Positions 1 to 64,000 of a stretch of DNA of 64,000 bases are shown here, piece after piece (within the stretch, counting starts at the first letter, position 1; every line of letters starts with the position of its first letter). Location: NCBI RefSeq assembly GCF_017603825.1, contig NZ_CP072014.1, forward strand, positions 3,286,001 through 3,350,000, read 5' to 3'. This DNA is from Arthrobacter crystallopoietes (lineage in GTDB: Bacteria; Actinomycetota; Actinomycetes; Actinomycetales; Micrococcaceae). The position numbers were made by a program, and so were the translations under genes. Below the pieces are notes generated by a model that searched no databases, had not been told where the DNA came from, and was given only the letters and a program-made list of their open reading frames with translations.

Positions 1-434
1 TCCCCCGTGCCGTGAGGCGCCGTGGTTTCGTCCACGTGCTGTTTGAGCGTCTGCAGGTGATATGCCCACCCCACGCGATGATCGGCTGCAAGCGACTCTC
101 CATCAGATAGCGCAGCGAACCCTGATTCACTGAGGCAGATCCGTGCGCCCGCTCCGTCTGAGTCAAAGGTGCACTCGACAGTGGTCGGACGTTCCCATTC
201 GCTCTCACGCCATGAAAAGACGAGCCGACGCCCTTCCACCACGTCTTCGACCACTCCAGTGGCCTCAAACGAAACGCCGTCCATTTCCCAGCGCTCCGTC
301 AGCAGCGAGCCGGCAACCGGCCAGAAGTCCATCTCCGGCCACCACTGGCCTTTTTCATGCACGAACACTGTCCACGCATGCGCAACCGAGCAGCTAAGCA
401 AGACTTCTGCCTGAATGCGGTCGAGGGCGGTCAT
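1..434 (-). CDS. SRPBCC / AHSA1-like protein, C-terminus cut by window edge
   Basis: The reading frame starts at the ATG at 434-432 and stays open to the left edge, so about 144 residues are visible and the C-terminus lies outside. The protein opens MTALDRIQAEVLLSCSVAHA and continues with aromatic-rich strands (WTVFVHEKGQWWPEM, then GRRLVFSWRESEWERPTTVE), the usual pattern of the AHSA1 branch of the START-like SRPBCC fold, which forms a helix-grip pocket for small hydrophobic ligands. The C-terminal helix begins near WAYHLQTLKQH. A TGA lies in frame four codons upstream, so the ATG is the first possible start; the ribosome site is weak (AGG three bases before ATG). Ligand and function are unknown. 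Such proteins are often linked to ArsR regulators, but none is visible here. Confidence 0.75.
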   Translation of the reverse strand, partial: MTALDRIQAEVLLSCSVAHAWTVFVHEKGQWWPEMDFWPVAGSLLTERWEMDGVSFEATGVVEDVVEGRRLVFSWRESEWERPTTVECTFDSDGAGARICLSESGFAALSDGESLAADHRVGWAYHLQTLKQHVDETTAPHGTG

Positions 435-539
435 GTGCCTGTTATGTCATACGTCCGGTTCAACCGCAATGGCTCCGGCTCCCCCGCTTGTCGAATCCGG
501 CCCCACAGGCGGCAGCGATGCCGGGCGGCCTTGCGCCTC

Positions 540-1064
540 CTACCGGAGCAATACGGCGATTCCGCTGGCAGCCGCTGCCCAGAGCACGCTGGCGAAGGTT
601 CCCAGAATGAACCGCTCCGCAGCGCCGGACTGGCCGAGTTCGGAGTATCGGCCGAGGCCTTTCACCGCCAGTACTACCGCCAGTCCCTCTGGCCAACCAG
701 CCAGCAGCGTGACGGAGATGCCTGTCCGTTCCAGCACGCCGATCCAAGCACCCCCTCGAAGGACAGGCTCCTTCTCAGCTTTCTCCCGGTTCTCCGGATG
801 TAAGGCATTGAAGGACAGGGTGAGGATACTGACAGTCAGTGGCCCGCCGCCCAGCGCGGCGACGGCCACGGCAAATGCATAGACGCCGGCTCCCAGACCA
901 CCCCCGCTGATGCTGGCAAGCAATGCCGCTACTCCCATCCAGAGAAGCGAAATAGCACTGAGTGAATACAAGCGGGCGTTCCCATTGCCGCGGAACCGCT
1001 CCCCATACATCGGAACCGCTATGAGGGCAGCCAGACACAGCAGAATCAGACTGGCAAGACTCAC
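540..1064 (-). CDS. Polytopic membrane protein coupled to the SatD-like gene
   Basis: This 174-residue protein starts at the GTG at 1064-1062, whose last two bases overlap the TGA of the upstream gene (GTGA), so translation is probably coupled. It has about four or five hydrophobic stretches: SLASLILLCLAALIAVPMYG near the N-terminus, LLWMGVAALLASISGGG, VYAFAVAVAALGGGPLTVSI, ISVTLLAGWPEGLAVVLAV, and a C-terminal FASVLWAAAASGIAVLLR. The length and pairing match the small membrane protein that accompanies SatD-family proteins in actinobacteria. I cannot assign a function. A longer reading frame extends upstream to 1124, but the coupled GTG is the more economical start. Confidence 0.75.
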   Translation of the reverse strand: MSLASLILLCLAALIAVPMYGERFRGNGNARLYSLSAISLLWMGVAALLASISGGGLGAGVYAFAVAVAALGGGPLTVSILTLSFNALHPENREKAEKEPVLRGGAWIGVLERTGISVTLLAGWPEGLAVVLAVKGLGRYSELGQSGAAERFILGTFASVLWAAAASGIAVLLR

Positions 1065-1648
1065 AGATCCGCACCTTCCAGAAGGGACTCTGCGACCGCT
1101 TGGACCCTTCTCGATTCCTGCCACAACCCGCTCTGGAGCCTGCTGGAGACGGCTTGCTGGCTAATCCCCAGCTGACGGGCAATCTGCTGCTGCGTCAGGC
1201 CTTGGTCGCTCAGAACACCCGCCTCCACTGACATGGCACTGCGCTTTCGCGCCACGGAGACCAGCAACTGCAGTAAGGCCTCCGCCTGTGCAGCCATAGG
1301 GCTCTGACCCGAAACGGCGATATTGCCGGATGCATTCTTAGCAGCCGTCACTGCCGTGCGCGCCCGCTCGAATGCCTCCCCTGAGGCAGCGCGAGTATTG
1401 TCTGGCAAAGGCTTTCGAACTTCCCCAATACCGATACCAACGCTCCAATGCCCACTGATGGCCAGCTCCATCGCGATGCTCAAGGCGACGGAAGCATCAT
1501 CAATAAGACTTTGCATCTCATCGCCTGCCGTTCGGTCAAACGGGAGAATCAACGGCCGTAAGGCGTCGTTGTTAAGGTCATTCATCACCGGCCCAACGAG
1601 GTCCTCCCGGGTCCTGGACTTACGCTGATCAACGGTCAGTACGTACAC
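1061..1648 (-). CDS. SatD family protein with C-terminal helix-turn-helix
   Basis: The chosen start is the GTG at 1648-1646, preceded by AAGGA at a good distance, giving 195 residues beginning VYVLTVDQRKSRTRED, the usual opening of actinobacterial SatD-like proteins. The C-terminal third contains a clear helix-turn-helix (LTQQQIARQLGISQQAVSSR), similar to sigma-70 region 4 or LuxR-like recognition helices. The middle part (MELAISGHWSVGIGIGEV) is the conserved SatD core. The stop overlaps the GTG of the membrane protein downstream, so the two form a coupled pair. SatD was named from a Streptococcus acid-response locus; the biochemical role is unknown. DNA binding is inferred from the helix-turn-helix only. 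Confidence 0.75.
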   Translation of the reverse strand: MYVLTVDQRKSRTREDLVGPVMNDLNNDALRPLILPFDRTAGDEMQSLIDDASVALSIAMELAISGHWSVGIGIGEVRKPLPDNTRAASGEAFERARTAVTAAKNASGNIAVSGQSPMAAQAEALLQLLVSVARKRSAMSVEAGVLSDQGLTQQQIARQLGISQQAVSSRLQSGLWQESRRVQAVAESLLEGADL

Positions 1649-1707
1649 AACACGATATCCTTGTGAGCATATAAACAATGCTACAGATTTGTTCGATCGT
1701 GGACAAG

Positions 1708-2079
1708 TCATGGCATCTGTTGACTTACCAAGCCGATGGTGTTGCCTTCGGAGTCCTTGACGAAAGCCATCCATTCATCGCTGCCGGCAGGACCCAGCGT
1801 CCCTTCCTCATGCTGGAAGATCAGCTGCGGCTCCTCCACTACTTCAACTCCGGCGCCCTTCAGCCTTGCAATTTCCGAGTGGACATCAGGTACCTGCAAA
1901 TAGAGGAGGGCGGAAGGGGCTCCCCTTTCGAGGAGTAATCTGACGCCGTCGAGCATGAAAAAGACCAGTCCCGGCGGGTCAAAAACGGCGGTTGCCTCCT
2001 GGCGCATCAAGTCCCCGTAGAACGCCCTGGCCCGGTCAAGGTCTGAGGCACGCTGTGCAATCTGTATGATTTTCACCAT
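1708..2079 (-). CDS. Glyoxalase/bleomycin-resistance-like (VOC) protein
   Basis: This 123-residue protein has the two-repeat beta-alpha-beta-beta-beta layout of the vicinal oxygen chelate superfamily. It begins MVKIIQIAQRASDLDRARAF, where the first repeat includes DRARAFYGDLM, and the second includes VPDVHSEIARLKGAGVEVV and ends in MAFVKDSEGNTIGLVSQ, the usual VOC C-terminus with a metal-site-like Glu. GGAGG motifs lie just upstream of the ATG at 2079; the GTG one codon later is an alternative start. VOC proteins act in methylglyoxal detoxification, antibiotic binding or ring-cleavage dioxygenation, and the sequence alone does not say which. It is a single-domain copy with no partner enzyme nearby. 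Confidence 0.85.
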   Translation of the reverse strand: MVKIIQIAQRASDLDRARAFYGDLMRQEATAVFDPPGLVFFMLDGVRLLLERGAPSALLYLQVPDVHSEIARLKGAGVEVVEEPQLIFQHEEGTLGPAGSDEWMAFVKDSEGNTIGLVSQQMP

Positions 2080-2146
2080 TCCTCCGAGTCCTCCATACTT
2101 CCCGCCCGTCGTCAGGAAGTGCCGCGGCGGGACGTAGGCTTGATTC

Positions 2147-2554
2147 GTGAAGACCTCTGCAATCGCTCCCCGGCAATCTACGGCCAGCATAGTCCTAGCT
2201 TTCGCGGGAGACATCGCCTGCGTAGTCCTGTTTGCAGCGATCGGACGCGACACGCACGAACACGGCCTGGACGTGTCGGGAATCCTTTTGACCGCCGCAC
2301 CTTTTGCCGGCGGTGCTGCCATCGGCTGGCTCCTTGGCCGAGCTTGGCGCAGGCCATTGGCGCTTTGGCCTGCCGCCGTCGTTGTATGGCTCTCCACTGT
2401 CGTTTTCGGACTGCTGCTGCGCGGCTTTGCCGGCGGAGGCCTGGCCGTGTCGTTCCAGATCGTGACCCTGTTGGTACTGGGTGTCTTTATTATCGGTTGG
2501 CGCCTGGCCGCGGCGCTGGTCATGAAGATACGCAAAAGCCGGACCTTGGCATAA
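2147..2554 (+). CDS. DUF3054 family membrane protein
   Basis: This 135-residue protein starts at a GTG and has four membrane helices: TASIVLAFAGDIACVVLFAA, ILLTAAPFAGGAAIGWLLG, PLALWPAAVVVWLSTVVFGLL and VSFQIVTLLVLGVFIIGWRLA. The sequence GRDTHEHG after helix 1 and the basic end (MKIRKSRTLA) match the actinobacterial DUF3054 family. The function is unknown; no enzymatic residues stand out. It diverges from the glyoxalase-like gene, with 67 bases between the two starts, so both promoters must lie in that gap. A short spacer separates it from the Lrp-domain gene downstream on the same strand. Confidence 0.8.
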   Translation: MKTSAIAPRQSTASIVLAFAGDIACVVLFAAIGRDTHEHGLDVSGILLTAAPFAGGAAIGWLLGRAWRRPLALWPAAVVVWLSTVVFGLLLRGFAGGGLAVSFQIVTLLVLGVFIIGWRLAAALVMKIRKSRTLA

Positions 2555-2596
2555 CCTCGGTTGTAGGCATAAATGGTGCGATGAAAGGCAGCAAAA

Positions 2597-2878
2597 GTGG
2601 TTACAGCGTTTGTACTCATCCAGACCGATGCATCCCGGATTCCGGAGTCCGCGCAGGAGATTTCGGAGATCGAAGGCATCAGCGAGGTCTACTCGGTTAC
2701 CGGTGAATGGGACTTGATCGCCGTGGCCCGGGTCACCAAGCATGAGGATCTCGCCGATGTGATCGCGGACCGGCTCTCCAAGGTACAGGGCGTTCAAGCC
2801 ACAACCACGCACATCGCCTTCCGCGCCTATTCGCAGCATGACCTTGACGCGGCCTTCTCTTTGGGATTCGACCACTAA
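2597..2878 (+). CDS. Stand-alone Lrp/AsnC ligand-binding (RAM) domain protein
   Basis: The protein is 93 residues and consists only of the Lrp/AsnC effector-binding domain (AsnC_trans_reg, also called RAM): VTAFVLIQTDASRIPESAQE, then SEVYSVTGEWDLIAVARV and VQGVQATTTHIAFRAYSQHD. There is no helix-turn-helix, so it should not bind DNA by itself; such proteins form octamers or dimers that sense amino acids and may modulate partners. It starts at a GTG at 2597, with AAAGG upstream. It lies just before trpD on the opposite strand and is separated from it by a strong hairpin terminator. This pairing with trpD is common in Arthrobacter relatives, but a functional link is only inferred. Confidence 0.85.
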   Translation: MVTAFVLIQTDASRIPESAQEISEIEGISEVYSVTGEWDLIAVARVTKHEDLADVIADRLSKVQGVQATTTHIAFRAYSQHDLDAAFSLGFDH

Positions 2879-2884
2879 CTGAAC

Positions 2885-2930
2885 AAGGCGTGTGGGCCGG
2901 AGGAACTATCCTCCGGCCCACACGCCTTTA
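2885..2930. terminator. Bidirectional terminator between the Lrp-domain gene and trpD
   Basis: A perfect 19-bp inverted repeat has arms at 2885-2903 and 2910-2928 and a six-base loop. The arms end in AAGG/CCTT, followed by TTA on the plus strand. It lies between two convergent genes and can serve both. Confidence 0.85.
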
Positions 2931-2947
2931 ATGTCTTCGGGTCAGGC

Positions 2948-4000
2948 CTACTGCGTGACTTTGACCCAACGGTCAAGTGCCTCGGCTGCGGCTCCACCGT
3001 CAATTGCTTCAACAGCTTGTGCCAGGCCCTTCGCCAGCCTTGCCTGAAGCGTTCCCTCGGCCGACTCATCTAATGCGACTAAGCCAGCAGCAGCATTAAG
3101 AACGACGGCGTCGCGCACTGGACCGCGGCTTCCCGCCAGTGTGCGACGGACTACTTCCGCATTCGCAGCAGCATCTCCTCCACGCAAGTCATCGAGAGTG
3201 GCACGCGGGATGCCGAGATCGAGCGGGTCGAGTTCCGATTCGGTTACCTTGCCGTCGCGCACTTCCCAAATCGTCGAGGGACCGGTGGTAGTGAGCTCAT
3301 CAAGACCGTCCCCTCCCCTAAAGACGAGCGCGCGCTGTCCACGGGCAGCAAGCACGCCGGCAATCAGGGGTGCCAGTCTGGCGTCCGCGACGCCAATTGC
3401 GGATGCCGTCGGATGCGCAGGATTGGTCATGGGGCCCATAAAGTTGAACGCCGTGGCAACCCCGAGTTCGCTGCGAACCGTGCCCGCGTAGCGCATAGAG
3501 GGATGGAACACCTGTGCAAAGCAGAACGTGATACCGGCCTCGACGGCGGCTTGGGCCACCCGAGCGACCGGTAGGTCCAGGCGCACGCCGAGTGCTTCAA
3601 TAACGTCCGCCGACCCCGACGATGAAGATGCGGCCCGGTTCCCGTGCTTGACGATGCGTGCTCCGGCCCCTGCACAAACGAGTGCGGCCATCGAAGAGAT
3701 GTTTACGGTGTTCTGCCGGTCACCGCCGGTTCCGACGATGTCGAGCTTCTCGCCCGGTATCTCTATCGGGCGGGCGTTGCTAACCATGGCGTCGACTAGA
3801 CCGGTCAGTTCGTCGACCGTCTCGCCCTTCGCCCGGAGCGCCACCAGGAACCCTGCAATCTGCGCGTCGGTGGCTTCGCCGGCCATGATCGTGTTCATCG
3901 CCCAGTGAGTTTGCTCTCGGCTGAGGTCGTCTCCGGCGATCAGCGCCGAGATCAGAACGGGCCAACGAAGGGCAGTCTTGGCATCACTAAAAGGGCTCAC
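2948..4000 (-). CDS. trpD: Anthranilate phosphoribosyltransferase
   Basis: TrpD transfers the phosphoribosyl group of PRPP to anthranilate, the second step of tryptophan synthesis in the cytosol. The protein has 350 residues, the usual family length. The pyrophosphate-binding motif [14 protein letters not shown] and the following [21 protein letters not shown] are diagnostic, and the N-terminal helical domain ([20 protein letters not shown]) fits. The start is a GTG at 4000. The gene stands alone here, away from other trp genes, facing the Lrp-domain gene and diverging from ctaE. A perfect palindrome, TCTAC-GAATT-GTAGA, lies about 13-27 bases upstream of the start and could be an operator. 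Confidence 0.97.
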
Positions 4001-4012
4001 ACACCTAGGTTA

Positions 4013-4027
4013 TCTACGAATTGTAGA
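4013..4027. promoter_or_regulatory. 15-bp palindrome in the trpD-ctaE divergent region
   Basis: TCTAC at 4013-4017 and GTAGA at 4023-4027 flank GAATT. It lies 13 bases upstream of the trpD GTG and overlaps the likely -10 area (TAGATA on the minus strand). It could be a repressor site; no regulator is identified. Confidence 0.4.
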
Positions 4028-4111
4028 AACTGCCTGAATATTAACTTCGCCGACAATCCGCGGAATACCGGGGGTTGGGAACGTTCGGGGCCCGCCACGC
4101 GTTCCGATGCA

Positions 4112-4142
4112 TTGGTGAACTGGGCCGATTTATAGACATAAT
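4112..4142 (+). promoter_or_regulatory. Candidate ctaE promoter giving a leaderless mRNA
   Basis: A -10-like CATAAT lies at 4137-4142, with TTGGTG at 4112-4117 as a weak -35 (19-base spacer). Transcription would start about seven bases downstream, which coincides with the ctaE GTG at 4149. Confidence 0.45.
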
Positions 4143-4148
4143 GACTAT

Positions 4149-4787
4149 GTGACAACTGCAACCCACGCCCCCAGTACCCCGGCACATCCCACACTGAACC
4201 GCCCAAACCTCGTTTCCGTTGGAACCGTTGTCTGGCTGTCCAGCGAGCTGATGTTCTTCGCCGGCCTTTTCGCCATGTACTTCACCCTGCGCGCCACTTC
4301 ACCAGAGATGTGGGCTACCGAAACGGCTAAACTCGACGTTCCGTTCGCATTGGTCAACACCATCATCCTGGTAGCCAGCTCCTTCACCTGCCAGTTTGGT
4401 GTCTTCGCGGCCGAACGCCTTCAGGCCCGCCGGACCGGCAGCCCCTTTAACGTCGCACGGTGGGGAATGGTCGAGTGGTTCCTGCTCACCTTCCTCATGG
4501 GCGCCATCTTTGTGTCTGTGCAGGCTTATGAGTACGCCCACCTCGTATCCGAAGGAGTGTCGCTTTCCTCCAACGCCTACGGCTCGGCGTTCTACATCAC
4601 CACTGGCTTCCATGGTCTTCACGTCGCTGGCGGCTTGATCGCATTCCTGCTGATCATCGGCCGCGCCTATGTCGCGAAGAAGTTCGGCCACTTTGAAGCG
4701 ACCTCAGCGATCGTTACCTCCTACTACTGGCACTTCGTCGATGTGGTTTGGATCGCACTGTTCATCATCATTTACTTCCTGAAGTAA
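4149..4787 (+). CDS. ctaE: Cytochrome c oxidase subunit III
   Basis: This 212-residue integral membrane subunit of the aa3-type oxidase has the family's helices, with about five segments: [60 protein letters not shown], then [20 protein letters not shown] and a final [20 protein letters not shown]. The motifs FHGLHVAGG and WHFVDVVW are characteristic of subunit III. It helps stabilise subunit I and its proton pathway. It is followed after 86 bases by qcrC, and in actinobacteria ctaE-qcrCAB is a conserved operon for the bc1-aa3 supercomplex. The start is GTG at 4149 with no ribosome site, consistent with leaderless translation. Confidence 0.96.
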
Positions 4788-4873
4788 GCCTTACTTGACT
4801 GTTCTTCTACGAAGGACAGAATTTCAAGAAGCTGCATTCGACGCACACGCACCACAGAGTTAGGAACCACGAA

Positions 4874-5686
4874 GTGAAGGCACTTTCGCAAAAGCGGCGA
4901 CATCCGCTGGCGGCCATTGCCCTGTTGCTTATGGGTCTGCTGGTTACCGGCGGTCTCTACGCCGTAGCCGGTACGGTCAACGAGGCCCAGGCGACAACCA
5001 CCACATACTCGGCACAGGACATTGAAGAGGGCGAAAAGCTCTTCGTTGCTAACTGTGCCACTTGTCACGGGTTGGGTGCAGTTGGCGCTCCGGAAGGTGC
5101 CCACGGAAATCAGGCAGGTCCTTCTCTGATCGGTGTCGGAGCAGCAGCTGTCGACTTCCAGGTCGGCACCGGTCGTATGCCGATGCAGATGTCAGGTCCT
5201 CAGGCGCAGCAGAAGCCGAAGCAGTTCAACGAAGAGCAGACCATGCAATTGGCGGCCTACGTTGCTTCTTTGGGCGCCGGTCCGGCCGTTCCCGAAGAAC
5301 AGTACCTTGATGCCAGCGAAGGTGATCCCGCTGCCGGCGGTGAGCTCTTCCGGGTCAACTGCGCAATGTGCCACAACGCTGCAGCGGCCGGCGGTGCCCT
5401 CACCCGAGGTAAGTTCGCACCGGCCCTCGCGGGCGTGAGTGAGAAGCACATCTACGAAGCCATGGCTACCGGGCCGCAGAACATGCCTGTCTTTAGCGAT
5501 GCCAACGTCTCCCCCGAAGGCAAGCAGGACATCATCGCCTTCCTGAAGACCATTGAAGAACAAGGTTCACCCGGTGGTAATTCCCTCGGATCACTCGGCC
5601 CCGTATCCGAAGGCCTCCTGATCTGGACAGCGGGCCTTGGCGCGATCATCGCCTTCACGATCTGGCTGACCCAGCGGTCATCCTGA
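4874..5686 (+). CDS. qcrC: Diheme cytochrome c subunit of the bc1 complex
   Basis: QcrC passes electrons from the Rieske centre to the CuA site of the aa3 oxidase in the actinobacterial supercomplex. The 270-residue protein has an N-terminal membrane helix (AAIALLLMGLLVTGGLYAVA), two c-type heme motifs (CATCHG near residue 61 and CAMCHN near residue 164), and a C-terminal membrane helix (LIWTAGLGAIIAFTIWL). Two CxxCH sites in one chain are typical of actinobacteria, which lack a soluble cytochrome c. Met residues near KFAPALAG and NMPVF may be the axial ligands of the second heme. The start is GTG at 4874, with AGGAA upstream. It lies second in the ctaE-qcrCAB operon. Confidence 0.97.
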   Translation: MKALSQKRRHPLAAIALLLMGLLVTGGLYAVAGTVNEAQATTTTYSAQDIEEGEKLFVANCATCHGLGAVGAPEGAHGNQAGPSLIGVGAAAVDFQVGTGRMPMQMSGPQAQQKPKQFNEEQTMQLAAYVASLGAGPAVPEEQYLDASEGDPAAGGELFRVNCAMCHNAAAAGGALTRGKFAPALAGVSEKHIYEAMATGPQNMPVFSDANVSPEGKQDIIAFLKTIEEQGSPGGNSLGSLGPVSEGLLIWTAGLGAIIAFTIWLTQRSS

Positions 5687-5781
5687 TCTCCTCCCGGCGG
5701 CCGTAGGGCCGCCGGGAAATTACTGACAACACACGCACTGAAAATCTTTAGAGACATATCAAGAGAAGGATGAGAGGGATC

Positions 5782-6810
5782 ATGGGCGACCATAGTCACG
5801 GCAGTCCGAAATCCTCGGGCACCGTTGCTACGGCTGGTCAGAGCGAAGTGGAGAAGTTCCAGGATCCTGGACTTCCGCCACACCGCCCGCGCCTTGCCGA
5901 CAAGGATCCCCGGGCCGAAAAGCGTGCCGAGAAACAGGTTGCGATTCTGTTCGTAATCTCCATCATCGGTACCCTGCTTTTCTTCGTGGGATACTTTGCC
6001 ATCCGTTTGGATGAGACCATTGCAACGCTGCGACTGCAGAACTTTTTGCTCGGTATGGGCACTGCCTTTGCCATGCTCGGAATTGGCGTAGGTATTGTCC
6101 ATTGGGCAAAGACCCTGATGCCCGATCACGAGATCGCTGAAGAGCGGCATGCGGTCCGAACCGAAGAAGACCGAGTAATTGCGGAAACGATGGTCACCGA
6201 GATCATCGAGGAAACGGGCATCAAGCGCCGCCCGCTGATTCGCAACACACTCCTGGGTGCCATGATTCTCGCGCCGCTGCCGGCGATCGGGATCCTGCGC
6301 GACCTCTCAGATGAGCTGAATCCAGACGTGCTGAGGCACACAATGTGGGATGCAGGAGTCCGCCTTACCCGCGACCCGAGCGGCACACCGATCAAGGCGT
6401 CCGATGTCACCATCGGATCGGCGTTCCATGTGATTCCGGAAGGCCTGAACGAAGCTGAGCACAAGCTGGAAGAAAAGGCCAAGGCCGTCGTCCTGCTCAT
6501 GCGTCTCAATCCGGAGGACCTCCATGTATCCCCCGGCCGCGAAGACTGGAACTACAACGGCATCGTTGCCTATTCCAAGATTTGCACCCACGTGGGATGC
6601 CCGGTCGCTCTTTACGAGCAGCAGACGCATCACCTGCTCTGCCCCTGCCACCAGTCGACGTTCGACCTGACCCAGGAATGCAAAGTCATTTTCGGTCCGG
6701 CCACACACGCCTTGCCGCAGCTGCCTATCAGCGTTGACGACGAGGGATACCTGGTTGCAACCAGCGACTTCCACGAACCCGTCGGACCTAGCTTCTGGGA
6801 GCGTGGCTAA
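5782..6810 (+). CDS. qcrA: Rieske iron-sulfur subunit of the bc1 complex
   Basis: QcrA carries the [2Fe-2S] centre that takes electrons from menaquinol at the Qo site. The cluster motifs CTHVGC and CPCHQS are intact, separated by about 16 residues. The N-terminal half holds three membrane helices (VAILFVISIIGTLLFFVGYF, LLGMGTAFAMLGIGVGIVHW and NTLLGAMILAPLPAIGILRD), the extended anchor typical of actinobacterial Rieske proteins. I place the start at the ATG at 5782, because GAGAGG precedes it and the protein then opens MGDHSHGSPKSSGTVATAGQ as in relatives; an in-frame ATG at 5770 would add four residues. It is separated from qcrB by two bases. Confidence 0.95.
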   Translation: MGDHSHGSPKSSGTVATAGQSEVEKFQDPGLPPHRPRLADKDPRAEKRAEKQVAILFVISIIGTLLFFVGYFAIRLDETIATLRLQNFLLGMGTAFAMLGIGVGIVHWAKTLMPDHEIAEERHAVRTEEDRVIAETMVTEIIEETGIKRRPLIRNTLLGAMILAPLPAIGILRDLSDELNPDVLRHTMWDAGVRLTRDPSGTPIKASDVTIGSAFHVIPEGLNEAEHKLEEKAKAVVLLMRLNPEDLHVSPGREDWNYNGIVAYSKICTHVGCPVALYEQQTHHLLCPCHQSTFDLTQECKVIFGPATHALPQLPISVDDEGYLVATSDFHEPVGPSFWERG

Positions 6811-6812
6811 TC

Positions 6813-8489
6813 ATGAGTGCTTCGACTTCATCTGATACCTATCAGCCGAAAACCAGTCTCGGACGTGTCACCAACTTCGTAGATACTCGAGTTGGCGGTT
6901 CATCCATCGTCAAGGAATTCGGCCGCAAGATCTTCCCCGACCACTGGTCATTCATGTTCGGCGAAGTTGCCTTGTACACCTTCGTCATCCTGCTGCTGTC
7001 GGGAACGTTCCTGACGCTGTTCTTCGATCCGTCGATGGCAGAAACGCACTACGACGGATCCTACGTCCCGCTTAAGGGTGTAGAAATGTCGGTCGCATAT
7101 GCTTCAACCTTGGATATCTCTTTCGATATCCGCGGTGGACTCTTTATGCGTCAGTTGCACCACTGGTCGGCGCTGCTCTTCGTAGCGTCCGTCTCGGTGC
7201 ACATGCTTCGTGTGTTCTTTACCGGAGCCTTCCGTCGTCCGCGTGAACTCAACTGGCTCGTCGGCTGTGTCCTCCTGATCCTCGCTCTGGCAGCGGGCTT
7301 CACCGGCTACTCGCTGCCGGATGATCTTCTTTCCGGCAACGGTCTGCGCATCATCGATGGCGTTATCAAGGCGATTCCGCTTATCGGTACTTACCTGTCC
7401 ATGCTGATCTTCGGGGGCGAATTCCCGGGCACGGCTATCGTGGGACGTCTGTACGTGATGCACATCCTCGTGGTCCCCGCGCTGATTCTTCTGATGATCG
7501 CTATCCACCTGTTTATGGTTGTTGTTCACAAGCACACGCAATACCCCGGCCCGGGCCGCACGGAGACCAACGTTGTGGGCTTCCCTGTTGGACCGGTATA
7601 CGCCGCGAAGGCAGGCGGCTTCTTCTTCATCGTCTTCGGTGTGGTTGCAGTCATCGCAGCGAACTTCCAGATCCTGCCGATCTGGGATTACGGCCCCTAT
7701 GACCCCTCCCCTGTTTCCGCCGGTACCCAGCCCGACTGGTACATCGGATTCGTGGACGGTGCGCTTCGGCTCATGCCAGGTGTCCTGTGGGGCTTCCCGT
7801 TCGAATACGTGCTCTTCGGCAGTTTCACCCTGTCGCTGAATGTATTGCTCCCGGCCCTCGTTCCGGCTGGTATCCTGTTCGGCCTCATGTTTGGCTGGCC
7901 GTGGATCGAACGCTGGGTAACCAAGGACACTCGCGAACACCACATCCTGGACCGTCCGCGCAACGCTCCCTTCCGTACAGCAACCGGTGTGGCCGGCGTC
8001 ATCTGGTACTGCGTCATGTGGGCAGCAGCCAGCTCCGACCTCATTGCTACACACTTCTTCGTGTCACTAAACGATGTCACCTACTGGCTCCGTGCGCTGT
8101 TCTTCATCGGACCGATCATCGGGTTCATCGTGACCCGGAGGATCTGCCTCGCGCTGCAGCGCAAGGACCGGGAGATCGTTCTCCATGGCCGCGAGACCGG
8201 ACGTATTGTCCGTCTCCCCCATGGTGAGTTCATCGAGGTCCATGAGCCGCTGAATGACTACAAACTGCACCGCTTGGTCAGCTTCGAGTCCCCAGAGGTC
8301 CAGCCGGCCGAGCCGGACGCCAATGGAAAGATCTCGGGCACGGAGAAGCTACGTGGACGTTTGTCCCGCTTCTTCTTCGAGGACCGTGTTGCTCCGGTTA
8401 CACCGGCCGAGCTCACAGCCGCCCATAGCCATGGCGACCACGACGAAACCGAAACCTCAAAGAGCAAGGCTGAAATTTCCAGCCATTGA
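6813..8489 (+). CDS. qcrB: Cytochrome b subunit of the bc1 complex
   Basis: QcrB is the 558-residue membrane core that oxidises menaquinol and holds the low- and high-potential b hemes. The heme ligand histidines are in the second and fourth helices (MRQLHHWSALLFVASVSVHM and YVMHILVVPALILLMIAIHL). The Qo-site region around PIWDYGPYDPSPVSAGTQPD and DWYIGF is conserved. The C-terminus extends beyond the membrane domain into a soluble tail rich in charged residues (REIVLHGRETGRIVRLPHGE), usual in actinobacteria. It is the last gene of the operon and is followed by a strong terminator. The likely targets of bc1 inhibitors such as Q203 are on this subunit in mycobacteria (established for that genus). 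Confidence 0.97.
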   Translation: MSASTSSDTYQPKTSLGRVTNFVDTRVGGSSIVKEFGRKIFPDHWSFMFGEVALYTFVILLLSGTFLTLFFDPSMAETHYDGSYVPLKGVEMSVAYASTLDISFDIRGGLFMRQLHHWSALLFVASVSVHMLRVFFTGAFRRPRELNWLVGCVLLILALAAGFTGYSLPDDLLSGNGLRIIDGVIKAIPLIGTYLSMLIFGGEFPGTAIVGRLYVMHILVVPALILLMIAIHLFMVVVHKHTQYPGPGRTETNVVGFPVGPVYAAKAGGFFFIVFGVVAVIAANFQILPIWDYGPYDPSPVSAGTQPDWYIGFVDGALRLMPGVLWGFPFEYVLFGSFTLSLNVLLPALVPAGILFGLMFGWPWIERWVTKDTREHHILDRPRNAPFRTATGVAGVIWYCVMWAAASSDLIATHFFVSLNDVTYWLRALFFIGPIIGFIVTRRICLALQRKDREIVLHGRETGRIVRLPHGEFIEVHEPLNDYKLHRLVSFESPEVQPAEPDANGKISGTEKLRGRLSRFFFEDRVAPVTPAELTAAHSHGDHDETETSKSKAEISSH

Positions 8490-8501
8490 TCTCAACATCA
8501 T

Positions 8502-8546
8502 GGAGGGCGGCTCCACCACTGCTGGTCCGGAGCCGCCCTCCGTTTT
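8502..8546 (+). terminator. Terminator of the ctaE-qcrCAB operon
   Basis: A perfect 13-bp stem (GGAGGGCGGCTCC at 8502-8514 and its complement at 8529-8541) is followed by GTTTT. It lies 13 bases after the qcrB stop. Confidence 0.9.
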
Positions 8547-8768
8547 AATGCTCACGTCGATGAATAACTAGTCGACGTTGATCGGGCAGGGTGAATCATA
8601 GCGCGGCCGGAATCTGGGCTTGTGTGAGTACCAGCTCACCAGCCCACATAGCAAAGATGACCAATCGGCCTGTGCCCGTCAGCAGATGCCGGTAATGCCC
8701 GGGTCGCCGACTCACCAGCGTCCAGACGCAGCATGTCCTCAGAGGCCTTGCCTGCCCCCTGGAGGCCC

Positions 8769-9557
8769 TTAGAACCGCTTAACGTTGTAGGAACGCGGGG
8801 ACCGCCCGCCGGGCCGCTGGAGGGGCACCCACAGTTTGTAGCGGTCTGCCCGGTAATATGAGATCGAAAAGTCGGCCATCATTCTCGATACGTAAGCGTG
8901 GCGTTGGATCTTAAGCAGTGGGGCGCCGATGTCGACGTTCAGCAACCTGGCGATAGACGGTTGCGCCGCTGTGGCCTCAATAGTGTCCTCGCCCCACTCC
9001 ATCACCAAACCGTAGCGCTCACTGAGGACGTTGTAGAGGGATGTGGGAGGCGGATCATCGAGAATGCCAGGAACCCGGCTGGCAGGAATGAAGTTCTCAT
9101 CCACACTCATCGGATCACCGTCGGCTAGCATGAGTCGACGGAAACGGACCACAGGCTGCCCCTCTTCGATCTGCAGCTCGCGTGCAACCAGCGGAGCGGC
9201 GCCGATCTGCTCAAAGCTCAAGACGCGGGCGTCCGGGACCATGCCCCGTCGCTGCATCTCTTCGCTATAGGAAGTCAGCTTCACCTGTAGATCCAGTTTG
9301 GGCTGGCTCACGAAAGTCCCAAGCCCCACGATGCGTTCCAGCACCTGTTCGGCAACCAGCGAATCAATGGCCTGCCGCACCGTCATACGTGCCACACCGA
9401 AACGTTGGGTTAGTTCTCTTTCAGAGGGAAACGGCCCCCCGGGCTCGCAATTCTCCTTCGCATGACGCCGGAGTATGTCCCGCAGTTGAGCGTGCTTGGA
9501 GGTTCTGGACGCATCGTCGATTTCTCCGGGAATAGCCGCTGCTGCTTTTGATACCAT
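8769..9557 (-). CDS. GntR-family (HutC/UTRA) regulator, DasR/NagR-like
   Basis: The 262-residue protein has an N-terminal winged helix (PFPSERELTQRFGVARMTVR, residues about 44-63) and a C-terminal UTRA effector domain. The linker motifs FVSQPK and LTSYSEEM, and YRADRYKLWV near the end, resemble DasR and NagR, which sense amino-sugar phosphates such as glucosamine-6-phosphate. The likeness to that subgroup is supported by its promoter, which holds a perfect GGTCTAGACC palindrome, the core of the DasR-responsive element, between -35 and -10. A good ribosome site (GAGGGGAG) precedes the ATG. It is flanked by the two arms of the respiratory cluster, but no nag or chitin genes are nearby, so its other targets must lie elsewhere. 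The effector is inferred, not seen. Confidence 0.9.
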   Translation of the reverse strand: MVSKAAAAIPGEIDDASRTSKHAQLRDILRRHAKENCEPGGPFPSERELTQRFGVARMTVRQAIDSLVAEQVLERIVGLGTFVSQPKLDLQVKLTSYSEEMQRRGMVPDARVLSFEQIGAAPLVARELQIEEGQPVVRFRRLMLADGDPMSVDENFIPASRVPGILDDPPPTSLYNVLSERYGLVMEWGEDTIEATAAQPSIARLLNVDIGAPLLKIQRHAYVSRMMADFSISYYRADRYKLWVPLQRPGGRSPRSYNVKRF

Positions 9558-9590
9558 GACACTCCCCTCATCCGCTGACGCAACGACACT

Positions 9591-9619
9591 ATTCTAGCCC
9601 GGTCTAGACCACCTGTTTC
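9591..9619 (-). promoter_or_regulatory. Promoter of the GntR gene with overlapping operator
   Basis: On the minus strand a -10 TAGAAT (9591-9596) and a weak -35 GAAACA (9614-9619) are 17 bases apart. The spacer contains the operator GGTCTAGACC. Transcription would begin near 9584, leaving a 5' leader of about 26 bases with a GAGGGGAG ribosome site. Confidence 0.6.
9601..9610. promoter_or_regulatory. DasR/NagR-type operator, GGTCTAGACC
   Basis: This is a perfect 10-bp palindrome; with its flanks it reads TGGTCTAGACCG on the minus strand, one base off the 12-bp core TGGTCTAGACCA of the Streptomyces dre site. Its position between -35 and -10 predicts repression by steric block, most simply autorepression by the adjacent GntR protein. 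Confidence 0.7.
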
Positions 9620-9719
9620 CCATGCCATTAAGGCAGCACGCCCGACGAACCACATGTCGACGCGTGCACGCCGAGCGGGACGGGCGCGCCACGCCAGCCT
9701 TTGTGCCCGTGCGGTTAAA

Positions 9720-9758
9720 CCTAAAGGGCCCGGAGCATGATGCTCCGGGCCCTTTAGG
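9720..9758 (-). terminator. Terminator downstream of ctaF
   Basis: A perfect 18-bp stem (arms 9720-9737 and 9741-9758) has a three-base loop (TGA), and on the minus strand is followed by TTTAA. It ends the ctaC-ctaD-ctaF operon 12 bases after the ctaF stop. Confidence 0.9.
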
Positions 9759-9769
9759 TCAGCTTTCAC

Positions 9770-10171
9770 TTAGTGCGCGTGGTCGCCGCGGCTGTATTCA
9801 TAAACCCAACCGATGAGTGCGACGACCAGCAGGCCGACGCCGATGTAGGTGATCCAGAAGCCCACGGCCAGGCCGAGGAAGCCTGTTGCAGCCGCGAGGC
9901 TCAAAACCAGCGGCCACCAGCTCCAAGGGCTGAAGTGCCCCTGTTCGCCGGAACCTTCGTGGATTTCTGCATCCACCCGGTCCTCAGGACGGGCACCAAC
10001 ACGACGGCCGGTGAACCACAGGTACCCGCCGATCATCGCTGAAAGACCCGCCGTCAGAAGCAGCGCCAGATAGCCGACGTGCTCCTGCCAATCGACCATG
10101 AAGCCGTAGACGACGGCAACGAGCGCAAAGAACGGAGCGAGTCCGATAAAGAGCCAGGATTCAACCTTCAT
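9770..10171 (-). CDS. ctaF: Cytochrome c oxidase subunit IV (actinobacterial type)
   Basis: This 133-residue membrane protein has four helices: WLFIGLAPFFALVAVVYGFM, YLALLLTAGLSAMIGGYLWF, then PLVLSLAAATGFLGLAVGFW and YIGVGLLVVALIGWVYEYSR. The motif FSPWSWWPLVLSLAAA is characteristic of the actinobacterial subunit IV, which is unrelated to the mitochondrial subunit of that number. It begins three bases after the ctaD stop, so it is co-translated with subunit I. It is thought to stabilise the bc1-aa3 supercomplex. Confidence 0.95.
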   Translation of the reverse strand: MKVESWLFIGLAPFFALVAVVYGFMVDWQEHVGYLALLLTAGLSAMIGGYLWFTGRRVGARPEDRVDAEIHEGSGEQGHFSPWSWWPLVLSLAAATGFLGLAVGFWITYIGVGLLVVALIGWVYEYSRGDHAH

Positions 10172-10174
10172 GCG

Positions 10175-11902
10175 CTATGCATCCTCTCGGTCGGCCGGTC
10201 CGAAGACCTGGGCGGCCGGAGCGGGTTGCTTCGGCGTGTGTTTGGGAGCGAGCTCCGGATGGTGCAGATCCAGGGCAGGCCGCTCGGAACGGATCCGAGG
10301 CAAGGACGTGAAGTTGTGACGCGGCGGCGGGCAGGAAGTCGCCCACTCCAATGACGCACCGAAGCCCCAGGGATCATCGACCTCGACCTTTTTGCCATTG
10401 CGCCATGTGATGTATACGTTCCAGAAGAATGGAATCAGCGACGCGCCGAGCACGAACGAGGAGATCGTGGAGAACTGGTTCATCGCGGTGAAGTTATCTT
10501 CGGGAAGGTAGTCCGCGTAACGACGGGGCATACCGATGACTCCGAGCCAGTGCTGGATCAGGAAGGTGCCGTGGAAGCCGAGGAACAGGAGCCAGAAGTG
10601 GATCTTGCCGAGGCGTTCATTGAGCATCTTGCCCGTCCACTTCGGCCACCAGAAGTAGAAGCCGGCGAACATGGCGAAGACCACGGTTCCGAACACTACG
10701 TAGTGGAAGTGCGCGACGACGAAGTATGTATCTGACACATGGAAGTCCAGCGGCGGTGACGCCAGAATGATGCCGGTCAGGCCGCCGAAGAGGAAGGTGA
10801 CCAGGAAGCCAATGCTCCAAAGCATGGGAGTCTCGAACGTGATCGATCCACGCCACAAAGTGCCGATCCAGTTGAAGAATTTCACGCCGGTAGGCACCGC
10901 GATCAGCATGGTCATGAAGGCGAAGAACGGCAGCATGACCGAGCCTGTGACGTACATGTGGTGCGCCCAAACGGTCACAGACAAGGCGGCGATGCCGATG
11001 GTCGCATACACCAGGCCCTTGTAGCCGAAGATCGGTTTGCGGCTGAACACCGGGAAGATTTCGGAGACGATGCCGAAGAACGGCAGGGCGATGATGTAGA
11101 CCTCAGGGTGTCCGAAGAACCAGAAAAGGTGCTGCCACAAAATGGCGCCGCCGTTCTCCGGGTTGAAAATGTGGGCCCCAAAACGTCGATCTGCTCCCAA
11201 CGCGAACAGCGCGGCAGCCAGCGGAGGGAACGCCATCATCACGAGGATCGCGGTGACGAGCGTGTTCCAGGTGAAGATCGGCATGCGCCACATGGTCATG
11301 CCTGGGGCACGCATGCAGATGATGGTGGTAATGAAGTTGACCGAGCCAAGAATGGTACCGAAACCGGACAACGCCAAACCGAAGACCCAGAGATCTCCGC
11401 CCACGCCGGGCGAGAAGGTTGTGCTGGACAGCGGCGCATAGGCAAACCAGCCAAAGGATGCGGCGCCCTGCGGGGTAATGAAACCAGCAACTGCGATGGT
11501 ACTGCCGAAGAGGAAGAACCAGAAGGCCAGGGCGTTCAACCGCGGGAAGGCAACATCCGGTGCGCCGATCTGAAGCGGCATGATCACATTGGCAAAGCCG
11601 GCGAACAGCGGCGTTGCGAACATCAGCAGCATGACTGTGCCGTGCATGGTGAACAGCTGGTTGTACTGCTCCTTGGTCTGCAGGATCTGCATACCGGGTT
11701 CAAACAGCTCGGCACGGATGACCAGCGCCATCACGCCGCCGAGGCAGAAGAAGATGAACGACGCAATCAGGTACATGTACCCGATGGTCTTGTGGTCCGT
11801 CGAAGTGATCCAGTTGACGACGATGCGTCCCTTGGAGCGGGGAACGACGCGCGGCGCTACTGTCGTGCCGGTTTCATCGGCGGTGTACTCGTAAGTAGAC
11901 AC
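10175..11902 (-). CDS. ctaD: Cytochrome c oxidase subunit I
   Basis: CtaD (575 residues) is the catalytic subunit of the aa3 oxidase, reducing oxygen to water while pumping protons. The CuB and heme-a3 ligands are visible in [20 protein letters not shown], the [10 protein letters not shown] motif and [17 protein letters not shown] holds the D-channel glutamate and the His-Tyr crosslink. Twelve hydrophobic helices run through the chain. The start is GTG at 11902, following AGGGAAAA. The gene is 18 bases downstream of ctaC and 3 bases upstream of ctaF, clearly one operon. The C-terminal tail is Pro-rich and soluble. Confidence 0.98.
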
Positions 11903-11920
11903 TAGTTTTCCCTGCCTTCC

Positions 11921-12766
11921 TTACTCAGCCGATTCGGCATACGGGTTGCGGTCATATTCCTCACCGATCTGACCGTCTTCAAGCTCGCTCATGCGCTGCT
12001 CGAATTCGGCTTCGGAGACGACCTCTACGCGGAACAGCATTTCCGAATGGTACTCGCCGCAAAGCTCGGCGCACTTTCCATCGAAGACGCCTTCGCGCTC
12101 AGGAGTCAGCGTAATGTAGTTGGTTTTCCCCGGGATCATGTCCACCTTCTGCAGGAACGCAGGTACCCAGAAGGAGTGGATGACATCGCGGGAATTGAGC
12201 TGCAGTTCCACGCTCTGGTTCACCGGCAGGTAAAGAGTGGGCAAAGTCTCCGGGATACCGGTTTCGCCGGTCAGGTGCGCCTGAACGCCTGAGAAGTACT
12301 TGTCTTCCGAGACGTAGTTGAAGTCCCACGACCACTGCTTACCGCGTACATCAATGATCTGATCCGGGTTGTCGTCCCGAGCCGTGATGGCGCTCATGTC
12401 CTTTTCGGTGAAGTAGAACAGCACCATAACCATGACCAGCGGTACAGCCGTGTAGAAGATTTCCAACGGCAAATTGTAGCTGATCTGGCGCGGGTAACCC
12501 GTCTCGTTCTTCCGGCGGCGGTAGGCCACGATGCACCAGATAATCAGGCCCCAAGTGATGACGCCGATGGCCAGTGCGGCAATCCAGGAGTTCACCCACA
12601 AATCGATGATCCGATCTGTGTGGTTGGTCGTACCCCGTTCAGTGGGCAACCATCCCAATCGGACTTCTTCTGAACATCCCGTCAACAACAGCGCGCCTAC
12701 TACGCCAAGGCCCGTAGCCTTGGTGATCCTGGCGCGCCGACTGCCGGTTCGGTCGTGCGAACTCAC
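11921..12766 (-). CDS. ctaC: Cytochrome c oxidase subunit II, lipoprotein
   Basis: CtaC receives electrons from QcrC at its CuA centre. The chosen start is the GTG at 12766, supported by GGAAGGG upstream, giving 281 residues. The N-terminus has a basic region followed by GLGVVGALLLTGC, a lipobox with the lipidated Cys near residue 30. Two membrane helices follow (WIAALAIGVITWGLIIWCIV and IFYTAVPLVMVMVLFYFT), then the cupredoxin domain with the CuA ligands in CAELCGEYHSEM. The gene leads the ctaC-ctaD-ctaF operon. A longer open frame upstream to 13075 overlaps erpA and lacks a good start; I reject it. Confidence 0.96.
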   Translation of the reverse strand: MSSHDRTGSRRARITKATGLGVVGALLLTGCSEEVRLGWLPTERGTTNHTDRIIDLWVNSWIAALAIGVITWGLIIWCIVAYRRRKNETGYPRQISYNLPLEIFYTAVPLVMVMVLFYFTEKDMSAITARDDNPDQIIDVRGKQWSWDFNYVSEDKYFSGVQAHLTGETGIPETLPTLYLPVNQSVELQLNSRDVIHSFWVPAFLQKVDMIPGKTNYITLTPEREGVFDGKCAELCGEYHSEMLFRVEVVSEAEFEQRMSELEDGQIGEEYDRNPYAESAE

Positions 12767-12956
12767 AGACGGCCCTTCCTCTTGTTTCGTGCAAGTGATG
12801 CGCACGCGGCACGGAGATTTCCGCGCTGAGACCGCGCACGCATATTCAGTTTTACTACTCACTGTAGAGCTTACCCTCACCGATGACGTGGATGTGACAG
12901 ATTGCCTCAGTGCGTCGGTGTCGGAACCCGGCCCCGGGGTGCCTACAGTGCCTGTT

Positions 12957-13343
12957 TTAGTGGAACGAATCTCCGCAGGCACAGGAGCCACCGGCATTCG
13001 GGTTATCGATGGTGAAGCCCTGCTTGGAAATGGTGTCCTCGAAGTCGATCGAAGCCCCGCTGAGGTAAGGAACACTCATCTTGTCCACGATGACTTCCAC
13101 GCCGTCGAAGTCGCGCACTGCGTCCCCGTCCAGCATGCGCTCGTCGAAGTAGAGCTGGTAAATGAGCCCCGAACATCCGCCGGGCTGTACGGCAACGCGC
13201 AGACGAAGATCTGTGCGGCCCTCCTGTTCGAGCAGGCTGCGGACCTTGCCGGCTGCAACGTCGGTCAGGGCAACCTCGTGCGTGGGCAGTTCAGCCTCGG
13301 TCTCGGTTGTGGTCTCGGTTGCAGTGCTGGTGGTTTCACTCAT
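12957..13343 (-). CDS. erpA: Iron-sulfur cluster insertion protein ErpA / HesB-IscA family
   Basis: A-type carrier that transfers [Fe-S] clusters to apoproteins. The three conserved cysteines are present: one in VQPGGCSGLIY and two in the C-terminal CACG motif. The protein has 128 residues, with an acidic, Thr-rich N-terminal extension (MSETTSTATETTTETEAE) longer than in Escherichia coli IscA, as is normal in actinobacteria. AAGGA lies six bases before the ATG. It is upstream of ctaC with a 190-base gap, so separate transcription is likely. Its clients may include the Rieske protein of this cluster, which is inference only. A 17-bp palindrome (13368-13384) lies 25 bases upstream of the start. 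Confidence 0.93.
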   Translation of the reverse strand: MSETTSTATETTTETEAELPTHEVALTDVAAGKVRSLLEQEGRTDLRLRVAVQPGGCSGLIYQLYFDERMLDGDAVRDFDGVEVIVDKMSVPYLSGASIDFEDTISKQGFTIDNPNAGGSCACGDSFH

Positions 13344-13367
13344 TGCTATTCCTTATCTTTGACTGGC

Positions 13368-13384
13368 CAGCAGGTGACCTGCTG
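13368..13384. promoter_or_regulatory. 17-bp palindrome upstream of erpA
   Basis: CAGCAGGT-G-ACCTGCTG, with perfect 8-bp arms around a single base. It lies 25-41 bases before the erpA ATG, in the position of a promoter or 5' leader. It may be an operator or a short hairpin. No regulator is assigned. Confidence 0.4.
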
Positions 13385-13499
13385 CTATCACTCAGCGGTG
13401 CTCTGGCTCCTTTACCATGTTACGACCCGTGCTGTTATTTCCGGCAACCGGGCAGCCTGCGGCCGTAGGTCCCGTCTCCGCGGAGCATCCTGAACCGAT

Positions 13500-14924
13500 T
13501 CAGAGACCGGCCGCGTTAAGGCGTGCCAGCAACAGCGCCTCGGCCAGCACTGCATTGCGGAAATCGCCCAGATGGAGCGATTCGTTTGCGGAATGCGCAC
13601 GTGAATCGGGATCTTCGACACCGGTAATGAGGATCTGCGCCTGCGGAAACAGCTCGGTCAGATCCGCGATAAATGGTATTGACCCTCCCATGCCTGCCTC
13701 GACCGGCTGCGTATTCCACGCTGTTCCAAGCGCCCAGAGCGCGGCCTGCGCGGCCGAGGCGTTTGTGTCGGTGGCAAATGCGTTGCCCCGTTCGCCGGGG
13801 GCAAAGGAGACTTCAGCCCCGAAGGGAGCATGGCTGCCGATATGGCGGGCAATCGCTTCCATGGCCGCATCAGGATCCTGGCCAGGCGCCAGCCGCACAC
13901 TGATTTTTGCGCGTGCTGAGGGCAAGAGAGTGTTGGAGCTCAGCGCCACGCTTGGCACATCCATGCCGATGACCGACAGCGCAGGCTTGTTCCAGAGCCG
14001 GTCTGCGATGCTGCCTGTCCCTGCAAGCTGCACTGACTCCAGCACCGAACTGTCCCGACGGAAATCTTCCTCGGGATAGTCCACGGTTGCGGGAGCCGCC
14101 GAGACCAGCCCCTCGATGGCTACTTCACCGGCGTCGTCGTGGAAGGTGGAAATGAGTCGGGCCATGAGCGTGGGCGCATCCAGCAATGGCCCGCCGAACA
14201 TGCCCGAGTGCACGGCGTGTTCCAGGACCCGCAGTTCAATGACCCCGTCTACCAGCCCGCGCAGGCTCGTGGTGAGGGCAGGTATGCCCACCTTCCAGTT
14301 GGCTGAATCAGCGACAATGATGACATCCGCACGGAGCAGTTCCTGGTGCGTTTCCAGGAACGTGCGGAACGTCGGGGAACCAGCTTCTTCTTCCCCTTCG
14401 ATAAAGAACGTCACTCCGACGCCGAAGTCCTCCCCCATGGTCGCCAGCAGCGCCTCCAAAGATGCCACATGGGCCATGATGCCGGCCTTATCATCGGCCG
14501 CGCCTCTGCCGAAAAGCCGCCCGTCCTTTTCGGTTGCAGCGAAGGGCTCGGTTTTCCAAAGCCTCGCGTCACCCGGGGGCTGGACATCATGGTGCGCATA
14601 CAAGAGGACTGTAGGTTTGCCGGGTCCGGCAGGCCGTCTTGCCACCACAGCGGGACCGCCTTCGGTCTCCCCATTGGAAACACTCAGGATCTGTACGTCG
14701 GTCAGGCCGAGACCGCGTATCAGTTCGGCAACGGTTTCGGCGCTGGTTGCCAGTTCGGCCGGGTCGAATGCCTCCCACGCTATGCCCGGTATGGCGACGA
14801 GTTCTTTCAAGGACGTAATGGTCTGGCCCATCCTGGCATCGACTGCCTGGGCGAGGGCGTCAACGTCGACGGGCTGGGCGCGTCTTGCCGCCGGATAATG
14901 GCCGGAATCAGAAGGACTTGTCAT
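13500..14924 (-). CDS. M20 family metallodipeptidase
   Basis: This 474-residue zinc hydrolase belongs to the M20 (carnosinase/DapE/ArgE) group. The metal and catalytic residues are visible: YAHHDVQPPGD (His and Asp), GRGAADDKAG (bridging Asp) and FFIEGEEEAGSP (general base Glu-Glu). The lid dimerisation domain lies between residues about 220 and 360. The ATG at 14924 is preceded by GGTAGGG. The assignment to dipeptidase rather than DapE follows from the HDVQPPGD and EGEEEAGS forms seen in PepV/carnosinase-like enzymes, but substrate is not certain. It diverges from the DUF3043 gene. Confidence 0.92.
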   Translation of the reverse strand: MTSPSDSGHYPAARRAQPVDVDALAQAVDARMGQTITSLKELVAIPGIAWEAFDPAELATSAETVAELIRGLGLTDVQILSVSNGETEGGPAVVARRPAGPGKPTVLLYAHHDVQPPGDARLWKTEPFAATEKDGRLFGRGAADDKAGIMAHVASLEALLATMGEDFGVGVTFFIEGEEEAGSPTFRTFLETHQELLRADVIIVADSANWKVGIPALTTSLRGLVDGVIELRVLEHAVHSGMFGGPLLDAPTLMARLISTFHDDAGEVAIEGLVSAAPATVDYPEEDFRRDSSVLESVQLAGTGSIADRLWNKPALSVIGMDVPSVALSSNTLLPSARAKISVRLAPGQDPDAAMEAIARHIGSHAPFGAEVSFAPGERGNAFATDTNASAAQAALWALGTAWNTQPVEAGMGGSIPFIADLTELFPQAQILITGVEDPDSRAHSANESLHLGDFRNAVLAEALLLARLNAAGL

Positions 14925-14973
14925 ACCGGCCACCCTACCCTCGGGCCCGGCACGGGCGGCAAGGACTGCAAGG

Positions 14974-14979
14974 TATTCT
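14974..14979 (+). promoter_or_regulatory. -10 box of the DUF3043 gene (leaderless mRNA likely)
   Basis: TATTCT at 14974-14979 is followed by six bases and then the GTG start at 14986, the spacing expected if transcription begins on the start codon. No clear -35 is seen. Confidence 0.45.
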
Positions 14980-14985
14980 GTAGGG

Positions 14986-15579
14986 GTGTTTGGACGAAAA
15001 AAAGAGGCTCCCTCGCCCCAGGAAACCGTAGACCAGCAGGCCCAGGCCGTCCCTGAACGGGACCAGATGACGGGCAAAGGCGCGCCGACGCCCAAACGGA
15101 AGGCTCAGGAAGCCGCGCGCAAGCGTCCGCTCGTTCCGAACGACCGTAAGGCGGCACGGGCCGCCAGCCGGGATGCGCAGCGCGAAGAACGGATCCGCAT
15201 GCGCCAGGCCATGGACACCGGGGACGAGCGCCACCTGCCGTTCCGCGACAAGGGACCCCAGAAGCGCTTCGTCCGCGACTTTGTTGACGCCCGTTGGGTC
15301 CTCGGCGAGTTCCTGATCGTGTTCGCGCTGATTTTCGTTGTACTTAGCTTCATCCGCGACCTGAACGTCCAGGCCATCATTTTGGTCGGTTTCTGGATCC
15401 TGCTCGCTTGCGTTGCGATTGACGCCTTCATCCTGGGACGCCAGCTCAAGAAGCGGTTGGTGGCAAAGTTCGGGGAGTCCGAACGCGGTGCCGTTTGGTA
15501 CGGCGTGATGCGCGGACTGCAGTTGCGCCGGATGCGTCTGCCCAAGCCGCAGGTCAAGCGCGGCCAATACCCCTCTTAA
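14986..15579 (+). CDS. DUF3043 family membrane protein
   Basis: This protein of 197 residues has a long charged N-terminal region (FGRKKEAPSPQETVDQQAQA and a stretch rich in Arg/Lys, about 105 residues), followed by two membrane helices (VLGEFLIVFALIFVVLSFI and AIILVGFWILLACVAIDAFI) and a basic tail (RGLQLRRMRLPKPQVKRGQY). This is the layout of DUF3043, a family found almost only in actinobacteria; no function is established. The start is GTG at 14986, right at the predicted transcription start. It converges with pyrD and shares a very long terminator hairpin. Confidence 0.85.
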   Translation: MFGRKKEAPSPQETVDQQAQAVPERDQMTGKGAPTPKRKAQEAARKRPLVPNDRKAARAASRDAQREERIRMRQAMDTGDERHLPFRDKGPQKRFVRDFVDARWVLGEFLIVFALIFVVLSFIRDLNVQAIILVGFWILLACVAIDAFILGRQLKKRLVAKFGESERGAVWYGVMRGLQLRRMRLPKPQVKRGQYPS

Positions 15580-15586
15580 GCAACGC

Positions 15587-15639
15587 CAGTTAAACCACCG
15601 GGGCCGGATCATGACGATCCGGCCCCGGTGGTTTAACTG
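15587..15639. terminator. Bidirectional terminator between DUF3043 gene and pyrD
   Basis: A perfect 24-bp stem has arms at 15587-15610 and 15616-15639 with a five-base loop (ATGAC). The arms end in TTTAAC/GTTAAA, so each strand has a short U-run. Confidence 0.9.
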
Positions 15640-15647
15640 CTCCTGAA

Positions 15648-16727
15648 TCAGACGGCGGCCGCCTTACGGCTGCGTGCCAGTTCGCGGTTGATACGAGCGG
15701 CCCAGAACGGACCTTCATAAAGAAACGCAGTGTAGCCCTGGACCAAGGTGGCTCCGGCGTCCAACCTTTCCTGCACATCTTCCGCCGTTTCAACTCCCCC
15801 GACGGCGACCAGCGTCAGCGAATCCCCGACGGCGGTGCGCAGCCGTCGCAGCACCTCAAGGGAACGCTGCTTGAGTGGAGCGCCGGAAAGGCCGCCCGCG
15901 CCACACGAGGCGACCTTGCCGGCGTCGGACTTCAAGCCATCGCGCGAAATCGTGGTGTTGGTCGCAATGATCCCGTCCAGTTTCAGCTCGAGCGCCAAAC
16001 GGGCCACGTCGTCAATGTCTTCGTCGCTGAGATCGGGAGCGATCTTGACCAGCAACGGCACATGCCTGCGTGCCACGGAATCGGCGGTCTCCCCTACTGC
16101 CTTCAGCAGGGGCCGCAACGTGTCAACGCTCTGCAGCAACCGCAGGCCCGGGGTGTTGGGCGAACTGACGTTTACCACCAGATAATCGGCGTTGGGCGCG
16201 AGCAGACGGGTGCTCTTCAGATAATCCTCCACTGCGTCATCGAGTTCTACCGTCTTGGTTTTGCCGATATTGACTCCGATGACGGGACGGGTAGCGCCCA
16301 AGCGGCGCTGGAGAGAGCGCTGCGCCGCGGAAATGCGTGGGCCGACGGCCGCTGCGCCGTCGTTGTTAAAGCCCATACGGTTGATCACCGCCCGGTCCTC
16401 AACCAGCCGGAAAAGCCTCGGGCGAGGGTTGCCCGGCTGGGCCGAGCCCGTGATGGTGCCGACTTCAACACAGCCGAAACCCAAGTCGAACAGCGCTTCG
16501 ATGCCGTGGCCTTCCTTATCAAAACCCGCGGCCAGGCCGAAGGGCGACGGGAACGACAAGCCCAACGCCTGGGTATGCAGCGAAGCATCGGGCGCCGTCA
16601 GACGCCGCAGCAGGGAGCCGGCACCGGCACTGTGGGCCAGACGGATCAGCCGGAAACCGATGGTGTGGGCACGCTCCGGATCCATCCAGGAAAAGGCGGC
16701 ACGAAAGAACAGGGGGTACAGGCGCAT
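15648..16727 (-). CDS. pyrD: Dihydroorotate dehydrogenase, class 2 (quinone-dependent)
   Basis: PyrD oxidises dihydroorotate to orotate, passing electrons to the menaquinone pool at the membrane, the fourth step of UMP synthesis. The protein has 359 residues from the ATG at 16727. The FMN-site motifs FGLAAGFDKEGHGIEALFDL and GFGCVEVGTITGSAQPGNPR are diagnostic of class 2. The catalytic serine lies in VNVSSPNTPG, and the C-terminal phosphate-binding segment is VGGVETAEDVQERLDAGATL. The N-terminal amphipathic helices (LYPLFFRAAFSWMDPERAHT) are the membrane-binding hood. It is separate from the pyrF-carAB genes at the right of the window. Confidence 0.96.
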   Translation of the reverse strand: MRLYPLFFRAAFSWMDPERAHTIGFRLIRLAHSAGAGSLLRRLTAPDASLHTQALGLSFPSPFGLAAGFDKEGHGIEALFDLGFGCVEVGTITGSAQPGNPRPRLFRLVEDRAVINRMGFNNDGAAAVGPRISAAQRSLQRRLGATRPVIGVNIGKTKTVELDDAVEDYLKSTRLLAPNADYLVVNVSSPNTPGLRLLQSVDTLRPLLKAVGETADSVARRHVPLLVKIAPDLSDEDIDDVARLALELKLDGIIATNTTISRDGLKSDAGKVASCGAGGLSGAPLKQRSLEVLRRLRTAVGDSLTLVAVGGVETAEDVQERLDAGATLVQGYTAFLYEGPFWAARINRELARSRKAAAV

Positions 16728-16812
16728 GATCCTAGTTTTACGGTAATTGTCCCGGCAACCAAACCTGCCCGGTGAAAGGCTTAGCATGAGTTCAGGAAAT
16801 GGAGGGAGCCGC

Positions 16813-17880
16813 ATGCCAACGGTCTGGACCGAGGACATTCTCGGCGCGGGTTTTGAATCGGCGACTTTGGAGGTGCCGGCTGCTGCCGGTGGCAGCCGGC
16901 GCGCAACGCTCGTCCGGCACCTGCCCGAGGCATCGGGCGTACAGCCGGGTCCGCAGGTTGTGCTGTATCTGCACGGTTGGAGCGACTATTTCTTCAATGC
17001 CGAACTCGCCGCTTTCTGGCACCGGCAAGGCGTCTCCTTCTACGCGCTGGACGTCCACAACCACGGGCGGAACCTGCGCACCGCCGGGCAGGAGGCGAAC
17101 GACGACGTTGCTCCCGCCCCCGAAGATGCGGAGCCAGGCGTCAGGACCATCGGTGCGGGCGACCTGGCGGGCTATGCCAGCGACTTGGCCGACTACGACG
17201 ACGAGATAGCAGCCGCAATGGATGCGGTGCGGGAGGACACCGCGTCCCGGCTAGACTTGCGGCCCGGCGAGGTGAAGACCATCCTGATGGGCCATTCCAC
17301 CGGCGGCCTGGTCGCAGCGTTGTGGACGGACCGCAATCCGGGCGCCGTGCATGCCCTGGTGCTGAACAGCCCCTGGCTGGAAATGCACAGGAGCTCGCTG
17401 GTACGCCGGGCTGCTGCCACCGTCATCGATCCCATCTCACGGATCAGGCCGGAAGCCGAAATCAGGCTTCCGGCCCGCGGTTTCTACTGGCGCAGCATCA
17501 GCAGCGAGGCGGAGGGCGAATGGGATCTGGACCCGAAGATGCGCCCGCAGTACGCTTTTCCAGTCCGTGCCGGCTGGCTTAGCGCCATCTGGCAGGGACA
17601 GGCCGCCGTGGACAAGGGCCTCAGCATTAGCGTGCCCATCCTCGTGCTGACATCGGCCCGGAGCGTCTACGGCCCCTTGTGGCATGAGGAAATGAAGTCG
17701 GCAGATGCCGTCCTTGATGTCGAGACGATGGCCGCCAGCGCCGTCAAGCTCGGCTCGAGCGTGACCGTCGAGCGCATCGATTCGGCCCTGCACGACGTTT
17801 TTCTGTCCAAATCCGAGGTTCGGGCGGACGCGTACCGCCGGCTCGAACGGTGGATTAAAGGCTACGTGCTGGGCAGTTAG
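16813..17880 (+). CDS. Alpha/beta hydrolase (serine lysophospholipase-like)
   Basis: This 355-residue protein has the alpha/beta hydrolase fold: oxyanion-loop [10 protein letters not shown], nucleophile elbow GHSTGG (Ser near residue 165), and an acid-plus-His pair that is likely Asp in the LTSARSVYG[11 protein letters not shown] region and His in [10 protein letters not shown]. The HGWSDYF and [12 protein letters not shown] motifs resemble the lysophospholipase/monoacylglycerol lipase group. No signal peptide is seen, so it is probably cytosolic. Start choice: GGAGGG lies seven bases before the ATG at 16813; an in-frame ATG at 16786 with AAAGG upstream is possible. The stop overlaps the convergent uppS stop by four bases. 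Confidence 0.85.
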
Positions 17881-18680
17881 CGTGCCGCCCGCCCCGCGGG
17901 CTTCGCCGCGTCCACTGCGCCACCATAACGGCGGTCCCGGCGGGCATAAATCTCGATGGCTTCCCAGAGGGTCCTCCGGTCCACGTCCGGCCACAGGGTG
18001 TCCATAAACACCATTTCGGCGTAGGCAGACTGCCAGAGCATGAAATTGGAGAACCGCTGCTCACCGGAGGTGCGCAGGAACAGATCCACATCGGGCAGGT
18101 CAGGTTCGTCCAAGTACCGCCCGATGGTCTTCTCCGATACCGACGACGCCTTCAGCCGGCCGGAAGCGACGTCAGCCGCAATGGCTTTGGCTGCGTCGGC
18201 GATCTCGGCACGGCCACCATAGTTGACACACATGTTCAACGTGCAGGTGCTGTTGCCGAGGGTCTGCTGTTCGGCCACCTCGAGTTCATTCACAACGGAC
18301 TGCCAGAGCCGGGGTCGCCGGCCGGACCAGCGGATGCGGACGCCCCACTCGTCGAGCTGGTCCCGCTGGCGGCGCAGCACGTCCTTACTGAATCCCATCA
18401 GGAAACGGACTTCGTCCGGTGAGCGCTTCCAGTTCTCCGTCGAAAAAGCATAGACGCTGACGTACTTGACGCCGATCTCGATGGCTCCCGCCAGGACGTC
18501 GAGCAGTGCTGCTTCGCCCGCGCGGTGGCCTTCGGTACGGGGCAGTCCCCGCTGGTTCGCCCAGCGGCCGTTTCCATCCATCACGATCGCCACGTGCTCG
18601 GGTACGAATGTTGCCGGAACCGCCGGCGGAGTGGCGCCCGAGGGGTGCGGATCGGGCTTGCGCGGGGTTTTGGGACTCAC
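17877..18680 (-). CDS. uppS: Isoprenyl (polyprenyl) diphosphate synthase, cis type
   Basis: This cis-prenyltransferase makes the long polyprenyl diphosphate that serves as the lipid carrier for peptidoglycan and teichoic acid precursors. The 267-residue protein begins at the GTG at 18680, overlapping the recO stop (GTGA). The family signatures are all present: [14 protein letters not shown] with the catalytic Asp, [14 protein letters not shown], and the C-terminal [18 protein letters not shown] with the second metal-binding Glu in QSAYAEMVF. The product chain length cannot be told from sequence. Pro-rich residues 2-25 are a non-conserved extension. The stop overlaps that of the convergent hydrolase gene. 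Confidence 0.95.
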
Positions 18681-19429
18681 ACTCTCTCCACGTGTTTGAG
18701 GGATTTCAGGGACCGTTCCAAGTGCCACTGCAAATAAGCGGCGACCAGCCCGGCCGCCTCATTCCGGGAACCGGTCGCGGAACTGTCTGCCGCGGGCCAG
18801 TCAGCGCTCAGCAAAGCTGCCAGCAACGTCATCGTAGCCGGGGCGGGCGACGCTGAACCCGGCGGCCGGCAGCCATGGCACACCGCACCGCCCAGCGGGG
18901 CCGAAAAGGCACTGTGCGGTCCCGGCTCTCCGCAACGCGCACAGTCGGTAAAACTCGGAGCCCAGCCAGCCGTGGCGAGTGACCGCAGCAAGTAAGAATC
19001 CAGGATCAGTTCGGGTGCATGGACGTTGCGGCTTAGCGCCGACAACGCCCCGATGACGAGCGCATAGTGCGCAGAGGTAGACTCGCCGTCGATATCGGTC
19101 AGTTTCTCGGCAGTCTCGCAGATAACGGCTGCCGAAGTGTACTTGCGATAGTCGGCGGCAATGTCGCGACCATATGGTCCCAGCGTTTGGGCCTGCGTTA
19201 CGATGTCGAGATTGCGCCCCTTCACCAACTGCAGGTCGGCCACCATGAAAGGCTCCAGCATCGCGCCGAATTTACTGCTCGTGCGGCGCACCCCCTTGGC
19301 AACCGCCCGGACCTGGCCATGACGTTTGGTCAGCAGGATAATGATGCGGTCTGCCTCGCCGAGCTTGTGCGTTCGCAGGATGACGCCTTCGTCCCGATAG
19401 GTGCGGGAGGCAAAGGATCTGTTGGACAC
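18677..19429 (-). CDS. recO: DNA repair protein RecO
   Basis: RecO anneals single strands and helps load RecA in the RecFOR pathway. The protein has 250 residues from the GTG at 19429, beginning [20 protein letters not shown], the N-terminal OB-fold with the typical [28 protein letters not shown] four-Cys zinc site is seen as CARCGEP and CHGC. It is translationally coupled to uppS by a GTGA overlap, an arrangement conserved in actinobacteria (recO-uppS). The upstream gap to leuA (95 bases) contains its promoter. Confidence 0.94.
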
Positions 19430-19524
19430 GTAGCTATTGTCCCACCGGCCGACCCGGCTCCGCACAACAGCGCGGAGCCGGGTCGGCCCGGGGAACCGGT
19501 TGCATCATTCTCGGCGCGCGCGTG

Positions 19525-21358
<1,834 letters not shown>

Positions 21359-21373
<15 letters not shown>

Positions 21374-21418
21374 CGTGGCCTCGCCGCGGCAGCTAAGAAG
21401 AAGCAGATCTGCGCGCAC
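21359..21418 (-). CDS. leuL: leuA leader peptide, leucine-rich
   Basis: A 19-residue open frame, VRADLLLLSCRGEATRTSV, starts at the GTG at 21418 and ends at TGA 79 bases before leuA. Codons 5-8 are four adjacent leucine codons (CTG CTT CTT CTT). A -10 (TAATGT) lies seven bases upstream of the GTG, so the peptide is probably translated from a leaderless mRNA. Leucine-codon leader peptides upstream of leuA are known in actinobacteria and control leuA by attenuation linked to charged leucyl-tRNA. No ribosome site is present. A ribosome stalled on the Leu codons would change which downstream segments can pair. Confidence 0.8.
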
Positions 21419-21424
21419 AATTTC

Positions 21425-21430
21425 ACATTA
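21425..21430 (-). promoter_or_regulatory. -10 box of the leuA transcript
   Basis: TAATGT on the minus strand is seven bases upstream of the leader GTG. No convincing -35 is present. Confidence 0.45.
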
Positions 21431-21458
21431 GCACGGTGCGTAGGATGAAAGGGAAACC

Positions 21459-23432
21459 GTGTCAGCGGTCCGTTACGAAAGGAAGTTTGCCTTGGTCCAC
21501 TCCGGCATTGCCCTGACCCACGTTGATCCCGCGGTACGTCCGCAGGATGACCTGTTCCGGCACGTAAACGGGAAATGGCTCTCGGAAACAGTCATCCGGG
21601 CGGACCGGCCATTGGAGGGTTCGTTCACGGCTCTGCGGGACGCCTCGGAAGCCGCCGTGCGCGAGATCGTCGAACAGTCGGCAGCCAGCCCTGACCCACA
21701 GTCGCCGGCAGGCAAAATCGGCCTGCTCTATTCCGGGTTCATGGATACGGAGACCATTGAGTCAAAGAAGTTCGGGCCGGTCCAGCCGCAACTCGATGCT
21801 ATCGACGCCGTTTCGGACCGGGACGCACTGCTGGCCCTGCTGCCGGAATTCACCCGCAACGGAGCCGCCTTCCCGCTGGCGTTCTTTGTCAATAACGACG
21901 CCGGGGATCCCACCCGCTATCTCGTCTACCTCTATCAGTCAGGACTGGGCTTGCCTGACGAGGCCTACTACCGCGACGAGGATTTTGCCGACATCCGGAC
22001 CGCCTACCACGCCTATGCCGTCCGATTGCTGCAACTGGCCGGGTTCGATGCCGGCGAAGCGGACGCGGCCATCTCGCTTGAGCACAAGCTGGCGGCCGGG
22101 CACATGGACAAGGTCTCCTGCCGGGATCCGCAAAAGACGTACAACCTCCGCACTGTAGGCGAGCTCTCCGAAGCCCTGCCCTGGGTCCGGCCGTGGCTTG
22201 CCGGCCTGGGCGCGGAGGGCAAGAACGTGAGCGAAGTCGTGGTCTGCCAACCGGATTTCGTGAAGACGCTTGGCGGCCTGCTCGAAGACGAGCCCTTGGA
22301 AGTCTGGAAATCCTGGTTCCGGCTACAGGCGCTGACGGCGGCGGCACCCTACCTGCACGCTGAGGCGGTTGACACCCACTTCAGTTTTTATGGCAAGACG
22401 CTGAGCGGTATTCCGGAGCTGAAAGAGCGCTGGAGGCGGGGTGTGGCGTTCGTGGAAGGTGCTCTGGGAGAAGCCATCGGCCGCGAATACGTGGACCGGC
22501 ATTTCCCTCCGGCACACAAGCAGCGGATGGAGGAACTGGTCGCGAATTTGATCGAGGCGTACCGGCAGAGCATCACCTCCCTGTCCTGGCTCAGTGCGGA
22601 GACGATTGAGCGCGCGCTGGAGAAGCTCGCGGCCTTCCGGACGAAAATCGGCTACCCAACCAAATGGATCGACTACTCCGGCTTCGCCGCGGGCAATGAC
22701 GTGTGGCAGAACGTGCTGGAGGCGAATGCCTTCGAAGTCCGCCGCAACCTGGCCAAATTGGAAGGCCCGATCGACACGGAAGAGTGGCACATGACCCCTC
22801 AGACGGTCAATGCCTACTACATGCCGACGATGAATGAGATCGTGTTCCCCGCAGCCATCCTCCAGCCGCCGTTCTTCGATGCGGATGCAGATATGGCGGC
22901 AAACTACGGGGCGATCGGAGCCGTCATCGGCCATGAAATCGGCCACGGGTTCGACGACATGGGTTCGCAGTACGACGGTACTGGTGCGCTGCGCAACTGG
23001 TGGACTGACGGTGACCGGAAAGCTTTTGAACAGCTCACCTCCCGTCTGGTAGACCAGTTCTCGGTCCTGAGCCCCGAAGAAGCCCCCGGCAGTACAGTCA
23101 ACGGCGAACTGACACTGGGCGAAAACATCGGGGATCTCGGTGGTCTGATCATTGCATTCAAGGCGTACCAGTTGAGCCTTAGCGGGGAGCAGGCGCCCGA
23201 GATTGACGGTCTCTCCGGTGACCAGAGGTTCTTCTATTCGTGGGCCGAGTGCTGGCGCCAGAAGATCAGGACCGAAGAATCGGTACGGCGGTTGACCATA
23301 GATCCGCACTCACCGAACGAATTCCGCTGCAACCAGATCGTGCGCAACATGGCCGAATTCCACAGCGCCTTCGCAGTCAGCGAAGGCGACGGACTATGGC
23401 TTGCCCCATCGGAGCGGGTACGGATCTGGTGA
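21459..23432 (+). CDS. M13 family zinc endopeptidase (PepO/neprilysin-like)
   Basis: This 657-residue metallopeptidase has the M13 signatures: zinc site GHEIGHGFDD (HExxH), the third ligand in LGENIGDLGGL (ENxxDxGG), and the substrate-binding NAYYMPTMNEIVFPAAILQP. It ends with the conserved CxxxW region, where bacterial enzymes often lack the last Cys, here APSERVRIW. There is no signal peptide, so it is likely cytoplasmic and degrades short peptides. Two starts are plausible: GTG at 21459 with AAAGGGA upstream, and TTG at 21492 with AAAGGAAG upstream; relatives start near LVHSGIALTHVDP, which favours the second. It diverges from the leuA leader. Confidence 0.93.
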   Translation: MSAVRYERKFALVHSGIALTHVDPAVRPQDDLFRHVNGKWLSETVIRADRPLEGSFTALRDASEAAVREIVEQSAASPDPQSPAGKIGLLYSGFMDTETIESKKFGPVQPQLDAIDAVSDRDALLALLPEFTRNGAAFPLAFFVNNDAGDPTRYLVYLYQSGLGLPDEAYYRDEDFADIRTAYHAYAVRLLQLAGFDAGEADAAISLEHKLAAGHMDKVSCRDPQKTYNLRTVGELSEALPWVRPWLAGLGAEGKNVSEVVVCQPDFVKTLGGLLEDEPLEVWKSWFRLQALTAAAPYLHAEAVDTHFSFYGKTLSGIPELKERWRRGVAFVEGALGEAIGREYVDRHFPPAHKQRMEELVANLIEAYRQSITSLSWLSAETIERALEKLAAFRTKIGYPTKWIDYSGFAAGNDVWQNVLEANAFEVRRNLAKLEGPIDTEEWHMTPQTVNAYYMPTMNEIVFPAAILQPPFFDADADMAANYGAIGAVIGHEIGHGFDDMGSQYDGTGALRNWWTDGDRKAFEQLTSRLVDQFSVLSPEEAPGSTVNGELTLGENIGDLGGLIIAFKAYQLSLSGEQAPEIDGLSGDQRFFYSWAECWRQKIRTEESVRRLTIDPHSPNEFRCNQIVRNMAEFHSAFAVSEGDGLWLAPSERVRIW

Positions 23433-23443
23433 CTGCTCTGTCT

Positions 23444-23493
23444 CGTTAAATGCTGTGGGACCTGCCTTCCGGCAGGTCCCACAGCATTTAACG
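23444..23493. terminator. Bidirectional terminator between the M13 peptidase and LCP genes
   Basis: A perfect 23-bp stem (arms 23444-23466 and 23471-23493) has a TTCC loop. The arms end in TTTAACG, giving U-rich tips in both directions. Confidence 0.9.
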
Positions 23494-23525
23494 TACATAG
23501 GTGCAGTAGCGACTCGCACCTACAT

Positions 23526-25124
23526 CTAGAAACCGCCGGAGCCTTGACAGGTAACCTGGTCGGCAGTCTGTCCGGTGAAGTTGCCGCTCACTCCCCCGGT
23601 CGGATCCAGCTTCTCACCGGTGGTGAAGTCCTTCCCGACAGAAACCGTGACGCCGTAACGGGTCTCGGATGACAGGACGTTGGCCTTGGGCACGTTCAGC
23701 TCCTCCGCCAGGGCACGCGCAACGTCCTCGAAGCCGGTCGAATAGAAGATTTGGGTGGCAGGGCTGGTGCTCTCGGCCCCGGCCACGGTTTCCGCCGGAG
23801 CGCTGAGCAGATATCCCAGCAACTGCAGTTGTTCAGCGACCTCCTCACTGCGGCCTTCGGCGCCGGATCCGTTGAGGACCTGCACCGGCTGCTCCGATGG
23901 GTCGAAGGAAAGCGTCTCTTCCGGTTCAGGCTCGGCCGTGTCCGACGGCTTGTCGGTCTCCTCCGGAGCCTCGGTAGGCGAAGCGGAAGGTTCGGGCTCG
24001 GAACCAGCGGTCACGTCGCCGTCGTTCCTCAGAATTTCGAACAGCTGCTGCCCTTCTACTTCGTCCATGACCAGTCGGTTCGGATTCGGCTCATACAGCG
24101 ACGTGGGCAGCGAGACGAAAGCTACTTTGCCCAGGTCGACATTCTTGAGGCGGTCGGCCAAGGCCAGCAGTTTGGTGATTTCGGTCAGGCCTTCGTCGAC
24201 CGTGAGGTTTCTTGCCACCGCGTCGGCGATGTTGTAGAGCCGGGGTACGTTCGTGAGCGTCCCCTCGGACATGATTTTGCGGGCCATCGAGGCCAGAAAG
24301 CTCTGCTGTGCGCGAATGCGGCCACGGTCTCCGCCGTCTCCGAACGCATGGCGCGTCCGCAGGAACGCCAGCGCCTGCTCGCCCTGCACTGAACTGACGC
24401 CGGCGGGCAGCACCAGGTTGGAATAGGTGTCGTTGATCGGCTCATTGACGCAGACTTCGACGCCGCCGATGACTTCGGATAGCTCCTTGACGGCGTTGAA
24501 GTCCGCCATCATGAAATGATCCACTTCCATCCCGGTCATCTCATTGATGGCCGCGACCGTGCATCCGGGACCGCCGTAGCTCAAGGCCGTGTTCAGCTGG
24601 GCGAACTCCTGTGCGGGATATACCTGGCCGGTTTGGGGGTCCTCGCAAGCGGGAATGTCGGTCAGCAAGTCCCGCGGCAGGCTGACCACGGTCACCCGCT
24701 CCCGGTCCGCGGAAAGGTTCATCAGCATCATGACATCGGAGTTACCTTTGCCGTCCGACGACGGATCCTTGCCGTATGCACCGCCCGTATTGTCGCGGGA
24801 ATCGGTGCCGAGAATGAGGATCTGGACCGGGTCGGTGCTCAGATCCACCGGCAGGCCGGTTGCACCGGTGCCCAGGTTCAGCGGCTCAGCAGTGAGGCTG
24901 GCGCGCAGGCCCATGACTTTGACAACCACGACGCCGATGCCTGCGATCAAAGCGCAGGCCAGAACTACCGCAACGATTCTCAGCCAACCCATGCGCTTGG
25001 AGGAGCGCAGATGCCGGGCGGTGTCGCGCCGGGGCTGGGGGGCTTGTCCCCCACGCACAGGCTGCGCCGGTACACCGCTTTCTTGGAACAGTGGATCATC
25101 ACTGGAACTGCCGCGACGACCCAC
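23526..25124 (-). CDS. LytR-CpsA-Psr family glycopolymer transferase with LytR_C domain
   Basis: LCP proteins attach wall teichoic acid, capsule or similar glycopolymers to peptidoglycan outside the cell. The chain has about 532 residues: a cytoplasmic, basic N-terminus, one membrane helix (WLRIVAVVLACALIAGIGVV), the LCP domain with ILILGTDSRDNTGG, DVMMLMNLSADRERVTVVSL and LRTRHAFGDGGDRGRIRAQQ, an acidic Glu/Pro linker, and a C-terminal LytR_C domain (VQVLNGSGAEGRSEEVAEQL). The three conserved Arg/Asp clusters that bind the prenyl pyrophosphate are present. The chosen start is the GTG at 25124, which has GAGGGGG at seven bases; an in-frame GTG at 25139 is also possible. It stands just upstream of era on the same strand. 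Confidence 0.93.
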   Translation of the reverse strand: MGRRGSSSDDPLFQESGVPAQPVRGGQAPQPRRDTARHLRSSKRMGWLRIVAVVLACALIAGIGVVVVKVMGLRASLTAEPLNLGTGATGLPVDLSTDPVQILILGTDSRDNTGGAYGKDPSSDGKGNSDVMMLMNLSADRERVTVVSLPRDLLTDIPACEDPQTGQVYPAQEFAQLNTALSYGGPGCTVAAINEMTGMEVDHFMMADFNAVKELSEVIGGVEVCVNEPINDTYSNLVLPAGVSSVQGEQALAFLRTRHAFGDGGDRGRIRAQQSFLASMARKIMSEGTLTNVPRLYNIADAVARNLTVDEGLTEITKLLALADRLKNVDLGKVAFVSLPTSLYEPNPNRLVMDEVEGQQLFEILRNDGDVTAGSEPEPSASPTEAPEETDKPSDTAEPEPEETLSFDPSEQPVQVLNGSGAEGRSEEVAEQLQLLGYLLSAPAETVAGAESTSPATQIFYSTGFEDVARALAEELNVPKANVLSSETRYGVTVSVGKDFTTGEKLDPTGGVSGNFTGQTADQVTCQGSGGF

Positions 25125-25205
25125 GGATATCCCCCTCACTACGGTTAAGTCAATAGAATGCTACATATTTTACGGGCAGGCGCGGTGGAAAGTTGCCATC
25201 GACTG

Positions 25206-26174
25206 CTAGAAGCCGAGCCGTACCAGCTGCTTCGGGTCCCGTTGCCAGTCCTTGGCAATTTTCACATGAAGATCAAGGTATACCCGAGTACCCAGCAGTG
25301 CCTCGATGCCACGCCGTGCCTTGGTTCCGACATCGCGAAGCCGCGCGCCGCCCTTGCCGATGATGATGGCTTTCTGGCTTGAACGCTCGACGAAGAGATT
25401 GACCCGGACGTCCAGCAACGGATTGTCTTCACTGCGCCCCTCACGCGGAACGATCTCTTCCACCACCACGGCCAAAGAGTGCGGCAACTCGTCCCGGACG
25501 CCCTCCAAAGCAGCCTCGCGGATCAGCTCGGCAACCATGACGGCCTCCGGCTCATCAGTCAACTCGCCGCTGGGATACAGCGGCGGAGACAGCGGCATAC
25601 GCGATATCAAGACATTGGTAACCGTGTCGACCTGGAAGCCATCGGCTGCCGAGACGGGAACGACATCGGCAAAACCATCCGGAAAGACCTCGGCCCCCAG
25701 CGCGGTGACGGCCAGCAGTTGCTCCGCCAACGCAGCCCGGTCCACCAAATCGGTCTTGGTGACCAGCGCGATGACCGGCTTGTTCGCCAGCGCGGCCAGC
25801 TGGTTGGCGATAAAACGGTCCCCGGGACCGATCTTTTCATTTGCGGGGAGGCAGAAGCCGATCGCATCCACCTCGGAGAGCGTGTCGGCGACCAGATCAT
25901 TCAGGCGCTGTCCCAGGAGCGTACGCGGCCGGTGCAGACCCGGGGTATCCACCAGCACCAGCTGCGCATCCTCGCGGTGTACGATACCGCGGATCGTATG
26001 CCGGGTTGTCTGCGGTTTGGCCGAGGTGATGGCGACCTTTTGCCCGACCAACGCATTGGTCAGGGTCGACTTGCCGGCGTTCGGCCGCCCCACGAGCGAG
26101 ACAAAACCGGCACGGTAATTCTCCGGCCAGCCTTCGGTCGCCATGGCAACTACTTTGCCTTTGTTTGGACTCAT
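25206..26174 (-). CDS. era: GTPase Era
   Basis: Era binds 16S rRNA near its 3' end and acts in 30S assembly. The protein has 322 residues from the ATG at 26174, which overlaps the upstream stop (ATGA). The GTPase motifs are GRPNAGKST (G1), the T in QTTRHTIRG (G2), DTPGLH (G3), TKTDL (G4) and VSAADG (G5). The C-terminal KH domain includes AIIIGKGGARLRDVGTKARR. Neighbours ybeY and the CBS/CorC protein form the classic phoH-ybeY-CorC-era cluster, which ties it to RNA processing and ribosome assembly. Confidence 0.97.
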   Translation of the reverse strand: MSPNKGKVVAMATEGWPENYRAGFVSLVGRPNAGKSTLTNALVGQKVAITSAKPQTTRHTIRGIVHREDAQLVLVDTPGLHRPRTLLGQRLNDLVADTLSEVDAIGFCLPANEKIGPGDRFIANQLAALANKPVIALVTKTDLVDRAALAEQLLAVTALGAEVFPDGFADVVPVSAADGFQVDTVTNVLISRMPLSPPLYPSGELTDEPEAVMVAELIREAALEGVRDELPHSLAVVVEEIVPREGRSEDNPLLDVRVNLFVERSSQKAIIIGKGGARLRDVGTKARRGIEALLGTRVYLDLHVKIAKDWQRDPKQLVRLGF

Positions 26175-27514
26175 CGTTCTGTCTCCGATTCCGCACCTGC
26201 GGGTGCCTGGCTGGCGGCAGCGGCACCGTTGTCGGCAGCCACTGAATTCTCTTGGTCTTTGGGCGGCTGGAACCATACAAGCACATGCGAGACGCGGTTC
26301 CGCCTGCCCTCAAGCCTTTCGGCATACAAGTGGAGACCATCGATCTCCACCTGGCTGCCGACAATCGGGACCCGACCCAGGGTTTTGGCGAGCAAACCGC
26401 CGACCGTGTCGACTTCCTCATCGTCCAGATCCAGATCGAAGAGTTCGCCGACGTCGTCAATACTGGTGCGTGCGCTGATCAAGTATCGCCCGTCCGGCTG
26501 CGGCTCGATTTCGGGACTCTCGGAATCATACTCGTCGACAATTTCGCCAACGATTTCCTCGATCAAGTCTTCCAAGGTGACCAGACCGGCAGTGCCCCCG
26601 TATTCGTCGATGACGATAGCCACATGGGTGGACTCACGCTGCAGCTCCTTGAGCAGGTCGCTGACAGCCTTGGACTCCGGCACATACCGTACATCACGGG
26701 AAGCCTCATCAACCATGGTCGACGTCGCCGAGCCGGGCCTCGAATGTAGCCGGGCGGCTACGTCCTTCAAGTAGAGGATACCGCGCACTTGATCCGCATT
26801 CTCGCCAATGACCGGAATGCGTGAATAACCCGAACGCAGGAACAGGGACATCGCCTGCTGCAGGGTCGAGCCGGAATCGATAGTCAGCATATCGGTGCGC
26901 GGCACCATCACGGCACGGACCTTGGTATCGCCGAGCTCGAAGACCGAGTGGATGAGTTCCGCTTCCGCGTCTTCGATCATTTCCGCCTCGCTGGCACGAT
27001 CCACAAGGTCGCGGAACTCCTCCTCCGAGAAGAACGCGGCATCTGCCCGCGGGGCATTCGGTGCGATTGCGCTGCCCAGGCGCACGAGCCAGCCGGGTAC
27101 TGGTCCGAGAATTCCGCACAGGAAGCGTATGGCGGGAGCCGTCGCCTTAACCACGGCGGGAGCGTGGATCCGGCCAAACTGGCGTGGCGAAACACCCACC
27201 AGCACGAAGCCAACCGCCGCCATGGTAACTGTGGCGAGCAGTCCCGCCAGCCAGATGTTGTCCAGCAGGTCCTGGAAACCCAGGGCGACCGCTACGGCGC
27301 CCGCCATTTCAAACCAGACACGCCAGAACCGAAGGGCGTGCAGGTGGGCTACCGGTGCTTGGAGCACCATAGCCAACGTACGTACGCGCCCGCTGGCCAG
27401 AAGCTGTTCGGCTTCCTGCCGCGGTAGATAGGTAAACGCTGCCTCAGCGGCGGTAAGTACGGCCGCGAAGAGCGTGAAGGCCAGCGCCATGCCGGCCAGG
27501 GCCCCAATGATCAA
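26171..27514 (-). CDS. Hemolysin-family CNNM/CBS/CorC membrane protein
   Basis: This 447-residue protein has an N-terminal CNNM transmembrane domain (IIGALAGMALAFTLFAAVLT, then EMAGAVAVALGFQDL and ATVTMAAVGFVLVGVSPRQF), two CBS domains (VRAVMVPRTDMLTIDSGSTL and RDVRYVPESKAVSDLLKELQ) and a CorC/HlyC domain near the C-terminus (DGRYLISARTSIDDVGELFD). Such proteins are linked to magnesium/cobalt efflux; the hemolysin name is historical. The start is most simply the TTG at 27514, overlapping the ybeY stop as TTGA; the ATG at 27490 is an alternative. Its own stop overlaps the era ATG. Confidence 0.92.
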   Translation of the reverse strand: MIIGALAGMALAFTLFAAVLTAAEAAFTYLPRQEAEQLLASGRVRTLAMVLQAPVAHLHALRFWRVWFEMAGAVAVALGFQDLLDNIWLAGLLATVTMAAVGFVLVGVSPRQFGRIHAPAVVKATAPAIRFLCGILGPVPGWLVRLGSAIAPNAPRADAAFFSEEEFRDLVDRASEAEMIEDAEAELIHSVFELGDTKVRAVMVPRTDMLTIDSGSTLQQAMSLFLRSGYSRIPVIGENADQVRGILYLKDVAARLHSRPGSATSTMVDEASRDVRYVPESKAVSDLLKELQRESTHVAIVIDEYGGTAGLVTLEDLIEEIVGEIVDEYDSESPEIEPQPDGRYLISARTSIDDVGELFDLDLDDEEVDTVGGLLAKTLGRVPIVGSQVEIDGLHLYAERLEGRRNRVSHVLVWFQPPKDQENSVAADNGAAAASQAPAGAESETER

Positions 27515-27984
27515 CGCGTGGTCTCCGTGGGCGCTTCCTTGCCCAGGAACGCAGCGAGCAGTTGGCGTTGGAGGGAGAACATTTCCTGTTCCTCCTCCGG
27601 CTCGGCGTGGTCGTAGCCGAGCAGGTGCAGAAGGCCGTGCGTGGCCAGCAGCAGCATCTCGTCGCCAATACTGTGGCCGGCCTTTTTGGCCTGCTCATCC
27701 GCGACTTGCGGACAGATGACAATGTCGCCAAGGACGCCGGCGGGACTGGGCTGCGCCGCTGTGCCCGGCCGTAGCTCGTCCATGGGAAAGGAGAGCACAT
27801 CCGTGGGCCCCGGCTCGTCCATCCACTCAATGTGGAGCCGTTCCATGGCGTCGGTGTCGACCAGGATGATGGAGAGTTCGGCTTCCGGGTGCACATAGAG
27901 GCTTTCGAGCACAAAGCGGCCGAGGCGGGCCAGGTCGGCTTCGTCGGCGTCGTACTCTGTCTCGTTGTTGACTTCGATTGCCAC
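27511..27984 (-). CDS. ybeY: Endoribonuclease YbeY
   Basis: YbeY is a zinc-dependent single-strand endoribonuclease for rRNA maturation and quality control. The 157-residue protein has the three-His metal motif HGLLHLLGYDH and the upstream LGDIVICPQV. It starts at the GTG at 27984, three bases after the phoH stop, and its stop overlaps the next start. The phoH-ybeY order is widely conserved. Confidence 0.95.
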   Translation of the reverse strand: MAIEVNNETEYDADEADLARLGRFVLESLYVHPEAELSIILVDTDAMERLHIEWMDEPGPTDVLSFPMDELRPGTAAQPSPAGVLGDIVICPQVADEQAKKAGHSIGDEMLLLATHGLLHLLGYDHAEPEEEQEMFSLQRQLLAAFLGKEAPTETTR

Positions 27985-27987
27985 GTC

Positions 27988-29025
27988 CTAGCTCTCCTGT
28001 TCCGTCCGCCGCCGCCGGGCTGTCGAGGGCTTCCGGCGTTCGTCGTCCCAACGGCCGTAGGCGGTGACGATGTCACTGACCAGCCGGTGCCGGACCACAT
28101 CCGACGCCTCCAGCATGGAGAAATTGACGTCATCGACACCCTGCAGGATTTCACTGACGATCTTGAGTCCGGAGCTCGTGCCGCCTGGAAGGTCGATCTG
28201 CGTGACGTCGCCCGTCACTACCATTTTCGAGCCGAAGCCCAACCGGGTCAGGAACATCTTCATCTGTTCCGGTGTGGTGTTCTGCGCTTCATCCAGAATG
28301 ATGAACGCATCGTTGAGGGTCCGGCCGCGCATATAGGCCAAAGGTGCGACCTCAATGGTGCCCGCTGCCATCAACCGTGGAATGGAATCCGGATCCATCA
28401 TGTCGTGCAGTGCGTCATAGAGCGGACGCAGGTAGGGGTCGATCTTGTCACTGAGCGTGCCGGGCAGGAAACCGAGCCGCTCCCCCGCTTCAACGGCCGG
28501 ACGCGTCAGGATGATCCGGTTGACTTCCTTGTGCTGCAGGGCCTGGACGGCCTTGGCCATGGCCAGATATGTCTTGCCCGTTCCCGCCGGACCGATGCCG
28601 AAGACAACGGTGTTGTTGTCGATAGCGTCCACGTAGTTCTTCTGATTCAGCGTCTTCGGACGGATGGTCCGTCCGCGCGAAGAAAGAATGTTCAGCGTCA
28701 GCACTTCGGCCGGCCTGGCAACTGATTGCTCGCTGAGCATGCGCAGCAACTGTGCGACTACCTGCGGCGACACACGCGTGTCATTGGCGGCCAGCGTGCG
28801 GATTTCCTCCAGCAGGCGCTCTGTGCGGTCGACGGCAGCAGGCGGGCCGGAGATGGAGAGTTCGTTGCCGCGTACATGCAGATTCACGTCGCTGAACTCG
28901 GATTCTATGAGCCGGAGCACCTCATCCTGGGCTCCGAGCGCCTTGACCATATGTTCCGACGATTCAAAGTGGATGGAACGGTTACTGGATCCGAGCGGAT
29001 CCACATCCAGACGTGTTTCCGACAT
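27988..29025 (-). CDS. phoH: PhoH-like ATPase
   Basis: PhoH-family ATPases carry a P-loop helicase-like fold, act with YbeY in RNA metabolism and are proposed RNA helicases. The 345-residue protein has Walker A GPAGTGKTYLAM, Walker B FIILDEAQNT and the sensor-like MVVTGDVTQIDLP, in the family order. The N-terminal 110 residues include a KH-like region (SDVNLHVRGNELSISGPPAA). It starts the operon with ybeY, CorC and era. The upstream 288-base gap separates it from the divergent lipoprotein gene. Confidence 0.93.
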   Translation of the reverse strand: MSETRLDVDPLGSSNRSIHFESSEHMVKALGAQDEVLRLIESEFSDVNLHVRGNELSISGPPAAVDRTERLLEEIRTLAANDTRVSPQVVAQLLRMLSEQSVARPAEVLTLNILSSRGRTIRPKTLNQKNYVDAIDNNTVVFGIGPAGTGKTYLAMAKAVQALQHKEVNRIILTRPAVEAGERLGFLPGTLSDKIDPYLRPLYDALHDMMDPDSIPRLMAAGTIEVAPLAYMRGRTLNDAFIILDEAQNTTPEQMKMFLTRLGFGSKMVVTGDVTQIDLPGGTSSGLKIVSEILQGVDDVNFSMLEASDVVRHRLVSDIVTAYGRWDDERRKPSTARRRRTEQES

Positions 29026-29313
29026 AAAGCGGCCGGCAGGCCTTCCATCTCCCCTTAGCTAGTACGACTGTTGTGTGGGATTGCTGTACATCTCAATGCT
29101 ACGGCAACGGCCGTATGTCGTTCCCGAAATCCATGCATGACCGGTAGATATCGATCCTGTCTCAATCGTGCATCAGTCCGGTTGAGAGACGGCCCAACCG
29201 CCCGTTCGGACGCCGGCAGTATGCCAAGCTGGTTTTTCAGGTACCGGCAGGTGCCGCCATCAGACACCCGTACGCGCACAGGACGCCGCCATGAGTTGAG
29301 GAGGAATCCGGTC

Positions 29314-30282
29314 ATTTCCACAGAGCAGCACCACCGGCCGCGCCACGCAGCCCCGCGCCGATTCCGCGCGTGGCTGACAGTGTTGACCCTTGGCTCCATG
29401 GTCATGATTGGCTGCACGCCTTCCGGGAATGGCCCCAACGGCCAGACTTCCATGCCGGCGGGCAGCGGCCAGCCGAGCGTCCAGAGCAGTCCGCTGGTGA
29501 CCAGCGCTCCGGTGGAAACATTGCAAAGTACCGCTTTGTCCCCGGTCTACTGGCTGGGCACGAATGCCGAAACCGTGTTCCTCTACCGCGAGTTCCGCGA
29601 AACGGAGGATCTCGGTGATCCGATCACTAGTGCAATCAGCGCGGTCACCAAGCTGCAGCCGCTGGACCCGGACTACTTCAATCCCTGGCAGCCCGCGTCG
29701 AAAGTCGGAGCCTCCATCACCAACGGATCCGTCATTACCCTGGATATATCCTCCGACGCCTTTAAGGCCGATGTGGACGCTGGAATAGCGGAACGAGCTG
29801 TGCAGCAGTTGGTCTACACGGCCACCGCGGCAGCCGCAAATGCCGGTTTGAGTACTGCGGAAAACCCGCTCGACGTCGTCATCCTGGTAGACGGCCACTC
29901 CGGCTACAAGGCATTCGGCCACGTGGAGCTCGGCGAGCCGATGTCCCGCGATGCCCGACTCAGCGCACCGATCTGGATTATTGATCCACAGCAAGGGGCT
30001 TCCACTGGAGACCGGGTGGAAGTCTTTGGGCGCGGTGTTGCCTTTGAAGCTCAGTTGTCCTGGCGCATTTCGCGGCTGGAGTCTGCGGAAGACATTGCTG
30101 AAGGAACCATCGTCGAAGAAGGTACGGTGCAGGTTGACTCAACTGCAGGTGCAACCGGTGAGTTCCGGTTCAGCCAGGAGCTCGATCCTGGAACATACCG
30201 GGTCACGGTTTTCCATCAGGACATGAGCGGCCGGACCGAAGAACCCCAGAACGCGGACAGCAAGGTTTTCACGGTCAGGTAA
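29314..30282 (+). CDS. GerMN/Gmad2 domain lipoprotein, probable ATT start
   Basis: The protein has a lipoprotein signal (RRFRAWLTVLTLGSMVMIGC, with the lipidation Cys), a linker rich in Ser/Gly/Pro, a GerMN domain (VYWLGTNAETVFLYREF to VDGHSGYKAFGHVELGEPMS), and a C-terminal Gmad2 domain (IWIIDPQQGASTGDRVEVFG to SKVFTVR). These domains are named from sporulation proteins but are common in non-sporulating actinobacteria and may act at the cell wall. Start: AGGAGGAA at 29299-29306 is nine bases before ATT at 29314, and no ATG or GTG lies in frame there; the nearest in-frame TTG at 29296 overlaps the ribosome site. With ATT the chain has 322 residues. Other in-frame starts are further upstream. 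Confidence 0.75.
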   Translation: MSTEQHHRPRHAAPRRFRAWLTVLTLGSMVMIGCTPSGNGPNGQTSMPAGSGQPSVQSSPLVTSAPVETLQSTALSPVYWLGTNAETVFLYREFRETEDLGDPITSAISAVTKLQPLDPDYFNPWQPASKVGASITNGSVITLDISSDAFKADVDAGIAERAVQQLVYTATAAAANAGLSTAENPLDVVILVDGHSGYKAFGHVELGEPMSRDARLSAPIWIIDPQQGASTGDRVEVFGRGVAFEAQLSWRISRLESAEDIAEGTIVEEGTVQVDSTAGATGEFRFSQELDPGTYRVTVFHQDMSGRTEEPQNADSKVFTVR

Positions 30283-30298
30283 GCGGGCCGGACGACGT

Positions 30299-31069
30299 TT
30301 AGTTCCAGCGGCCCAGCCGCTCACTGAGCAGCGCGACGGCGGCCGGCCCGGCAGTTGAGGACCTGAGCACATGCGGAGCCAGGATCACCGGCACCGCCCC
30401 CGCCTCACGCATCTGCTCAACCTCGCGAGGACTCATGCCGCCCTCGGGCCCAACGATCATGAGAATGCCCTGCTTCAGGTCGCCTTCCGATTCCAACCCA
30501 CTTCTTTGAACCGCTTCAGTCAGCGACAGCCGGGCGTCCTCATGGAGGATCAGCGCCAACCGGCTCTCGCCAATACGTCCACAGAGCGATTTCAAATCAA
30601 CCAGCGGCGCCACATCGGGAACGGTGGCGCGGCGAGCCTGCTTCGCGGCGGACCGGACCGTCGACTCCCATTTCGCCATCCCCTTGGCAGCCTTGGCGTC
30701 ACGCCAGCGGACAATACTCCGTTCGGCCTGCCAAGGAACCACCTCGTCCACGCCCAACTCCGTGGCAGCTTCGATCGCAAGTTCGTCACGGTCGCCCTTG
30801 GCCAGAGCCTGGACGAGCGTCAGCCGGAAGGGTGCCGGCGGCTCAGGGGCAACGGTCTCGACGGAGACGGTGAGGCTCTCCGTACCTGTCGAAACGACCG
30901 TTCCGGAAAGCCGCATGCCCCGCCCGTCCACGACGTCCACGCTCTCGCCGGGGATCAGTCGCTTAACGGCGACAGCATGCCTGGCTTCGGCACCAGTCAG
31001 GACAAATTCCTCACCGGATGCCACCGCCGCCAATGCTCCGGGTTCAGTGAAGAAAACGGGGTTGGTCAC
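30299..31069 (-). CDS. rsmE: 16S rRNA m3U1498 methyltransferase
   Basis: RsmE methylates N3 of U1498 of 16S rRNA. The 256-residue protein has an N-terminal PUA-like domain (VFFTEPGALAAVASGEEFVL, then EARHAVAVKRLIPGESVDVV) and a SPOUT methyltransferase domain with the trefoil-knot motifs ILMIVGPEGGMSPREVEQM and ILAPHVLRSSTAGPAAVALL. The start is GTG at 31069, two bases after the dnaJ stop, so the genes form an operon. The dnaJ-rsmE pairing is conserved in Gram-positive bacteria. Confidence 0.95.
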   Translation of the reverse strand: MTNPVFFTEPGALAAVASGEEFVLTGAEARHAVAVKRLIPGESVDVVDGRGMRLSGTVVSTGTESLTVSVETVAPEPPAPFRLTLVQALAKGDRDELAIEAATELGVDEVVPWQAERSIVRWRDAKAAKGMAKWESTVRSAAKQARRATVPDVAPLVDLKSLCGRIGESRLALILHEDARLSLTEAVQRSGLESEGDLKQGILMIVGPEGGMSPREVEQMREAGAVPVILAPHVLRSSTAGPAAVALLSERLGRWN

Positions 31070-31071
31070 TG

Positions 31072-32199
31072 TTAGAGATTGCCGAGCTTGTCCCGCAGGC
31101 GAGCAAACACGCCGCTGCCGCTGCCCGCCAGTTTGCCTTCGGTGAACTGTTCGCCACGCGATGCTGCTAGCTGGCGCAGCAGTTCCTCCTGCTCGGAATC
31201 GAGTCTGGTGGGCGTTTCCACGTGCACATGGACCTTCAGATCGCCGCGGCCGTAGCCCCGCAGATGCGTCACGCCGAGCCCCTTGAGGGTGATGACCTCG
31301 CCGGCCTGTGTGCCGGGCTTGATATTCAGCGACTGCACCCCGTCGAACGTGTCCATGTCGACGTCGGTACCGAGGGCCGCAGCCGTCATGGGTACCGCCA
31401 TCGTCACATGGAGGTCGTCGCCCTCGCGGATGAAGTTCTTATCCGGGGCGACACGGATCTCGACGTAAAGGTCGCCCTGGGGTCCGCCTGCTGTACCTGA
31501 TTCGCCCTGCCCGGCCAGCTGGATCCGGGTGCCTGTTCCGACACCCGCCGGAATTTTGATAGTCAACGAGCGGCGGCTGCGGATGCGGCCTTCACCGTTA
31601 CATTCGTTGCACGGATCGGGAATGATCGTGCCGAAGCCCTGACAGCTTCCGCAGGGAGCGGCGGTCATAACCTGACCGAGGATGGAGCGCACGGCACGCT
31701 GTACCTGGCCCGATCCGCCGCAGATGTCGCAGGTCCGCGGGCTGGTGCCGGGCCGGCAGCAGCTGCCGTCGCAGGTGGGGCAAACGACGGCGGTATCCAC
31801 TTCGATCTTCTTGTTGACGCCGAACACGGCATCCTTGAGATCGATGCGGACATTGATCAGTGCGTCCTGGCCGCGGCGCGTGCGCGAAGGCGGACCGGCT
31901 GTGCCCTGCCCACCGAAGAAGGTTTCGAAAATATCCTGGAAGGCGAACCCAGCACCCGAATAACCGCCCCCGAAGCCGCTGTCCGTGCCGTTCTCATTGC
32001 CTGTGGTGTCATATACCCGCCGCTTCTGCGGATCCGACAACACCTCGTAGGCATGGCTGACCTGCTTGAACTGTTCCGCCGCCTCCGGCCCGGTGTTCAC
32101 ATCAGGGTGGAGCTTGCGGGCCAGTTTCCGATAGGCCTTCTTGATTTCCTCAGCAGTGGCATCGCGGCTGACACCGAGTACGTCGTAGTGGTTGCTCAC
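31072..32199 (-). CDS. dnaJ: Chaperone DnaJ
   Basis: DnaJ stimulates DnaK ATPase and delivers substrates. The 375-residue protein has a J domain with KLHPDVN (HPD), a Gly/Phe-rich stretch ([20 protein letters not shown]), and the zinc domain with four CxxCxGxG-like repeats ([32 protein letters not shown]). The first repeat is slightly atypical. It follows hrcA on the same strand after 78 bases; hrcA-dnaJ is the usual order of the second actinobacterial dnaJ (DnaJ2) and would share the CIRCE-controlled promoter. It is not next to dnaK. Confidence 0.96.
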
Positions 32200-32277
32200 C
32201 TTGTATTACTTCTCTTCCTGGGAATCGGTTGCAGGCAGCGGCTCCCGCTGCCCATGTGCTGCTGGTCGGCCGGTTGC

Positions 32278-33291
32278 CTATCCGGCAAGGATGCGTGACA
32301 AATAACGGGCTACGGCGCGCACGGCGGCCATAGTAGTCGGATAATCCATCCGGGTTGGACCGAGAATGCCCAGCTTGGCGGAAGAACCCGGACCATAGCC
32401 GGTTGCGACCACGGATGTTTCCGCCAATGAACCGTACGGGTTCTCATGCCCAATGCGCACTGAAATCCCGCGGGCGTCCTGCTGCATCTCGGACAGCAGG
32501 CGAAGCAAGACCACCTGTTCCTCCAGAGCTTCGAGAATGGGTCCAATACTCAATGGGAAATCCATGGTGGAACGGGCCAAGTTTGCCGTGCCGGCCATGA
32601 GGATACGCTCCTCCTGTGTTGCTGCAGCAAGACTTTCCAAGGCCGCTGAAAGAGGTGGCACGATAGCCTCCGTGCCCGGTCTGGCATCTTTCAATCCGTT
32701 CCGGAGCAGCCCGCCCACGGAATCCAGGGGGTGCCCTGCCAATTCGGAGAGATAGGCTGACCGGAGATCGGACAATTCTTCATCCGTAACGGGATCAGGC
32801 AGGGCAATGACGCGCTGCTCAACTTTCCCGTTATCGGCGATAAGGACGACGAGGACCTGCTGCGGTGCGAGCAGGACAAACTCGATGTGCCTGGTACACG
32901 CCCGTCCCAACCGCGGATACTGGATCACTGCTACCTGATTGGTTAGCTGGGATAACAATCTCACGGTGCGATCCATGACATCATCCAAGTCGCCGGCGCT
33001 CTCGAGCAAAGCTTGAATGGCACGGCGTTCAGCGGACGAAAGCGGCTTAACATCCGAAATCCGGTCCACGAAGAGCCTGTAGCCCTTGTCTGTGGGAATA
33101 CGGCCGGCGCTAGTGTGCGGAGCGACGATCAGGCCTTCTTCTTCCAGAGCAGCCATATCGTTGCGGATTGTGGCCGAGGAAACACCTAAATGGTGGCGAT
33201 CAACGAGGGCTTTGGACCCCACGGGTTCACGTGAATGAACGTAATCCTCCACGATAGCGCGCAGCACCTCGAGCCGACGGCCTTCGCTCAC
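32278..33291 (-). CDS. hrcA: Heat-inducible transcription repressor HrcA
   Basis: HrcA represses heat-shock chaperone genes by binding CIRCE, and is itself titrated by GroEL. The 337-residue protein has an N-terminal winged helix ([20 protein letters not shown]), then GAF-like and dimerisation regions ([20 protein letters not shown] and [20 protein letters not shown]). It starts at GTG 33291. The CIRCE site lies 43-69 bases upstream, so autoregulation of hrcA-dnaJ is likely. HAIR-type (HspR) sites were not seen here. Confidence 0.96.
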
Positions 33292-33333
33292 TGGGCACCT
33301 CCTGATTTCGTACGGCTGCAGTAGACATGCCGG

Positions 33334-33360
33334 TTAGCACTCAACACGTCCAAGTGCTAA
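33334..33360. promoter_or_regulatory. CIRCE operator
   Basis: TTAGCACTC at 33334-33342 and AAGTGCTAA at 33352-33360 flank a nine-base spacer. This is the CIRCE consensus with one mismatch (GAGTGCTAA expected in the right arm). It is HrcA-controlled by homology and lies just upstream of hrcA-dnaJ. Confidence 0.93.
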
Positions 33361-33473
33361 GTCTAATACCTTTGGCACGTTGTTAGCATTGTCAGGCTGC
33401 CATTGCACCTATCGGCGGCTCCGCTGATCGCCTGCAGCTACTCGAAAGCTGCATGACCGAAGGACTACAACCG

Positions 33474-34319
33474 ATGAGCAGCTACGGCTGGGGACCACAG
33501 GATCTATCCGCTCCGAAGTCGCGTCAGCTTCGCAAAGTCGGAGCCGACCCCGGACTGGTACTGGAGGATGTCGAAAGCGGCTGGGTGGGCGCGGTGGTGC
33601 GCGTGGAGAAGTCCGGCGGGGTGCATCTGGTGTCGCTGGAGGACCGGCGAGGCAAGAAACGCTCCTTCCCCCTGGGCTTCGGCTTTTTGCTGGAAGGTGA
33701 ACCCGTGGAGGTCGTTCCTGCCATGGCCGCTGCCGCCGCCGCCGCACGTCCGCAGCGGACGGCCTCCGGGTCCGTCCGGGTAGAAGGACTGCGCGCGCAG
33801 GTGGCTAAGGCCAGCCGGATCTGGGTCGAAGGCAAGCACGATGCCGAGCTAGTCGAGAAGGTGTGGGGCCATGATCTTCGGGTCGAAGGGATAGTCGTCG
33901 AACCGCTCCACGGCGTCGATGACCTCGCTGCGGAGGTAACGGCATTCAACCCGGGACCGCAGCGAAAGCTGGGCATTCTGGTAGACCATCTGCTGCCCGA
34001 CACCAAGGAGTGGCGGATTGCCCAGGCCGCGATGGCCGTTCCGTCGGCGCGCAACAACGTGCTGATTGTCGGCCACCCGTATGTGGACGTGTGGCAGGCC
34101 ATCAAGCCGGCCGTCATCGGGCTGGAAAAATGGCCGGTGGTTCCGCGCGGAACCGATTGGAAAACCGGAATCCTCGACGGCCTTGGGTGGCCCAACAGAA
34201 CCCAGATCGACATCGCTGACGGATGGAAGCGCCTGCTTGGAAGCGTCAACACCTACGCGGACCTGGAACCGTCCCTATTGGGACGCGTTGAAGAAGTCAT
34301 CGATTTCCTCACGGCCTGA
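33474..34319 (+). CDS. DUF3097 family protein with Toprim-like signature
   Basis: This 281-residue protein belongs to DUF3097, an actinobacterial family without known function. The segment IWVEGKHDAELVEKVWGHDL resembles the acidic VEGxxD motif of Toprim domains (as in RNase M5 and primases), and the later KLGILVDHLLPDTKEW could supply acidic metal ligands; the last part has VEEVIDFL. The N-terminal region (about residues 1-95) has ELxx-poor, beta-rich sequence (GWVGAVVRVEKSGGVHLVSL). The ATG at 33474 is preceded by GAAGGA at about ten bases; an ATG at 33453 would add seven residues. It diverges from hrcA. Nuclease or ligase activity is inference only. Confidence 0.8.
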   Translation: MSSYGWGPQDLSAPKSRQLRKVGADPGLVLEDVESGWVGAVVRVEKSGGVHLVSLEDRRGKKRSFPLGFGFLLEGEPVEVVPAMAAAAAAARPQRTASGSVRVEGLRAQVAKASRIWVEGKHDAELVEKVWGHDLRVEGIVVEPLHGVDDLAAEVTAFNPGPQRKLGILVDHLLPDTKEWRIAQAAMAVPSARNNVLIVGHPYVDVWQAIKPAVIGLEKWPVVPRGTDWKTGILDGLGWPNRTQIDIADGWKRLLGSVNTYADLEPSLLGRVEEVIDFLTA

Positions 34320-34457
34320 GGCATGTGCATCTGGGCAACCCAGCCTGCGACCGGAAGATTGGTCCCCGGTCCGGTGTTTACCGGCCATAGCGGCTAATCT
34401 TAGTTTCGTAGGTAAATAGCCATTAGAACGACAACGAATTCTCCTGAGGTAGGTCCT

Positions 34458-34880
34458 GTGTCAGACAACCCCGCGCGCAAGAAGCAACCGGATCGTCAAC
34501 CGGCTCCCCGGACGCAGTACGAAAGCGCCTCCTCCTCAGCCCTGCCGCTGACACCGTCCGAAGACCGTCAGTGGGCCACGCTGGCTCATTTCGGCGGCAT
34601 CCTGGGCTGCTTTCCTTCGCTGGTCATCTACCTGATCTTCAAGGACCGCGGACCCTTCACAGCGCAGGAGTCGAAGGAAGCCCTGAACTTCACGCTGCCG
34701 CCGACGATCGTCGCTGTCATTGCCAACATCCTGATTCTGGTGCCTGTGATCAGCGGCTTCTTTGCCGTCATTGCAGCCGCAATCTGGGTTTTCCTCACGG
34801 TGTTCTCCGTGATGGCAGGCATTGCAGTCAACCGCGGCCGCCCGTACCGCTACTCGTTCAATCTGCGCCTGCTCCACTAG
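34458..34880 (+). CDS. DUF4870 domain membrane protein
   Basis: This 140-residue protein starts at a GTG, has a charged disordered N-terminus (SDNPARKKQPDRQPAPRT), the motif DRQWATLAHFGGILGCFPSL, a first helix PSLVIYLIFKDRGPFTAQES, and a two-helix C-terminal part (TIVAVIANILILVPVISGFF and AAIWVFLTVFSVMAGIAVNR). The EALNFTL segment following the first helix is characteristic of DUF4870. The function is not known. It is downstream of DUF3097 after 138 bases and converges with hemW. Confidence 0.88.
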   Translation: MSDNPARKKQPDRQPAPRTQYESASSSALPLTPSEDRQWATLAHFGGILGCFPSLVIYLIFKDRGPFTAQESKEALNFTLPPTIVAVIANILILVPVISGFFAVIAAAIWVFLTVFSVMAGIAVNRGRPYRYSFNLRLLH

Positions 34881-34929
34881 GCTGGCAGGCGCAGGCGCGC
34901 CCGGAGAGACTTAGTCCAATGCGCGCCTG

Positions 34930-36159
34930 TCAGTCTTCCAGGAGGCGGCGGACCACGGCGTCGGCAAGCAGCCTGCCCTGCAAGGTGAGCCGGACAGTGC
35001 CGGCGAAAGCCGCGGGTCCGTCCACCAGCCCCTCTGCGATCAGACCGGCTACCGCTTTCCGTCCATTCGGGCCCAGGTCCTGTGTCCGCAGACCGTCGAT
35101 GATACGGGTCTGGAGCATCACATGTTCCAGCTGGCGGGTCGCAGCGTCAAGGGTTTCCCGTCCCGCCGCGGGCGAGACGCCAGTCGACAGACGTTGGCCG
35201 TAGGCGGCCGGATGCTTCACGTTCCACCAGCGGACACCACCCATATGGGAATGGGCTCCGGGGCCGGCACCCCACCAGTCATCACCACGCCAATATGAGA
35301 GATTGTGCCGGCAACGGTCGGCTTCGGTGCGGGCCCAGTTGCTGACCTCGTACCACCCGAAGCCCGCAGCAGCCAGCCGTCCCTCGGCCAGTTCATATTT
35401 GGTGGCATGATCGTCGTCGTCAATTCCGGGTACTTCGCCGCGGCCGATCTGGGCGGCGAGCTTGGTGCCCTCCTCCACAATCAGGGCATAGGCCGAAATA
35501 TGATCCGGTTCGCAGGCGATGGCGGCGTCCAGGCTGGCTTCCCAGTCCGCAACCGACTCCCCCGGAGTGCCGTAGATCAGGTCCAGGCTGACGTGCAGCC
35601 CGGCCTCCCGCGCCCAGCGGACCGCCTGGGGAACGCGTTCCGGATCGTGTGTGCGGTCAAGCACCTTGAGCACATGGGGTACGGCGGACTGCATCCCGAA
35701 GGAAACACGGGTGAACCCGGCCGCCGCCAACGTCTGCAGCGATTCGGGCGTAACAGAGTCCGGGTTGGCCTCCGTGGTGACTTCCGCCCCCGGCGCCAGC
35801 CCCCATAATTCCGTGGCCCGGTTCAGAATGGCCGCCAGATCCGACGCCGGGAGCAAAGTGGGAGTACCACCGCCGAAAAAGACCGTCGACAGCGGGCGCC
35901 GGGGCAGCCCGGATGCGGGCAGCACCTTGGCCGCCAGGTCGAGTTCGGCGTTGAGAGTACCGGCGTATTCGTCCTGCGACGCACCCGAGCCGAGCTCCTT
36001 GGCAGTGTAGGTATTGAAGTCGCAGTAGCCGCAACGCACCGAGCAGAACGGAATGTGGACGTAGAGACAGAAGTCCCTGTCCTGTGCGCCGGCAGCGGCC
36101 TGTGGCGGCAGCAAGCCATCGGCCGGTGCCGGGTCTCCCAGCGGCAGGACGCTAGGCAC
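34930..36159 (-). CDS. hemW: Radical SAM protein HemW (heme chaperone)
   Basis: HemW inserts heme into respiratory proteins; it was formerly called oxygen-independent coproporphyrinogen oxidase. The 409-residue protein has the radical SAM cluster motif HIPFCSVRCGYCDFNTY with CxxxCxxC, FFGGGTPTLLPASDLAAIL (SAM-binding), EVTTEANPDSVTPESL and the FGMQSAVPHVLKVLDR motif. The C-terminal HemN_C-like domain follows near residue 310. It starts at GTG 36159. It lies immediately downstream of lepA, an arrangement conserved in actinobacteria. The HemW assignment over HemN rests on the HIPFC context and length. Confidence 0.93.
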   Translation of the reverse strand: MPSVLPLGDPAPADGLLPPQAAAGAQDRDFCLYVHIPFCSVRCGYCDFNTYTAKELGSGASQDEYAGTLNAELDLAAKVLPASGLPRRPLSTVFFGGGTPTLLPASDLAAILNRATELWGLAPGAEVTTEANPDSVTPESLQTLAAAGFTRVSFGMQSAVPHVLKVLDRTHDPERVPQAVRWAREAGLHVSLDLIYGTPGESVADWEASLDAAIACEPDHISAYALIVEEGTKLAAQIGRGEVPGIDDDDHATKYELAEGRLAAAGFGWYEVSNWARTEADRCRHNLSYWRGDDWWGAGPGAHSHMGGVRWWNVKHPAAYGQRLSTGVSPAAGRETLDAATRQLEHVMLQTRIIDGLRTQDLGPNGRKAVAGLIAEGLVDGPAAFAGTVRLTLQGRLLADAVVRRLLED

Positions 36160-36200
36160 AGGTAACCGCCGCCGTCGTCGTTGTCTTGATCACTTCGGTT

Positions 36201-38054
36201 TTACTTCTTGCTCTTGTCTTTCGATTCGTCCGACGACAGCGCCGCGATGAAGGCCTCCTGTGGAACTTCCACCCGGCCGACCATCTTCATGCGCTTCTTG
36301 CCTTCCTTCTGCTTCTCCAGCAGCTTGCGCTTACGGCTGATGTCGCCGCCGTAGCACTTGGCCAGCACGTCCTTGCGGATGGCACGGATATTCTCGCGGG
36401 CGATGATGCGCGACCCGATGGCTGCCTGGATGGGCACCTCGAACTGCTGGCGGGGGATGAGCTCGCGCAGCTTTCCCGTCATCATCACGCCGTAGCTGTA
36501 GGCCTTGTCCTTGTGGGTGATAGCGCTGAACGCGTCCACCTGTTCGCCCTGCAGCAGGATGTCCACCTTGACCAGATCCGCGACCTGTTCGCCGTCGGCC
36601 TTCCAATCGAGCGAGGCGTAGCCGCGGGTCTTGGACTTAAGCAGGTCAAAGAAGTCGAAGACGATTTCGGCCAACGGCAGCCGGTAGCGGAGCTCAACCC
36701 GGTCTTCCGACAGGTAGTCCATGCCCTTCATATCGCCGCGGCGGCCCTGGCAGAGCTCCATGATGGCGCCCACAAACTCGTTGGGGGCCAGAATGGTGGC
36801 CGAAACCATCGGCTCCCGGACCTCGGAGACTTTTCCATCCGGATATTCGCTCGGGTTGGTGACCGTAATGACCTTCTTGTCTTCGAGGGTCACCTCATAA
36901 ACCACGTTGGGCGCGGTAGAGATCAGGTCCAGATTGAAGTCGCGCTCCAGGCGTTCACGCGTGATTTCCAGATGGAGCAGGCCGAGGAAGCCAACGCGGA
37001 AGCCGAAGCCGAGAGCTGCCGAGGTTTCCGGTTCGTAAATCAGGGCGGCATCGTTGAGCTTGAGCTTGTCCAGTGCGTCGCGGAGCACGGGATAATCTGC
37101 TCCGTCGATCGGGTAGAGACCGGAGAAGACCATCGGCTTGGGATCTGCATACCCGCCGAGGGACTCCGGGGCAGGGTTGTTCAGGGTGGTTACCGTGTCC
37201 CCGACCTTGGACTGACGAACGTCCTTCACGCCGGTGATCAGGTAGCCGACTTCGCCGACACCCAGGCCCTTGGACGGTACCGGTTCCGGAGAGCTGACAC
37301 CGATCTCCAGCAGTTCGTGGCTGGCCTTGGTAGACATCATTTGGATGCGTTCGCGGGGCTTGAGTTCCCCGTCGACCACACGGACGTAGGTCACTACGCC
37401 GCGGTAGGTGTCATAGACCGAATCGAAGATCATGGCACGAGCGGGGGCATCGGCATTGCCAACGGGGGCGGGAAGGTCACGGACAATTTTGTCCAGCAGG
37501 GCTTCAACGCCCATGCCGGTTTTACCGGAGACCTTCAGCACATCCTCGGGATCGCCGCCGATCAGGTTGGCCAGCTCCGCGGCATACTTCTCGGGCTGCG
37601 CCGCCGGCAGGTCGATTTTATTCAGCACCGGGATGATGGTCAGGTCGTTCTCCATCGCCAAGTACAGGTTCGCCAGCGTCTGGGCTTCGATGCCCTGCGC
37701 GGCGTCGACAAGCAGAACAGCACCCTCGCAGGCGGCCAGGGACCGGGACACCTCATAGGTGAAGTCCACGTGCCCCGGTGTATCGATCATGTTCAGCGCG
37801 TAGGTCTGGCCGTCGACTTCCCATGGCAGACGGACCGCCTGGGACTTGATGGTGATGCCGCGTTCGCGTTCGATGTCCATCCGGTCCAGGTACTGGGCCT
37901 TCATGTCCCGCTGCTCGACTACGCCGGTTAACTGCAGCATCCGGTCCGCCAGGGTGGACTTCCCGTGGTCGATGTGGGCGATGATGCAGAAGTTCCTGAT
38001 GATCGCCGGATCTGTGGCGGCAGGCACCGGTGCGGTGCGGGCCATGGGTGACAC
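36201..38054 (-). CDS. lepA: Elongation factor 4 (LepA)
   Basis: LepA is a translational GTPase that acts in 30S biogenesis and back-translocation. The 617-residue protein has the G motifs [24 protein letters not shown] and NKIDLP, then the EF-G-like domains and the unique C-terminal domain with [20 protein letters not shown] and [16 protein letters not shown]. The start is GTG at 38054, with AGGAAA upstream; the ATG at 38045 is an alternative. hemW follows after 41 bases. It diverges from the PemK/MazF-like gene. Confidence 0.98.
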
Positions 38055-38181
38055 AGCGGTTTCCTAACTCTCTAACGGGGCTTCGGTGATGGCTCTTCGA
38101 TAGATACCAAGTTAACAGTCTCCCATGAGATGGTCCCTGTTTCTTCCCGGCAGGTACGGATTCGCCGGGTAGTTTTGGTGC

Positions 38182-38748
38182 ATGGCTTTCAACGTGAACA
38201 CTATTAGCCGGCTGCTCCGCAGTGCCGCAAAAGTCCTCCGGGCGGTCAACCGCACGTCAACATCCAGGCCACCGGCTGCAAGGCCAGGGCGGGCGCCGCA
38301 CAGCCGGCCGGGCCGTGCAAAGGAACATGGCCAGGGGGAACTGAGCGTCCCTTACCCCGGCGACTTCCGCGGCAGGGCTTCCGTGACCTACTCCCCCAGT
38401 CCAGACGGCGAACCGGATCCTGGTGAAATTGTCTGGACCTGGGTTCCTTACGAAGAGGACCACAGCCAGGGCAAAGACCGGCCGGTGCTGCTGATAGGTC
38501 GTAACGGCCACTGGCTGCTGGCATTGATGATGACCAGCAGGGACCGGAACAACGGAACAAGCAGCCATGAGGATTACGTAGATATAGGGCATGGATCCTG
38601 GGACGTGCGCGGACGGCCCAGCGAGGTAAAACTCGACCGCGTGCTGCAGTTGGATCCGCGGGATATCCGGCGCGAGGGAGCTGTCCTGGGCGAACGCGAG
38701 TTTTCCCGGGTGGCGACGGCGCTAAGACAGACGCGCGGCTGGAATTAG
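38182..38748 (+). CDS. PemK/MazF-family toxin-like protein, no antitoxin seen
   Basis: This 188-residue protein has a basic, Pro-rich N-terminal extension (about residues 1-60), then a region whose PGEIVWTWVPYEEDHSQGKD and RPVLLIGRNG resemble the SH3-like core of PemK/MazF endoribonucleases, including the conserved Arg-Pro-Val strand. Such proteins are annotated as PemK/MazF family in Arthrobacter. No short antitoxin gene overlaps its start: the 127-base upstream gap leads to the divergent lepA. It may be a solitary or domesticated member. The mRNA-cutting activity cannot be judged from sequence. The stop is followed by the rpsT promoter. Confidence 0.75.
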   Translation: MAFNVNTISRLLRSAAKVLRAVNRTSTSRPPAARPGRAPHSRPGRAKEHGQGELSVPYPGDFRGRASVTYSPSPDGEPDPGEIVWTWVPYEEDHSQGKDRPVLLIGRNGHWLLALMMTSRDRNNGTSSHEDYVDIGHGSWDVRGRPSEVKLDRVLQLDPRDIRREGAVLGEREFSRVATALRQTRGWN

Positions 38749-38783
38749 AGCTCGGCGCGCCGTCTCCGTGGCGGACGCAGCCC

Positions 38784-38811
38784 TTGGCGCTTTTCTGCTA
38801 ACATTTATAGC
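38784..38811 (+). promoter_or_regulatory. rpsT promoter
   Basis: TTGGCG (38784-38789) and TATAGC (38806-38811) are separated by 16 bases. Transcription would start near 38818, leaving about 117 bases of 5' leader before the rpsT GTG. Confidence 0.6.
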
Positions 38812-38934
38812 TGTGTGTCCGCGCAGGTCGACGGGCACCTCAGGCCGGCTGCCATTACGGTATCCCCACGCCGCTCAGTCAATGGCCGGTCTGACTGCCC
38901 TCACCGACCAGTCCGCAACAAAGAGAGTTTATAC

Positions 38935-39195
38935 GTGGCTAATATCAAGTCCCAGAAGAAGCGCATCCTTACCAACGAGAAGGCCCGCCAGCGCAATATT
39001 GCTGTCCGGTCCGAGCTGAAGACTGCCATCCGCGCAGTCGGCAGCGCCGTTGAGTCCTCCGACAAGGACGGTGCAACCGCTGCTCTGGCTACGGCCAGCC
39101 GCAAGCTGGACAAGGCTGTCAGCAAGGGCGTTATTCACAAGAACAACGCTGCTAACCGCAAGTCCGCTATCTCCAAGAAGGTCAACGCCCTCTAG
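38935..39195 (+). CDS. rpsT: 30S ribosomal protein S20
   Basis: S20 binds 16S rRNA early in 30S assembly. The 86-residue protein begins at GTG 38935 ([20 protein letters not shown]), is very basic and alpha-helical, with [16 protein letters not shown] at the end. AAGAGAG precedes the start. Relatives begin with ANIKSQ after the start methionine, which supports this choice over longer in-frame upstream starts. It is monocistronic, with a promoter, a long leader and a terminator, convergent with holA. Confidence 0.96.
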
Positions 39196-39237
39196 GAAGC
39201 AGCTTCAAAGCTCACCGGCATTAACTGCCGATGACAC

Positions 39238-39268
39238 GAAGGCCCCCGCCGATTCGGCGGGGGCCTTC
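39238..39268 (+). terminator. Terminator of rpsT
   Basis: A near-perfect 14-bp hairpin (GAAGGCCCCCGCCG and complement at 39255-39268) has a three-base loop. It lies 43 bases after the rpsT stop and serves convergent holA as well. Confidence 0.85.
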
Positions 39269-39286
39269 AGCGTTAACGCTATGCAC

Positions 39287-40294
39287 TCAGTGGCCAGCGC
39301 TCGCTGCGATGACGGTAACGGCACGCTCGACGGCATATTCGGGATCCCGGGCTGCGCCCTTCACCTGGGCATCGGTTTCGGCAAGCATCTGAATGCAGGC
39401 AGCCAACGCAGCCGAGTCCCAGTTCCTGGCGTCCTTACGTGCTTGGTCGAATTGCCACGGGGCCAGGCCGGCGTCCTTAGCGCTGACTGATGCTCCCTTG
39501 ACCTTGGCGATCTGCCTGAGTTTCATGGCCAGGACAGCGACTATCGGCACCGGGTCAACGCCCGTGGCCAATGCATGGCGGAGCGTGGCCAGGGCAACTG
39601 CTCCCCTGCCGGAGACGGCAGCGTCAGCCACCTTGAACCCAGTAGCTTCCACCCGACCGCCGTAGTACTTCTCGACCGTCTCTTCCGTGACCGTTCCCTG
39701 AACGTCCGAGATCAGCTGGGCGCACGCCGCCGCAAGATCCGGGAGGGACGCCCCGACGGCAGAGACCAGAGCTTGACCGGCCGCCGGATCAAGTCCGCGA
39801 CGGGCAGCTTTGAACTCCCGCCGGACAAAGTCCAGTTTGTCCGAGTCCTTCTTCATCGCCTGGCAGTCGACCACCGGTGCCCCGCTGGCCTTGATAGCGT
39901 CAAGCAATTTCTTGCCCCGGACGCCGCCCGAATGGTGCAGCACCAAAGTAACGTCCTCCGCCGGCGCCTGCAGATATGCCACGGCGTCGGCCAGGAACTC
40001 GTCGTTCATCTGCGCAACTCCGTCCACTTCAACGAGCTTTGACTCGCCGAAGAGGCTGGGACTGGCAATCATGGTCAGTTGGCCGGACGCATAGGATGCG
40101 GCTTCCAGCGTGGTGAGCTCCACGTCCGGATGGACTCCCCGGGTCAGCGAACGAATACGGTCTCTGGCCCGGTGTGCCAAATATTCTTCCGGCCCGCTGA
40201 TGAGCACGACCGGAGCCGGTTCAACGTCGCGCCAGGAAACGATTCGACCGGCAGTCTTGCTGCCTGCGGCCGGACGGGCCGGGGGTGGATTCAC
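39287..40294 (-). CDS. holA: DNA polymerase III subunit delta
   Basis: HolA opens the sliding clamp in the clamp-loader complex. The 335-residue protein has the PF06144 layout: VVLISGPEEYLAHRARDRIR at the N-terminus, SLFGESKLVEVDGVAQMNDE, the ATPase-like domain without a P-loop, and the C-terminal collar domain (ALATLRHALATGVDPVPIVA to RDPEYAVERAVTVI). The start is GTG at 40294. It is downstream of comEC on the same strand after 69 bases. Delta-subunit proteins diverge strongly, so the match rests on the overall pattern and the conserved comEA-comEC-holA-rpsT order. Confidence 0.93.
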   Translation of the reverse strand: MNPPPARPAAGSKTAGRIVSWRDVEPAPVVLISGPEEYLAHRARDRIRSLTRGVHPDVELTTLEAASYASGQLTMIASPSLFGESKLVEVDGVAQMNDEFLADAVAYLQAPAEDVTLVLHHSGGVRGKKLLDAIKASGAPVVDCQAMKKDSDKLDFVRREFKAARRGLDPAAGQALVSAVGASLPDLAAACAQLISDVQGTVTEETVEKYYGGRVEATGFKVADAAVSGRGAVALATLRHALATGVDPVPIVAVLAMKLRQIAKVKGASVSAKDAGLAPWQFDQARKDARNWDSAALAACIQMLAETDAQVKGAARDPEYAVERAVTVIAASAGH

Positions 40295-40363
40295 AGCTCA
40301 GGTCCTCCTAGTATCAGAGTCAACATTGTCACGGGCAGCCGATTTTCCCAAGCCGGATTCCCA

Positions 40364-43078
40364 TCATTCCGCCGGGCGCACGGCTAGGCTGCCGCCTGCG
40401 AGATCGATCACGATGGTACCGATTTGATCCGTCCGGAAAACTGGTACCCGGAGCCGCTCCAGGGCCGAGAGGATCTCGGGTGCAGGATGGCCATAATCGT
40501 TGCCACGGCCCACGGAAATGACCGCCGTTCTCGGCTGCACCCGGTCCAGGATCGCGGTCCCACCGTTGCGGGCGCCATGATGGCTGATCTTGAGGACGTC
40601 CACGCTGCCCGGTTCTAGCGCCAAGCCCCGGAGCAGATCTGCCGCGGCATCCTCTTCCAGATCGCCGGTCAGCAGTATCCGCAGAACCCCGCCGTCTGCG
40701 TCCGGCAAGGCGACCAGCATGACGATACTCGAGTCATTCTCTGAAGCGCCGCCCCGTGCCGCCGTCGGCCAGAGTATTTGCCACGAAGCGCTGCCGGTCC
40801 GGCCGGACTGGCCCGCCTTGCCTAGCTCAGGATCCAGCCCGTGTTCGGCCAGTGTGCCCTCGACCAGGTCGGGCAGCTCCTTCTTCGAACTGCCAACGAG
40901 CACCCGTGCCACCCTACGTCCGTCCAGCACGCCGTCCAGGCCACCGTAATGGTCCAGGTGCATATGCGTGAGCACCAAAAGCCCGACGCTTTCCACTCCG
41001 AGCGAATCCAGACACGAATCCATAGCGTCTGGTTCAGGCCCCGCATCAATAACCATGGCCTGTCCCGAACCTGTGCGGATGACCAGCCCGTCTCCTTGGC
41101 CGACATCGCAGACCACAGCATCCCAGCGATCCGGCAGCGGAACGGCACCCGTGCTCGAGACCAGCCAACCCACCAGCGCACCGGCGACAGCGGCCGCACA
41201 AAACACGGTCCCCACCCGCCGCTTCCCGGGCCATCGCCCTACGGCAAGCCACGTGGTTCCCCGCTCGAGGCGTTTCACCTGCTCCGCACCCACACGGGGC
41301 GCCTGATTCGCGGACGCTGGAGTGTACCGCCGGCCGGAGCCGCTGCCACGGCCGGCCGCCTGCTCGACCCTGAAGCACAGGGAGGAAATACCGAGCCGAC
41401 CCTGCGCAGCCAGCCACAAAAGGGCCAGAAGCACAACGGCGGCAGCGGCCGCCAGGACCGCGCCGGCCGGTCCGCCAAGCCACGGAAGAGTGGCCAGTGG
41501 AAGTCCGGAGAAGGTCCGGGCGATCTGCGCGACCCAGAGGGTGAGAAAGCCGGTCGCGTGGACGAGCCAACTACCGGGTAGGGGCACCCATGGGAGCAGC
41601 GCCAGGGAAACCATGCCGCCGATGGTGACGAAGGGAACCACCGGCGCCGCCAGGACGTTGGCCGGTATCGAGAACATGGCCAATTCCGGTTGGAGCTGGA
41701 CGAGGACGGGCGTGCAGAAAAGCTGGGCAGCCAGCGGTATCGCCATGGCATCGGCGAGCAGCTTCGGCATAAAGTGTTGCAGCCATCGCGAGCACGTGCT
41801 GCCGAGCAGCACCAACCCCAAGGTAGCCAGGACCGAGAGAATGAAACTGTATTCGCCTGCCAGCCATGGATCCGCCAGCAAGAGGACGATGACGGCCAGA
41901 GCGAGGAAGGACAGCGAGGCACGACGTCGGCCGGATACCAGCGCAGCAACGCCTATCGCTCCCATGACGGCGGCACGCAGGACGCTCGGCTCCGGCCGCA
42001 CCAGCAGCACAAATCCGGCCAGCGCGACAATGCCCAGTACCGAGCTCAGCCACCGAGGCGTTCGGCAGGCGGCTGCCAACAGGTAGACAAATCCAAGCAA
42101 GTAACTGCAGTTTGCGCCGCTGACCGCCATGAGGTGCGTCAGCCCGGTACGGCGCATGGCCTCCTCCAAGTCGTCGGTCTGCTGTTCCCTGTCGCCAAAC
42201 ACCATTCCTGGCAGCAATCCGCGCGCGTCCGGCGGCAGTCCCCCGGTGTGTTCGACGAATAGGCTCCGGAGCGTGGTGACCGCTTCAGCAGCCGCCGGAG
42301 TCGAGGTCACATCGGGCGCCGTTGAGGCACTCAGCATGGCAGCTTCCGACGATCCCGGTTCCATCGGTGCCAGGGTTCCGGCGGCGTGCAATCGATCCCC
42401 GTAGCGGACTGTCCGCCATGTCTGGCTACCGATGACGAGCACCGGGGTTGCAGCCTCGAATTTCCGTCCCGAGTGCGATGCCTCCGTGATTTCGGCGGTG
42501 ACGAGATACCGTGGTCCGGAGCCAAACATCGACGGATTTTTTGACCGCGAGGCATCCGAGAGCGCCGTTAGTTCGGCGGTGACGTACGCTCCGGAGTCGA
42601 TGGCGGGCCCGATCGGCCCGCTGAGCCGCTCCGTGTGTTTGATGCCGATGACCAGTGCCAGCAGGCCGGCAGTGCACACCAGCAGGAACACTGTGCCATT
42701 CACCGCGGGAATTGCCTTCCGCCGCCGGCGGAGCAGCCCGGCCAGCAGGAGAACTGTCACGGCGCCCGTGCACGTGCCTGCGTAAGTCAAGGCCATCGCA
42801 GCCGGTAACCGCAGCAAAATGAGCGACAACAGCCAACAGGTTGTCGCCGCGGCGGCTAGTCTTAGATCAAGTCTGACGGCGCGGGAGCCGCTTTCTCCAA
42901 CTCCTGGCCGCAACGCTTTAGCTGCGGCGGCACCACTTGGGCCCTTTTCCCGGAAGAACCACGCTTTCAAGCTTCGTTTTCCGGCGGGGCCTGCGTCGCT
43001 GGTGGCGTCCATGACCATTGCGCCGGCCACTTCCCGGGCTGCCCGCGCATAGTGCTGCCAGGGCGGTGCCGGGCTCAT
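40364..43078 (-). CDS. comEC: ComEC/Rec2 competence membrane channel with metallo-beta-lactamase domain
   Basis: ComEC forms the inner-membrane channel for single-stranded DNA uptake. The 904-residue protein has an N-terminal region with hydrophobic helices, the Competence domain (TGLTHLMAVSGANCSYLLGF and LAAACRTPRWLSSVLGIVAL), and a C-terminal MBL domain with VCDVGQGDGLVIRTGSGQAM and the metal motif THMHLDHYGG. The start overlaps the comEA stop (ATGA). The pairing with comEA and the complete domain set suggest a functional uptake gene, though natural competence is not proven. The chain has an extra basic region around residues 560-600. Confidence 0.93.
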   Translation of the reverse strand: MSPAPPWQHYARAAREVAGAMVMDATSDAGPAGKRSLKAWFFREKGPSGAAAAKALRPGVGESGSRAVRLDLRLAAAATTCWLLSLILLRLPAAMALTYAGTCTGAVTVLLLAGLLRRRRKAIPAVNGTVFLLVCTAGLLALVIGIKHTERLSGPIGPAIDSGAYVTAELTALSDASRSKNPSMFGSGPRYLVTAEITEASHSGRKFEAATPVLVIGSQTWRTVRYGDRLHAAGTLAPMEPGSSEAAMLSASTAPDVTSTPAAAEAVTTLRSLFVEHTGGLPPDARGLLPGMVFGDREQQTDDLEEAMRRTGLTHLMAVSGANCSYLLGFVYLLAAACRTPRWLSSVLGIVALAGFVLLVRPEPSVLRAAVMGAIGVAALVSGRRRASLSFLALAVIVLLLADPWLAGEYSFILSVLATLGLVLLGSTCSRWLQHFMPKLLADAMAIPLAAQLFCTPVLVQLQPELAMFSIPANVLAAPVVPFVTIGGMVSLALLPWVPLPGSWLVHATGFLTLWVAQIARTFSGLPLATLPWLGGPAGAVLAAAAAVVLLALLWLAAQGRLGISSLCFRVEQAAGRGSGSGRRYTPASANQAPRVGAEQVKRLERGTTWLAVGRWPGKRRVGTVFCAAAVAGALVGWLVSSTGAVPLPDRWDAVVCDVGQGDGLVIRTGSGQAMVIDAGPEPDAMDSCLDSLGVESVGLLVLTHMHLDHYGGLDGVLDGRRVARVLVGSSKKELPDLVEGTLAEHGLDPELGKAGQSGRTGSASWQILWPTAARGGASENDSSIVMLVALPDADGGVLRILLTGDLEEDAAADLLRGLALEPGSVDVLKISHHGARNGGTAILDRVQPRTAVISVGRGNDYGHPAPEILSALERLRVPVFRTDQIGTIVIDLAGGSLAVRPAE

Positions 43079-43860
43079 ACGGTGACCAAATCCACGAGGC
43101 TTGCGAGCATGACTTCGCCGATGCCCGGCACTGCATCCAGGTCTTCGGGCCGGCCAAAACTTCCATGCTGCTCGCGGAAGTCGATGATGCGCTGGGCCAG
43201 AACGGGTCCGACCCGGGGCAGCGTCTTAAGTTCTTCCAGCGTCGCGCTGTTGAGATTGATCTTGGCTGCGGGCTCGTCTTCTGCTCCGCCGGCACCGCCC
43301 TCGGGACCCGCTGCACTCCCGCTGCTGCCGGGGACGGACTGGTGCTCTGGTGAGGAAACGAAGACCTGTTGGCCGTCCGTGAGCGGCGCCGCCAGGTTCA
43401 GTGATGCCAGGTCCGCGGTTTCGCTGGCACCTCCCGCGGCTTCCAGTGCTTCAAAAACCCGCGCCGATGCCGGTAGACGGACAATGCCCGGACGGCCGAC
43501 GGCGCCGGCCACATGGACGACGATCTGCGCCGCATCACCGGGACCGGCCTCCGGCCCTGGGGAAACACCCTCCTCGTCCGCCTGGGCCGAGGGTACCGGC
43601 TCGGCGGCCTGCTCCGGGCCCTGTCCTTCACCGGAGGGTCCGGCCACTGCCGCGGAGCTCGTGACGGGCAGGGAGAGCAGGACGTCGCTCTCTTCCCTGT
43701 GGGTGTCGGCCGTCAGGAGCAGCACCAGAGCGTAGCCGACGGCCAGTCCTGCGGCGATCAGCGCTGCCCCCAGTGCCACCCGCAGACGCGGGCGGCGGGC
43801 AGATATTTTCAGGCCGTGGCTGGCTTCTGTGGCGGCTGTTCCCCAGCGATGGCGGCCCAT
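43075..43860 (-). CDS. comEA: Competence protein ComEA, DNA-binding
   Basis: ComEA is the membrane-anchored receptor that binds incoming double-stranded DNA. The 261-residue protein has one N-terminal helix (LRVALGAALIAAGLAVGYAL), an SLBB domain (VVHVAGAVGRPGIVRLPASA to LTDGQQVFVSS) and a C-terminal double helix-hairpin-helix (INLNSATLEELKTLPRVGPV and LDAVPGIGEVMLASLVDLVT). The linkers are rich in Pro/Gly/Glu. It is coupled to comEC. SLBB plus helix-hairpin-helix is the usual Gram-positive layout. Confidence 0.94.
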   Translation of the reverse strand: MGRHRWGTAATEASHGLKISARRPRLRVALGAALIAAGLAVGYALVLLLTADTHREESDVLLSLPVTSSAAVAGPSGEGQGPEQAAEPVPSAQADEEGVSPGPEAGPGDAAQIVVHVAGAVGRPGIVRLPASARVFEALEAAGGASETADLASLNLAAPLTDGQQVFVSSPEHQSVPGSSGSAAGPEGGAGGAEDEPAAKINLNSATLEELKTLPRVGPVLAQRIIDFREQHGSFGRPEDLDAVPGIGEVMLASLVDLVTV

Positions 43861-43897
43861 GGCACTACGCTATGGAGGAAATCAACGGCCGGGCAGG

Positions 43898-43926
43898 ATG
43901 CTCCTGTGCCTTGTGGACAGGAGCAT
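43898..43926. terminator. Hairpin between degV and comEA
   Basis: ATGCTCCTGT (43898-43907) and its exact complement (43917-43926) frame a nine-base loop. No long T-run follows, so terminator activity for degV is probable only. Confidence 0.45.
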
Positions 43927-43946
43927 GCCCGCCCACATTGTGGAGA

Positions 43947-44900
43947 TCAGGACACCGGGTCGGGCATGGCGGGTCCTATGACGACGGCGAGGACTCCCAG
44001 TCCGGCATGCGCGGCCAGCACCGACGGTACTGCGGTAACCAGGATCTCATCACCTACATGAGGACTGAGCTCTTCGGCCAGCGACCTGGCCTCTGCTTCA
44101 TTGCCGAAATAATGGACAGCGAGCTGCGGTGAATACTCGAGTTCTTCGATCCGCCGGACCACCAGCTGCTGCATACGGACCAGCGCCTTAGAAGCGGTCC
44201 TTATTTTTTCCACCTCTGCGATGGCACCGTCACGGATCGTGAGAATAGGTTTGATAGCCAGCAGCGACCCGAAGAACCCGGCCGCCGGATTGATCCGCCC
44301 GCCCCGGCGCAGCTGGTCCAGGCTCGGAACATAGAAGAGGACATCGGCCGCTGCCGCCGCTTCCCGGGCCCGTTCCGCCACCGCGGATACCTCCGCGCCA
44401 TCCTGGGCCGCCAGCACCGCGGCGACGACGGCAAAGCCCTCCGCCATCGCCACCGACCGGGTATCGACGATCTCCACCCGGATATCGACTTCTGCCGCAG
44501 CAAGCGCCGCGGCTTCCACGGTGCCGGACAGGGATCCAGAGAGGTGGATGGAGACGATCGCGTCGTAGCCCTGCCGCTGCAGTTCCTCATAGGTCCGTGT
44601 GAAGAGGCCCGGCGACGGTCTGGAGGTCTTGACTTCCTTGCCTTCGGCCAGGCCGATGGTCAGCACGGCGGGGACGTCGTCCACGCCCTCGCCGTAAATT
44701 TGGCCGGAAATCATCACCGGCATTGGCACGATCCGCAGCCAGTCCGCGGTTTCTGGTTCGGCCGCCCACTCAGCCGGCAGCGAAGCCGCCGAATCGGTTA
44801 CCACGGCGACCCGGGGGCCTCCGGACGCTTCGTCCGGCTTGCGGCCAGCCGGGTGCAGCAGTTGCCGTGACCGCTGCACCAGATCCTCGAGCCATGACAT
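43947..44900 (-). CDS. DegV family fatty-acid-binding protein
   Basis: The 317-residue protein has the DegV motifs VVTDSAASLP near residue 34, TSRPSPGLFTRTYEEL, VSIHLSGSLSGTVEAA and IVDTRSVAMAEGFAVV. DegV/FakB proteins bind fatty acids and, with FakA, feed phospholipid synthesis in Gram-positive bacteria. Here it has an N-terminal 30-residue extension. No fakA kinase is seen nearby. It starts at ATG 44900 and follows leuS after a short gap. Confidence 0.93.
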   Translation of the reverse strand: MSWLEDLVQRSRQLLHPAGRKPDEASGGPRVAVVTDSAASLPAEWAAEPETADWLRIVPMPVMISGQIYGEGVDDVPAVLTIGLAEGKEVKTSRPSPGLFTRTYEELQRQGYDAIVSIHLSGSLSGTVEAAALAAAEVDIRVEIVDTRSVAMAEGFAVVAAVLAAQDGAEVSAVAERAREAAAAADVLFYVPSLDQLRRGGRINPAAGFFGSLLAIKPILTIRDGAIAEVEKIRTASKALVRMQQLVVRRIEELEYSPQLAVHYFGNEAEARSLAEELSPHVGDEILVTAVPSVLAAHAGLGVLAVVIGPAMPDPVS

Positions 44901-44912
44901 TGTCAGCCGTCC

Positions 44913-47402
44913 TTAGGCCGGGACGATATTGACCAGTTTGGGTGCCCGGACGATGACCGTGCGGATGCTGCGTCCGTCAAGCGTTTTGACCACCTGTTCC
45001 GATGCCAAGGCCTTGGCCTTGAGCTCCTCTTCGCTGATGTCCGGGGCTACTTCAAGCCGGTCCCGGACCTTGCCCTGGACCTGGACGACGGCGGTGACCG
45101 TGGCCTGGACCAGCAGCTGCTCGTCGACCGCCGGCCAGCTGGCTTCCGCAACCGAGGGCTCATGCCCAAGCGCTGCCCAGAGGTCCTCTGCGGTGTACGG
45201 AGCGAAGAGGCTCAACACAATGGCGACGGCTTCGGCAGCTTCCCGGACGGCGGGATCGGCGCCGCCGACACCGCTGTCGATCGTCTTGCGCGTGGCATTG
45301 ACCAGCTCCATGAGGCGGGCGATGACCACGTTGAACTTATGGTTGTCCAGCAGTTCGGCGGCGTCGGCGATGGTCCGGTGGGTCACCGAGCGTAGCGCGC
45401 GGTCGCCGTCGGCCGGGTCGGTGCCAACGGCGGAAGTCACGTCCTGGCCCAGCCGCCAAGCACGGGCCAGGAATTTAGCCGAACCCGACGGGGAAACGTC
45501 GGCCCAGTCGACGTCGTCCTCCGGCGGTGAAGCGAAAATCATAGTCAGTCGGACGGCGTCGACACCGAACTTGTCCAGCTGCTCGCCGAGGTCCACCCCG
45601 TTGCCCAGAGACTTGCTCATGGCCTTGCCCCCGTTGAGGACCTGGCCCTGGTTCAGCAGCGCACTGAACGGCTCGTCGAAGTCCACCAGCCCGAGATCCT
45701 TGAGCACCTTGGTGAAGAACCGGCTGTACAGCAGGTGCAGGATGGCGTGCTCGACGCCGCCCACGTACTGTCCGACCGGCAGCCATTTGTTGACCGCTTC
45801 GACGTCGAACGGCCCTTCCGTGTAGTCCGGCGAAGCAAACCGAAGGTAGTACCAGGAGGAATCCACGAAGGTGTCCATGGTGTCCGTATCCCGGGTGGCG
45901 GCGCGTCCGCAGTTCGGGCAGTCCACGTTGACCCAGTCCGCGGCGGCGGCCAGAGGCGATGTTCCCTTGGGCGAGAGCGCTTCGCCGCGCAGGTCTTCGG
46001 GCAGCCGCACCGGAAGCTGGTCATCGGGAACCGGCACCTCGCCACATTCGGCGCAGTGGATGATGGGGATGGGAGCACCCCAGAAGCGCTGGCGGCTGAG
46101 CAGCCAATCGCGGAGCCGGTAGTTGACCGTCTTCTCGCCGGTGCCGGCCGCCTCCACCATGTCGATGGCCTTGGCAATGCCCTCTGCCTTGGACAGGCCA
46201 TCGAGGTCGCCCGAGTTGATCAGGCTGCCTTCGCCGGTGGTGGCGGTCCCGCTGACCGCGGGATCTTCCTCACCGGTGTCCAGCACCGCCCGCACGGGCA
46301 GGTCGAACGTCTTGGCGAAGTCCAGGTCGCGCTGGTCGTGCGCGGGAACAGCCATGATCGCGCCGGTGCCGTAGTCCGCCAGCACGTAGTCCGCGGCCCA
46401 GACCGGCAGTTTCTCGCCGTTCAACGGGTTGATGGCATAACGGCCGAGGAAGACGCCGGTCTTCTCCCGGTCGGTGGACTGGCGTTCAATATCGGAAAGG
46501 GCCTTGACCTTTTCGCGGTAGTCCATCAGCGCATCGTGCTGTTCGGGCGTGACCAGGTCCAGGGCCAGGTGGGCATCCGCCGCAACAACGAAGAACGTCG
46601 CGCCGTGCAGGGTGTCCGGGCGGGTCGTGAAGACGGTGACGTCCTTGGCTTCCCGGCCGTCTGAGGGCTCGATGTTGAAGTTGACGTGGGCACCCTCGGA
46701 CCGGCCGATCCAGTTGCGCTGCATGGCCAGCACACGCTCAGGCCAGCGGCCCTTCAGCTCATCCATGTCATCCAGCAACCGGTCGGCGTACTCCGTGATC
46801 TTGAAGTACCACTGGTTCAGGCTCTTCTTGGTCACCGGCGTGCCGCATCGTTCACAGGCACCGTTGACAACCTGTTCGTTGGCCAGCACGGTCAGGTCCT
46901 TCGGGCACCAGTTGACCGGCGAGTTCTTGCGGTAGGCCAGCCCCCGCTCGTAGAACCGCAGGAACAGCCACTGCGTCCAGCGGTAGTAGTCCGCGTCGGA
47001 AGTATGCAGCCGCCGGGACCAGTCGGCACTGATGGCGTAGCGCTTGAATGACGCCGCCTGCGTCTCGATGTTGGCGTACGTCCATTCGGACGGGTGCGCG
47101 TTGCGCTTGATGGCCGCATTCTCCGCCGGCAGTCCAAAGGAGTCCCAGCCGATGGGGTGCAGGACGTCGTAGCCCTTCAGCCGCAGGTAACGTGCGACGA
47201 CGTCGCCCATGGCAAACGCCTCGGCATGGCCCATGTGCAGGTCACCCGAGGGATAGGGGAACATGTCCAGCACGTAACGGCGTTCCTTCGAGCCGTCGTC
47301 AACGGCCTTGAAGACACCGAGCTCTTCCCAGACGGCAGGCCATTTGGCCTCCATGGCGGAAAAACTGTACTCGTTCGGTTCGGTACCAGACTGCGTACTC
47401 AC
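44913..47402 (-). CDS. leuS: Leucyl-tRNA synthetase
   Basis: LeuS charges tRNA-Leu. The 829-residue class I enzyme has the HIGH motif as HMGH ([20 protein letters not shown]), the CP1 editing domain ([18 protein letters not shown]), and KMSKS as AMSKS ([20 protein letters not shown]). The N-terminus starts [20 protein letters not shown] at GTG 47402, with GAGGAC upstream. The 5' region carries a leucine-rich leader peptide, hairpin and intrinsic terminator, so expression is probably attenuated by charged leucyl-tRNA. degV follows. Confidence 0.98.
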
Positions 47403-47466
47403 GTTGACTTGTCCTCGTCCTCTTGGTTGCTACGGCGCACTCCCGGTGGTTGCCGCTTAGACACAC

Positions 47467-47491
47467 AAAAGCCCCTCGACACGGGAGGGGC
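47467..47491 (-). terminator. Intrinsic terminator in the leuS leader
   Basis: On the minus strand GCCCCTC (47485-47491), a seven-base loop and GAGGGGC (47471-47477) are followed by TTTT. It lies 65 bases upstream of the leuS start, after the leader peptide. It may end glpK transcription or act as an attenuator. Confidence 0.75.
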
Positions 47492-47492
47492 G

Positions 47493-47526
47493 GCCGCACG
47501 TTACGGAAGTGTTCCGTAGGTGCGGC
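47493..47526 (-). promoter_or_regulatory. leuS leader hairpin upstream of the terminator
   Basis: GCCGCAC-C-TACGGAA pairs with TTCCGTA-AC-GTGCGGC around a CAC loop: 14 bp with a small bulge. The 5' arm begins at the leader stop codon. The 3' arm GTGCGGC can also pair with the TCCGCAC that codes for leader residues 2-4. Confidence 0.6.
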
Positions 47527-47549
47527 TAGCTAAGCAGAAGTGCGGACAT
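47526..47549 (-). CDS. leuS leader peptide, leucine-rich
   Basis: A seven-residue frame, MSALLLS, starts at ATG 47549 and ends at TAG. Codons 4-6 are leucine (CTT CTG CTT). A -10-like TAAAGT at 47556-47561 is seven bases upstream of the ATG, so the mRNA may be leaderless. The peptide lies between glpK (ending at 47610) and the terminator before leuS. The arrangement of leucine codons just before paired RNA hairpins is the classic sign of ribosome-mediated attenuation. There is no ribosome site. Actual translation is unproven. Confidence 0.65.
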   Translation of the reverse strand: MSALLLS

Positions 47550-47555
47550 GGAATT

Positions 47556-47561
47556 ACTTTA
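47556..47561 (-). promoter_or_regulatory. -10 box of the leuS leader transcript
   Basis: TAAAGT lies seven bases upstream of the leader ATG. The -35 is not evident. Confidence 0.4.
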
Positions 47562-47609
47562 CCGCAGATCAGCCGAAGGCTTCCCTCGGCACTCCCGGCC
47601 GGATCAGGT

Positions 47610-49124
47610 TCAGCGCACGTCCTCGTCCACCCAGTCGAACGTCCGGGTCACCGCCTTCTTCCACAGCCGCAGCTGCCGGTCACGCTCGGAGGAGTCCAGC
47701 TGAGGTTCCCAGCGACGGTCCTGAATCCAGTTCGACCGCAGTTCCGCTAGGTCCTGCCAGAATCCCACGGCCAGCCCCGCTGCATAGGCCGCGCCCAGTG
47801 CCGTAGTTTCGGCGACCCTGGGCCGGATGACGGGGACGCCAAGAATGTCTGCTTGGAATTGCATCAACGCATCGTTGGCAACCATCCCGCCGTCGACCTT
47901 CAATTCCGCAAGCGGAACGGCCGAATCCGCGTTGACCGCTTCCAGCACTTCGCGGGTCTGGAATGCAGTGGCCTCCAGGGCGGCCCTGGCGATGTGTGCC
48001 TTCGTGACGAACCGCGTCAGCCCCACCAAGGCTCCGCGGGCATCGGAACGCCAGTAGGGAGCAAAGAGGCCGGAAAATGCGGGCACGAAGTATGCGCCGC
48101 CACTGTCGGGTACCGAGGAAGCCAGCTCCTCGACTTCCCCGGCCGAACCAATGATGCCCAGGTTGTCCCGCAGCCACTGAACCAGCGACCCGGCAACAGC
48201 TATCGAACCTTCAATGGCATAGCGCGGCGCGTCGTCGCCGATCTTGTAGGCGACGGTGGTCAGCAGGCCGTTCGCGGATTCAACGATTTCGCTGCCGGTA
48301 TTGACGATGACAAAACAGCCGGTTCCGTATGTGTTCTTGGCTTCCCCGGCGTCGAAAGCCGCCTGTCCGAAAGTCGCTGCCTGCTGGTCGCCAAGAATCC
48401 CGGCAACGGGAACGTGCCGCAGCAGCTGGGATCCATGGACCGTGCCGTACACCTCGGCAGAAGACTTGATTTCCGGGAGCAGGGAAGCGGGCACGTCGAA
48501 AGCCTCGAGGATCGACCGGTCCCAGGCAAGCGTCTTCAAGTCCATGAACAGCGTCCGGGAAGCGTTCGTGACGTCCGTGACGTGGACTCCGCCGTCCGTT
48601 CCACCCGTCAGGTTCCACAGCACCCAACTGTCCGTGGTGCCGAAAAGGAGCTCGCCGGCGTCGGCCTTGGCCCGGGCGCCCTCCACATTGTCCAGAATCC
48701 ATTTCAGCTTCGTTCCGGCGAAGTACGGCGAAAGCGGCAGTCCGGTAGTTGCCTTGAACCGGTCGCTGCCGCCGTCAGCGGCCAGGGCGTCGCAGATAGG
48801 CTGGGTGCGCATATCCTGCCACACGATGGCGTTGTAAACCGGTTGGCCGGTGTTCCGGTCCCACACCACAGTGGTTTCGCGCTGGTTGGTGATGCCTACG
48901 GCGGCAGTATTGTGGCGGGTCAGATTGGCACGGGCCAGCGCGTTGCCAATGACCTCGCGGGTGTTGTCCCAGATTTCCACCGCATCATGTTCCACCCAGC
49001 CTGGCTGCGGAAAAATCTGCCGGTGTTCCTTCTGGCCGGTCGAAACGATCTGCCCTGCATGGTCAAAAATTATGGCCCGCGAGGACGTGGTCCCCTGGTC
49101 GATCGCCAGAATGTAGTCGGACAA
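47610..49124 (-). CDS. glpK: Glycerol kinase
   Basis: GlpK phosphorylates glycerol to glycerol-3-phosphate. The 504-residue protein has the FGGY features: [16 protein letters not shown] at the N-terminus, [20 protein letters not shown], and the C-terminal FGGY_C signature ([20 protein letters not shown]). The start is most likely TTG at 49124, with AGAGG upstream. No glpF or glpD gene is next to it, unlike many clusters, so it stands alone between the leuS leader and the aldo/keto reductase. Confidence 0.97.
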
Positions 49125-49279
49125 AGCAGACCTCTTCCCTAGGACAGGACGCCGGCGCCGGGAGGGCAGCACCGATTGGGCTCGAACCTAGCCCCGCTGC
49201 GGGTGGAGGTCAATTCCTGCCTTGCGCAGATGCGTCTCTTTTACGGCCGTGGTTGGCCGCCGATGCCGGCATTGCTCGG

Positions 49280-49285
49280 TAGAGT
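49280..49285 (+). promoter_or_regulatory. -10 box of the aldo/keto reductase gene
   Basis: TAGAGT at 49280-49285 is followed by seven bases and the ATG at 49293, so the mRNA is probably leaderless. Confidence 0.4.
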
Positions 49286-49292
49286 CTTGTAT

Positions 49293-50132
49293 ATGGGAAC
49301 GGCAGATAAGACGGCGCTGAACAACGGCGTCCTGATGGACCAGCTGGGCTTCGGACTGTACAAAGTTCCGCCGCAGGACGCCGCCGGACTGTGCTACCAG
49401 GCATTGGAATCCGGCTACCGGCATTTCGACACTGCCGCTCTGTACGCCAACGAGGCCGGCGTGGGTGAGGCGATCCGCCGGTTCACCGCCGAGGAACCGG
49501 AATTCAGTCGCGACGACATTTTCGTCACCAGCAAGGTATGGAATGACAGCCACGGCTACGACGCGGCGCTGCGCGCCTTTGACGCATCGCTGGCCATGCT
49601 AGGGCTCGACTACCTCGACCTGTACCTGATCCATTGGCCGCAGCCGGAACGGGCACTGTACGTGGACACCTACCGCGCCCTGGAACGCCTCTACCATGAG
49701 GGACGCGTCCGGGCCATCGGCGTTTCCAACTTCCAGCCGGCCCATCTTGAGGAATTGTTGAAAAACTGCGACGTGGTACCTGCGGTCAACCAGATCGAGC
49801 TCCATCCGTGGCTCCAGCAAGAGCAGTTGCGGGAGCTGCACGCCGCCCACGGAATCCGGACGGTCGCCTGGAGCCCCCTGGGGCGGGGAAAAGTGCTGTC
49901 CGACCCCGTGGTCGCGGAATTGGCTCAGGAGCTGGGCAGGACTCCGGCCCAGATAGTGCTGCGCTGGCATTTGCAGCTCGGCAACGTGGCCATCCCGAAG
50001 GCGAGCTCACTGCAGCGAATTCAGGAGAACTTCAAGGTGTGGGACTTCGCCCTCGATCCCGCAGCCATGCAGCGGCTCGGCGGGCTCGAGCGGAACGGCC
50101 GGATCGGTTCCCACCCGGACGAGGTGAACTAG
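49293..50132 (+). CDS. Aldo/keto reductase
   Basis: The 279-residue NADPH-dependent reductase of the AKR5-like group has the tetrad Asp (GYRHFDTAALYANE), Tyr (same segment), Lys (VTSKVW) and His (LIHWPQPERA), and the cofactor loop AIPKASSLQRIQENFKVWDF. It opens MGTADKTALNNGVLMDQLGF. Substrate is not predictable; related enzymes reduce 2,5-diketo-D-gluconate or methylglyoxal. The hydrolase gene begins three bases after its stop, so they are one transcript. The frame extends upstream but lacks a good start. Confidence 0.93.
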   Translation: MGTADKTALNNGVLMDQLGFGLYKVPPQDAAGLCYQALESGYRHFDTAALYANEAGVGEAIRRFTAEEPEFSRDDIFVTSKVWNDSHGYDAALRAFDASLAMLGLDYLDLYLIHWPQPERALYVDTYRALERLYHEGRVRAIGVSNFQPAHLEELLKNCDVVPAVNQIELHPWLQQEQLRELHAAHGIRTVAWSPLGRGKVLSDPVVAELAQELGRTPAQIVLRWHLQLGNVAIPKASSLQRIQENFKVWDFALDPAAMQRLGGLERNGRIGSHPDEVN

Positions 50133-50135
50133 CGC

Positions 50136-51017
50136 GTGCCCGCCACCAAAGACCGTGCCGTCCGCCGTGCCCTCAATCTGGACTCGGGGGAAGTAGCCTA
50201 CTGGGAGTACCCGGCCCAGACCCCGAAAGGTAAATCGGACATTCTGGTCGTTCATGGCTTCCGTGGCGACCACCATGGCCTGGAACTGGTCGCCCAGTCG
50301 CTCCCCGGGCACCGGATTGTCTCCCCCGATCTGCCCGGCTTCGGCGCCTCCGCACCGTTCTCGGGGCGCCGGCACAGCGTGGAAAGCTACGCGGAGTTCG
50401 TGGCGGACTTCGCAGCCGCTCTGGCACTGGGGCCGGACACCGTCATCATCGGCCATTCGTTCGGCTCGATTATCGTCAGCCATCAGCTGGCGGCACACCC
50501 GGGTTCGTTCCGGGCAGCCGTGCTGATTAATCCGATCAGCGAACCCGCTCTCAAGGGGCCGAAGGCGGTGGCCTCACGGCTCGCGGAATTCTACTATTAC
50601 CTCGCGGCAAAGCTGCCCGAAAAGCCAGGAATGCGTCTGCTTCAGCACCCGCTGATTGTCCGGGTCATGAGCATCATGATGGCCAAGACCAAGGACCGGC
50701 AGCTGCGCCGGTACATTCACGGACAGCACGACACGTACTTCAGCGCCTTCGCCAACCGGGACGTTGTCCTCGAAGCGTTCCGGGCCTCCATTTCCCACGA
50801 CGTTCTTGAGGTAGCGCCGCGGCTGGAACTGCCGGTGCTCCTGATCGCCGGCCGGAAGGACGATCTGGGCTCGGTGGACAGCCAGCAGCAGCTGGCGGCA
50901 CAGCTGCCGGACAGCCATTTGGAAATGATCGACGGCGTGGGCCACCTCATCCACTACGAGGCGCCGGATATTGCGGCCGCCATGATCACCGAGTTCCTCG
51001 AGGGGCTGGAGCGGTGA
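50136..51017 (+). CDS. Alpha/beta hydrolase
   Basis: This 293-residue protein has the alpha/beta hydrolase fold: oxyanion region LVVHGFRGDHHG, the nucleophile elbow GHSFGS, Asp in LLIAGRKDDLGSVD, and His in GVGHLIHYEAPD. A weakly hydrophobic cap lies between. It is most like esterases or haloalkane-dehalogenase-like members; substrate unknown. It starts at GTG 50136, three bases after the reductase stop, and its stop overlaps the glycosyltransferase start as GTGA. Confidence 0.88.
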   Translation: MPATKDRAVRRALNLDSGEVAYWEYPAQTPKGKSDILVVHGFRGDHHGLELVAQSLPGHRIVSPDLPGFGASAPFSGRRHSVESYAEFVADFAAALALGPDTVIIGHSFGSIIVSHQLAAHPGSFRAAVLINPISEPALKGPKAVASRLAEFYYYLAAKLPEKPGMRLLQHPLIVRVMSIMMAKTKDRQLRRYIHGQHDTYFSAFANRDVVLEAFRASISHDVLEVAPRLELPVLLIAGRKDDLGSVDSQQQLAAQLPDSHLEMIDGVGHLIHYEAPDIAAAMITEFLEGLER

Positions 51018-52096
51018 AGCTTGTCGTCGACGCCCGTTATACGCGCACCGACCAGCTGGATGGCATCAGCCGCTACGGCTCCAATCTGATCTCGGCTGCC
51101 TCAAAACTGACCGAAGTGCTGATGCTCATCAACGACGAACGGCAGTTGCAGTTCCTGCCCGACAACGTCCCGTGGGTCAAGATCAACAGTCCCCTCTCCC
51201 CTGCCGAGCTCCTCGTGGCGCGCCGGATCAACAAACTGGGCGCCGACGTCGTTTTTTGTCCCATGCAGACCATGGGCAGCTTCGGCAGGCGCTACGGCCT
51301 GATACTGACCATCCACGATCTGATCTATTACCGCCACCCCAAGCCGCCGGGATTTTTGCCGCTGCCGGTCAGGCTGCTGTGGCGGGTCTACCACAAGGCG
51401 TACTGGCCGCAGCGCCTGCTGCTCAACCGGGCCGACACCGTTGCGACCATCAGCCGGACCACCCGGTCGCTGCTGCAGCAAACCAGGCTCACCCGGCGCG
51501 AGGTCCGGATCGTTTCCAACGCCGCCCAACCGCTGGGACCACCGCGGGATCCGTCGGCGGCCGTGGGCAAGGACTTGCTCTACATGGGGTCCTACATGCC
51601 CTACAAGAATGTGGAGACGCTGGTCGATGCGATGGCGCTGCTGCCCGGCTACCGGCTGCATCTGCTCAGCCCCATCCAAGCGCCGAGGCGCGAAGAGCTG
51701 GCGGACCGCGCGGCGGATGCCGCACAGCTGGTCTTCCACAACGGGATTTCCGACGGCGACTACCTGCACCTCCTGCACGAAGCCTCCGCGCTGGTCACGC
51801 TGTCCAGGGACGAAGGCTACGGGTTGCCGCTCATCGAGGCCATGGCCGCCGGAACACCCGTGATCGCCAGCGACATTCCCATTTTCCGGGAGGTCGCCGA
51901 AAATGTGGCGCTGCATGTGGATCCGGACGATCCTGAAGCCTTCGCCGCCGCGGTCCGCGAACTGGAGGATCCGGAACGGCGGCGTCGTGCATCGGCCGAG
52001 GGAGTGCTCCGCGCCGCAGAGTATGACTGGGACAGCTCGGCAGCGCAGCTGGTAGCGGCTGCCGAAGAGGTTCTGGCCAGGCGCCGGGCGGGCTAG
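51014..52096 (+). CDS. Glycosyltransferase, family 4 type
   Basis: A GT-B glycosyltransferase of 360 residues. The N-terminal domain starts MKLVVDARYTRTDQLDGISR and has ILTIHDLIYYRHPKPPGFLP. The donor-binding domain has LYMGSYMPYKNVETLVDAMA and LSRDEGYGLPLIEAMAAGTP with the EGYGLPLIEAM pattern, where the first Glu of the EX7E motif sits. The final helices are basic. The translational overlap with the hydrolase suggests joint work on a lipid or polysaccharide, not identified. It converges with priA with a four-base overlap of the stops. Confidence 0.9.
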   Translation: MKLVVDARYTRTDQLDGISRYGSNLISAASKLTEVLMLINDERQLQFLPDNVPWVKINSPLSPAELLVARRINKLGADVVFCPMQTMGSFGRRYGLILTIHDLIYYRHPKPPGFLPLPVRLLWRVYHKAYWPQRLLLNRADTVATISRTTRSLLQQTRLTRREVRIVSNAAQPLGPPRDPSAAVGKDLLYMGSYMPYKNVETLVDAMALLPGYRLHLLSPIQAPRREELADRAADAAQLVFHNGISDGDYLHLLHEASALVTLSRDEGYGLPLIEAMAAGTPVIASDIPIFREVAENVALHVDPDDPEAFAAAVRELEDPERRRRASAEGVLRAAEYDWDSSAAQLVAAAEEVLARRRAG

Positions 52097-54219
52097 AGCA
52101 GATCCAGGCCGTCACAGCGGACCTGGACTGGTTCCGCCAACCGCTTGGCGGAGACGGCCGCCTTTCTGGCCCGAAGGGCTCCGGTCACGGTATTCCCCTG
52201 CTGGTAGCTGAAGAACAACAGCAGGCGGTGGTGTCCGGCCGCGGCCGCATAATTCTCCAGTTCTGTGGGGCCCACCGTACGGACATCGCCGGGGAGGTCC
52301 AGTCCGGACATAAACGTCTCAATTCCGGCTGTCGAACCTGTAATGGCGGCGATCCTGAGCGCGGGAGGCAGCTGCAGTTCACGCCGCAACGCGAGCTCCC
52401 GTGAAGCGGCCCCGGCTGGATCCCAACGCACCAGTTGCCCGACCACCGAGTCATTGTCGGCCGTGATCACCACTGTCCCGCCCTCGGCTGCTGGACGGAC
52501 CAGCGACGCGGCCGTGAACCAGCGGCGCAGCGCATCTTCGGGAGCGCGCAGGGACTCACGGCTCAGCAGCGAGTTGCCATCCAGCAGCAGGGCCGCGGCA
52601 TATCCGCCGGCCACCGCGGGCTCCGCCCCGGGCGTCGCGACCACCACCGCTTTGCCGGCCTTGACTGTGGCCTTTACATGATCACCCGCTGAAGAGATGA
52701 CAGTTGCCCCGGGAAAGGCCCGGCCGAGCTCCTCTGCCGTTCGCGAGGCCCCGATGACCAATGCCCGCAGTCTGCCCGAACCGCAAACACCGCAGCGCCA
52801 GTGAGCGGCCAGCCGGCCACACCACCGGCAGGTCAGAGCTGTTCCGTGACCGGGTTGCCCGAGCGGTCCCTGGCATTCGGTGCAGCGGGCCGGTGTGCGG
52901 CAGTCCTGGCAGGCCATGGCCGGTGAGAAGCCTGTGCGTGCGACCTGTACCAGGACAGGCCCGTGTTCGAGTCCCTCCCTGGCTGCCCGCCATGCCGCTT
53001 GCGGAAGCCTCGCATGGCGGAGCAGAGGATCGCGTTCCTGCTGGAACGTATCGGCGGTGTTGACTACCCGGGGCGTGAGTGTACGCAACACCGGCCGGTC
53101 AGCCTGCAGGGGCTGGGCCCAGCCGGTTTCAACAAGCCGCTGGCTCTCCGTACTGCGGGCGATCCCTGCCAGCAAGGCGGCGCAGCCGGTTTGCTCCGCG
53201 CGCAGCAGCAGGACCTCACGCGTGTGCTGGTAGGGGGCACGCTGTTCGACATACAGATCATCGCCGTCGTCCCAGATCGCAACCAGGCCCAGCTCACGGA
53301 CCGGCGCGTAGGCCGCGGACCGGGTGCCGATCGCGACCTTGACGGTACCGTGCAGCAGATTCAGGTAGTTTCGGTAGCGCGGGGTCGGACCGTCCTCGGC
53401 GCTCAGCCGCACGAACGCCTCGGCACCGATCGTCGCCTCGAGCGCCTCGCCCAGCAGGTCAAGATCCTTGGCATCAGGGACAACCACCAGGGCACCTCGT
53501 CCGCTGGTCAGCGTCGCCGCTACGGCCGCTGCCAACTGGCGTGTCCAGGATGCAGGCCCGTAGGACTTATGGCTCGAAAGTACCGCCCGTGGCGACTCTC
53601 CGGCGGCCAGATGTGCCAGAAACGCAGCAGCGCTGCGGTAGCCGGCAAAGCAAACCGCCGGGTCCGCAGCATACGCTGGCGCGTTGTCTGCGCCGGCTTC
53701 CGGGTCCGGCTCTTCAGCCCGCCCCGGCCCTTTCCCTGCCGGCGCCCCGGGCATGAGCCGGCCCGCTGCCGCGAACTCCTTGTCCACCTTGGCCACCCGC
53801 GGAGGGATCGCAGCCCGGATCACGTCGCTGAGCGTGCCGGCGTACCGCCTGGCCAACGCGCCCGCCAGCTCGAGCAGCTCCGGGGTCAGGACCGGCTGGG
53901 CGGACACTACCTTCGCCAGCGGGCTGAGCCGGACCCCCTCCGCGGCTTCTGACTTGCGTCCGATGATGTAGCCGCTGATCTCCTGCCCGCCGAAACGCGC
54001 TTTGATGCGTGCCCCAGGGACCGCGTCCGCTGCGGCTTCCTGCGGAACCAGATAGTCGAAAACGCGGTCCAGATGCGGCACCGCGGACTCGATCAAAACT
54101 TCGGCCACCGGGTTCTCGCCGGCTGGCACGGTGGCGCCGCGCGGTTTGGCAGGCGAGGCGAATCCCTGCAGCAGAGACAGCTGGACGGCCTCGTCCCGTG
54201 GGGCTGATCCGTCTGTCAC
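52093..54219 (-). CDS. priA: Primosomal protein N' (PriA-like), helicase motifs degenerate
   Basis: This 708-residue protein has the PriA layout: an N-terminal 3'-DNA-binding domain (VAEVLIESAVPHLDRVFDYL), a central ATPase-like region, a zinc region with eight cysteines (CQDCRTPARCTECQ to CRWCGRLAAHWRCGVC) and a C-terminal domain (RELALRRELQLPPALRIAAI). The Walker A (expected GSGKT) is replaced by SSHKSYGPASW and the DEEH box by WDDGDD. This is known of actinobacterial PriA, and suggests that it does not work as a helicase. The start is GTG at 54219, seven bases after the metK stop. Confidence 0.9.
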   Translation of the reverse strand: MTDGSAPRDEAVQLSLLQGFASPAKPRGATVPAGENPVAEVLIESAVPHLDRVFDYLVPQEAAADAVPGARIKARFGGQEISGYIIGRKSEAAEGVRLSPLAKVVSAQPVLTPELLELAGALARRYAGTLSDVIRAAIPPRVAKVDKEFAAAGRLMPGAPAGKGPGRAEEPDPEAGADNAPAYAADPAVCFAGYRSAAAFLAHLAAGESPRAVLSSHKSYGPASWTRQLAAAVAATLTSGRGALVVVPDAKDLDLLGEALEATIGAEAFVRLSAEDGPTPRYRNYLNLLHGTVKVAIGTRSAAYAPVRELGLVAIWDDGDDLYVEQRAPYQHTREVLLLRAEQTGCAALLAGIARSTESQRLVETGWAQPLQADRPVLRTLTPRVVNTADTFQQERDPLLRHARLPQAAWRAAREGLEHGPVLVQVARTGFSPAMACQDCRTPARCTECQGPLGQPGHGTALTCRWCGRLAAHWRCGVCGSGRLRALVIGASRTAEELGRAFPGATVISSAGDHVKATVKAGKAVVVATPGAEPAVAGGYAAALLLDGNSLLSRESLRAPEDALRRWFTAASLVRPAAEGGTVVITADNDSVVGQLVRWDPAGAASRELALRRELQLPPALRIAAITGSTAGIETFMSGLDLPGDVRTVGPTELENYAAAAGHHRLLLFFSYQQGNTVTGALRARKAAVSAKRLAEPVQVRCDGLDLL

Positions 54220-54226
54220 GCTGGTC

Positions 54227-55432
54227 TCAGGCGCTAAAATAGCTGCGCAGTGCCTCAGCCCTGTCCGTGCGTTCCCAGGTGAAGTCTTCCTGCTCGCGGC
54301 CGAAATGCCCGTGCGCCGCGGTCTGCAGGTAGATGGGACGCTTGAGCTGCAGGTCGTTGATGATGCCCAGCGGCCGCAGGTCGAAGACTTCCTGGACGGC
54401 GTCTGCGATGCGCAGCGGATCCACTGTCTCGGTGCCGAACGTCTCCACATAAATACCGACCGGCCGTGCCATTCCGATGGCGTAGGCAATCTGGATTTCG
54501 GCCCGGCGGGCCAAACCGGCAGCCACAACGTTCTTGGCCACCCAACGCATGGCGTAGGCTGCCGAGCGGTCGACCTTGGACGGATCCTTGCCGCTGAACG
54601 CGCCGCCGCCGTGGCGGGCCATTCCGCCGTAGGTATCCACAATGATCTTGCGACCGGTCAGCCCGGCGTCCCCCACCGGGCCGCCGATGACGAACTCTCC
54701 GCCCGGGTTCAGAATATGGCGGACGTCGGAAACGTCCAGGTTCGAGTTGGCCAGCACCGGTTCAATGACGTACTTGGACAGGTCCGCCCGCAGGTGGTCG
54801 AGATCCACGCCGGCTTCGTGCTGGCTTGAGATGACCACGGTATCAACGGAAACCGGCTTGTCGCCGTCGTACCCTACGGTGACCTGGGTCTTGCCGTCAG
54901 GGCGCAGGTACGGCAGCGTGGCGTCCTTGCGGACTTCCGTCAGTTTCTCGGAAAGCCGGTGCGCCAGCCAGATCGGTGCCGGCATGAACACCTCGGTCTC
55001 GTCGCTGGCGTAGCCGAACATGATGCCCTGGTCGCCGGCGCCTTGGGCGTCGTAGTCGTCCTGCTGCGTGCCCTCGCGGCCCTCCAGAGAGTTGAACACA
55101 CCGGATGCGATGTCCGTCGACTGCTGGCCGATGGACACGGAGACGCCGCAGCGGGCGCCGTCGAAGCCCTTGTCGGAAGAGTTGTAGCCGATGTTCAGGA
55201 TGGTTTCGCGGACAATCTGCGGAATCTCCACGTAGCCCTGAGTCGTCACTTCGCCGGCCACATGGACCAACCCCGTTGTGGCGAGTGTCTCCACGGCGAC
55301 GCGCGAGTCCGGATCTTCACGGAGCAGCGCATCGAGAATGGCGTCCGAGATCTGGTCGCAGATCTTGTCCGGATGCCCTTCAGTGACGGACTCGGAGGTA
55401 AAAAGCCGCAGGGGGGAAGCAGAAGAAGTCAC
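54227..55432 (-). CDS. metK: S-adenosylmethionine synthetase
   Basis: MetK makes SAM from methionine and ATP. The 401-residue protein has [16 protein letters not shown] (N-terminal metal and ATP site), [16 protein letters not shown] and [20 protein letters not shown]. The start is GTG at 55432. It lies between coaBC and priA on the same strand. No SAM riboswitch could be recognised in the 67-base gap upstream. Confidence 0.98.
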
Positions 55433-55499
55433 AGAGATACCTTACTTGGTCTTAAGCCGCAGCTGCCGCGCCTGTCAACAGGCAGCGGGGGCGCAATGG

Positions 55500-56726
55500 T
55501 CAGGAGACGAGCTCCGCGGCCACCCGTTCGATGATGGCCCGGGCCACGGTGTCCTTGCCGCCGGCCGCCACCTGCGGCTCAGCGCCGGAATTATCGAGAA
55601 TACTGACGGCCGTTCGGTCCTGACCGAATACCAGATCCCGGCCCACCTGGTTCAGCACCAGCAGGTCGCAGCCCTTGCGGGCCAGCTTTTGGCGTGCGTA
55701 GCCCAACACATCGCTGCTGCTGTCCCCGGTTTCAGCGGCAAAGCCGACGATCAACGCCGGGCCCGTTCCACTGTCGCGCCGGACCTGCACAATTTCCTGC
55801 AGGATGTCCGGGTTGCGCACCAGGGTGATGACTGGATCCGCGGCGTCGTCGCGCTTCTTGATCTTGGTTTCGGCTGCCTCCGCCGGACGGAAGTCAGCCA
55901 CGGCAGCAGCCATAATAACGACGTCGGCACGCGCCGACGCTTCAAGCGTCGCCGTCCGCAGCTGCAGGGCAGTTTCCACACGCGTGGTCTTGACGCCCTC
56001 CGGCGGCGCAACATCCATATGGGCAGCGATAAGTTCCACCTCGGCGCCGGCAGCCGCCGCGGCCCGTGCCAACGCGACGCCTTGCTTTCCCGACGAGCGG
56101 TTGCCCAGGAAGCGCACCGGATCCAACGGTTCGCGGGTTCCGCCTGCGGTGATGACCACACGCTTGCCGAGCAGCATGGTGGTGCCTGCGGCTGCCCGGC
56201 TTTCGCCGAGCTGCCCAAGGGCGAATTCGAAGATTTCCTCCGGCTCGGGCAACCGGCCGGGCCCGGTGTCCTTACCGGTCAGCCTGCCGACAGCCGGATC
56301 CATGACGAGGGCCCCGCGGCCACGAAGCGTGGCAATATTCGTTTGCGTCGCCGGATGCTGCCACATTTCGGTGTGCATGGCCGGAACGAAAACCACCGGC
56401 CCCCGGGCCATCAGCAGCGTATTGGTCAGCAGGTCATCGGCCAGGCCCGCGGCGGCACGTGCAAGCACATCCGCTGTGGCAGGAGCCACCACCACCAGGT
56501 CAGCGTCCTGGCCGAGCCGCACGTGGTTCACGGTGTCCACCGCGTCAAAAACGGTGGTAGACACCGGCTGGCCGGAGAGTGCTTCCCAGGTGGCGCGTCC
56601 GACGAACTTCTCGGCGGCCGCGGTCGGAACCACGGTGACCTGGTGTCCGGCTTCCTTAAACAGTCGGAGCAGGGATGCGGACTTGTAGGCGGCGATACCG
56701 CCGCCTACACCTAGAATGATCCGCAT
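55500..56726 (-). CDS. coaBC: Bifunctional phosphopantothenoylcysteine decarboxylase / phosphopantothenate-cysteine ligase
   Basis: CoaBC carries out two steps of coenzyme A synthesis. The 408-residue protein has the N-terminal flavin-dependent CoaC domain (ILGVGGGIAAYKSASLLRLF, PAMHTEMWQHPATQTNIATL, with His in place of the usual Asn in the PAMN motif) and the C-terminal CoaB domain (VVITAGGTREPLDPVRFLGN, RSSGKQGVALARAA and KIKKRDD). The order rpoZ-coaBC-metK-priA is conserved in actinobacteria. The ATG at 56726 fits relatives. Confidence 0.96.
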   Translation of the reverse strand: MRIILGVGGGIAAYKSASLLRLFKEAGHQVTVVPTAAAEKFVGRATWEALSGQPVSTTVFDAVDTVNHVRLGQDADLVVVAPATADVLARAAAGLADDLLTNTLLMARGPVVFVPAMHTEMWQHPATQTNIATLRGRGALVMDPAVGRLTGKDTGPGRLPEPEEIFEFALGQLGESRAAAGTTMLLGKRVVITAGGTREPLDPVRFLGNRSSGKQGVALARAAAAAGAEVELIAAHMDVAPPEGVKTTRVETALQLRTATLEASARADVVIMAAAVADFRPAEAAETKIKKRDDAADPVITLVRNPDILQEIVQVRRDSGTGPALIVGFAAETGDSSSDVLGYARQKLARKGCDLLVLNQVGRDLVFGQDRTAVSILDNSGAEPQVAAGGKDTVARAIIERVAAELVS

Positions 56727-56762
56727 TCCTGCTCCGTTACCGTGTTGAGTTGTTGCCTGTTA

Positions 56763-57026
56763 CTACTCTGCAGCCGGTTCGACCGGCTTGGAAACCAGCA
56801 GGCCATCGTTGATCTCGCGCAGGGCGATGGACAGCGGCTTCTCGTTCAGCTTGGTGTCCACCAGCGGGCCAACGTACTCGAACAGGCCCTCATGCAGCTG
56901 CGAGTAGTAAGCGTTGATCTGGCGGGCGCGCTTGGCACCGTAGATCACCAGGGCATACTTCGAGTCCGTCGTCTCCAGCAGGGAGTCGATCGGCGGATTA
57001 ATGATGCCTTCGAGGTTAGTCGACAC
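56763..57026 (-). CDS. rpoZ: RNA polymerase omega subunit
   Basis: Omega helps assemble and stabilise RNA polymerase. The 87-residue protein has the conserved [32 protein letters not shown] (the MARVT-like Y region) and [15 protein letters not shown]. It starts at GTG 57026 and is located between gmk and coaBC, as in other actinobacteria. Its transcript probably continues into coaBC, 36 bases away. Confidence 0.96.
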
Positions 57027-57075
57027 TTATTCTCCAAAAAATTCTGTAGGTATCTGCTTCACTGACGGTCGCGGT

Positions 57076-57657
57076 CTACCGCGGGTTCGGCACAAGCCCC
57101 ATCAACGAAACAAGCTCTTCTGCCGCCCGCCGGACATCGTCATTTACGACGGTGTGGTTAAATTCGGATTCGGCAGCAAGTTCCAGTTTAGCGGTTTCCA
57201 GCCGTTGCTGCTGTTCCTCCGGCGTTTCTGTGCCACGGCCCACCAGACGGCGGACCATTTCGTCCCAGTTGGGCGGCGCCAAAAAGACGAAATTCGCCTC
57301 CGGCATGCTGTCCTTTACCTGGCGGGCGCCCTGCAAATCAATCTCCAGGAGCACCGATTTCCCTTCCGCCATCGCCTGCTCAACGGTGTGCCGGATGGTT
57401 CCGTAGCGGTTGCGACCGTGGACCACGGCCCATTCAAGCATGGCGCCTTCGGCCACCAGCCGGTCAAACTCCTCGGCGGCGACGAAGTAATAGTGGACCC
57501 CGTCTACCTCGCCGGGGCGCGGTGCACGCGTGGTCGCGGATACGGACAGCCAGACCTGCGGGTAGTGATCGCGGATGTAGGTCGAGACGGTTCCTTTGCC
57601 GACGGCGGTGGGGCCGGCCAGGACGGTGAGGCGGGGTTTATCAGACATGCTTTCCAT
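57076..57657 (-). CDS. gmk: Guanylate kinase
   Basis: Gmk phosphorylates GMP to GDP. The 193-residue protein has the P-loop [10 protein letters not shown], the GMP-binding [20 protein letters not shown] and the [12 protein letters not shown] region. The ATG at 57657 is used; an in-frame ATG at 57648 is an alternative. It is 12 bases downstream of mihF, in an operon with rpoZ and coaBC. Confidence 0.96.
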
Positions 57658-57669
57658 CTGTTGCAGGAT

Positions 57670-57987
57670 CTATTGTGATTCCAGAAGTTCGATCAGGGCC
57701 TTGCGCTGGTGCACGCCCAGACCCCGGACCCGCCGGGTTGGGGCGATTCCAATGCTTTCCATTATGGCCGCTGCCCGGACCTTGCCGATGCCAGGCAGCG
57801 CCTCGAGCAATTCGACAACCCGAAGCCTGCCGATCGATTCAACGTTCTTCGCCGTATCAATGACCTCTGCCACACTGACCCGGCCGTCTTTGAGCCTGGC
57901 TTTAATCTCGGCCCGCTCCGCTCTGGCGGCGGTGGCCTTGTTTCGGGCTGCAGTTCGTTCAGTGTCCGACAGCGGTTTCAGGCTCAC
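57670..57987 (-). CDS. mihF: Actinobacterial integration host factor (mIHF)
   Basis: This nucleoid-associated protein bends DNA and is essential in mycobacteria. The 105-residue chain has a basic N-terminal helix (SDTERTAARNKATAARAERA) and an H2TH-like DNA-binding region (VVELLEALPGIGKVRAAAIM, then EALPGIGKVRA). The chosen start is GTG at 57987, because GGAG lies six bases before it; an in-frame GTG at 57999 would add four residues. The mihF-gmk-rpoZ order is conserved in actinobacteria. Confidence 0.94.
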   Translation of the reverse strand: MSLKPLSDTERTAARNKATAARAERAEIKARLKDGRVSVAEVIDTAKNVESIGRLRVVELLEALPGIGKVRAAAIMESIGIAPTRRVRGLGVHQRKALIELLESQ

Positions 57988-58107
57988 AGGCTTCTCCACA
58001 TCGTATCGCTGGCCGCAGCCGCGGCTAGGAAGTAATCAGCTTGCACTGAACCTATCCGCTAGCGCCCGGGAAAATCAATCCTCCCCGGAGCCCGATCCCT
58101 GTAGACC

Positions 58108-58971
58108 TCAGTCCGCAAGCATCTCCAGCGTGCTGTCGACTGCCGAACGCAGGCCCTGCGGGTCCGGTCCGGCCTTGAGGATATCCCGGCTCGAGGTCGC
58201 CAGCACATTGCCGTAGGCACGGCCGAAGGTGCGGCGAAGGTCGGCGCCGGTTGCACCCTGCGCGCCGAGACCGGGGGCCAGGACCGGTCCGTTGAGCGCG
58301 GCCAGATCCAGGCCCAGCTGTGCAGGCGCGTCCGCAACCGTGGCACCTACGACGAGGCCGACGGACCCCAGCGTGCCGTCCCGGTCCGCGGCCGCGTTGT
58401 CCGCCGACGCCGCCTCCACAATCCGGCGGGCAACGGAGTCTGCGCCGCCGGCATGCTGAACGCTGGCGCCTTCGGGATTCGATGTCAGGGCCAGCACGAA
58501 CACTCCCCGCCCCGTCCCGGCAGCCAGATCAAGGGCCGGCCGCAACGACTCGTAGCCCAGGTAAGGGCTTAGCGTCACGGCATCCGCGGCCAGCGGTGAC
58601 CCGTCCGCAAGCCAAGCCTGGGCGTACGCGGCCATAGTGGAACCAATATCGCCGCGTTTGGCGTCGGCTATCGTCAGTACCTCGGCCGCTGCCGCGGCGG
58701 CGAGAAGCTTTTCAAGGGCCGCAAGGCCGCGCGAGCCGTGGCGCTCGAAGAGCGCCACCTGCGGCTTGAGCGCGGCAACGCCTTCCCCCACCGCCTCCAG
58801 AACCGTGAGGGAAAAGCGTTCCAGCCCATCGGCGTCGTCGTTTAAACCCCAGGAGTCCAGCAAGGCCGGATGCGGATCGATGCCCACGCACAGCTGTCCG
58901 TGTTTCTGCATGGCGGCCCGCAGCCGCGTCCCGAAGGACGCGGCTGCGCCGGAACCGGCGGCGTCAGGCAT
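58108..58971 (-). CDS. pyrF: Orotidine-5'-phosphate decarboxylase
   Basis: PyrF decarboxylates OMP to UMP, the last step of pyrimidine synthesis. The 287-residue protein belongs to the type-2 group with the catalytic [18 protein letters not shown] and substrate-site [19 protein letters not shown]. The C-terminal [16 protein letters not shown] binds the phosphate. Its start overlaps the carB stop by eight bases, so pyrF is last in the carA-carB-pyrF run. The intergenic 120 bases downstream lead to mihF. Confidence 0.96.
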
Positions 58972-61900
58972 CGACGGCGGCCTTCAGCTTCAGGGCGTGC
59001 TCCTGCAGGCTGGTGACGTCCCATTCGTACTGGCGCATGGCTTCAATGGCCTGGATCGCCGCGCCGAATTCGGACACGGTGGTGATGACGGGGGTGCCTA
59101 CGGAGGTTGCGGCGGCGCGGATCTCGTAGCCGTCCCCGCGTGCCTGTCCGCCCGAGGGGGTGTTCAGGATCAGGCCGATGGCACCTTCGGTAATCAGATC
59201 CACTATGGTGCCTTCGCCGTCGGGGCCGCGGCCTTCGGCAACCTTGCGTACGGTGGTGGACTGGATGCCGTTGCGCCGCAGCACTTCGGCGGTGCCGCCC
59301 GTGGAGAGGATTTCGAAGCCAAGATCAACCAGCAGCTTCACCGGCATGATGATGGAGCGCTTGTCCCGGTTCGCCACGGAAACGAACACCTTGCCTGAGG
59401 TCGGCAGGGCGCTGTTGGCGGCGGCCTGGGACTTGGCAAAGGCCGTGTCGAAGTACTTGTCGATACCCATCACTTCGCCGGTGGAACGCATCTCCGGGCC
59501 GAGCAGCGAGTCCACAACCGTGCCCTCGGGGGTGCGGAAGCGGTTGAAGGGCAGCACGGCTTCCTTCACGGCCACCGGTGCATCCAGCGGCAGGGTCGAT
59601 CCGTCCCCCGTCTCCGGCAGCACCTTGTAAGCGGTGCGCAGCTGGTGGATGGTCACGCCGGTGCCGATCAGCGCGGCGGCCTTGGCCATCTGGACGCCGG
59701 TGGCCTTGGACACGAACGGCACGGTGCGGGAGGCACGCGGATTGGCTTCGATGACGTACAGCACGTCCGAGGCGAGGGCGAACTGGATATTGATCAGGCC
59801 GCGCACGCCGACACCCTGGGCGATCGCGAAGGTAGCCTCGCGCACCCGTTCGATGACGGAGGTGCCGAGCGTGATCGGCGGCAACACGCACGCCGAGTCG
59901 CCGGAGTGAATGCCGGCTTCCTCGATGTGTTCCATGATTCCGCCCAGGTACATGTCCTTGCCGTCGTACAGCGCGTCGACGTCGATCTCGATGGCGTCTT
60001 CGAGGAAACGGTCCACCAGGACCGGGTGGTCCGGGGTGATTTCCGTGGCGTTGGCGATGTAGCGCGAGAGGTTGGCCTCGTCGTAGACAATCTCCATGCC
60101 GCGGCCGCCCAGTACGTAGGACGGGCGGACCAGCACCGGATAGCCGATTTCGTCGGCGATCTTCTTGGCTTCCTCGAAGGAGACAGCGGTCCCGTTCTTC
60201 GGAGCTACCAGGCCCGCCGCGTCGAGTACCCGCTGGAAGGCACCGCGGTGCTCGGCCAGGTCGATAGCCTCCGGCGACGTGCCCAGGATCGGGATGCCCG
60301 CGTCGGCCAGCGCCTGGGCCAGCTTGAGCGGGGTCTGGCCGCCGAGCTGGACGAAGACGCCCATCACGCCGCCGGTGCGCTCTTCGGCCGCAATGACCTC
60401 CAGCACGTCTTCGAGCGTCAGCGGCTCGAAGTAGAGACGGTTGGAGATGTCGTAGTCCGTGGAGACGGTTTCCGGGTTGCAGTTGATCATGACCGTCTCG
60501 TAGCCGGCCTTGCGCAGCGCCATGGTCGCATGCACGCAGCTGTAGTCGAACTCGATGCCCTGGCCGATCCGGTTCGGGCCGGAGCCGAGGATGATCACGG
60601 ACGGCTTGGCGTGCAGCTCGACCTCATCCTCCTCGTCGTAGGAGGAGTAGTGGTATGGCGTGTAGGCCGCAAATTCCGCTGCGCAGGTATCCACGGTCTT
60701 GAACACCGGGCGGATGCCCAGCGCGTGCCGCACGCCGCGCACTACGGCCTCGGCGGTGTTGGTCAGCTTGCCGATCTGCTCGTCGGAGAAGCCGTGCCGT
60801 TTGGCGAGGCGCAGGATCTCCTCGGTCAGGGCAGGCGCATTGCGGATCTCGGCGGCGATCTCGTTGATCAGCTGCAGCTGGTCCAAGAACCACGGGTCGA
60901 TGCCGGTAGCTTCGTACAGCTGTTCCACGGTGGCACCGCCCAGCAGGGCGCGCTGGACCTGTGACAGCCGTTCGGTCGTGCCGGTTTTGGCCTTTTCCAG
61001 CAGTTCCGGAACCTCGAAGTCATTGACCGGATCGAAGGTCAGCTGCGCGTCCTTCTGCTCCAGTGAGCGCAGGGCCTTCTGCAGCGCCTCGGTGAAGTTC
61101 CGGCCCAGGGCCATGGCCTCGCCGACGGACTTCATGGTGGTGGTCAGCGTCGGATCGGCCGCCGGGAACTTCTCGAAGGCAAAGCGCGGGACCTTGACCA
61201 CAACGTAGTCCAGCGTCGGCTCGAACGAAGCCGGCGTCTTCTGGGTAATGTCGTTGGGGATTTCGTCGAGCGTGTAACCCAGGGAGAGCTTGGTGGCGAT
61301 TTTGGCGATGGCGAAGCCGGTTGCCTTCGAAGCCAGCGCGGAGGAACGCGAAACGCGCGGGTTCATCTCAATAACGACGACGCGGCCGGTATCCGGCTCG
61401 ATCGCGAACTGGATGTTGCAGCCGCCGGTATCGACGCCGACCTCGCGGATTACGGCAATGGAGATATCGCGCAGGCGCTGGTATTCGCGGTCCGTCAGGG
61501 TCAGTGCGGGGGCCACGGTGATGGAGTCCCCTGTGTGCACGCCGACCGGATCGAAGTTCTCGATGGAGCAGACGACAACCACGTTGTCGTTCTTGTCCCG
61601 CATCATCTCGAGCTCGTATTCCTTCCAGCCCAGGATGCTCTCTTCAAGCAGGACCTCGCTGGTGGGGCTGTACTGGATGCCGGCACCGGCAATGCGGCGC
61701 AGGTCCTCCGCGTTGTACGCCATTCCGGAACCGAGACCGCCCATGGTGAAGGACGGCCGGACCACCATCGGGTAGCCCAGCTCCTCGGCAGCCTTGAATG
61801 CCTCGTCCATGGAGTGCACGATGATGGATTTGGCGGACTCGGCGCCGCAGCGTTCCACAACGCCCTTGAACTTCTCGCGGTCCTCGCCGAGTTCAATGGC

Positions 61901-62263
61901 TTCGATGTTGGCGCCGATAAGTTCAACGTTGTACTTGTCCAGGACGCCGTTCTTGTCGAGCGCGATGGCGGTGTTCAGCGCGGTCTGGCCGCCCAGGGTC
62001 GGCAGCACGGCATCCGGGCGCTCCTTGGCGATGATCTTCTCGACGACCTCGGGAGTGATCGGCTCGACGTAGGTGGCGTCGGCGAACTCGGGGTCCGTCA
62101 TGATCGTGGCCGGGTTGGAGTTCACCAGGATGACCCGGAGGCCTTCCTCCTTGAGTACCCGCAGGGCCTGCGTGCCGGAGTAGTCGAATTCGGCGGCCTG
62201 TCCGATGACGATGGGGCCGGAGCCGATGACCAGGACGCTTTTGAGGTCTGTTCTCTTGGGCAT
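58964..62263 (-). CDS. carB: Carbamoyl-phosphate synthase, large subunit
   Basis: CarB makes carbamoyl phosphate from bicarbonate, ammonia and ATP. The 1099-residue protein has two homologous ATP-grasp halves, each with a [20 protein letters not shown]-like start (residue about 10, and again near [20 protein letters not shown], residue about 560), and a C-terminal MGS-like allosteric domain ([20 protein letters not shown]). Start ATG overlaps the carA stop by one base (TAATG). UMP probably inhibits at the C-terminal domain. Confidence 0.98.
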
Positions 62264-63519
62264 TAGTTTTCTTCCTTGGCGTCGCTGGCGACAGTCGTAT
62301 CGGTGTCTGCAATGAGTGCTTTGGAGACGTCCGCAGCATCCGTGGTGCCGGGACCCTTCTTTTCGGCCGCCATCAGGTCAATGAAGCGGTCGAAGAGGTA
62401 GGCCGAGTCGTGCGGACCGGCTGCGGCTTCGGGGTGGTACTGGACCGAGAAGGCAGGGATGTCCAGGCAGGCCAGGCCCTCGACGACGTCGTCATTGAGA
62501 CTGACGTGGCTGACCTCGACCCGGCCGAAGCGCTCTTCCGGTGCGCGGGTGGCACCGTCGGTGGGAGCGTCGACGGCGAACCCGTGGTTCTGGGAGGTGA
62601 TCTCCACTTTTCCGGTGCGGCGGTCCATGACCGGCTGGTTGATGCCGCGGTGGCCATAGCGCAGTTTGTACGTGCCGAAGCCCAGTGCCCGGCCCAGAAT
62701 CTGGTTGCCGAAGCAGATCCCGAAGAACGGCATCCGGGCGTCCAGGACATCCCGCAGCATGCCCACCTGGGTGTCAGCGGTAGCAGGGTCGCCGGGGCCG
62801 TTGGACATGAAAACGCCGTCGGGATTCACTGCCTGGATGTCTGCCAAAGTTGCGGTGGCGGGCAGCACATGGACGCGGACGCCGCGTTCGGCGAAACGCT
62901 GCGGAGTCATGGATTTGATGCCCAGGTCCAGCGCGGCAATGCTGAAGCGCGGTTCGCCCTCCCAGCCGTGATCTGCCGGCTCGACCACGTAGGCAGCATC
63001 GATGCTGACCTCCTCGGCCAGCCGGGCACCTTCCATCGGAGCCTGCCCGTTGACCTCGGCCAGCAGTTCCGGCATGGGCCGGGCGGCTTCCTGGCCGGAG
63101 AAGATTCCGGCCTTCATGGCGCCGCGTTCGCGCAAGTGCCGCGTGATGGCCCGCGTGTCGACGCCTTGGATGCCAATAATGCCCTGTTCGATCAGTTCCT
63201 CGTCCAGGCTGCGCTCGGAGCGCCAGTTGGACGGCCTGCGGGCGGCGTCGCGGACTATGTAGCCGGCAACCCAGATCTTGCGGGACTCCGCGTCCTCGCG
63301 GTTGACGCCGGTGTTCCCGATGTGCGGAGCGGTCTGCACCACCAGCTGGCGGGCGTAGGACGGGTCCGTAATGGTTTCCTGGTAACCGGTCATGCCGGTG
63401 GCGAAAACAGCCTCGCCCAACGCTGTGCCTTGGGCACCGTAGCTGCGTCCGCGGAATGTGCGGCCGTCTTCAAGAATCAGCAGCGCTGCATTCGAGGAAG
63501 TTGTTTGATGATCTGTCAC
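62263..63519 (-). CDS. carA: Carbamoyl-phosphate synthase, small subunit
   Basis: CarA provides the glutaminase activity. The 418-residue protein has the N-terminal CPSase_sm domain ([20 protein letters not shown]) and a class I glutamine amidotransferase domain with the nucleophile in [11 protein letters not shown] and the His-Glu dyad in [11 protein letters not shown]. The start is GTG at 63519. It is nine bases downstream of the membrane-protein gene at the right edge, so the transcript comes from outside the window and includes earlier pyr genes. Confidence 0.98.
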
Positions 63520-63527
63520 TGTAGTTC

Positions 63528-64000
63528 CTAGTCTTCGTCAGGTGCAGCAGTAGGTAGGTAAGAGTTCAGGTGGGCGAGGAGCGGCTTTTTCTCCTCGGCG
63601 TGGCGGTTGCGGAACGCGGTGTCCACGTCCTTACCGCCCAGGTTCCAGGTGATCACGGCCAGTCCGTCTTTCTCCACGAACTTCCCAATCATCCCGCTTT
63701 CGGACCGTACGGCCCTGATGCTTCCGGCTGGTATGTAGATGTCTGTGGCACCGCGTCGTTCGAACAGCAGTCCGTGGCCGTAGAGGCGCAGGAGGGCGCC
63801 GGAGCGGATCCCCAGGCCGTGGACCGCGAGGCGGTCCAGCCAGTCCCCCGCCGTCGTCGTCACGACGTACTGCCCGTCATACGCCGCGGAAGGATTATCG
63901 ACGTCGTCCGGAATTTCCGGCAGCGGGGCGATGTCCTGCTGCCGCTTGAGCTTGCTGCGCCAGCCAACAAAAACCAGCGCCAGCAGGACGATGATCAGGC
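63528..64000 (-). CDS. Membrane-anchored protein of the pyr operon, N-terminus cut by window edge
   Basis: The frame is open to the right edge, so the N-terminus is outside. About 157 residues are visible: a membrane helix ([20 protein letters not shown]), a linker, and a soluble domain ([20 protein letters not shown] to [12 protein letters not shown]) with PH-domain-like strands ([20 protein letters not shown]). A protein of this type sits between pyrC and carA in Arthrobacter relatives, with no known role. The visible GTG at 63863 is in frame but lies inside the domain and is not the start. Confidence 0.8.

Follow-up and report, generated by a model that had tools for sequence, protein, structure and literature searches.

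The region between glpK and leuS in the window, by which we mean the whole 64,000-nucleotide stretch of DNA analyzed, is probably (at about 80%) a leucine-responsive, ribosome-mediated transcription attenuator of leuS. It consists of a leaderless, leucine-rich frame, a hairpin, H1, and an intrinsic terminator hairpin, T. Comparison across relatives shows conservation of the frame, its leucine codons, the promoter spacing, H1, T, and the distances between them, and it supports both helices.

The leader element between glpK and leuS

Both glpK and leuS lie on the minus strand and run in the same direction, with the leader element in between, in a genome of 4.38 Mb. The features, in window coordinates, are as follows.

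47610..49172, minus strand: glpK, the upstream neighbor, outside the element (TIGR01311 glycerol kinase, 746 bits, cut-off 590)
47562..47566, minus strand: TGCGG box directly upstream of the -10 element (TGCGS in most pooled leaders)
47556..47561, minus strand: -10 element TAAAGT, with the transcription start predicted on the ATG (sequence and conserved spacing)
47526..47549, minus strand: leaderless frame MSALLLS and its stop codon (sequence and relatives)
47493..47526, minus strand: hairpin H1, the proposed antiterminator (fold, covariation, and spacing)
47471..47491, minus strand: intrinsic terminator hairpin T, GCCCCTC/GAGGGGC (terminator scan), one base after H1
47459..47470, minus strand: terminator tail TTTTGTGTGTCT, conserved in the family alignment
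44913..47402, minus strand: leuS, the presumed regulated gene (TIGR00396 leuS_bact, 972 bits, cut-off 548)

The initial annotation had described a seven-residue leaderless frame, MSALLLS, with leucine at codons 4 to 6, and this was confirmed on the minus strand. The codons read ATG TCC GCA CTT CTG CTT AGC TAG, with the leucine codons at 47540..47532 and the last of them, CTT, at 47534..47532. Among the named leuS matches listed, which may omit the source genome itself, the closest is that of Arthrobacter mangrovi NBRC 112813 (95% over 200 residues).

The ATG, at 47549, stands 6 nt past the -10 element, so transcription would start on or beside it, in agreement with the promoter that the initial annotation had proposed. 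A sigma-70 consensus scan around the element found no promoter, and the call is made from a conserved TGCGS-TANNNT motif 6 to 7 nt from the start codon. We pooled 238 partly overlapping leuS upstreams (110 from the family Micrococcaceae, 48 from the class, and 80 from named records), in which removal of identical start-to-T sequences reduced 131 leaders to 127. Most of these 127 carry the motif, and no -35 element stands out. The bases before the -10 element, at positions -5 to -2, are T in 101, G in 107, C in 97, and G in 112, and TANNNT and the start codon are 6 nt apart in 108 leaders, 7 nt in 18, and 5 nt in 1, in a scan that permitted 5 to 7 nt. When any distance from 0 to 30 nt was permitted, the family frames with three leucines in a row (LLL) still fell at 6 nt (34 frames) or 7 nt (12 frames), and every other distance was represented once or twice. 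The pattern TGCGSTANNNTN5-7ATG occurs twice in the window's own genome, one occurrence being the leuS leader, against four occurrences in the reversed control, and this count therefore adds nothing to the case for the promoter.

H1 sits at the leader stop codon. Its base is formed by GCCGCAC (47526..47520) pairing with GTGCGGC (47499..47493), followed by a 1x2 internal loop and a further 7 bp (TACGGAA/TTCCGTA), for 14 bp in total. T (47491..47471) follows H1 (47526..47493) one base later with no base shared, so that the 14-bp hairpin, the terminator, and the lack of overlap between them all stand as first annotated. T lies between leader and gene and is followed by TTTTGTGTGT; such sites are expected by chance at 0.6 per 1.1 kb, and GRGGGGCTTTTGTGTGTCT, at up to 2 mismatches, has a single occurrence in the genome. 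The minimum-energy fold contains both hairpins (z -2.63), and 2 of 200 shuffled sequences fold as well. No Rfam family, T-box or other, matches the window at the gathering score, and none matches up to an E value of 5 in 47300..47700.

Several side observations concern the terminator. The tail GGGGCTTTTGTGTGTC is nearly fixed across the family and, with up to 2 mismatches allowed, has no second occurrence in the window's genome. Counting from the final G of T, a pyrimidine-G step is found 10 nt on in 61 of 61 family, 37 of 40 named, and 8 of 25 class sequences, a step which we take to match the elemental pause consensus. A GTG in the tail opens a 21-codon frame (47464..47399) whose TGA overlaps the leuS GTG; a tail frame ending on the leuS start is found in 4 of 8 upstreams of the window's genus and in 4 of 6 of genus g23, and is not kept elsewhere. 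A second translated frame starting from the NTG of the tail, with GAGGGG as a Shine-Dalgarno-like box, was considered and rejected, since among 76 such frames neither frame nor length is conserved and 6 stop after one codon.

Conservation, covariation, and spacing

All but one of the 149 family genomes yielded a LeuS N terminus, and 110 of the 148 upstreams were examined, one of them (L137) only 141 nt long. The initial annotation proposed comparing relatives for conservation of the peptide and covariation of the two hairpins, and both were found. A loose scan recovered the leaderless frame with T in 80 of the 110 upstreams, representing 20 of 31 genera; it did not find the element in 29 upstreams of the other 11 genera or in one upstream of genus g26. 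A strict scan recovered the layout in 63. LLL frames at TANNNT plus 5 to 7 nt, the run of regulated-amino-acid codons expected of a leader whose translation is predicted, occur in 47 of the 110 upstreams versus none in 40 dinucleotide-shuffled sets, and LL or LxL frames occur in 66 (shuffle means, 0.0 and 0.35, respectively). The last leucine codon is CTT in 87 of 96 LLL leaders; CTT accounts for 18 of all 274 leucine codons in six window genes. The N-terminal residues vary among relatives. Within the window's own genus, three of eight members have MSALELSQPR and the other five have MSALLLS, MFALLLS, MFALSLS, or MFAHSLS. Leaders of genus g23 have one or two leucine codons.

Among the 80 named records, the element is present in Arthrobacter, Pseudarthrobacter, and Paenarthrobacter, many with the peptide MRAILLLS, and in none of those scanned from Kocuria, Yaniella, Auritidibacter, Nesterenkonia, and Rothia. 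At the class level, the strict scan recovered the layout in 25 of 48 upstreams, including 8 of 8 f21 genomes, 7 with the peptide MRAVRLLLSEPR and 1 with MRAVRLLLSGPR. A covariance model, R1, was built from 40 family sequences. Its counts are lower bounds, given the strict filters and training on the form ending in TAG. R1 gave at least 27 matches in at least 26 of 99 genomes at the order level, and all 20 of the 27 that were kept as loci adjoin leuS. At the phylum level, matches fell in at least 15 of 198 genomes; 9 of ten further loci adjoin leuS, and a weak match, L300 (E value, 0.005), shows no leuS. In the window's own genome, R1 had at least one match at an E value of up to 10, and no further copy was seen at that threshold among the 150 of 2,916 first-look candidates that were scored.

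Three unusual cases emerged from these searches. The same leader stands before LeuS proteins about 40% identical to that of the window (L280, L282 to L285, L291 to L294, and L296 to L299) and before others 64 to 100% identical (L271 to L279), as if the switch had outlived a gene replacement or predated the split. An assembly titled Sporosarcina beigongshangi REN13 (L211) has an Arthrobacter-like leuS (83%) with the leuS leader and may be misnamed or contaminated. In genus g28, three of five upstreams (L072, L076, and L086) have a leader, MAYFLG, in which the T stem starts on the stop codon and H1 is absent, possibly a simpler switch that works through ribosome masking.

Covariation was assessed on an alignment (A1) of 40 of 79 sequences that were chosen for the presence of H1 and moderate length, a choice that the counts reflect. 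In A1, 97.1% of cells pair, and 42 double-sided changes were counted versus 8.9 in shuffles; the observed values were reached by 0 of 500 shuffles. The double-sided changes in H1 fall in 5 of its 7 basal pairs. All 7 pairs of T are kept in 40 of 40 sequences, 5 of the 7 never varying. As a separate observation, the T core CCCCT/AGGGG (A1 columns 86 to 90 and 102 to 106) is invariant in all 40 chosen sequences while H1 covaries.

Other helices were sought in a screen of 69 anchored columns outside the H1 loop, in 117 sequences (effective number, 40.6) on which a helix of at least 4 bp at offset 5 and gap 0 to 3 had been imposed. The pairs of T and H1 ranked first, and no third covarying helix was found among these columns. 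H1 did not extend into T in register in 114 of the 117 sequences and did so by 1 pair in 3; with the linker skipped, it gained at most 2 pairs, and T did not extend into H1 at all. No antiterminator sharing bases with T was therefore found. Three four-base combinations between the leucine codons and the 3' arm of T are pairable in 80 to 90% of sequences, without covariation, and were given no weight, as pyrimidine-rich codons are expected to pair with a run of G when G-U pairs are tolerated. The initial annotation had also noted a second partner for the 3' arm of H1 inside the leader codons. The letters, CCGCAC at 47545..47540, are present; the pairing is not conserved, a partner with at least 6 Watson-Crick pairs occurring in 3 of 63 family members. 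It was rejected as no better than chance, the mean longest run being 3.63 versus 3.41 after leader shuffling.

The placement of H1 follows a rule. After removal of 2 leaders whose stretch was too short, 125 remained, and in 99 of these the best helix between the last leucine codon and T begins 5 nt past that codon and ends 0 to 2 nt before T, a placement seen in 1.1% of mononucleotide shuffles, which preserve base composition only. The helix search ended at the first base of T, run-in to T having been examined separately. The spacing holds even as the stretch from leucine codon to T ranges from 25 to 67 nt, and it is kept relative to the leucine codons and not to the stop codon. In 82 sequences, including that of the window, the stop codon falls at the foot of H1, and in 35 the frame traverses the 5' arm of H1. 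In this coding-arm group, the frame often reads NNG CCG CGC TGA through the arm, and the arms found are CCGCGC/GCGCGG (19), CCGTGC/GCACGG (2, Arg to Cys), CCGCAC/GTGCGG (1, Arg to His), and CCGCAT/ATGCGG (2, Arg to His). In one member of this group, L071, pairing is poor beyond 5 bp. Since arm changes that alter the peptide come with matching changes in the 3' arm, selection seems to keep the RNA helix of the coding arm.

Proposed mechanism and alternatives

We infer that the frame is translated, that the leader responds to leucine and in which sense, and that H1 counteracts T by abutting it. Transcription would begin on the ATG of the leaderless frame, and a ribosome would translate MSALLLS. 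With plentiful charged leucyl-tRNA, the ribosome would reach the stop codon and cover the 5' arm of H1, T would form, and leuS would not be transcribed. With scarce charged leucyl-tRNA, the ribosome would stall on the leucine codons, most likely the third (CTT). H1, starting 5 nt past that codon, would lie just outside the stalled ribosome and could close; a closed H1, 0 to 2 nt before the foot of T, would hinder the zipping of T in the RNA polymerase exit channel, and the polymerase would read on into leuS. When positions are numbered from the start of the P-site codon, the ribosomal helicase works near +11. With the last leucine codon in the A site, H1 would begin at about +12 and would thus be just free.

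The initial annotation left the antiterminator without a candidate. H1 and T being the only covarying helices, the antiterminator is either H1 or nothing conserved, and from these comparisons it is most likely H1 itself. Sharing no base with T, H1 would have to act by position. If a stalled ribosome controls the antiterminator, the helix should start at a constant distance from the sensing codons and end against the terminator, as H1 does. We advance a broader proposition tentatively, at less than even odds: that attenuators of this kind occur across the actinobacterial class, with an antiterminator that has no base in common with the terminator, closes only when the ribosome stalls on the sensing codon 5 nt before it, and acts by abutment (0 to 2 nt). 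The resemblance to ribosome-mediated attenuation that the initial annotation saw thus stands for the conserved leucine leader, hairpin, and terminator, and does not extend to an antiterminator that shares bases with T.

Some findings count against this mechanism. No bases are contested between H1 and T, and the minimum-energy fold contains both, so base pairing by itself would let the two form together. The g28 upstreams without H1, the g23 leaders with one or two leucine codons, and the 11 genera without the element also count against it. Furthermore, in Streptomyces, leader codon changes had no effect at ilvB, and the outcome of such changes at leuA was at odds with classical attenuation (PMC1262725), so an anatomy of this kind is no proof of attenuation.

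The lack of base competition, together with the absence of support for a third helix, also leaves room for a leucine attenuator in which H1 plays another part, either as a pause hairpin through which polymerase and ribosome stay synchronized or as an aid to T when closed, with the stall acting through contact between ribosome and polymerase. The pyrimidine-G step after T, a hint of pausing at the end of T, fits such a role. However, a pause hairpin need not hold the 5-nt and 0- to 2-nt spacing seen in 99 of 125 leaders, and we regard this alternative as the less likely one.

The initial annotation allowed that T might simply end glpK, which would make the short frame accidental. glpK, which is on the same strand, does end 119 nt short of T, and a glpK end is present in 51 of the 110 family upstreams of leuS. 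However, a promoter and a frame intervene between glpK and T, among the 63 family elements from the strict scan 30 lack a glpK match within the roughly 400 nt examined upstream, 18 of the 51 upstreams with glpK have no strictly detected element, and the leader and H1 recur far beyond the family, which together make a mere glpK terminator highly improbable. Equally improbable is a nascent peptide that itself arrests the ribosome in response to leucine, as the EPR or GPR C terminus of much of the coding-arm group might suggest, given that the last residue (Arg, Cys, or His) tracks the RNA pairing, that the frame ends before these residues in the window's group, and that the N-terminal residues vary. 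The preferred reading remains leucine-responsive attenuation with H1 as the antiterminator.

Relation to known attenuators

The initial annotation knew of no leuS leader of this kind. That claim does not hold, since two accounts are already in print (PMC1262725 and PMC8079986), and the window element is a member of an already known kind of leuS attenuator. The comparisons below are with the available parts of the papers cited. Attenuators of leuS were predicted in 2005 for Streptomyces avermitilis and S. coelicolor, with, as in the window, a leader peptide containing leucine codons and antiterminator and terminator hairpins before leuS (PMC1262725). That prediction covered two genomes; a further difference is the TAG that ends the window's frame where H1 begins. 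A leaderless peptide, leuL2 (MRAVRLLLSEPR, then a stop codon), was reported in 2021 from RNA-seq data for S. lividans TK24; it likewise precedes leuS and is followed by a hairpin and a U-stretch, and the available parts of the report do not describe its response to leucine (PMC8079986). The window has the same set of a leaderless, leucine-rich frame, here with a predicted start site, then a hairpin and a terminator before leuS. The peptide shared by seven f21 genomes is the leuL2 peptide. The window and these genomes have the same spacing and the same helix base, but in the f21 genomes the codons for Glu, Pro, Arg, and stop contain the 5' arm of H1, whereas the window frame stops earlier.

The nearest studied case is ilvBNC of Corynebacterium glutamicum, which likewise has a short leader, regulatory codons near the antiterminator, and adjacent antiterminator and terminator (PMC11857589). 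Its hairpins overlap at a GCC trinucleotide, whereas those of the window share no base, and it has a third hairpin, an antiantiterminator, whereas no third helix is supported here. The Corynebacterium ilvB-II motif, which has been reporter-tested, also combines an upstream frame, a hairpin (P1), and a terminator (P2) (PMC10272879). Its antiterminator pairs part of P2 with the P1 loop; in the window, no such pairing is conserved among the screened columns, which lie outside the H1 loop. We found no report of a leuS leader from Arthrobacter or Micrococcaceae in the open-licence PMC literature, and the available part of PMC13236596 makes no mention of leuS. To the published accounts, in their available parts, this analysis adds the rule for spacing, CTT as the last leucine codon, a helix arm that lies within the coding frame, and hairpins that share no bases.

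Across a large group of actinobacteria, the gene for an essential tRNA synthetase is thus very likely adjusted to the supply of its own amino acid, and a prediction from two Streptomyces genomes is extended to many genera. The exact spacing, 5 nt from the last leucine codon and 0 to 2 nt to the terminator, makes the mechanism directly testable. If it is true, a single hairpin would read the ribosome at one end and act on the polymerase at the other, and if abutment without shared bases does block the terminator, predictors that require overlapping hairpins would miss such switches.
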